Of a DNA stretch of 23,796 bases, positions 1 through 23,796 are shown piece after piece. The notes below the pieces were generated by a model that saw nothing but the letters and a program-made list of their open reading frames with translations, was not told where the DNA came from and did not search any database. This stretch comes from a virus. A program made the position numbers and the translations under genes. The DNA lies in the IMG/VR virus record IMGVR_UViG_3300043313_002960, positions 1-23,796 of that record; one strand, written 5' to 3'. How positions within the stretch are numbered: position 1 is the stretch's first letter; every line of letters starts with the position of its first letter.

Positions 1-1
1 C

Positions 2-502
2 GACGCCTTCCTCTCGGGCTCGCGCCTGCTCGGCACCGCCGAGAACTCCGGCACATTCGCGCGCCGAGCCAAGCGGCTGCTCAGCAAGAACATGGCTCGG
101 CTCGGCGCCGACAAGGCGCAGATCGGCAAGAGCCAGACGCTCATGATTCACCCCGAGGACTGGGACACGTTCGAAGACCAGCAGTCTTCGCGCGTGGGTC
201 GCGACGTCGAAAAAGTCGCGGTCGACGGCTACGAGGCCATCCAAGTGCGCACGGCTCAGGGCATTCTGAATGTCATCGCCGAGCCGACCATGACCAAGGG
301 CATCGCGCGGCTCTGCAGCTTCAAGATGTGCCGCATCGCCGGGCCCACGGGTAAGCTCATCAATCTCTTCACCTACGGCATGGGCAACGGCATGCTGCGG
401 GCGAAGGAGGGCAGCAACGACGCCGAGCTCCGGCCGTATTTCATCGGCGCCCACGGCGTCGGCAATCCGTGCGCTCACGGCATCTTCACCTTGACGGGCT
501 GA
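2..502 (+). CDS. Major capsid protein, C-terminal part (5' end outside window)
   Basis: The reading frame is open from the left edge, so this is the last 166 codons of a longer gene; the internal ATG at 92 is not the true start. The visible part has features typical of the end of an HK97-fold major capsid protein: a segment like MIHPEDWDTFEDQ (a 'position in the subunit' helix), then a Gly-centred strand pair (VDGYEAIQVRTAQGILNVIA), a 'PTMTKGIARL' loop and a hydrophobic end. It would form the icosahedral shell. The following genes are beta-rich virion proteins, which suits a head/decoration region. The fold assignment rests on pattern, not a search. Another abundant structural protein is the alternative. 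Confidence 0.65.
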   Translation, partial: DAFLSGSRLLGTAENSGTFARRAKRLLSKNMARLGADKAQIGKSQTLMIHPEDWDTFEDQQSSRVGRDVEKVAVDGYEAIQVRTAQGILNVIAEPTMTKGIARLCSFKMCRIAGPTGKLINLFTYGMGNGMLRAKEGSNDAELRPYFIGAHGVGNPCAHGIFTLTG

Positions 503-505
503 GCC

Positions 506-922
506 ATGGCAGTCACCACGGTCCTGAGCGATACGCGGCCCGGCGGGCAACAGCTCGACGTCAAATTCGGCCTGATCCGCAAGATTTACTTTAACGCAGC
601 GATCGGCTCCACCGGTGCCATCACCGTCACCGCTGCCGGCACCAGTGGTGGCATCGCGGCCACGCGCACGAGCGCGGGTTTGTACGCGCTCACCAACCTG
701 CCGACCGGGGGCGCACTGCGCGTGCTGGCGAGCGGAGGGAGCATCATCAACAACGATGGCAGCGCGGACGTGGCCGGCGGCCGCATCGTGACCTGGAGCG
801 ATATCTCGCTCACGCTCGGCACGGCCAACGTGCTCGTGACTGCCGGCGATGACGGCAGCAATGAGGACTCCGCGAGCGGCACCGTGCTGAGCGCGTTCCT
901 CGAACTTTCGTGCGGGAGCTAA
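506..922 (+). CDS. Small beta-rich virion protein, possible head decoration protein
   Basis: This 138-aa protein begins three bases after the capsid gene stop, with no clear Shine-Dalgarno sequence, so it is probably translated by coupling. It is dominated by short beta-strand patterns with many Gly, Ala, Ser and Thr and few charges, and it ends in 'GTVLSAFLELSCGS'. There is no signal peptide or membrane segment. Proteins of this size and composition directly after the capsid gene are often decoration or cement proteins that bind the outside of the shell. That role is inferred from position only. It shares the start MAV-T/Q-T with the next gene, but no further similarity is obvious by eye. 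Confidence 0.5.
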   Translation: MAVTTVLSDTRPGGQQLDVKFGLIRKIYFNAAIGSTGAITVTAAGTSGGIAATRTSAGLYALTNLPTGGALRVLASGGSIINNDGSADVAGGRIVTWSDISLTLGTANVLVTAGDDGSNEDSASGTVLSAFLELSCGS

Positions 923-928
923 GAAACC

Positions 929-1819
929 ATGGCTGTTCAGACCCTTGCAGTTTCCTTTGTCCTACCCGGCGTCACCATCGACATGGATGCCATCGACGGC
1001 GACCCGGCGGTGCGACTGTCGCGCGCGCAGAGCACCCTGGCCAAGCGTGGCCAGTACCTGGACGCCATGTTCGGGCGCCCCACGCTCATCGCCGAGGGCG
1101 TCAACACCAACGACACGACCCCCGCCGCGCTCGAACTGATTGATCTGACCGATCAAGGCGTGACCTTCCCGACCGGGACCTTCCGCCAAATCAAATGGCG
1201 GCACTTTCTGCAGAGCGACAACGACCAGTTCTACGTCGAGTACGAGCGCTGGGTCGCGGGCGCTGCAACGCCGGTGCTGCTCGGCACCCGAAGGGTCATT
1301 CATGCGCACGGCGTCGTTGCGACGGCCAACGTCGCCTATGGCCTCTGCCACGCAGCGGCGAACTACGACTCGAGCGACACGGCCATCACCACCGCCGTCG
1401 GCACGAGCGATGTGGCGACGTCCAGCACCGCTGGCTCGAGCATTGGTAACATCTCTACCAATACCGCCGTGCTCACGCACCCGGTCGCGCGCGATGGCGG
1501 CAAGCGGGTGCTCGGCATCAACGCGAGCTCGGACGTGGCGACGGCGAGCGAGTCGCTCTATGCCACGGTCTTTCCCGGGGCCAGCTCGACGACCATGTCG
1601 ATCTATACCGCCGACACGGCCACGCCCTCTGCGGACGGGTTCGATGACGACGGGCGGCTCGAGGTGAGCTTTTTCATCCTGCCCCCCGGCGACGCGGATC
1701 TCGTGATGAACTCGACGCACGTAGAGCTGCAGGTGACCGGCATTGCGTCGGACGAGACGCGGCACCGGGTCGAGGTCTTCGTAGGCCCCGCCGTGCTGGT
1801 GCCGTTCCAGGGGAGCTGA
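929..1819 (+). CDS. Hypothetical virion protein, beta-rich
   Basis: A 296-aa protein with a plausible ribosome binding site (GGAG about ten bases before ATG). I do not recognise a family. The N-terminal third has alternating strands (TFRQIKWRHFLQSDNDQFYV). The middle, about residues 145-185, is a low-complexity Ser/Thr/Ala/Asp stretch that looks like a flexible loop. The end returns to strands (HVELQVTGIASDETRHRVEV). There is no membrane segment, signal peptide or catalytic motif. Its place between the capsid gene and the adaptor and tail genes suggests a structural protein, perhaps a second decoration protein or a fibre base. A long minus-strand frame over it is a GC shadow. Confidence 0.55.
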   Translation: MAVQTLAVSFVLPGVTIDMDAIDGDPAVRLSRAQSTLAKRGQYLDAMFGRPTLIAEGVNTNDTTPAALELIDLTDQGVTFPTGTFRQIKWRHFLQSDNDQFYVEYERWVAGAATPVLLGTRRVIHAHGVVATANVAYGLCHAAANYDSSDTAITTAVGTSDVATSSTAGSSIGNISTNTAVLTHPVARDGGKRVLGINASSDVATASESLYATVFPGASSTTMSIYTADTATPSADGFDDDGRLEVSFFILPPGDADLVMNSTHVELQVTGIASDETRHRVEVFVGPAVLVPFQGS

Positions 1820-1828
1820 GCAGCCGTC

Positions 1829-2431
1829 ATGAGCACGGCTGAAAACCTGCTCATTGCCCCGAGCAACCTCGTCCAAGGGACGGGCTACCTGCTCGGCGCG
1901 GTCTCGGGCGCGGCCACCGTCATCGCCGCGGCAGGAGATGTGTTTGCGCTCCGCAATGTCTCCTCGCGTGCGATTGCCGTGAGCGGGATCCGGATCCGTT
2001 GGGTCACCAGTACGGCCTTTGGTGCGGCCCAATCGATGGCCTTCCGCGTCAACAAGGTCTATGGCTTCACGGTCCTGCACACGACGGGCGGCACGGCCGT
2101 GCAAGCGCACTACAAGCGCCAAGCCAACATCCGCGGCAGTGCCGTGGGCGATCGGGTGCCGACGACCGATCTCGCCGCGTACATCGCGGGCACTGCGGCC
2201 ATCACCGGCGCCACCTACACGGCCGAGGACACCGACGAGCCGGAGGTGTTTGCCGTGGGCGCGGGCTCGGTCCTGCCGGGCGTGTACGAGGACTGGTACC
2301 CTGCCGATGGGCTACCTCTGGTGCTCGAGCAGAACCAGGGGATCGTCGTGAACAATCACATCACGATGGGCGCCACGGGCGTCGGTAACCTCTTTGTGGG
2401 CGTCGAGCTCTTCCGCGAATACGCGCAGTAG
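1829..2431 (+). CDS. Hypothetical virion protein, beta-rich
   Basis: A 200-aa protein starting nine bases after the preceding gene; a purine-rich GGGGAG lies at the end of that gene. The final third (PLVLEQNQGIVVNNHITMGA, then GVGNLFVGVELFREYAQ) shows the 'l.l..nqGivi.n...' followed by 'v.velfrEya' pattern that recurs at the end of many phage head and tail surface proteins with jelly-roll-like folds. I know this as a recurrent pattern, not as a named family. No transmembrane segment or catalytic residue is seen. It is probably a virion component acting with its neighbours; its exact role is unknown. Confidence 0.5.
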   Translation: MSTAENLLIAPSNLVQGTGYLLGAVSGAATVIAAAGDVFALRNVSSRAIAVSGIRIRWVTSTAFGAAQSMAFRVNKVYGFTVLHTTGGTAVQAHYKRQANIRGSAVGDRVPTTDLAAYIAGTAAITGATYTAEDTDEPEVFAVGAGSVLPGVYEDWYPADGLPLVLEQNQGIVVNNHITMGATGVGNLFVGVELFREYAQ

Positions 2432-2437
2432 GTCCTC

Positions 2438-3271
2438 ATGCGGCGCCGAAGTAGCCCCGCCAACCGAGCGAGATGGGAGCTCTCCGCGGGGCCCGGGTTC
2501 GATCCGCGCGATGTGCCGGAAGTTGCCGCGGGGTATTTCTGGGAGGCCAGCAACACCACGGGATTCGGCACGGCCGCTTTCCGGGTGCTCGAGGGCAATG
2601 GGCATTCGACGTTTGACCTGGTGCAGGCCACGGTCGCGAACCAGCCGACGGTGCTCACGGAGAACGGTGGGCAGCAGTTCCGTATGCGGGCCACGACCGA
2701 TCCAAATCCGGCTTCTATGCGCACCGTTGGGTCTGTCACCGCGGGGTGGACTGGGCCGACGTACGTCGCTGGGTGGTTTCGCCTACCGGACAACGGCGGG
2801 CTAACCACGTCATTCGGTGAAGTGTTCCTGCAGCACAGCGGAGCGAGCGGATTCCGCAGAATTCAGTTGCCCTGCGGCATCTCTTCAGCGGTGCAGTGCC
2901 TCACTTGCTCGATATCTGGCGATGGTGCAGGAGCCTCGTCCGCGAAAGCGGCCTCTCCGATGGTAGGAGCTAACTGGCGTTGGCTCGAGTGGGCTTTCGA
3001 CCCACTGTTTGTACTGGGCGGTTCGCTTCCCGCCGACCGGGTCAAGCTGTTCTCTAACTTTTCCCTGCTCACAATTATCCAGACTGCGGGGACTCTCCCC
3101 GCGTCGTTATTCGACGCTTCTACCCCACTAGCCGTCGGCTGCTACACATCACAAGCGCCACCTGACACCACCGATTGGGCCGCCTGCTACTACCCCAACG
3201 GCATCCCGAGCCTTGCCAACCGCGTGAGGCTCGCCAATCGCGCCAACCCGACGGGCATCCTGCTCAGCTGA
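2438..3271 (+). CDS. Lectin-like (concanavalin/LamG-type) virion protein
   Basis: A 277-aa protein. The N-terminal half has the layout common to phage jelly-roll lectin-like proteins: an early aromatic strand with FDPRDV and YFW, then 'DLVQATVANQPTVLTENGG' at about 59-77, which resembles the usual '..QatvanrPt...ngG..v.f' lead into a concanavalin-like sandwich. Later strands with W, F and G follow (VAGWFRLPDNGG, WRWLEWAFD). Such domains typically bind sugars on the cell surface. Bases about 2690-3200 look clearly less GC-rich than the neighbours, with many codons ending in A or T, which is compatible with recent exchange of a host-recognition domain. The family call is tentative. Confidence 0.45.
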   Translation: MRRRSSPANRARWELSAGPGFDPRDVPEVAAGYFWEASNTTGFGTAAFRVLEGNGHSTFDLVQATVANQPTVLTENGGQQFRMRATTDPNPASMRTVGSVTAGWTGPTYVAGWFRLPDNGGLTTSFGEVFLQHSGASGFRRIQLPCGISSAVQCLTCSISGDGAGASSAKAASPMVGANWRWLEWAFDPLFVLGGSLPADRVKLFSNFSLLTIIQTAGTLPASLFDASTPLAVGCYTSQAPPDTTDWAACYYPNGIPSLANRVRLANRANPTGILLS

Positions 3272-3277
3272 GGCCCC

Positions 3278-4021
3278 ATGTTCACCCGCACGTTACTGCA
3301 GTGGAAGACCCGCGTGAGCCGCCTTGCGGACATCGTGGGGCAAATCGGATCGGGCTCGGCCTTTCGCTTTGACACGGCGATCGTGGACGAGTTCGCGGAT
3401 GAAACCTACCGGCGTCTTCGGGGCCTGGCCACCCGCAAGGGCTTTCGCGAGTTCCGCGTGGCTCAGGCCAAGGCCTCGCTTCCGACCACGGCCGTCAGCA
3501 CCGACGAGCAGTACGCGACGATCGCTTACCCGACGGGAGCCATTGCGGTGGTCGGTATCGATGTGTTGCAGAGCGGGCGCTGGCGCAGACTCAAGCATCT
3601 CGACGGCTGGGGAGAGCGCCGCGATCACCAGGACAACCACCCCGCCGAGTGCGAGCGCCCCTACGCCTGGGACGTCATCAGCCACGGCAGCGTCGCCACC
3701 ACCGTGCTCACCGCCGGCACCATCGGCATCTTTCCCGTGCCGACCTCGGGCGAGTACATGCTCTGGTCACTGCCTGATTGGGCGGACATCGCGGGGCACG
3801 ATACCTACCTGTTCTTGTACCGGGAGCAGTGCTGGTACGACTACCACGTCGCCCAAGGGGTCCTCGAGTGCTGCATTCGCGACAACGATGCCCAGCGCCG
3901 GCAAGCCCTGGCCGAGAAGATGAGCGACGACGCCGTGGCGGCCATCGGGGAATTTACCGGCATCGAGACGGAAGACGGCGTCGGCAGCTGGACGCGCGAC
4001 GCTGCGAACTACCACGGATAA
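3278..4021 (+). CDS. Head-tail adaptor-like protein
   Basis: A 247-aa protein with GAGG a few bases before ATG. It opens with a helical segment (LLQWKTRVSRLADIVGQIG), then 'DTAIVDEFADETYRRLRGLA', which resembles the start of phage adaptor/connector proteins, where a helix pair sets residues for binding the portal. A beta-rich middle (YATIAYPTGAIAVVGIDVL, then GTIGIFPVPTSGEYMLWSLP) and a C-terminal helical tail (CWYDYHVAQGVLECCIRDND) follow. This helix-strand-helix order and the size match adaptors that sit under the portal of short-tailed phages. The portal gene itself is far downstream. It could also be another small tail protein. Confidence 0.45.
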   Translation: MFTRTLLQWKTRVSRLADIVGQIGSGSAFRFDTAIVDEFADETYRRLRGLATRKGFREFRVAQAKASLPTTAVSTDEQYATIAYPTGAIAVVGIDVLQSGRWRRLKHLDGWGERRDHQDNHPAECERPYAWDVISHGSVATTVLTAGTIGIFPVPTSGEYMLWSLPDWADIAGHDTYLFLYREQCWYDYHVAQGVLECCIRDNDAQRRQALAEKMSDDAVAAIGEFTGIETEDGVGSWTRDAANYHG

Positions 4022-4024
4022 GCC

Positions 4025-5626
4025 GTGACGCTGTTTCGCCCACCGAGCAAGCTGCCGCCCGACACGCCTTCGGGCCTCGGCGCCGTGCTCGGCAAGGCGC
4101 TCACTGAAATCTACGGGGATCTCAAGGCGCTCACCCAGAGCGCGGGGGATGTGAGCGTCGCCACGAGTTCCTACCGCGCGAGCGCGGGCGAGACCAAGCG
4201 CGTCTCTCCTCCGGTCGCGGGCATGGGCTTCATCTTGCCTGCGCCGTCGCCCGAGAATCGCGGCAGCACCATCAGTGTTTTCCTCGAGCAGCCCGAGGGC
4301 GCGCTGCGCGTATTTGTGGCGCCCAATGCCACCAATGACGCGACCGTCAACGGCACGGAGATGGTCAGCTTCACCACCGAGGGCCTGGTTGTTTTCGAGA
4401 GCAACGGCGTCAACCGCTGGAGCGCGATGACGGGCGTGGTCGGCGCGACGGGTGCCACCGGACCGACGGGGCCCACGGGGGCTACTGGAGCTACGGGCGC
4501 GGCATCGGCTGCAAAGCGCATCCGGACCGAGATCTATCGCGCGGACGGTTCGCTCGAGACCCTCGACGAAAACGGCGCCTCGGTCACTACCACCTCGAGC
4601 ACATGGTCTCTGCAGAGCGACGGCTACCGCTATCGCGTTTGGCTGGTCCCGGGCGGCACGGGCGGCGCGCGCGCCCCGCGCACCAATACCACGGGCGCCG
4701 ATTTCACCGGGCCCTCCGGGTCGGGCGGCGGCGCAGTGGGGGATCTTTGGTTCGGCCGCGATGAGCTAGCGGCTTACATTGCAGCCATCGGCACGCCGAT
4801 CCCTGTCACGGTGGGGTTGGCCGGAGCGGGAGCTTCAGCCGGCTCTGCTGGCTCCGGCAATGCCAACGGCGCCCAAGGCACGCTGGGCGGCGTCTCGGCG
4901 TTCGGCGCACTGCTCGCCGCCTATCCGGGCGGGCGCGGCGGCACCAATACCAACAACGGTTCCTCCGCGGCTTCCGGCGCGGGCGGTGGCGGCTGGATGA
5001 GCGCCGGGGCAGACGGCACCGTTGCCAATCAGCCCGGCGGATCTCCGAATGACGTCGATTCGGCCAACACGAAGGACAGTGACTTCGGCGGCGGGCGCGG
5101 TGACACGGGCGCGGCCTCGACGGGCGCGTCGGTCTACGGTGGCGGTGGCGGTGGCGGCAACGCAGCCGGATCCGGCACGAACGGACGCCCCGCGGGGCGC
5201 TCGCTGCAAGGGGTTCCCGGCGCTGGTCCCGGCGGCAGCCTCGACACCACAGGGCCCACGGCGCGCAACGGCGGTGACGCGGGCAAACGGGGCTTCGACA
5301 CGACGGGCGGCACGGCTCCGGCGCTCATCACCGGCGGTGGCCCAACGGGTGGCGCCGGTGTTTCGGGGGCGGGCAACGGCGGCAACGGCGGCGACGGAGC
5401 GGACGGCATCCTCGGCCTGTACCCGGGCCAGAGCGGCGCCGGCGGAGGCGCCTTGATAGCCACCAGTGGCTCGACCTCGAGCACGGGGCGGGGCGGGGAC
5501 GGCGGCTTTCCAGGCGGCAGTGGTGGCTCGTCGGGGGTGGGCGTCGTCAGTGGCGCCACAGCCGTCACGATCGCCCGAGGTGGCGATGGGAAAAACGGCG
5601 TCGTAGTGGTGTTCACCTACGGCTGA
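4025..5626 (+). CDS. Tail fibre/adhesin with collagen-like and glycine-rich domains
   Basis: A 533-aa protein starting at GTG three bases after the preceding stop. Residues 1-135 form a mixed helical/strand head likely to attach to the virion. Residues about 140-160 are seven collagen-like G-A/P-T triplets (GATGATGPTGPTGATGATG), which in phage fibres form a trimeric stalk. A short strand region follows, and from about residue 210 to the end the protein is extremely Gly-rich (runs such as GGGGGGG and GGNGGNGGDGADG). Such domains resemble the polyglycine sandwich adhesins of some phage tail tips (for example the gp38-type adhesin), which bind host receptors. No chaperone gene is obvious nearby. 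Confidence 0.65.
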   Translation: MTLFRPPSKLPPDTPSGLGAVLGKALTEIYGDLKALTQSAGDVSVATSSYRASAGETKRVSPPVAGMGFILPAPSPENRGSTISVFLEQPEGALRVFVAPNATNDATVNGTEMVSFTTEGLVVFESNGVNRWSAMTGVVGATGATGPTGPTGATGATGAASAAKRIRTEIYRADGSLETLDENGASVTTTSSTWSLQSDGYRYRVWLVPGGTGGARAPRTNTTGADFTGPSGSGGGAVGDLWFGRDELAAYIAAIGTPIPVTVGLAGAGASAGSAGSGNANGAQGTLGGVSAFGALLAAYPGGRGGTNTNNGSSAASGAGGGGWMSAGADGTVANQPGGSPNDVDSANTKDSDFGGGRGDTGAASTGASVYGGGGGGGNAAGSGTNGRPAGRSLQGVPGAGPGGSLDTTGPTARNGGDAGKRGFDTTGGTAPALITGGGPTGGAGVSGAGNGGNGGDGADGILGLYPGQSGAGGGALIATSGSTSSTGRGGDGGFPGGSGGSSGVGVVSGATAVTIARGGDGKNGVVVVFTYG

Positions 5627-5666
5627 GAATCAACCAACGGTAGCGGGAGAGAAGAGACCATGAACC

Positions 5667-5933
5667 ATGACCCCGGAATCGAACTTGCTCAATTACGCCC
5701 TCCGAATGCTCTACGAAAGGCACTGGGGTGGTTTCTGTGCACTGATCGCTATCTGGCTGCTCTACCGACAGAGACGCTACTCAAGAGAGCTTGCGGCGCG
5801 GCAGCAGCAGCGCGAATTGCGCTTAGTCAACGAGACGTGGAGGACAGCCTTCGAGACTGTGCTGCGCGAGCAACCGCGGAGGCTCAGAGACTTGGTCGAC
5901 GATACCGAGAGCGAGTCGTCGCACACGCCGTGA
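5667..5933 (+). CDS. Small single-pass membrane protein, possible lysis-related
   Basis: An 88-aa protein with one hydrophobic segment (about residues 19-34, GGFCALIAIWLLYR), then an Arg/Glu/Gln-rich helix (about 35-78). That order, an N-terminal membrane anchor followed by a charged helix, is like an inner-membrane spanin or a small holin partner, but I recognise no family. A purine-rich stretch (GGGAGAGAAGAG at 5645-5656) precedes it. An alternative start at 5660 in another frame would give a 125-aa Arg/Ala-rich protein ending at 6037 with no membrane segment. I prefer 5667 because its protein looks ordinary. Confidence 0.45.
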   Translation: MTPESNLLNYALRMLYERHWGGFCALIAIWLLYRQRRYSRELAARQQQRELRLVNETWRTAFETVLREQPRRLRDLVDDTESESSHTP

Positions 5934-6030
5934 GCGATACCGTGAGATTGACGCAGCTCGATCGGGACCAGGAGCACCGCGAGCTCCTGCATCCGCTGCG
6001 CAAGACCGGGCGCTTTCACCTGCCCATTCC

Positions 6031-6064
6031 AGGCTAGGCCGAGGCGCTCACACAAGGCTAGGCC
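6031..6064. repeat. Ten-base direct repeat AGGCTAGGCC
   Basis: AGGCTAGGCC occurs at 6031-6040 and again at 6055-6064, 24 bases apart start to start. It lies in the convergent intergenic region beside the metalloprotease unit. The repeat is short, so chance is possible. It could be a remnant of insertion or deletion, or a protein-binding repeat. Confidence 0.4.
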
Positions 6065-6130
6065 CCACTCGTCTACCACTGGCCGGGGGGAAACCAGGGG
6101 ACGGGCAGGGCCTATCGCTGGGGACTCTAG

Positions 6131-6153
6131 CACCGGGGCACATTGCGCCGGTG
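6131..6153. terminator. Stem-loop in convergent region, candidate bidirectional terminator
   Basis: CACCGG (6131-6136) pairs with CCGGTG (6148-6153). A single G/G mismatch then gives way to GCA/TGC around a three-base loop, so nine of ten pairs form. It lies between the convergent ends of the small membrane protein gene (plus strand) and the exported protein gene (minus strand), about where a shared terminator would be. There is no poly-U tract on either side, so an operator is the alternative. Confidence 0.35.
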
Positions 6154-6186
6154 TGACAGCTTGGCGCGCTGGGTCACCCCTGGGTG

Positions 6187-6426
6187 TTACTTCGGCACGC
6201 GGCAGTCGAGGCGCTCACCCGTGCGCACGTGGTAGGTTTCGCGCGCCCAACTCCCGAGCGGTTGGTGGATCTTCACCGCACCGAGGCAGGTTTCTTCGCT
6301 CTCGAGGTTGACCAGCCCCCGCACCGCGCCCGTCACCATGTCGACGGCGACGAGCAGGGTGCGGCTCTCCGCGTGCGCGGCCGAGGCCAGCAGCAGTGCG
6401 GCCACTAACGCCCGGGCGCTCATCAT
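6187..6426 (-). CDS. Small exported protein with signal peptide, partner of the metalloprotease
   Basis: A 79-aa protein with a clear signal peptide (MM-SARALVAALLLASAAHA, cleavage expected after residue 19 at A-H-A). The mature part is about 60 residues with two Cys (47 and 75) that could form a disulfide in the periplasm. No family is recognised. Its ATG overlaps the stop of the metalloprotease gene by four bases (ATGA), so the two are translated from one message and probably coupled. It might be an inhibitor, activator or accessory of that protease; this is inferred from linkage only. The pair is on the strand opposite to all flanking phage genes, as expected for an acquired cargo unit. 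Confidence 0.7.
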   Translation of the reverse strand: MMSARALVAALLLASAAHAESRTLLVAVDMVTGAVRGLVNLESEETCLGAVKIHQPLGSWARETYHVRTGERLDCRVPK

Positions 6427-6992
6427 TGTCGCTCCGGGTGAGCGAGATCCTCGTACCGGGCGAGCGCCTCCTGCCGCACGTCATCGCCGTAGCAGACGAC
6501 AGGCAGGGTCGCGGCGCCGTACTCGGACGCGAAGGCGTCGAGCGCCGCCTGGTCCACGCAGGGCGAGTGGCGGGCATCCCTGCCACGGCCTGGGTTCATC
6601 AGCGTCACGCCTGTGCCGTGGGCAAGGCCCAGGGAATGGCCGAGTTCGTGAGCGAGCGTGCTGATTTTCTGGTCGAGGTACATGCTCTCCGAGAGACGAA
6701 TCTCGTGGGCGGGGGTGTCGCAGCAACCGTTGACGGTGCCGACCTCGCCGCACTCCGCGAGCATCCCGGGCAATTCCCGGATGCAGTAGGTCTCCGAACC
6801 GTCGCAGCCCAAGTGTACGTCGGGCGCGTACAGGCCCCCCGTGGCGCGCTCCCACATCACGATCGCGGAGAGGGATAGATCGCTGATGGTCGGGTCGAGG
6901 CCGAGCGTCGGGTGTAGGCGCGGGTCTTCCGCGGGAGCAGTCCCGGAGCAACCGAGAGCGAGCAGTAAGCCAACCAGCAACGCGCGCGTCAT
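6423..6992 (-). CDS. Secreted lipoprotein zinc metalloprotease (matrixin-like, HExxHxxGxxH)
   Basis: A 189-aa protein. The start is a signal sequence ending in LALGC, which satisfies the general lipoprotein pattern with Cys15 as the lipid-bearing residue and Ser at +2, so export to the envelope of a Gram-negative cell is likely. Residues 115-125 read HELGHSLGLAH, the zinc-binding HExxHxxGxxH of metzincins, with Glu116 as catalytic base, followed at 131-134 by LMNP, a plausible Met-turn. Many Cys (63, 70, 81, 90, 91, 145, 167) suggest disulfides. It is at the small end for a metzincin catalytic domain and has no obvious propeptide. It is the first gene of a two-gene minus-strand unit. The substrate is unknown. 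A role in envelope modification, superinfection exclusion or host fitness is inference. Confidence 0.8.
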   Translation of the reverse strand: MTRALLVGLLLALGCSGTAPAEDPRLHPTLGLDPTISDLSLSAIVMWERATGGLYAPDVHLGCDGSETYCIRELPGMLAECGEVGTVNGCCDTPAHEIRLSESMYLDQKISTLAHELGHSLGLAHGTGVTLMNPGRGRDARHSPCVDQAALDAFASEYGAATLPVVCYGDDVRQEALARYEDLAHPERQ

Positions 6993-7037
6993 GACCCTCT
7001 GAACGGCGCCACCCGCGGCAGCTGAAGCCCATCTGGA

Positions 7038-7059
7038 GGTGGGTCATATTTGACCCACC
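7038..7059. promoter_or_regulatory. Perfect 9-bp inverted repeat between divergent genes, candidate operator
   Basis: GGTGGGTCA (7038-7046) and TGACCCACC (7051-7059) form a perfect inverted repeat around TATT. It sits in the only divergent intergenic gap of the window, 46 bases from the metalloprotease start and 27 bases from the ATG of the small lipoprotein-like gene. A two-fold symmetric site at a divergent promoter is what a dimeric regulator binds. As RNA it could also form a hairpin, but there is no T-run. Confidence 0.5.
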
Positions 7060-7078
7060 CGTCGAATCGGTTCAGTAT
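7050..7078 (+). promoter_or_regulatory. Weak sigma70-like promoter toward the lysis cassette
   Basis: TTGACC (7050-7055) is one base from the -35 consensus. After 17 bases comes CAGTAT (7073-7078), a poor -10 with three of six matches. The -35 overlaps the right arm of the inverted repeat, so a bound regulator would block it. Transcription would begin near 7085, next to the ATG at 7086, giving a nearly leaderless message. That would fit the lack of a Shine-Dalgarno sequence there. Confidence 0.25.
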
Positions 7079-7085
7079 CCGGCTC

Positions 7086-7295
7086 ATGCTGCGACAAATC
7101 ACTTGGGGGTTCGTCGTCGGATACGTCGGTCTGGTCGCGCTCGGCTACGGGTGTGGCTCTCCCTCGCTCCTGCAATGCCGAGCGGAGGCCGTGACAGCCC
7201 TGCCGCTCGACCCGGACACCATCACCCTGGGAGACGTGCGGGAGGTCGCTCGGCGCGTGAGGGCGTGCCAGGCGCGGCCTGACGGTGGGCCGTGA
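7086..7295 (+). CDS. Small lipoprotein-like or membrane-anchored protein
   Basis: A 69-aa protein if it starts at ATG 7086. A TTG at 7050 in the same frame would lie inside the palindrome and is less likely. Residues 5-22 are hydrophobic (WGFVVGYVGLVALGYG), followed by Cys23 in LGYGC, which satisfies the loose lipoprotein pattern, though Tyr at -2 is unusual. The mature part is short with two further Cys (near 32 and 62). It could be an outer-membrane spanin-like protein, since it opens the cassette that holds the endolysin, but it lacks the usual Pro-richness. No family is recognised. Its stop overlaps the next start by four bases. Confidence 0.45.
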   Translation: MLRQITWGFVVGYVGLVALGYGCGSPSLLQCRAEAVTALPLDPDTITLGDVREVARRVRACQARPDGGP

Positions 7296-7657
7296 CGGAC
7301 GAGATCCGTCCTCCACCGTTGCCCGCGCAGCCCTTCGGGTCAGCCCGGGACGAGATCACCCAGCCCGGCATGGGCCTCGACGTGGAGAAGCTCACGCTCA
7401 AGCGCGAAAACATGCGCCTGCGGCAAGAGCGCAACGAAGCTCGCCAGCAGCTCACCCGGGCCCTGACCGAGAGCGCGTCGGGCTCGACTCCGCCGGACCT
7501 GACGCGCAAGCAGAAGGCAGCCAAGCTCGGTCTGTCCGCGGCGACGGTGACTCTCTTGACTGGCCTCGTCGGGGTGCTGGTCCCGATCATCGAGCGCAAC
7601 TGGCCGGCGTACGCGGGGATCATCAAGGCGATCCAGCAGAACTTGGGTCTGCAGTGA
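7292..7657 (+). CDS. Coiled-coil protein with C-terminal membrane segment, candidate holin
   Basis: A 121-aa protein starting at GTG inside the GTGA overlap with the preceding gene. The N-terminus is Pro-rich (1-25). Residues 30-60 are a highly charged helix (LKRENMRLRQERNEARQQLT) suited to a coiled coil, and 79-100 are hydrophobic (GLSAATVTLLTGLVGVLVPI), followed by a short amphipathic tail with W104. One membrane segment next to an endolysin gene fits a single-span holin or a tail-anchored lysis regulator. The family is not recognised, and a virion protein is possible. It is coupled to the next gene by another GTGA overlap. Confidence 0.5.
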   Translation: MTDEIRPPPLPAQPFGSARDEITQPGMGLDVEKLTLKRENMRLRQERNEARQQLTRALTESASGSTPPDLTRKQKAAKLGLSAATVTLLTGLVGVLVPIIERNWPAYAGIIKAIQQNLGLQ

Positions 7658-7908
7658 ACCTGCTCGAGCAGTGGTCGGATCACGCTCTCACGCCCGGCAA
7701 GCTGCTGCCCGAGTGCGCGGTATGCGGTAAGCCCGTGGAGAGCGCGAGCGCGCGCCGCTGGAACCACAAGAACGCGTGGGAGCTGGTTGTGCACTGCCAC
7801 GGCGACACCGAGTCGGTCACCGTCGACATGAAGGAGGCGATCGTCGCTCAGAACTACGGGGGCATCCGCTTGGGCAGGGCGTTCGAACACCCGAGGATGC
7901 TTCCGTGA
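7654..7908 (+). CDS. Small zinc-ribbon-like protein
   Basis: An 84-aa protein starting at GTG within a GTGA overlap; longer upstream extensions of this frame run over the preceding gene and are not credible. It has a CAVCGK knuckle (Cys21, Cys24) and, later, WNHK (His38) and VHCHGD (His47, Cys48, His49), enough ligands for one zinc ion. No signal peptide or membrane segment is seen. The next gene, the endolysin, overlaps it by four bases. Its role is unknown. Small proteins of this type next to endolysins occur in many phage lysis cassettes without known function. Confidence 0.5.
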   Translation: MNLLEQWSDHALTPGKLLPECAVCGKPVESASARRWNHKNAWELVVHCHGDTESVTVDMKEAIVAQNYGGIRLGRAFEHPRMLP

Positions 7909-8492
7909 CCCCCGAGGACATCCGGGAGTTCCAGCGCTCCCACGTGGACCCGTTCGACCAGCCCCTCCGGATCGACGGCGCCATAGGCCCGCTCACCCAG
8001 TGGGCGCTCGATCTGTTCAGCTGCAGCCCCCGAAGGCGAGCGGTCGTCGCGCGCGCTCAGGCCGCGGTCGGGGTCACCGAGGACCCTCCGGGGAGCAACC
8101 GGGGTCACCGCATCGACGAGTGGCTGCAGCGCTGCCATGTCTCGACGGGCCTACCCTGGTGCGCGGCGTTTGCGTCCTGGTGCCTCGATACGGTAGCGAT
8201 CGCGGGAGCTCAGGCGCTCGGCCATCACTTCCCCGCCGTGGACTCGCCCTTGCCGGGGGACCTGATGTGGTTCTCGACGGCTGCCTCCACCGGTCACTGC
8301 GGCATCGTGGTCGGCCTCGGCCCCCACGAGGTCATGACGATCGAGGGCAACTGCGCGGACGCGGTGCGGGTCGTGCGGCGAGCTCGGGACCGGGTGAGGT
8401 TCAGCTCGACCGGGCAGGACATCCAAGGGACGTGCCCGGGGGCGCTGCCGGTCGTGCCGTTCTTTGGTACGAGCCTGGAGGGCACGCGGTGA
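7905..8492 (+). CDS. Endolysin, CHAP-type cysteine peptidase/amidase with N-terminal peptidoglycan-binding-like segment
   Basis: A 195-aa protein starting at GTG in a GTGA overlap; in-frame extension upstream is shadow sequence. Residues 6-35 (FQRSH, then LRIDGAIGPLTQWAL) match the 'R.DG.iGp.T..Al' signature of peptidoglycan-binding repeats. Residues 47-150 form a CHAP-like domain: Cys86 in PWCAAF as nucleophile, His131 in GHCGIVVG, and Glu147/Asn149 in TIEGN as the third catalytic position. It would cut peptidoglycan cross-links or the amide to the glycan at the end of infection. There is no signal peptide, so it needs a holin or the like. It lies in a five-gene coupled cassette. Confidence 0.8.
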   Translation: MTPEDIREFQRSHVDPFDQPLRIDGAIGPLTQWALDLFSCSPRRRAVVARAQAAVGVTEDPPGSNRGHRIDEWLQRCHVSTGLPWCAAFASWCLDTVAIAGAQALGHHFPAVDSPLPGDLMWFSTAASTGHCGIVVGLGPHEVMTIEGNCADAVRVVRRARDRVRFSSTGQDIQGTCPGALPVVPFFGTSLEGTR

Positions 8493-8707
8493 TCCTCGGA
8501 GCCCTTGGCCGAGCCATCTACTGGACGATCGGCGCCGTGCAGGCCGTGATCGAGGGCGTGGGCGCCGGCAGGAGGCTCATCCGGCAGGTGAGAAAGGGCA
8601 TCGTCCCGATGGTGGACGACACCCAGCCGATCCCGCTCAGCCACCGGGATGTGGGGCGGATCCGGGCGCAGGTGGACGCGGCGACCCAACCACCGGGTAC
8701 CGGGTGA
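8489..8707 (+). CDS. Hypothetical small protein with N-terminal hydrophobic helix
   Basis: A 72-aa protein starting at GTG overlapping the endolysin stop by four bases (GTGA). Residues 1-25 are moderately hydrophobic (ILGALGRAIYWTIGAVQAVI) with a Gly/Ala small-residue face, followed by a basic stretch (GRRLIRQVRKG) and a polar tail. This could be a peripheral membrane or amphipathic helix protein assisting lysis, or a small virion protein, since the large late operon begins right after it. No family is recognised. Confidence 0.45.
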   Translation: MILGALGRAIYWTIGAVQAVIEGVGAGRRLIRQVRKGIVPMVDDTQPIPLSHRDVGRIRAQVDAATQPPGTG

Positions 8708-8711
8708 CACC

Positions 8712-11700
8712 GTGGGGGTAATCACGCGCTACAAGCTCGACGGCGGCACCAATAGCGCCGCCGCTCGACGCATCCTGCCGCCCGAGGGGTTGATCCGGCG
8801 CGCGGTCAACTTTCGGTTGCGCCGCGACAACGAGCTCGAGCAGCGGCCCGGGTTCACGGCCCTGGCGAGCAGCCTCTACGCCTCGATTCTGACCGTTCGC
8901 ATTCACGATCTGGTGAATTACGACGGGCGCCTATTCGGCTTCGGCTCCAATAGCCAGCAGGCGACGGCCAACGTCCTGGGATTCTTCGAGTACGTGGGGG
9001 AATTCAAGGCTTGGCGTCAAATTGACAAGGGCAAGTCGCTGCCACTGGCCACTGACATTCGAGATCTCGCCAGTCCCGCCGATATCGAGCAGGGCGTCCG
9101 TACCGCGACATGCGCCGTCAACGACGATATCTGTGTTTTTGCTTTCGACGCCGGCAACACATCGACGGCTGCCTTTGCGACAGTTTTTCGCCCCAGCGAC
9201 GGCGCGGTACTGTTGCGCCTCGACCTATCGAGCCTGCTGCGGCCGATCTCCCTGCTACTCGCGAGCGGGCTATTTGTCATCGTGGGCAACAACGCCGTCG
9301 GGACCGCGTTACGGGCGCGCTCCTTCAACGCAGCGAGTGACAACACGATATCGGCCACGAGCACGCTGTACACCGTCGACACGTTCGTTTTTGCCGCCGG
9401 AGCCGTGCTCGGTTCTCCAGGAGGGTTCGTTACTGTTGGACAGCTCGCGGGCGACTTGGTCATTCGCCACTACAACGATAGTTTCGTCCAGCAGATGACC
9501 GTGACCAAGGCGGGTCTCGCCTCGAATTATTTGTCGATTGCCGCCAACGGCCCGCAGAACCGAATCACTGTCCTGTATGGGGCATCAGGAGCCACGGTCA
9601 AGGCGCTCACGATCAATCTCGCCACCGGCGCGACCGTGACGGGCCCCACCGCTGTTTTCACCAATACAACGACGGGTCTGCACAGCGTGCTCTACCAGGA
9701 CGCGGTGTCTGCCACCTTTCGCATCCTCGTCGACGTGACGAGCGTGACTCCACGAGCCGTGGGCATCGCCCAATCCGATGACGCGCACGTTGGACTAAAC
9801 CAGACGCTCACCTCTGGAGTGGGATCGGGCAGCTGCTATTTGTCCGCCCAGCTGTCTAGCGAGGTGCTGAGTGTCGATCCCATCGGGCAAGGCTTCACGT
9901 CGGGCTTCGGCTTCCTCGCGGGAGGCACGGACCAGAAAGTCAACGCACTCGGCACGCTCGGTGAAGTGCACTTTTTCAAGGACTTTGGCACCGCGATTGC
10001 CAGCAGTAAACGCCTGGGCTCGCACGTGCGTGACGCGGTGACTGGCAAGTACTACCTGGTCACGATGGCCGCGAATAACGACGGCGAGGAGACCGCCTTT
10101 GTAACCGAGTATCGCGGGGGCGGCATCCGTCGCCGGCAAACAGCCGTCATCGGTGGCCTTCTCTACATCGCCAACGGCCTACCCCTCGTGACCGATGGCT
10201 ACGCGGCCCACGAGATCTCCTGGGGTGAAGCGCCGGAGTTTTTGACACTGACGAGTTCAGGGGCAGGCGGCAGCGTCACGTCGAGCGCGCGCTATTTCAT
10301 CCAGTGCTGCGCCGAGTACGTCGACTCGCGGAAAAACAGCCACCTCGGTCCACCGTCCACCGTCCAGGACATCACCACGGGCGCCGCCGACAATCGCATC
10401 ACAGGCACCATCTCGGGTCTGCATTCCTTGCGTAAAGCCGTGAGCGGCTCGGGGGATAGCGGCAGCTTCCGGCTAGTATTCTTCCGCACGGCGGCCTTGG
10501 CCGATCTCAGCGCGGGGGAGTTGCTGTTCCGGGAATCGCAGACGAGTATCCCGCTGAGTGATGACTTCGGCGATACCTTTGCGTTCACGCTCACGCTGAG
10601 CGACGCGCAACTGCGAGCCATCGGCACGACCATCTACACCCAGAGTCAGACCCCGGTGCCGAACCAGGCCCCGCCTCCCTGCCGGTTCGTTTGGCCGCTG
10701 AACGATCGCCTCGGGGCCGCGGGGCTGCCGCGCGCAGAGCAGATCCTCGAGAGCAAGCTCGTGTTCCCGGGCGAGGCCGTGGCCTTCACCGATAGCGATC
10801 TAGTCCAGTACCAGTACCGCGCGAGCGAGGACGTGCGCGGCATCGCTCGGCTCGGCAGTAACCGGGTCGCCTTCACGCGCAACGAGATCCACCTCTGGCA
10901 AGGCGAGGGCCCGGACTTCAGCGGGCTCGGGGAATTCAGCTACGCCGCGTGCCTCTCGAGTGAGGGCGGCTTAGTCGACACCGACGGCTGGCGGAGCCTG
11001 TGCGAGACGGACGAGGGCACGTTTTTTCAGCGCGAGTTCGACCAGATCTGCCTCTTGCAAAAGGGCGGAAGCGTCGATCGCAAGGTGGGCGAAGCCGTCC
11101 GGGACGAGCTGGTGACCTACCCGGTCGTGGTCGCGACGGCGTTTCTGCGTCGCAGCCATCACGTCGCTTTCGCGATCCAAAACGCCGCGGGGGACGCGGG
11201 CGAGATCCTGGTCTATGACCTGCGGCGAAAGGTGTGGTTCGTCGATGACGTCGGGGTGGTCGATGCCCTGTGCGAGTACCAGGGGCGACTCGTTTACTGT
11301 ACGCGTGCGGGCGCCGTCTTTCAGCAAGACGCCCTGCCCGGCACGGGCTCGATGCCGACGCAGGTACTCGACACGTACGATTTCGATTTCGGCTCGGGGC
11401 AGAGCTGGGGTCGCAGTCTGAACGCCGGCATGGTGGGCGAGTACCAGGGGGACGCTACCCTCGCGCTCAGCATCACCTATGACTCGGGCCTCAGTTACAC
11501 CGCCATTGGCAGCTGGGCCATCACCGCGGCCAACGGCTACAGCGCGGGCAAGCTCTTCAGCGAGAAAAAAGCCATCCCCGATCCGAAGTGCGCTCTGTTC
11601 GGTCTGCGCTGGCAAATCTCTGGTAGCAGTGGCTCGGCGGGCCTGCGCATCAATGAAGTCACGCTCGAAACCGAGACCGCTCCCGGCATGCAACGCTTGC

Positions 11701-11720
11701 CAGCGAGGGACACACAGTAA
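8712..11720 (+). CDS. Large beta-rich tail protein, nozzle/packaged-DNA-stabilisation type
   Basis: A 1002-aa protein read from GTG 8712, four bases after the preceding stop; the upstream extension lies over the preceding gene and is rejected. It opens with 'RYKLDGGTNSAAARRILPP', then 'NFRLRRDNELEQRPGFTAL', a phrase common to beta-propeller tail proteins of short-tailed phages, where the N-terminal segment threads into the adaptor/portal ring. The rest is almost all beta strands, with blocks such as YYLVTMAANND, GGGIRRRQTAVIGG, YNDRLGAAG-like turns and a C-terminal jelly-roll-like end. No membrane segment is seen. The first half looks less GC-rich than neighbours. Family proteins include P22 gp10 and T7 gp12 types. 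The length exceeds both, so an extra domain is likely. Confidence 0.55.
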   Translation: MGVITRYKLDGGTNSAAARRILPPEGLIRRAVNFRLRRDNELEQRPGFTALASSLYASILTVRIHDLVNYDGRLFGFGSNSQQATANVLGFFEYVGEFKAWRQIDKGKSLPLATDIRDLASPADIEQGVRTATCAVNDDICVFAFDAGNTSTAAFATVFRPSDGAVLLRLDLSSLLRPISLLLASGLFVIVGNNAVGTALRARSFNAASDNTISATSTLYTVDTFVFAAGAVLGSPGGFVTVGQLAGDLVIRHYNDSFVQQMTVTKAGLASNYLSIAANGPQNRITVLYGASGATVKALTINLATGATVTGPTAVFTNTTTGLHSVLYQDAVSATFRILVDVTSVTPRAVGIAQSDDAHVGLNQTLTSGVGSGSCYLSAQLSSEVLSVDPIGQGFTSGFGFLAGGTDQKVNALGTLGEVHFFKDFGTAIASSKRLGSHVRDAVTGKYYLVTMAANNDGEETAFVTEYRGGGIRRRQTAVIGGLLYIANGLPLVTDGYAAHEISWGEAPEFLTLTSSGAGGSVTSSARYFIQCCAEYVDSRKNSHLGPPSTVQDITTGAADNRITGTISGLHSLRKAVSGSGDSGSFRLVFFRTAALADLSAGELLFRESQTSIPLSDDFGDTFAFTLTLSDAQLRAIGTTIYTQSQTPVPNQAPPPCRFVWPLNDRLGAAGLPRAEQILESKLVFPGEAVAFTDSDLVQYQYRASEDVRGIARLGSNRVAFTRNEIHLWQGEGPDFSGLGEFSYAACLSSEGGLVDTDGWRSLCETDEGTFFQREFDQICLLQKGGSVDRKVGEAVRDELVTYPVVVATAFLRRSHHVAFAIQNAAGDAGEILVYDLRRKVWFVDDVGVVDALCEYQGRLVYCTRAGAVFQQDALPGTGSMPTQVLDTYDFDFGSGQSWGRSLNAGMVGEYQGDATLALSITYDSGLSYTAIGSWAITAANGYSAGKLFSEKKAIPDPKCALFGLRWQISGSSGSAGLRINEVTLETETAPGMQRLPARDTQ

Positions 11721-12766
11721 TGCCCGAGACCGACTACAGCCAATACCAGGACCCGACCTCGATGCCGGGTTACCAGGAGCGGTACAACACTGCCCCTGCC
11801 CCCGCGACGGAAAAGCCCCCCGCGCCCGATGGCTGGCCCGGTTGGAAATGGAGCGCGGGCAACAACGCCTGGAGCGACGCGCACGACACCGCGGGGCACC
11901 AAGCCTGGCTGCAGCAGCAACAGGTGCAGTCGACCGCCAGCCAATACACCGCCCCCACCCTCGCCGACGTGCAGGCGCAAGGCGGAGGGGCAGCGGCCTT
12001 CACTCGCGACCCGAAGATCGACCCCACCCAACTCGACCCGGCGCGAGCCGCGCGCGACGCGGCCCTCGAAGACCAGCGCTCGACCCTGAAGTTCGCGCTC
12101 GGACTCGAGGGGCCTCAGGCGATCACGCCCGAGGAGCGCCAGGCCCTCGAGCAGCGCTTCAGCGAACGGGCGACCCTCGCAGCCAACAGCGTCGCCATGA
12201 ATGCGCGGGGGGGCGCGGGGGCGCAAGCTGCCGCACGGCTCGGGGTCAACCAACAGATGCCGGCCATCGCCGGAGAGGCCAATCTCGCCGCCACGCAAGC
12301 CGCCAATCAGGACTACCAGGCACGGATCCAGGCGTTCAACGCGCGAGTGGGTCAGGCGCAGACCGCAGGCGGCATCGCCAACACCATCGGGCAGACCTCG
12401 ACCGCTGCCTTTGGCCAAGAGGCGCAGGTGGCCGAGAGCGGCGCGCAGATCGACCTCGGCAAACTCGGCATCGACGTGCAGAACCAGAGCTTGGTCAACA
12501 ACATGATCCAGCACGTCAACGAGCTCGGCATCGACTACGCCAAGCTCGACATCTCGGTGCAGGAGAAGATCCTCGACGACATGACCCAGCGCTACGGCAT
12601 CGACAAGCAGGCCGCGACCCAGCTGAAGATCGCCGCCCAACAGGCAAAGAAAGGCCCGCTCGATTACCTCGCCACCGTCGCCAAGATCGGCACGGATGTG
12701 GTCGGTGCCGCGGGCGGACTCGGCCTGCTCACCAAACCCGCCGCGGCAGTGATCGGGGGGGTGTAA
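11720..12766 (+). CDS. Ejection/internal virion-type protein A
   Basis: A 348-aa protein; its ATG overlaps the previous stop by one base (TAATG). The first 75 residues are Pro/Gln/Trp-rich (DGWPGWKWSAGNNAW). Residues about 90-290 are Ala/Gln-rich helix (AANLAATQAANQDYQARIQ style), and the end has a Gly/Ala hydrophobic segment (VVGAAGGLGLLTKPAAAVIGG). This composition, with long Ala/Gln helices and a soft hydrophobic end, is common to proteins ejected with DNA by short-tailed phages, which assemble a channel across the envelope. No lytic transglycosylase motif is seen. It is the first of three such genes in a row and is likely coordinated with them. I do not recognise a family. Confidence 0.5.
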   Translation: MPETDYSQYQDPTSMPGYQERYNTAPAPATEKPPAPDGWPGWKWSAGNNAWSDAHDTAGHQAWLQQQQVQSTASQYTAPTLADVQAQGGGAAAFTRDPKIDPTQLDPARAARDAALEDQRSTLKFALGLEGPQAITPEERQALEQRFSERATLAANSVAMNARGGAGAQAAARLGVNQQMPAIAGEANLAATQAANQDYQARIQAFNARVGQAQTAGGIANTIGQTSTAAFGQEAQVAESGAQIDLGKLGIDVQNQSLVNNMIQHVNELGIDYAKLDISVQEKILDDMTQRYGIDKQAATQLKIAAQQAKKGPLDYLATVAKIGTDVVGAAGGLGLLTKPAAAVIGGV

Positions 12767-14773
12767 ATGGGCACCCCCGTCGGCTTCGAGCGCTGGGAGC
12801 CGGGCCACCCGTGGGGCGACGTGCTCTACGACGATGGCTCGCGTACCCCCGTACCCGATCCCGACGGCAGTATCGAGGCGGAGACCCGGCGCTCCGGTGC
12901 GCAGCAGAGCGCCCAGCCGCAGCCCGCCCCCGTACCCTCGAGCACCCCGTCGCTCACGGGAGCCGCTGACCCGCTGTCGGTGGCGCCTCCGCCCGCGCCG
13001 CCCGCGGCTCCGGGGATCCACGACATTCCCCCGCCCCCTCCTCCCCCACCGAGGCCCGCCGCGCCGCCCATGCCTGTCACGGCGCCGCTCAGCCCGACCG
13101 AGCGGGCCGCGGTGAGCTCTGCCACTACCCCGAGCGCCGGGGACCTGGCAGCCCTGGGCGGGCCCCCTGTGGCCACCCCTGCCGCTCAAGCCCTTGCCGC
13201 CGCGGGCATCCCCGTCCCTGCCGCGGCTTCGCCGGCTGCTGCCCCGCCCCCCGCGCGCAACCCTGCCGAGGAGTCGATCCGGGCCCTTGCCCCCGGGCTC
13301 ATCGCGACCACGGCCGAGGCCAAGACCGAGGGCCCCGACGCACAGAGCGCGCAAAATATCCTCGACACCGCCGGCGAATCGCTCCTGCAGCGCGGCAAGG
13401 CCATCAACCAGCAGGTCGCCGCGACCACGGCCACCAACCAGGACGAGGCGGCCCAAGCCGACCAGGCCTACTACGACGCGTGGCGAGCCCGCAACCAGGC
13501 CCTCGGCGACGAGGCCGCCGCTACCCGGGCTCAGGACGAGGCGAGCTCTCGGCTCACCCAGGCGCAGGCCCGAGCGATTCAACCGCACGCGGACTATAGC
13601 GACTGGGGCGTCGCCCTCACGCTGCTTAGCAGTATCGCGGGAGGTCTCTCCGAGGGACTGAGCGGCGGGCGCCTGAAGAACACGACCCTGGATATGATCC
13701 AACAGCTCAACCGCGAGTGGGTCGAGACGCAGAAAACCAACAAGGGCGCGCTCGTGACCGACCTCGAACGCGTGCTCGGCGACAAGAATGCCGCCGTCTC
13801 GCTCGCGCAGAGCAAGATCAAAACCTCCCTCGCCGACGAGGCCGACTCGAGGAAGCGCTTCGCCCGATCGGCGGCTGCGATGCGCGAGCTCGGGGCGACG
13901 GCCTCGACCTTGCGGGCCCAGGCGCTGGACGATTTCAACAAGAGCCAGGCCCTGGTGATGGGTCACGTCGCGACCAACGTGGGCTTTGCCGCTCCCAAGC
14001 CCGTCGGGCCCGGGGCTGTCAAGCTCGACAACCCGACCACACGCGAGCTGGCAAGCCTCGGGATTACGCCGGACGCATGGGACAAGGGGCTCGACCAGGA
14101 AGTGGCGGCGGGCAAGGAATCGCCCAGCATCGCGCAGGCCGCCGTGACAACCAAGCAGATCGACGCAGACCGAGCCGAGATCGAATCGATCATGGCGGAG
14201 AACGGCGACAAGCTGCCCACGAAGGGTGTGCTCAATATTCCGAAGGCCCTCATCCCTGCCCTCTCGCGGCTCGGCTGGAAACCGGGCATGGACGCCGAAA
14301 AGGCCAACGGCTACATCAACACGTACATCACCCAGAAGGCCAAGAGCTACGGCGGGGTCATCACCGAGAGCGATCGGGAGAGCGCGGGCCTGGAGTTCGG
14401 TGCATCGGGCGAGGGCTTCTTGCGGGGTCTGCAGCGGTTGCGGGACACCAACAACAAGGGTCTCACTACTGCGCTCGAGAAGAAGTTCCCGGGCGTGGGC
14501 CAGCAAGCGCTCGAGGTCCTCTTGCGCCGCACGAGCGCGAGCGTCACGCCCGGTATCCCGCAACCCGCGGCCAATCCGCTCGAAAAGCAGAACGTCACCG
14601 AGACGGGCCCGCAGACCCCAGCGTTCGCCCCCACCCCGCTCGAGCTCGAAAACCGCGCCGCGGTCGCGCGACGACAGTCGGACCGCAAAGAATTGCTCGC
14701 CAAGCCGGACGTCGCCAAACAACAAGAGGAGAGCGCCCGGCTGCCGGCGGCCGTGCGCTACGCGCCCTTCTGA
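12767..14773 (+). CDS. Ejection/internal virion-type protein B with proline-rich N-terminal region
   Basis: A 668-aa protein whose ATG abuts the preceding TAA. After a Trp-rich start (FERWEPGHPWGD), residues about 50-165 are a disordered Pro/Ala-rich linker, including a long Pro run near 89-96. From about 200 on, it is helical and charged, with a Gly-hinge (ALTLLSSIAGGLSEGLSGG) near 280-300, then coiled-coil-like helices, and a Pro-rich C-terminus. No enzymatic motif, signal peptide or strong membrane segment is visible. Its place between two other large Ala-rich proteins argues for a co-ejected or internal capsid role. A giant minus-strand frame covering this region is a shadow. Confidence 0.5.
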   Translation: MGTPVGFERWEPGHPWGDVLYDDGSRTPVPDPDGSIEAETRRSGAQQSAQPQPAPVPSSTPSLTGAADPLSVAPPPAPPAAPGIHDIPPPPPPPPRPAAPPMPVTAPLSPTERAAVSSATTPSAGDLAALGGPPVATPAAQALAAAGIPVPAAASPAAAPPPARNPAEESIRALAPGLIATTAEAKTEGPDAQSAQNILDTAGESLLQRGKAINQQVAATTATNQDEAAQADQAYYDAWRARNQALGDEAAATRAQDEASSRLTQAQARAIQPHADYSDWGVALTLLSSIAGGLSEGLSGGRLKNTTLDMIQQLNREWVETQKTNKGALVTDLERVLGDKNAAVSLAQSKIKTSLADEADSRKRFARSAAAMRELGATASTLRAQALDDFNKSQALVMGHVATNVGFAAPKPVGPGAVKLDNPTTRELASLGITPDAWDKGLDQEVAAGKESPSIAQAAVTTKQIDADRAEIESIMAENGDKLPTKGVLNIPKALIPALSRLGWKPGMDAEKANGYINTYITQKAKSYGGVITESDRESAGLEFGASGEGFLRGLQRLRDTNNKGLTTALEKKFPGVGQQALEVLLRRTSASVTPGIPQPAANPLEKQNVTETGPQTPAFAPTPLELENRAAVARRQSDRKELLAKPDVAKQQEESARLPAAVRYAPF

Positions 14774-17700
14774 TGGCCGAGCCGACTCTTCCCCCGCCGA
14801 CCGCTGCCGACGCTGCCGCGCCCACCGCGGGCAAGGTCGTGATGCGCTCGGGAGACGGGCGCCTGTACCAGGTCGATCCCGCCGACGTCGCGATCCAAGA
14901 GCGCGACCAGGGCTGGGCAGTGGCCGGCGACGCCGAGGTGCAAGCGCGGGTCGCCGAGCGGACCCAGTACGCGCAGTACGGCGGCACCGGGCAGCAAGCA
15001 TTAGGCCAGGCCGAACGGTTCGCGCGCACGGCGACCTTGGGCCTGGCGCAAGGCGCAGGCTCTCCCGAGGACATCGCAGGGCGGCAGGCGCTCACCCGTC
15101 AGGAGTCGCCGGTCACAAGCTTCCTCACCCAAGCCGCAGGCACGGCAGTGCCGGCCATTGCCGGCGGGGCCCTGGTCGAGGGCGCCGCCGGCGCGCTCGG
15201 GGTGGGTCGAGCGGCAGCCGGGATCGGGCCCCTGCTGCCCGAGGCGGCGGCCACTGCAGCCACCGGCGAGAGCCTCGTCGGCGCCGCCGGGGCTCTGGTC
15301 GAGGGCGGCGCGAGCGGCACGGCGGACGAGGTCGAGGAAGCCCAAGCGCAACAGCGCGGCGTCAACGCCGGCAATATTCTGATGTACGGCGTCGGCGGGG
15401 AGATCCTCGGGCGTGCCGTGCCGGCCGTGCTACGCAAGGGCGCGAGCGCCTTTCGCAACCGTCTGACGGGCGAGGTCGCAGAGGAAGCAGGCGAGCATGT
15501 CCTGGCAGGAGCGGAGCGAAGGGCGCTCGACTCTGCCGCGGATGTGGCCGACGGCGTGCCGCTCGGTCCCGATCGCGACGCGTTCCTGGTCGGCGCTGAG
15601 AAAAACATCATCGACACCGGCAGCCAGCGCGCCGCAGCGGGCCTCGACACCCTGAACCAGACCATGGCGGAGGTCACGGGCTCGGGTGCCAAGCGCAACA
15701 AGATCCGCGCGATGGTGCCCGAGACCAATCCCGCCCAGCGACAGTGGGCCGCGGACACGAGCCAGGCGGCGCTCGATCTGCGCGCGGAACTGAGGCCCAA
15801 GGGCCCCGGTCCGTCCAAGAGAGTCTCTCCCATCTCGCTCGAAGGACGAACGCTCGAGGATCTCAAAGCCCTGCCTATCGAGGGAGAGGGCGATCTGGCG
15901 CGGGTGGAGGCGCTGAAGCAAAACAAGGCCTTCTCCGAGACGGGCCGGGTCACGAGCAACGACGGCAAGCAGGGCGTGACGCTCGTCAACGACGGCGGGG
16001 AGCTCTTGCTGCGCGACGGTCGGCACCGGCTACAGGCCGCCCAAGAACTCGGCCGCGAGACGGTCTATGGCCGCTACGTCGATGGCGAGAGTGGCAAGGT
16101 CCTGTTTGAGGGGGAAATCCCCCTCAAGGGTGGAGCGCCGGTCGAGGCCACTCCTCTCGCCTACTCGCAGGTCAAGGGCCTCAGAAAACCCGCGGCTGAC
16201 CTGGATCGGATCCTGAAAGAGAGCAGCGAGCGGCTCGACACCGCGGCCAAAGGGGCCGACTGGTTCGAGGCTGCGGGCGAACTCGAGCAGAGCTTGCACG
16301 CGCAAGAGACCAAGCTCCGGAAGATCGCCAGCGCCGCCGATCCGCTCGACCAAGGCGCGGCCCAAGAGCTGCTCGGCAAGGTCTCCGATTATCGCAAGCA
16401 ACTGCGGTTGGATCGTGAGAGGCCTGATCTCTGGGGTGACGCGGGCGACCTGCAAAAGGGACTGAATACGGCACTCGAGGACCACTGGCGGCCTGGCTCG
16501 GACGTGGTCGATTCGCAATTCGGAACCCTTGCGGGTGAGAACGTGCGCACCGACCCGAGCAAGCTCCGGGGTCATCTCTCCGCCGATGAAGTCGGGCGCG
16601 GCGTCACCCCGGAATTTTTAGAGAAAAAGCTACAGGGCGCAGAGCAGGCCATCGGCACGCACAGAAAATACGGCACGGCGAGCGAACAGCAGCTCTCGCG
16701 CATGCAAGGCGCCGTAGATTCGGTGCGCGAGCAACTGCGCCTCGCCGATGACGTCCGGGGCGCCAAGGCGCGCGCGAGTGAACGAGCGGGCGTGGCGAAA
16801 GAAAGCGCGCGTTTCGACGCCGAGCAGGCAGGTGCTCTGCGCGAGCAATCCCGCGCAGAGGAGCGCGCAGCCTCGGCCGCGAGCGCCAAGGATGAGCTCG
16901 TGAGCGGGGCGCTCGGCGCGGTCGCCGGAATGGCGGCCCACAGCATGGGCCTGGGCGCGGTGGTCGCGCTCGGCACAAAGGCCCTTCGCATGTCGCGCCT
17001 GGTCGATACGCTCGGCCGCACGGGGCAGGCCGCGATCGGATCGGCGGCGCGCGGGGCGATCCGCGGCAGCGCGGCCCGGGCCCTGCGCGCGGCAGAAGGC
17101 GCGCTCGCGGGTCGAGCGGCCTCCGGCGCCGTCACGGCCACGGCGTCCACGGCCATCGCGCGCTTTCAAGGCGAATACCCGACCGTGCAGAGCGCATTTG
17201 CGGCCAAGGCCCGGACCCTCACCGCCATCGCCAACGATCCTCTCGCGCTGCACCGGGCGACGGCGCAAGCCCTGGGCGGCATCGATCATGTAAACCCACA
17301 GCTTCACGGCGAGGTCTCCGCGCGGCTGATGCAAGTCGCCAGCTACCTGCACGATAATCTCCCGGCTCAGCTCTCCGCGTCGATGACGCGCCCCAATGGC
17401 ATTCCGTTGAGTCGCGCCACCGCCCGGGACTTCGCGCTCAAATACAACAGCGTCACCAACCCCGCGAGCGTGCTCGAGGACGTGCGCGATGGCACGGCGT
17501 CGCCGACCCAGCTGCGCGCCTTGGAAGCCGTGCACCCGGACATCTACCAGAGCCTACGGATCGAGCTCGCCCGGCAGGTCTCCGAACAACCCCAGATGAC
17601 GACCCAGCGGAAGTTACGCCTGGACATTCTGTTCGGCGGCGACGGTATGGCGGGGCGCGCGTTTGGCTGGGGCCTGGCCCGCGCCATCCAAGGTCACCGG

Positions 17701-17814
17701 GCGAGCATCGCGACGGGCGCCGTCGGGCAGAGTATGGCGGGCGGCAGCGTCGCCAAGAACGCTCCCCAAGCCCGGAGCACCAGCGCGATCGCCTCCAGCG
17801 TCACGAACGGTTGA
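14773..17814 (+). CDS. Large ejection/internal virion-type protein C with embedded ParB-like DGRHR motif
   Basis: A 1013-aa protein starting at ATG overlapping the previous stop by one base (TGATG); the same frame extends far upstream but only as shadow. The N-terminal 20-90 (KVVMRSGDGRLYQVDP) precedes a Gly/Ala hydrophobic region (about 115-220) that could insert in a membrane. At 410-425 is LLLRDGRHRLQAAQELG, with D415, R417 and H418-R419 in the position of the ParB/sulfiredoxin-fold nuclease motif (h.DG.HR..A), followed by strands. Residues 440-700 are charged coiled-coil helices, and 706-740 is a second hydrophobic stretch (GALGAVAGMAAHSMG). Phage 'polyvalent' proteins combine such enzymatic domains with ejected helical proteins. 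Only the motif was seen; activity is untested. Confidence 0.55.
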   Translation: MAEPTLPPPTAADAAAPTAGKVVMRSGDGRLYQVDPADVAIQERDQGWAVAGDAEVQARVAERTQYAQYGGTGQQALGQAERFARTATLGLAQGAGSPEDIAGRQALTRQESPVTSFLTQAAGTAVPAIAGGALVEGAAGALGVGRAAAGIGPLLPEAAATAATGESLVGAAGALVEGGASGTADEVEEAQAQQRGVNAGNILMYGVGGEILGRAVPAVLRKGASAFRNRLTGEVAEEAGEHVLAGAERRALDSAADVADGVPLGPDRDAFLVGAEKNIIDTGSQRAAAGLDTLNQTMAEVTGSGAKRNKIRAMVPETNPAQRQWAADTSQAALDLRAELRPKGPGPSKRVSPISLEGRTLEDLKALPIEGEGDLARVEALKQNKAFSETGRVTSNDGKQGVTLVNDGGELLLRDGRHRLQAAQELGRETVYGRYVDGESGKVLFEGEIPLKGGAPVEATPLAYSQVKGLRKPAADLDRILKESSERLDTAAKGADWFEAAGELEQSLHAQETKLRKIASAADPLDQGAAQELLGKVSDYRKQLRLDRERPDLWGDAGDLQKGLNTALEDHWRPGSDVVDSQFGTLAGENVRTDPSKLRGHLSADEVGRGVTPEFLEKKLQGAEQAIGTHRKYGTASEQQLSRMQGAVDSVREQLRLADDVRGAKARASERAGVAKESARFDAEQAGALREQSRAEERAASAASAKDELVSGALGAVAGMAAHSMGLGAVVALGTKALRMSRLVDTLGRTGQAAIGSAARGAIRGSAARALRAAEGALAGRAASGAVTATASTAIARFQGEYPTVQSAFAAKARTLTAIANDPLALHRATAQALGGIDHVNPQLHGEVSARLMQVASYLHDNLPAQLSASMTRPNGIPLSRATARDFALKYNSVTNPASVLEDVRDGTASPTQLRALEAVHPDIYQSLRIELARQVSEQPQMTTQRKLRLDILFGGDGMAGRAFGWGLARAIQGHRASIATGAVGQSMAGGSVAKNAPQARSTSAIASSVTNG

Positions 17815-17820
17815 GGAACT

Positions 17821-19785
17821 ATGCCCTATCAAAAGTCGTGGCACCGATTCACCAAGATGGACGCTCCCGGTGAGCTCGCCAAGGCCGCCCAACAGGCCAT
17901 CACCGACAACGAGCCACGCTACAGCTGGGCGGTCAAGTTCGCCTCGATCTTCGAGGGCTCGCTGCTCACCTCGTTTCTGCCCGTGGGCTATGCCCTGCAG
18001 TCGACGAACGTGTTCCCGGGCCTGAAAAACCGTCTCACTCGGCGCAAATGCCGCAGCGTCGTCAAGGGCGCGCACGCGCTTCTGTGGGGCAACGATGACC
18101 CCTTGCCGCAGTTCCGGAGCGTGGGCGGGGACTGGTCGACGCAGACCATGGCGATCCTCCTGAACCGGGCGATCGATGCCGAGTACGAGCAGAGCCAGGG
18201 CAAGTTCGACAACCAGCACGACCTCTGGCGCCATGCCGGCATGATCGCGATGGGCAGCGTCGGCAGTGTAGCGGTGTTCGAGTTGCCGGGCTGGGGCAAG
18301 ACAGAGGCGCGCATCAACGATACCTTGACCATGTCGCTCGAGACCAGCGGGCCCTATGGCGGGGTCCTCGGCTGCGTGTGTACCGACTACTACGAGCCGG
18401 AGGAATTGTGCCTGCGGTTCCCTTCGCAACGGGAGGCGATCGAAAAGAACGCGACCACGATGTGGGCCTTGGGAGAGAAGCGCTCGGGGCAGAACGGGCG
18501 GACCCGCATGCAGCAGCGCTGGGTGGTCGAGGTCCACATGGGCTATCGCTGCAGCATTCGCGGCGAGGACGGGCGCAGGCTTTGGGTACTGCGAGACGGG
18601 ACGCGCCTCGGCAAAGATGAGGTCTACGAATACGACGAGCTACCGTGTACGATCCATCACTTCGAGCGCGAGACGGCGGGCGACTGGGGGATGCCACTCA
18701 CGGCCTACATCTACGAGCTCTGCATCCGGCACAACGAAATCACCCATGACGTCGATCAGAAACAGATCAACTCTCCCCAGCGGGTGGTGCAGGGGCCCGA
18801 GGCGACGCTGAAGAAAATCAGCGGCAAAACCAAGGGCACCATGACCGTGCCGAGCGAGATGGTCGCGAGCGACGTGCGCATCACCGACGTCAACAGCAAG
18901 GACGACTCGGGGATTGCGCTCGCGTCCCTCTATGCCCAATGGATCGACGAAGACGCCATGGTCGATGCTCGCCACCAGGGCGGCGCGGGCAAGCAAGCGA
19001 CCAGCGGCAAGCATGAAAAGTACCGCGCCAGCTATTTCACCGAGGCGTTTGCGCCCGAGAGCCGCCGCATCATTCACGCTCGCACGGTGCAGACCGGAAG
19101 ACGGAAGGTCCGGGCCTTGAAGGATATGATCCGCGAAGGCCAGGACATCACCCGCAGGTGGGAAAAGGGCTCGCTCTCGAGTGTCATCGATCTCGCTGAT
19201 CTCGACCTCGACGAAGACAAGTTCATGTTGCGCATTTCGAGCGTGAGCGAAGAGAAAAACTCTGTCCCGTCTCTGCTCGAGTGGGGCCAGCAGATGGTCG
19301 AGCAGGAAAAGGGCAGCATGGCGGAGCTCATTCAGTTCCGTCAGCACCTCGATGCCGACTCGGTGGGCGACCAGGTCAACCGAGAGAACGAGTGGGTCCA
19401 GCACCAGATCGAAAAATGGCTCCACGCCAAGGACTCCGAGCGGCAAGAGGACGGCTTTTACCAGTCGCCGCGAAAGAGCATGGATCTCGAGCGTATGGCG
19501 GACCGGGTCTCGCTCGAGTTGCTCGGCGCGGAGAGCAAAGGTGCGCCCCCGGATCGGCTCGAGTATTTCGAGCTTTTCTTGGAAGAATTGGCCGTTTTGA
19601 TTGAACAGAAGCAACTCGCCGATAAGACGAGCGTGTCGACCGTAATCGACCCGTCGCAGGCGTTCCCCTCACTCGGAGGTAGTAGCAATGGCGGAGCAGC
19701 AGGACCAGGACTCGGAACCCCAGGACTCGGAGGCGGAGGAAGTGTCCCCGCCCTCCCCGGCGGCGGAGCGCCCCCGCCCCTCTAG
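17821..19785 (+). CDS. Portal protein, podovirus-type
   Basis: A 654-aa protein with GAGGA just before ATG. Length and layout suit the dodecameric portal ring of short-tailed phages: an N-terminal region with helices (ELAKAAQQAITDNEPRYSW), a clip/wing region of strands (VVEVHMGYRCSIRGEDGRR), a core segment with helices and the phrase DVDQKQINSPQRVVQGP, then a region with R-rich helices (IIHARTVQTGRRKVRALKD), a putative DNA-facing tunnel helix, and helical barrel-like parts near 520-620. The last 30 residues are a Gly/Pro tail that overlaps the next gene. It would nucleate the head, hold the terminase during packaging, and later bind the adaptor. The call rests on size, pattern and terminase neighbourhood. 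Confidence 0.65.
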   Translation: MPYQKSWHRFTKMDAPGELAKAAQQAITDNEPRYSWAVKFASIFEGSLLTSFLPVGYALQSTNVFPGLKNRLTRRKCRSVVKGAHALLWGNDDPLPQFRSVGGDWSTQTMAILLNRAIDAEYEQSQGKFDNQHDLWRHAGMIAMGSVGSVAVFELPGWGKTEARINDTLTMSLETSGPYGGVLGCVCTDYYEPEELCLRFPSQREAIEKNATTMWALGEKRSGQNGRTRMQQRWVVEVHMGYRCSIRGEDGRRLWVLRDGTRLGKDEVYEYDELPCTIHHFERETAGDWGMPLTAYIYELCIRHNEITHDVDQKQINSPQRVVQGPEATLKKISGKTKGTMTVPSEMVASDVRITDVNSKDDSGIALASLYAQWIDEDAMVDARHQGGAGKQATSGKHEKYRASYFTEAFAPESRRIIHARTVQTGRRKVRALKDMIREGQDITRRWEKGSLSSVIDLADLDLDEDKFMLRISSVSEEKNSVPSLLEWGQQMVEQEKGSMAELIQFRQHLDADSVGDQVNRENEWVQHQIEKWLHAKDSERQEDGFYQSPRKSMDLERMADRVSLELLGAESKGAPPDRLEYFELFLEELAVLIEQKQLADKTSVSTVIDPSQAFPSLGGSSNGGAAGPGLGTPGLGGGGSVPALPGGGAPPPL

Positions 19786-20752
19786 CGTAGACCCCGCGGC
19801 GCAGAAGGCCGAGCGTCGTCGCGAGCACCTAGAGCGCGCGCTCAAGGCGAGCGGGCGATCCCTCGACGGCAAGCCCGTGGCCAAGCCCGAGGGCGACGAC
19901 GAGCCCGCCTCCGATGAGGAGGAAAAAGAGGAAGCCAAAGCGGACGAGCCTGACCCGGATGCTCCCCAGCGCATCGACCTCGACAAGGTCAAAAATGGCA
20001 AGCACGTGCGCAAGGCCAAGGAGCAGCTCGCGAGCGAGCGCAAGACCCTCGACGACGAGCGCAAGGCGCACAAGGAACAGGTCGCAGAAGACGCGCGCAT
20101 CAACGCCGCGGCCGATCGCGAGTACGGCCATGTCGCCGCCTCCGCCGTCGCCTACCGCGCCAAGGATTACCGCAAGGTCGCCCCCGCGCTCGAAAAACTC
20201 TATGGCGAGCCGTTCCACAAGATCGCGCGAAACATCTACGAGGCCACCAAGGACGGCATGCCCGCGGCCGATCTGCGCCACGAGATCAACGAACTGCGCG
20301 CCCGACTCGACGCCAAGGCCGACGGCGACACGAAGGACAAGGCGCAGACCGAGGCCCAGGCTGATGAGAAACGCGAGCGAGCCGCGTTCGAGAAGCGCAC
20401 CAAGAGCCACGGTCTCAGTGAGCTCGCCGACACCGAGCTGAACGATGAGGCCTTCAAACTCTACTACGATAGCTGGGACGACGATCTAGAAGAGTACTCG
20501 CTCACGCCCAAGGCCGCAGCCGACAAGGTCCTGGCCAAGGAACAGCGCCGCGCCGAGCGGCTCACGGGCAAGCGCATTGTTTCCCGTGAAACACCCCGCC
20601 GAGAGACCCGTGAACGCGCAGAAACGCGCGAGACTCCCGCGCAAACCAAGCCCTACAGCGAAATGAACAAGGAAGAGCGCCGCACCTGGGCGCTCGACAT
20701 GGCCCTGCGAAAGACCGCCCAGAGCAAACGCGCCCGGGAGCGTCAGCTATGA
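19688..20752 (+). CDS. Scaffolding-like protein
   Basis: A 354-aa protein with a strong Shine-Dalgarno sequence (GGAGG at 19675-19679). The first 98 bases are read in another frame as the portal's Gly/Pro tail. The N-terminus is very acidic and Ser/Pro-rich (MAEQQDQDSEPQDSEAEE), the middle is helical and coiled-coil-like (KAKEQLASERKTLDDERKA), and the end is basic (RRETRERAETRET, RAREERQL-like). Acidic start, coiled middle and basic helical tail, a Trp-poor composition, and a place right after the portal gene are the hallmarks of phage scaffolding proteins, whose basic C-terminal helix binds the coat protein. No protease motif is seen. The capsid gene is not adjacent in this window. Confidence 0.6.
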   Translation: MAEQQDQDSEPQDSEAEEVSPPSPAAERPRPSSVDPAAQKAERRREHLERALKASGRSLDGKPVAKPEGDDEPASDEEEKEEAKADEPDPDAPQRIDLDKVKNGKHVRKAKEQLASERKTLDDERKAHKEQVAEDARINAAADREYGHVAASAVAYRAKDYRKVAPALEKLYGEPFHKIARNIYEATKDGMPAADLRHEINELRARLDAKADGDTKDKAQTEAQADEKRERAAFEKRTKSHGLSELADTELNDEAFKLYYDSWDDDLEEYSLTPKAAADKVLAKEQRRAERLTGKRIVSRETPRRETRERAETRETPAQTKPYSEMNKEERRTWALDMALRKTAQSKRARERQL

Positions 20753-21618
20753 GGCTCCTACCGAAGAAGGATTACGTCATCCTTCGCGCGCGGCCGGGGC
20801 TGCTCGAGGAAACCACTTCGAGCGGGCTCGTGTTCACCCACGGGGCCCTCGACGCCTCGCAGGCGGCCATCGCGGCAGCGGTCAACACGGTCGGGTTCGT
20901 GCCTCTGCACCACCTGCAGGCCGTCTCCGGCGGGCACTCGGGCGATCCCGAGGCCATGAGCTTCGCAGAGGTCGTGGCGGTGGGACCCGGGCACCCCGGC
21001 ATGCCCGAGGATCGCCCGGGCCTGCAGAGAGGCGATCTGGTCGGCTACCTCCGCAACCGCGTGGCGGGGGAGCTCGACGATTTCGAGACCGGAAAGCGCG
21101 AGCCGCTCTTACAGATCCACGAGCACGGTATCCCCGTCCGCTACCCGAGGGGCGCGGGAGAGCTCCCGGAGCCGCTCAGCAATTGGGTCCTGACCTGCCC
21201 CGACCCGGTTGCTGCTGCCCGGGCCCTGGGGCGTACGCTGCCGCTCACCGAGGAGGAGGTGTCCCAGGGCGTGGTCGTCAGGGTGCGGGACACCCCCAAG
21301 CCCCACGGCGGGGCGGGGCGGGGCCATCAGCAGCAGAGCAGGGTGGCAACGCGCGCCGATCGGGTCGTTATCGAACGGGTGGTCGCGACGGGGCCAGGTC
21401 GGTGGGTGCGGGCCGTGTTCAGCGACCGGCGAGAGTTCCCGCAGGCCAAAGAGCTCTGGGTGCCGAACGACACCGGCCAGGGCGAGCTCCTGATGCTACT
21501 CGGCTGCGGCGGTCGGGCGCGGTTTCGCCTGCACGGGCAGTCCTATTCGCTCGTGCCCTGGAGTGAATGTTCCTGCGCCATCGACGAAAGCGTGCTGGTG
21601 AGCGCGTGGGCGAGCTGA
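20749..21618 (+). CDS. Tandem GroES-like (Cpn10-like) protein
   Basis: A 289-aa protein; its ATG overlaps the scaffold gene stop by four bases (ATGA). The first half reads like a co-chaperonin: LLPKKDYVILRARP (GroES 'RPLhDRViVkr'), a mobile-loop-like EETTSSGLVFTHG ('ktagGIVLtG'), then FAEVVAVGPGHPG and GLQRGDLVGY ('geVlAVGnGr', 'vkvGDiViF'), with an insertion at about 31-70. The second half (about 174-282) has GVVVRVRDTPKP, VVATGPGRWVRAV and a C-terminal YSLVPWSECSCAIDE ('vliM.esDIlaive'), suggesting a diverged second copy. GroES is about 97 residues, so this is roughly a fused pair with inserts. It may help fold the capsid or replace host GroES, as T4 gp31 does. Confidence 0.65.
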   Translation: MRLLPKKDYVILRARPGLLEETTSSGLVFTHGALDASQAAIAAAVNTVGFVPLHHLQAVSGGHSGDPEAMSFAEVVAVGPGHPGMPEDRPGLQRGDLVGYLRNRVAGELDDFETGKREPLLQIHEHGIPVRYPRGAGELPEPLSNWVLTCPDPVAAARALGRTLPLTEEEVSQGVVVRVRDTPKPHGGAGRGHQQQSRVATRADRVVIERVVATGPGRWVRAVFSDRREFPQAKELWVPNDTGQGELLMLLGCGGRARFRLHGQSYSLVPWSECSCAIDESVLVSAWAS

Positions 21619-22142
21619 CCCGGGCCCTTGCCGATCGCCTGATCGGCAGCTGCAACAAATTCGCCTACCACGAGCAGGTCGCCTACGGAGAAGGCGTCAC
21701 CATCGGCGAGTTACGCGACTGGCTCGAGCGGGGCGCGGTCGTCGATGAGAAGGACAGGGACCCGCAAAAGCAAGAGCTTCGCCGGTTCACCCGCGAGTAC
21801 TGCCGCACCGACGCGGTCTGGGCAAAGACCATGTTTGACGAAATGCTCGCTAACACCCGCAATCCGCGCGCGGCGAGCCAGCCCCAGCTCTGGGCTTGGT
21901 TCGAACGGCGCTGGCCCGTCGGCAGTCCCTTGGCGATCGGCACCCTGCTCGCCTCCGAACGGGTGGAGCAGCTGAGCCTGGACGAGGCTTTCACGGCGCC
22001 CAATGCGGTGATACAGACGGCGCTCGACCGCAACGGCTACTTCCGGGTGACGGATCTCGACAATCCGAGCGAGGGGCTCACTCGCGCGCTCAGCGCCGCA
22101 GGGTACTCTCGTGCTGGACCCGAACCGAGTCCTACGGGCTAA
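21606..22142 (+). CDS. Small terminase subunit candidate
   Basis: A 178-aa protein if it starts at GTG 21606, overlapping the preceding stop by 13 bases (ATG 21567 in the same frame is an alternative with a longer overlap). Residues 24-43 (QVAYGEGVTIGELRDWLERG) look like the helix-turn-helix start of phage small terminases. 'KTMFDEMLANTR' and then 'LWAWFERRWP' (95-104) match the usual 'wra..wlLerr.P' signature of that family. It would recognise packaging DNA and recruit the large subunit. The adjacent large terminase gene overlaps it by 32 bases, which supports the call. The HTH match is by eye. Confidence 0.55.
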   Translation: MGELTRALADRLIGSCNKFAYHEQVAYGEGVTIGELRDWLERGAVVDEKDRDPQKQELRRFTREYCRTDAVWAKTMFDEMLANTRNPRAASQPQLWAWFERRWPVGSPLAIGTLLASERVEQLSLDEAFTAPNAVIQTALDRNGYFRVTDLDNPSEGLTRALSAAGYSRAGPEPSPTG

Positions 22143-23517
22143 GGCGAGCGCGAGCCGGTCGCTGCTTTCGGCGCTCACCCCCAAGCAGCTGAAGATCGAG
22201 CTCGACCCGTGGCACCTGCGATGCATCTACGGGCCCCGGCAGTGGGGAAAGACGACTTGGAGTGCGGTCGCTCACGAGCGGGCGTCGCTGCCGGGCGTGA
22301 CCAATCTAGCGCTCGCCTCGAGCGTGCACAAGGCCCAGGACCTGCTTTGGCCCGCGTTCGAGCGATTGAACCGCGAGCACGGCACTGCCATCAAGCTCCG
22401 GCAGGGCAAGGCGCTCTTTGCCAACGGTGGCGAATTGAAGCTGCTCGGCCTGAGCACCCTGGCGGAGGCCGAGAAGATCCGCGGCTATACCCCGGGATTC
22501 GTGAGCCTCGAGGAGGCAGGCACCGTACGGGACGAGTTGCTCGAGTTTGCGCTCTCGAGCTGCGCTCGGCCGGCGCTCATGCGGCACTTCCGTCGCGGCG
22601 GCAGGGGCACGGCCGTGCTCGGGACGCCATCGCGGAACATGGGGACATACTGGCACCGGATGTGCTTGGGCGAGACGGGTGCCTCGGTGCATTTTGCGAC
22701 CATCCACGATAACCCGTACATCGATGGTGAAGCCAACCTGCGCCAGGTGCTGATCGACAACGCGCGCCTCGGCTGGACGGAGTCGACGCCGGAATACCGC
22801 CGTGAGTACAAGGGCGAGTTCTGCAGCGATGAGGACTCGTTGCCGCTCGGGCGCTGGAACGGGGAGGTGTTGCCGCAACGTCTCGCGCCCGAGGAGGGCT
22901 GGACGGTGCTGACACTCGACTTTGGGCAGGTGCATTCAAACGCATGGATGGTGCACCGCCTGACGACCGAGCACGCCTATGATGTGGTGCGCAAACGGCA
23001 GGTGAGCATGCACAAGATCCACCTGATCCACGCCTACAAGGAAAACAAGATGACGACCGAGGGCGTGGCGGCGCGGACCCATGCCTTGCGCGAGCAATTT
23101 CACCCCAACGTCATCCGCGGCGACTCGGGCGGAGGCGGGGCGCAGAGCATCGCGGACATGCAGCGGCTGTACAACGTGCCGATCCAGGCGGCGCACAAAT
23201 CCTCGAAGAAGGGCGCCAAGCGGGACAAGATCTGGTTTTACGACTCGCTCCTCGGCAACCAAACGATCCAGGTCTACGAGCAAGCCGCGCCCTGGCAGAA
23301 AGAGGCCCGCACCTGCCCCTGGGATGACGAGCGAGAGGACTTTCACCCGCGCTACGACCATCACGCGCTCGACGCCGGGCTCTATGCGCTCGAGGATCTC
23401 ACCGCGCACATGACCGAGGAGGACTCCGAACCCATGCCCGGAACTGCCGAGTATGAAAAGCTCTCGAGCGACCGACGATGGGCGGAGCGGCTCGAGTACT
23501 TGCAGGGCGAGAGCTAG
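22111..23517 (+). CDS. Large terminase subunit (ATPase and nuclease)
   Basis: A 468-aa protein from GTG 22111. The ATPase part has Walker A GPRQWGKT (41-48), a Walker-B-like FVSLEEAG (130-137; Glu134 replaces the usual Asp, and Glu135 would be the catalytic carboxylate), and the coupling motif VLGTPSRNMG (169-178). The C-terminal nuclease (RNase H-like) part has LDFGQ with Asp270, GDSGGGG with Asp338, and the YDHHALDA end with Asp416 and Asp421. The enzyme cuts concatemeric DNA and pumps it into the portal. The start is inside the small-subunit gene. The stop TAG forms CTAG with the convergent gene's stop. Confidence 0.9.
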   Translation: MLDPNRVLRAKASASRSLLSALTPKQLKIELDPWHLRCIYGPRQWGKTTWSAVAHERASLPGVTNLALASSVHKAQDLLWPAFERLNREHGTAIKLRQGKALFANGGELKLLGLSTLAEAEKIRGYTPGFVSLEEAGTVRDELLEFALSSCARPALMRHFRRGGRGTAVLGTPSRNMGTYWHRMCLGETGASVHFATIHDNPYIDGEANLRQVLIDNARLGWTESTPEYRREYKGEFCSDEDSLPLGRWNGEVLPQRLAPEEGWTVLTLDFGQVHSNAWMVHRLTTEHAYDVVRKRQVSMHKIHLIHAYKENKMTTEGVAARTHALREQFHPNVIRGDSGGGGAQSIADMQRLYNVPIQAAHKSSKKGAKRDKIWFYDSLLGNQTIQVYEQAAPWQKEARTCPWDDEREDFHPRYDHHALDAGLYALEDLTAHMTEEDSEPMPGTAEYEKLSSDRRWAERLEYLQGES

Positions 23518-23747
23518 TCGTATTCCACGATGGGAGCGCCCGCGGGGACCTCGCTGCGGCGGGGGTTGAACTCGTCCCAGGCTTCTTCCATTTCGGCATT
23601 CACACACGTCTCTTCGCCGGCCTCGAGCACGACAGCTCTGCGCAGGAGGCGGTACTTGCCGCGGAGCTCTTTCTCTACGGCGTCGAGTTCGGCGTCGTGT
23701 TGCTGGGCGAGGGCGCCGATCTTGGTCCGGAGGTCATAGGGGGTCAT
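23514..23747 (-). CDS. Hypothetical small helical protein, convergent with terminase
   Basis: A 77-aa protein with a good Shine-Dalgarno sequence on the minus strand (AAGGAAAG six bases before ATG). The first 45 residues form a charged helix (LAQQHDAELDAVEKELRGKY) that could make a coiled coil. The tail is acidic with one Cys, and no family is recognised. Its TAG shares the palindrome CTAG with the terminase stop, so the genes overlap by four bases end to end. It may be an early or regulatory gene, since it is on the strand opposite to the late operon; that is inference. Confidence 0.6.
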   Translation of the reverse strand: MTPYDLRTKIGALAQQHDAELDAVEKELRGKYRLLRRAVVLEAGEETCVNAEMEEAWDEFNPRRSEVPAGAPIVEYD

Positions 23748-23796
23748 GGGTTCTTTCCTTTCGCGCGTTCCCAGCGCTGCGTCACCGGCAATCCAC
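23744..23796 (-). CDS. Possible 3' end of another minus-strand gene (truncated by window edge)
   Basis: In the frame that ends at TGA 23746-23744, the last 16 codons read LPVTQRWERAKGKNP after a Gly, with the stop overlapping the ATG of the 77-aa gene by four bases. Such ATGA overlaps are the commonest arrangement in this window, so an upstream minus-strand gene probably continues past the right edge. Too little is visible to name it. Confidence 0.35.
   Translation of the reverse strand, partial: GLPVTQRWERAKGKNP

Follow-up and report, generated by a model that had tools for sequence, protein, structure and literature searches.

A lipoprotein metzincin gene and a coupled gene for an exported partner in an undescribed lineage of tailed phages

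What might a tailed phage do with a predicted lipoprotein metalloprotease and a small exported protein, encoded side by side against the direction of its virion genes? The question is raised by the window analysed here, a complete IMG/VR record of 23,796 bases that holds the virion half of a GC-rich phage. Its virion genes are common to two further contigs, G001 (22.4 kb; L003, L006) and G003 (L129, L134, L135). A sequence-only reading had placed a lipobox, a zinc site and a Met-turn in one short minus-strand protein. The coordinates, the strand and the three motifs in a single 189-aa frame were all found to be right. The elements of the unit are:

6423..6992, minus strand: lipoprotein metzincin (matrixin-like), 189 aa, with lipobox LALGC (Cys15), HELGHSLGLAH (115-125) and an LMNP Met-turn (131-134)
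6187..6426, minus strand: exported 79-aa partner, with a signal peptide ending in SAAHA and conserved Cys 47 and 75; homologue at L129:1343-1582
7041..7056, no strand assigned: 16-bp palindrome GGGTCAAATATGACCC, lying 48-64 bases before the first codon of the protease

The protease and its partner

The N-terminus of the protease (MTRALLVGLLLALGC) consists of a basic n-region, a hydrophobic stretch and the lipobox; lipoboxes and signal peptides were called throughout by simple rules and inspection. Homologues were present at L003:7965-8537 (63% identity) and L129:1579-2055 (36%) and, in an unrelated phage, at L004:7932-8414 (34%). L003 and L004 were found by motif-centred alignment and the G003 copy by alignment of neighbouring genes. 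Despite only 34-63% identity all of these proteins have a lipobox, which among the relatives reads LGC, VAC or AAC. Single-protein pattern scans returned no relatives of the protease, a fixed-spacing DNA pattern search gave no match, and a genome scan with the pattern AHELGHSLG yielded no confirmed cellular relative. A matrixin match in "Acinetobacter phage MD-2021a" (L002, CAKLQH020000026.1) was rejected as phage evidence because the contig carries dnaK, grpE and purK/E. At least here this GenBank-named phage record is bacterial chromosome (dnaK, grpE, purK, purE, mpl).

The zinc-binding site conforms to the consensus HExxHxxGxxH/D, and its core was invariant in 18 phage homologues that had been collected by the HExxHxxGxxH motif itself; the active-site residues were retained in every homologue. 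The Met-turn that follows the third histidine read LMNP in the window, LMDP in L004 and L129, and LMSH in L003. A check against PF00413 and related metzincin profiles, which the sequence-only reading had pointed to, gave matches that are suggestive only, each falling below its curated cut-off (Reprolysin_3, 7e-4; Peptidase_M10, 0.004). Because the score against PF00413 (Matrixin M10) was 17.6 bits for a cut-off of 24, below the detection threshold, the protein is filed here as a metzincin with a matrixin-like fold and not as a member of M10.

With an alignment of the 18 phage homologues AlphaFold2 produced a model of mean pLDDT 84.2 and pTM 0.78; from the single protease sequence the model was unusable (pLDDT 35). 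When the former was compared with the PDB by Foldseek, 50 of the 50 matches listed were matrixin-type catalytic domains (best 1.4e-5). A second structural alignment gave Z scores of 10.8-12.4 across approximately 120-134 residues, led by snapalysin (12.4) and karilysin (12.2), with MMPs at about 11. The fold match spans approximately residues 24-162, far past the zinc motif, and the alignment that fed the model was selected by that motif. Motif and model together support a metzincin with a matrixin-type catalytic fold, as had been proposed, and zinc-dependent proteolysis is predicted from the zinc site and the modelled fold.

The second gene begins inside the protease stop codon, as first described: its ATG at 6426 sits within the TGA (a 4-nt ATGA overlap) and is preceded by GGAG. 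By the same rules and inspection its product has a Sec/SPI-like N-terminus ending in AHA, which bears out the signal peptide assigned to it, and a mature part of about 60 aa without a lipobox. The pair was sought in other phages and found in G003, where the partner is 68-70% identical, retains both cysteines and the signal peptide, and again overlaps the protease stop by 4 nt (GTGA). The predicted translational coupling of protease and partner holds up in the window and in G003. Neither result that would have counted against the sequence-only reading was obtained: the model shows a metzincin fold, and the pair recurs in a second phage. Between these two phages the partner shows a dN of 0.29 and a dS of 0.87 (dN/dS ~0.33), indicating purifying selection; dN and dS are Nei-Gojobori estimates on single pairs here and below, and are approximate.

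In G001 the partner is absent at the locus, where the 3' end of the protease gene adjoins the Gly-rich gene of the opposite strand, and a search across the G001 record, a fragment, found nothing. The pair is thus carried by two of the three known members of the lineage, G001 having the protease alone. Since the partner is conserved with its overlap in G003 but missing at the G001 locus, it is a real, selected gene that is not obligatory for the protease. The word "dedicated", once applied to it, needs correction on this point, as the protease most closely related to that of the window (G001, L003) goes without a partner. No family match for the partner was obtained in Pfam, PHROGs or NCBIfam, inhibitor families included, and none in the PDB.

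The locus in three related phages

At 40,575 bases, G003 has the same 127 bp directly repeated at its two termini, so the phage genome is probably complete and circular, with 40,448 bases. It encodes a tyrosine integrase (PF00589, 8e-13; phrog_1, 1e-30), so the lineage includes temperate phages. A search of 50,697 GenBank phages with the terminase and the 654-aa gene gave no close match; the lineage formed by the window phage, G001 and G003 is undescribed. The genes around the pair, and the terminase, are as follows:

4025..5626, plus strand: Gly-rich virion/appendage gene, one border of the locus; a Gly-rich neighbour is also present in L003 and L129
5660..6037, plus strand: 125-aa ORF overlapping the next gene in another frame; conserved in L129 (841-1218)
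5667..5933, plus strand: 88-aa protein with an N-terminal TM segment followed by a charged helix; 76% identical to L129:866-1114
7088..7295, plus strand: small lipoprotein-like gene, first of the lysis module, abutting the protease; 57-60% identical to L134:6881-7097
7292..7657, plus strand: TM protein (charged helix then TM) of the lysis module; 94% identical to G003 over 7370-7657
7654-7908, plus strand: 84-aa gene between the TM protein and the endolysin; missing from the otherwise collinear G003 lysis module
7905..8492, plus strand: CHAP endolysin (PF05257, 1.4e-7, in the frame 7776-8492); 82% identical to G003
8489..8707, plus strand: 72-aa small protein 3' of the endolysin; 68% identical to L134:8040-8276
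8712..11720, plus strand: 1002-aa virion-cluster gene, the other border of the locus; 47-49% identical in L003 and L129
22111-23517: terminase (phrog_2, 6e-22)

The setting of the metzincin gene is common to the three contigs: with the Gly-rich gene on one side and the gene of about 1000 aa on the other, it runs against the virion genes. The pair had been described as flanked by lysis and virion genes on the other strand, and in the window this is so (CHAP endolysin, Gly-rich and virion genes). The endolysin module of G003, whose endolysin matches PHROG endolysins, lies 8.9 kb from the protease, however, so endolysin adjacency is peculiar to the window phage; no lysis gene flanks the protease in G001. 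The product of 5667-5933 is i-spanin-like by its anatomy only, with no match to a family or spanin profile, and its gene adjoins the pair in both the window and G003. This ORF and that at 5660-6037 start 7 nt apart in different frames, and both are conserved in L129 (848-1114 and 841-1218). Substitutions by codon position numbered 9, 19 and 20 in the overlap and 5, 5 and 16 downstream, a pattern that suggests true dual coding.

Aligned over its full length with the G001 protein, the protease showed 63% identity (dN 0.32, dS 0.95; dN/dS ~0.33-0.34, indicating purifying selection), as compared to 58% for the terminase and 49% for the 1002-aa gene. Relative to G003 it diverges fastest, at 36% identity (dN 0.69, dS 0.96) versus roughly 43-94% for the other genes compared, and the G003 protein matches that of the unrelated L004 phage a little better (40%) than that of the window. 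On these values the protease has long belonged to the lineage, but the G003 copy either evolves rapidly or was acquired by exchange. The GC content of its gene is 67.7%, within the 63-71% of the phage genes compared. The sequence-only reading had called the position typical of a moron. The reversed orientation and the temperate lifestyle are indeed compatible with an autonomous unit, but the recent gain that the term implies is unsupported, given the same place in three of three contigs, the typical GC content and a conservation like that of the terminase in the G001 pair.

The palindrome GGGTCAAATATGACCC occurs as a sole perfect copy in the window, within the divergent stretch that precedes the protease gene. 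An identical 16-mer, again single, is present in G003 (L129 2122-2137), 67-82 bases before the protease start, and the element is absent upstream of the G001 (L003) protease. Its arms reach 9 bp in the window and are not extended in G003, a difference that favours a DNA operator over an RNA hairpin; the conservation and placing of the palindrome suggest an operator-like element for the protease-partner unit. A search for promoter consensus at the locus found none, a result of little weight where the GC content is high, and just a weak terminator-like site on the plus strand.

Metzincins elsewhere and known protease-partner systems

Proteins with HExxHxxGxxH are common in IMG/VR, occurring on at least 120 contigs, and 13 of 107 called genes have a lipobox by the simple rule. 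A pattern-detectable endolysin lay within five genes of 2 of the 13 lipoprotein matrixins (L071 and L081, from related phages), by neighbour patterns that are crude and also miss CHAP endolysins. The L071 gene is directly 3' of an M15 endolysin and the L081 gene is flanked by a phage lysozyme and a TM/helix gene; these two relatives and L066 pass the PF00413 cut-off. In the related cassettes of L071 (671-2644, plus strand) and L081 (5268-7003, minus strand) the endolysin has been exchanged (M15 or phage lysozyme) while the matrixin and the downstream TM/helix gene are kept. A general tie between lipoprotein matrixins and lysis cassettes was considered and dropped, as the crude patterns show it only for these two. 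In L004, a contig that we read as myophage-like from its gene order, the lipoprotein matrixin ends the late operon, after a TM-plus-coil gene.

Like the window protease, the matrixins of L071, L081 and L004, phages unrelated to that of the window, are short phage lipoprotein metzincins beside endolysin and/or TM-plus-helix genes. They differ in lying on the lysis-gene strand, in having no partner that resembles the 79-aa protein and, except for L004 (34%), in having little similarity to it beyond the catalytic core. Spanins (Rz/Rz1) are likewise comparable in that a lipid-anchored envelope protein is encoded beside a TM-plus-helix gene, but they are non-enzymatic membrane bridges, whereas the window protein has a protease fold and site.

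The sequence-only reading held that phage envelope proteases with a small partner are uncommon. The arrangement does have a published precedent in Listeria prophages and related Firmicutes; in Listeria a phage-derived metzincin, Mtz, and a downstream lipoprotein partner, Tim, are encoded 3' of the holin-lysin genes in prophages (PMC8235301). Mtz cleaves Tim, both are required for the effect, and the two make cells more sensitive to phage lysis and increase the release of virions approximately 5-fold (PMC8235301). The window pair resembles Mtz-Tim in being a phage-borne short metzincin with a Met-turn and an exported partner immediately downstream, and also in that Mtz and Tim are accessory prophage genes often near holin-lysin. 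In contrast, the window protease bears the lipobox and its partner has an SPI-type signal, while the Listeria protease is SPI-secreted and Tim is a TIMP-like lipoprotein. The partner has no detectable sequence similarity to the Tim-like protein compared (hhalign probability 0.2% against the putative one of L065, judged Tim-like by eye), and the phage lineages differ. Relative to known phage metzincin-partner pairs, then, the swapped anchoring, a partner unrelated to Tim by sequence and the undescribed phage lineage are new; a literature search, incomplete in coverage, found no description of a phage lipoprotein matrixin with an SPI partner. In L065 (2387-3508, minus strand), L099 and L124 a secreted metzincin is followed by an exported protein that is Tim-like by eye, and the Listeria-type pair may possibly be more widely spread.

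Cellular matrixins offer two further comparisons. Karilysin of Tannerella forsythia, whose inhibitor is Potempin A, shares the matrixin catalytic fold (Z 12.2 to 4in9), and the KLIKK proteases of this organism mostly have the gene of a specific small exported inhibitor, a potempin, just upstream (PMC7296668). The window protease, unlike these, has no C-terminal secretion domain; its partner is encoded downstream and has no lipobox, whereas potempins are upstream lipoproteins; and karilysin and potempin genes are cellular virulence genes while the window pair belongs to a phage. That the partner is more conserved than the protease was entertained as an argument against an inhibitor and then dropped, since potB2/miropsin pairs show the same (PMC7296668). 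Snapalysin (Streptomyces, M7) is, like the window protein, a small single-domain metzincin and gave the highest Z score (12.4; 2.8 Å over 121 residues), but the identity is 17% and snapalysin is non-lipidated and comes from a monoderm secretor.

What the pair may do

Our preferred reading, to which we assign a probability of about 0.42, is that of an envelope protease and a co-translated exported partner that are accessory to lysis. The protease would be exported, lipidated at Cys15 and anchored on a host membrane. In E. coli, lipoproteins whose residue +2 is not Asp are as a rule sorted to the outer membrane. Residue +2 of the protease is not Asp, and if the host is diderm the protein would be expected at the periplasmic face of the outer membrane, where its matrixin-type zinc site could cleave envelope proteins. 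The 79-aa partner, in the same compartment, would most likely restrain or assist the protease as a co-factor. The pair would be transcribed as a separate unit that opposes the virion operon, with the upstream palindrome as its probable control site, and the resulting weakening of the envelope would most likely improve the release of progeny by the endolysin system of the phage. An envelope protease is favoured by the modelled fold, the retained active site and lipobox, and the overlapping pair in G003. A lysis role is favoured by the conserved spanin-like TM-plus-helix gene that adjoins the pair, by the matrixins that unrelated phages carry inside lysis cassettes (L071, L081) or behind a TM-plus-coil gene where a late operon ends (L004), and by the experimental analogy with Listeria Mtz-Tim, the closest studied system (PMC8235301). 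Against it, the pair lies opposite the strand of the late genes and so is not simply part of the late or lysis transcript. The distant endolysin of G003, the lack of a flanking lysis gene in G001, the 2 of 13 surveyed matrixins near an endolysin and the dissimilarity of the partner to the Tim-like protein also weigh against it.

The opposite orientation would suit a moron-type prophage protease that is expressed from its own promoter in the lysogen and trims surface receptors or envelope proteins, giving superinfection exclusion or remodelling, with a partner that protects the lysogen. The temperate lineage, a palindrome that two phages have here and nowhere else, and a protease that diverges fastest, as expected for varying surface targets, point the same way. 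However, known exclusion families were not matched in the profile libraries scanned, the phage metzincin-partner pair that has been studied affects lysis (PMC8235301), the spanin-like gene adjoins the pair, and no promoter consensus was found, this last being a weak point in a GC-rich genome. We regard such a unit as possible, if rather doubtful, and a lysis accessory as the more likely of the two; exclusion or remodelling is kept open because of the opposite strand, the integrase and the fast divergence of the protease. A more elaborate proposal would join an outer-membrane-anchored matrixin, a cognate non-TIMP periplasmic inhibitor and a dedicated operator into an enzymatic module for envelope disruption or exclusion, a proteolytic counterpart to spanins. 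We consider it unlikely.

The window pair agrees with Mtz-Tim in gene order, in co-translation and in having two exported proteins (PMC8235301), and it might be the same system with its anchor swapped, in which the anchored protease cleaves the exported partner and the product is the active envelope-weakening factor. A protease without a partner at the G001 locus, and a mature partner that is so short and has no detectable similarity to the Tim-like protein, make this very unlikely. Many viral contigs, with diverse surrounding genes, carry a small lipoprotein matrixin, as would be expected if such a protein were a secreted matrixin of bacterial type that serves as nutritional or fitness cargo and has no role specific to the phage. 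That the same place is held in three diverged phages, with the base composition of the phage and a dN/dS of ~0.34 in the window/G001 pair, speaks against cargo, which we rate the least probable reading.

Knowledge of the means, other than holin, endolysin and spanin, by which phages of diderm hosts break through the envelope is incomplete, and hardly any thought has been given to proteases. A lipid-anchored matrixin with a coupled partner, retained at one position in diverged temperate phages, together with lipoprotein matrixins in the lysis cassettes of unrelated phages, makes a part for envelope proteolysis in lysis or exclusion testable. Such a part would broaden what is seen with Listeria Mtz-Tim to further phages, in which the anchor is placed differently.

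Follow-up and report, generated by a model that had tools for sequence, protein, structure and literature searches.

A phage gene beside the terminase genes that may encode a Cpn20-like double co-chaperonin

Our results suggest that a virus carries the gene for a Cpn20-like double co-chaperonin, a protein in which two Cpn10 domains follow each other head to tail and which would cap the GroEL of the host for the benefit of a phage protein. On balance, we consider this reading probable. Both halves of the protein resemble Cpn10 in profile comparisons, the gene is conserved and under purifying selection, it lies next to the terminase genes, and the viral contigs that carry it showed no gene for GroEL.

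We analysed a stretch of DNA of 23.8 kb (the window), a virus record from IMG/VR. The gene, an open reading frame (ORF) that starts with ATG and stops with TGA, encodes 289 amino acids and shares four nucleotides with the ORF upstream (ATGA, 20749–20752). A preliminary description had reported the ORF and quoted motifs from it, and both were located in the sequence at 20749–21618. The gene, its parts and its neighbors are as follows.

17821–19785, plus strand: portal-like ORF, 654 aa, named from size, composition and gene order
19688–20752, plus strand: upstream ORF, scaffold-like, 354 aa, named from composition and place
20749–21618, plus strand: entire gene, predicted to encode a co-chaperonin with two GroES/Cpn10-like domains in tandem, 289 aa, from ORF, alignment and profiles
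20749–21156, plus strand: domain 1, Cpn10-like, residues 1–136, from profile comparison with GroES and the Pfam match of an orthologue (L003)
20749–20796, plus strand: first-strand motif of domain 1, MRLLPKKDYVILRARP, counterpart of M.IRPL.DRVIVK in GroES, from alignment and profile
20797–20844, plus strand: putative mobile-loop-like stretch GLLEETTSSGLVFTHG, residues 17–32, resembling a stretch of T4 gp31
20845–20958, plus strand: conserved insert of about 38 residues that contains NTVGFVPLHHL and is not found in GroES
20968–20991, plus strand: EVVAVGPG strand, residues 74–81, from alignment and profile
21157–21618, plus strand: domain 2, diverged Cpn10-like, residues 137–289, scoring above all shuffles and decoys against GroES and against domain 1
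21166–21207, plus strand: first-strand motif of domain 2, PEPLSNWVLTCPDP, residues 140–153, from family-level alignment to PLADRVLIKV in domain 2 of Cpn23
21373–21402, plus strand: ERVVATGPGR, residues 209–218, domain 2 counterpart of EVVAVGPG
21567–22142, plus strand: probable terminase small subunit (TerS), adjoining TerL, with a weak match to a PHROG TerS family (E=0.21)
22111–23517, plus strand: terminase large subunit (TerL), matching phrog_2 (E=6e-22)

The true start of the TerS ORF may be an in-frame GTG at 21606. The names portal and scaffold were given by size, composition and gene order, as neither protein has a significant match in Pfam or PHROG. A protein of 1023 amino acids (8649–11720) likewise has no match among the families of Pfam or PHROG; on the contig of L052, a family member, the portal-like and capsid-like ORFs matched no PHROG. 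That such large proteins lack family matches points to a poorly sampled phage lineage. The ORF at 7890–8492 (plus strand) contains a CHAP domain that passes the Pfam cut-off (E=1e-7) and probably encodes an endolysin or virion lysin. The zinc-peptidase signature of metzincins, HExxHxxGxxH, occurs as AHELGHSLGLAHG in a 189-aa ORF at 6423–6992 (minus strand), and several reprolysin/matrixin Pfam families match this ORF below their cut-offs. The ORF at 4025–5626 (plus strand), without a Pfam match, encodes a protein of 533 amino acids that is rich in glycine and has GATGPTGPTGATG repeats like those of collagen; it is perhaps a tail fibre.

We found six more members of the family, five on IMG/VR contigs and one on a metagenome-assembled (MAG) contig, which makes seven with the window protein. 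Judging from these, the double-GroES-like family looks rare. With the portal-like protein as the query, three contigs were recovered at 68–70% identity, TerL alignments led to two further contigs with the gene, and a scan of genome contigs led to MGUL01000118.1, where the copy is 84–88% identical by halves. All five viral contigs have the order scaffold-like gene, double-GroES-like gene, TerS, TerL; on MGUL01000118.1 the gene comes after a portal-like gene, the only neighbor checked there. Between the window gene and its closest relative dN/dS is 0.13 in the first part and 0.08 in the second, and pairwise values among close pairs range from 0.08 to 0.13; purifying selection hence acts on both halves. 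Because homologues sit at the matching place in relatives and dN/dS is low, 20749–21618 is a real gene and not a chance frame.

Several other searches yielded nothing further. A protein-pattern search of viral contigs returned no close relative of the window protein, and no further member was found in 340 genomes from the phylum to which the MAG with the copy on MGUL01000118.1 (L008) belongs. In one contig with a distant TerL (L053, 27% identity), inspection of the neighborhood revealed no GroES-like gene. The tblastn matches of the window protein to phages (E≥3, over lysin B) and of the L004 orthologue (E≥1, in Alt and ClpP genes) were dismissed as chance. L008 seemed to be a split gene with two frames, an idea we rejected since the break is an assembly N-gap. 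MGUL01000118.1 (L014/L015) is at least 41 kb long and appears to be a relative of the window phage. It was binned into the MAG Elusimicrobia RBG_16_66_12, and may be a host prophage, a free phage or a binning error. On a 40.6-kb relative (L017), Pfam identifies a phage integrase domain (E=5e-13) in a 619-aa ORF at 10518–12374; one member or more may therefore be temperate.

Taken alone, the sequence of the window protein gives weak evidence. It scores 16.3 bits against Pfam Cpn10 (PF00166), below the cut-off of 21.1, it has no match in PHROGs, NCBIfam GroES matches it weakly over residues 1–45, and a phmmer search of the PDB with this single sequence gave chance matches only. AlphaFold2 returned a pLDDT of 34 both for the full-length protein, with four sequences in the alignment, and for domain 2, with six; at this sequence depth neither run yielded a usable model, and the GroES beta-barrel fold is a prediction from sequence profiles. 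At the family level the picture differs. The orthologue L003 passes the same Pfam cut-off with 24.7 bits, and the orthologue L004 matches the PHROG GroES family (E=2e-4). The two GroES-like halves proposed in the preliminary description, and the Cpn10 profile match it called for, find support in the profiles of the family, not in the window sequence alone.

Of the two domains, domain 1 gives the stronger match to GroES. A profile of residues 1–136 built from six sequences, compared with a GroES set of 30 bacterial and 12 phage sequences, gave E=7e-8, and none of 60 column shuffles came near this score. When the insert columns were removed, the match improved to E=3e-9 and spanned the whole domain. 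The Cpn10 elements (first strand PLxDxV, mobile loop with its hydrophobic tripeptide, GxVxxVGxG, GDxV and C-terminal strand) are all present in domain 1 and in the GroES order, as had been claimed: MRLLPKKDYVILRARP, the loop EETTSSGLVFTHG, EVVAVGPG, GDLV and LLQIHEHGIPVRY. In addition, the insert of about 38 residues (NTVGF-PLHHL), conserved in the family, directly follows the loop. The stretch previously described as mobile-loop-like (EETTSSGLVF) aligns by eye with EEVTESGLII of T4 gp31, and in this loop comparison the window protein is compatible with a co-chaperonin of the gp31 type. Judged from its sequence, domain 1 is a Cpn10 homologue.

The second half was expected to be a weak repeat of the first, and this expectation held. 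The first-half profile finds the second half with a score of 30.4 (p=2e-4), compared with 20.0 for the best of 60 column shuffles, and the reverse comparison gives 28.8, where none of 27 decoy windows taken from proteins of neighboring genes scored higher than 15.6. Against GroES the domain 2 profile scores 24.7 (p=0.0025), with shuffles reaching at most 16.2 and the 27 decoy windows at most 13.6. By the same kind of evidence domain 2 is a Cpn10 homologue as well, one more diverged than domain 1. The proposed division into residues 1–150 and 170–289 has to be shifted, since domain 2 begins at about residue 138–142 (PEPLSNWVL). The domain 2 profile alone matched nothing in the PDB, and a lone zf-UDP match obtained when the second halves were run separately against Pfam was dismissed as chance. 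The alignment of the two domains spans the first strand, the long loop and VVAxGPGR. Because it runs through the long loop, the extended-loop layout is common to both halves, and duplication of one domain that already bore the insert would explain it. In three members the domain 2 loop carries CPACK or CPTCK (CPxC): L002 (7075–7950), L003 (10920–11807) and L004 (10941–11783). The motif, possibly a metal or redox site, is absent from the window protein, L048 and L052.

One could argue that only domain 1 works as a co-chaperonin and that the Cpn10 copy in domain 2 has decayed or taken on another role, in which it might, for example, bind the scaffold, a capsid protein or the terminase for delivery to GroEL. 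We think this is unlikely. The lower mean column identity of domain 2 (60% vs 70% in domain 1), its unclear hydrophobic mobile-loop tripeptide and the CPxC in the loop of three members would all agree with such a fate, but domain 2 is kept in every member, is under purifying selection (dN/dS 0.08) and retains its elements in the order of GroES, VVAxGPG and the C-terminal stretch among them.

A double co-chaperonin is also what a search of the PDB points to. Among all PDB chains, the full family profile matched only Cpn23 (E=0.0022) and Cpn20 (E=0.38), both from complex 7ekq. The Cpn23 alignment crosses from the first domain through the linker into the second. The domain 1 profile alone reaches only E=0.63 against Cpn23, whereas E=0.0017 is reached by a profile that begins at the VVAVGPG strand and takes in the junction and domain 2. 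This junction-crossing match is the strongest evidence that the two predicted domains form a head-to-tail pair. It also bears on the argument that an unrelated protein resembles GroES by chance, through short glycine/valine motifs. We regard this as very improbable: the sub-threshold matches of the window sequence and its pLDDT of 34 speak for it, yet the shuffle and decoy controls were exceeded, an orthologue lies over the Pfam cut-off, and the PDB search returned tandem co-chaperonins alone.

According to the sequence profile, the window protein shares with Cpn20, Cpn21 and Cpn23 of chloroplasts and apicoplasts two head-to-tail Cpn10 domains in a single chain. It differs from these proteins of the plant/algal lineage, which belong to plastids or apicoplasts, in being the product of a phage gene, in the long extra sequence in both loops and in its weak sequence similarity. 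Since it is encoded on phage contigs beside TerL, we call it Cpn20-like and not Cpn20. In the literature we found, double-domain co-chaperonins are described only for the plant/algal lineage, in the chloroplast, and for the malaria apicoplast.

The preliminary description was right that the window has no GroEL gene. None was found on the viral contigs of the relatives either, though these contigs may be incomplete. A groES-groEL pair is present in the genome bin to which the MAG contig was assigned, on a different contig. With no phage GroEL found, the protein would act on the GroEL of the host. T4 gp31 does the same for gp23 (PMC6318259), and we count the missing GroEL among the features common to gp31-type substitutes. 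Like the window protein, T4 gp31 and other phage GroES substitutes (PHROG 3188 and relatives) are phage-encoded and GroES-like and have a similar mobile-loop stretch. T4 gp31, however, is a single domain of about 12 kDa that forms heptamers (PMC6318259), whereas the window protein has two domains per chain.

How could such a protein work? It may assemble as a ring-shaped lid that caps host GroEL via the extended mobile loops, either replacing host GroES or mixed with it. Because the loops are extended, we propose that the folding chamber would be enlarged or otherwise adapted for a phage protein; the long extra loop sequence could also serve another purpose. The place of the gene suggests that the substrate is most likely a head or packaging protein, as gp23 is for T4 gp31. 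The gene probably helps the folding machinery of the host to produce phage head proteins. To match the seven sites of GroEL, either four chains could bind with one domain unused, or three chains could combine with one host GroES; both arrangements have been proposed for Cpn20. Paired domains are workable because cpn20 can substitute for GroES in E. coli (PMC3542282) and because GroEL functions with engineered chains of six to eight GroES domains, in which case one site or one domain stays unused (PMC5780408). A separately evolved Cpn20-type double co-chaperonin that forms such a mismatched four-chain ring, or a mixed ring with host GroES, and whose loops reshape the chamber to suit a protein of the phage head or of packaging, is a possibility that we put forward tentatively.

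The place between head and packaging genes would suit a protein with a structural or packaging role, such as head completion or association with the scaffold, that is built of GroES-like barrels and unconnected with GroEL. L003 weakly matches a PHROG named 'head morphogenesis' (E=0.019), a name that T4 gp31 bears too. We consider this quite improbable, as the only PDB matches of the family are co-chaperonins, a mobile-loop-like stretch is present, and other phages have a single-domain groES in similar places.

It had been suggested that a fused pair between scaffold and terminase genes would be unusual. This is true of the fusion but not of the place. A groES lies among head or packaging genes in PBR31, ctn9Y15, DSL-LC05, HTVC023P, Shewanella phage 1/44 and DSL-LC04, near terminase, portal or capsid genes as here, and we rejected the idea that groES near the terminase is unusual in itself. 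The groES of these six phages encodes one Cpn10 domain of 82–150 aa, while the window protein has two. A groES-like stretch occurs in 120 of 50,697 phage records, and the phage GroES and viral GroES from IMG/VR that we examined look single-domain. We found no description of a phage double GroES in the literature searched, of which coverage was partial. Hence, the position beside packaging genes is not new, while the double-GroES fusion appears to be new for phages.

How an even number of domains fits the seven-fold GroEL ring is still debated in the literature we found. A phage version, distant in sequence and with a probably independent origin, would give a second solution found in nature to this mismatch between even and odd, and one that would be testable with E. 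coli GroEL. It would also extend the gp31 theme, a phage-supplied GroEL lid for head proteins, to a group of phages whose other head proteins mostly lack a match to any known family.
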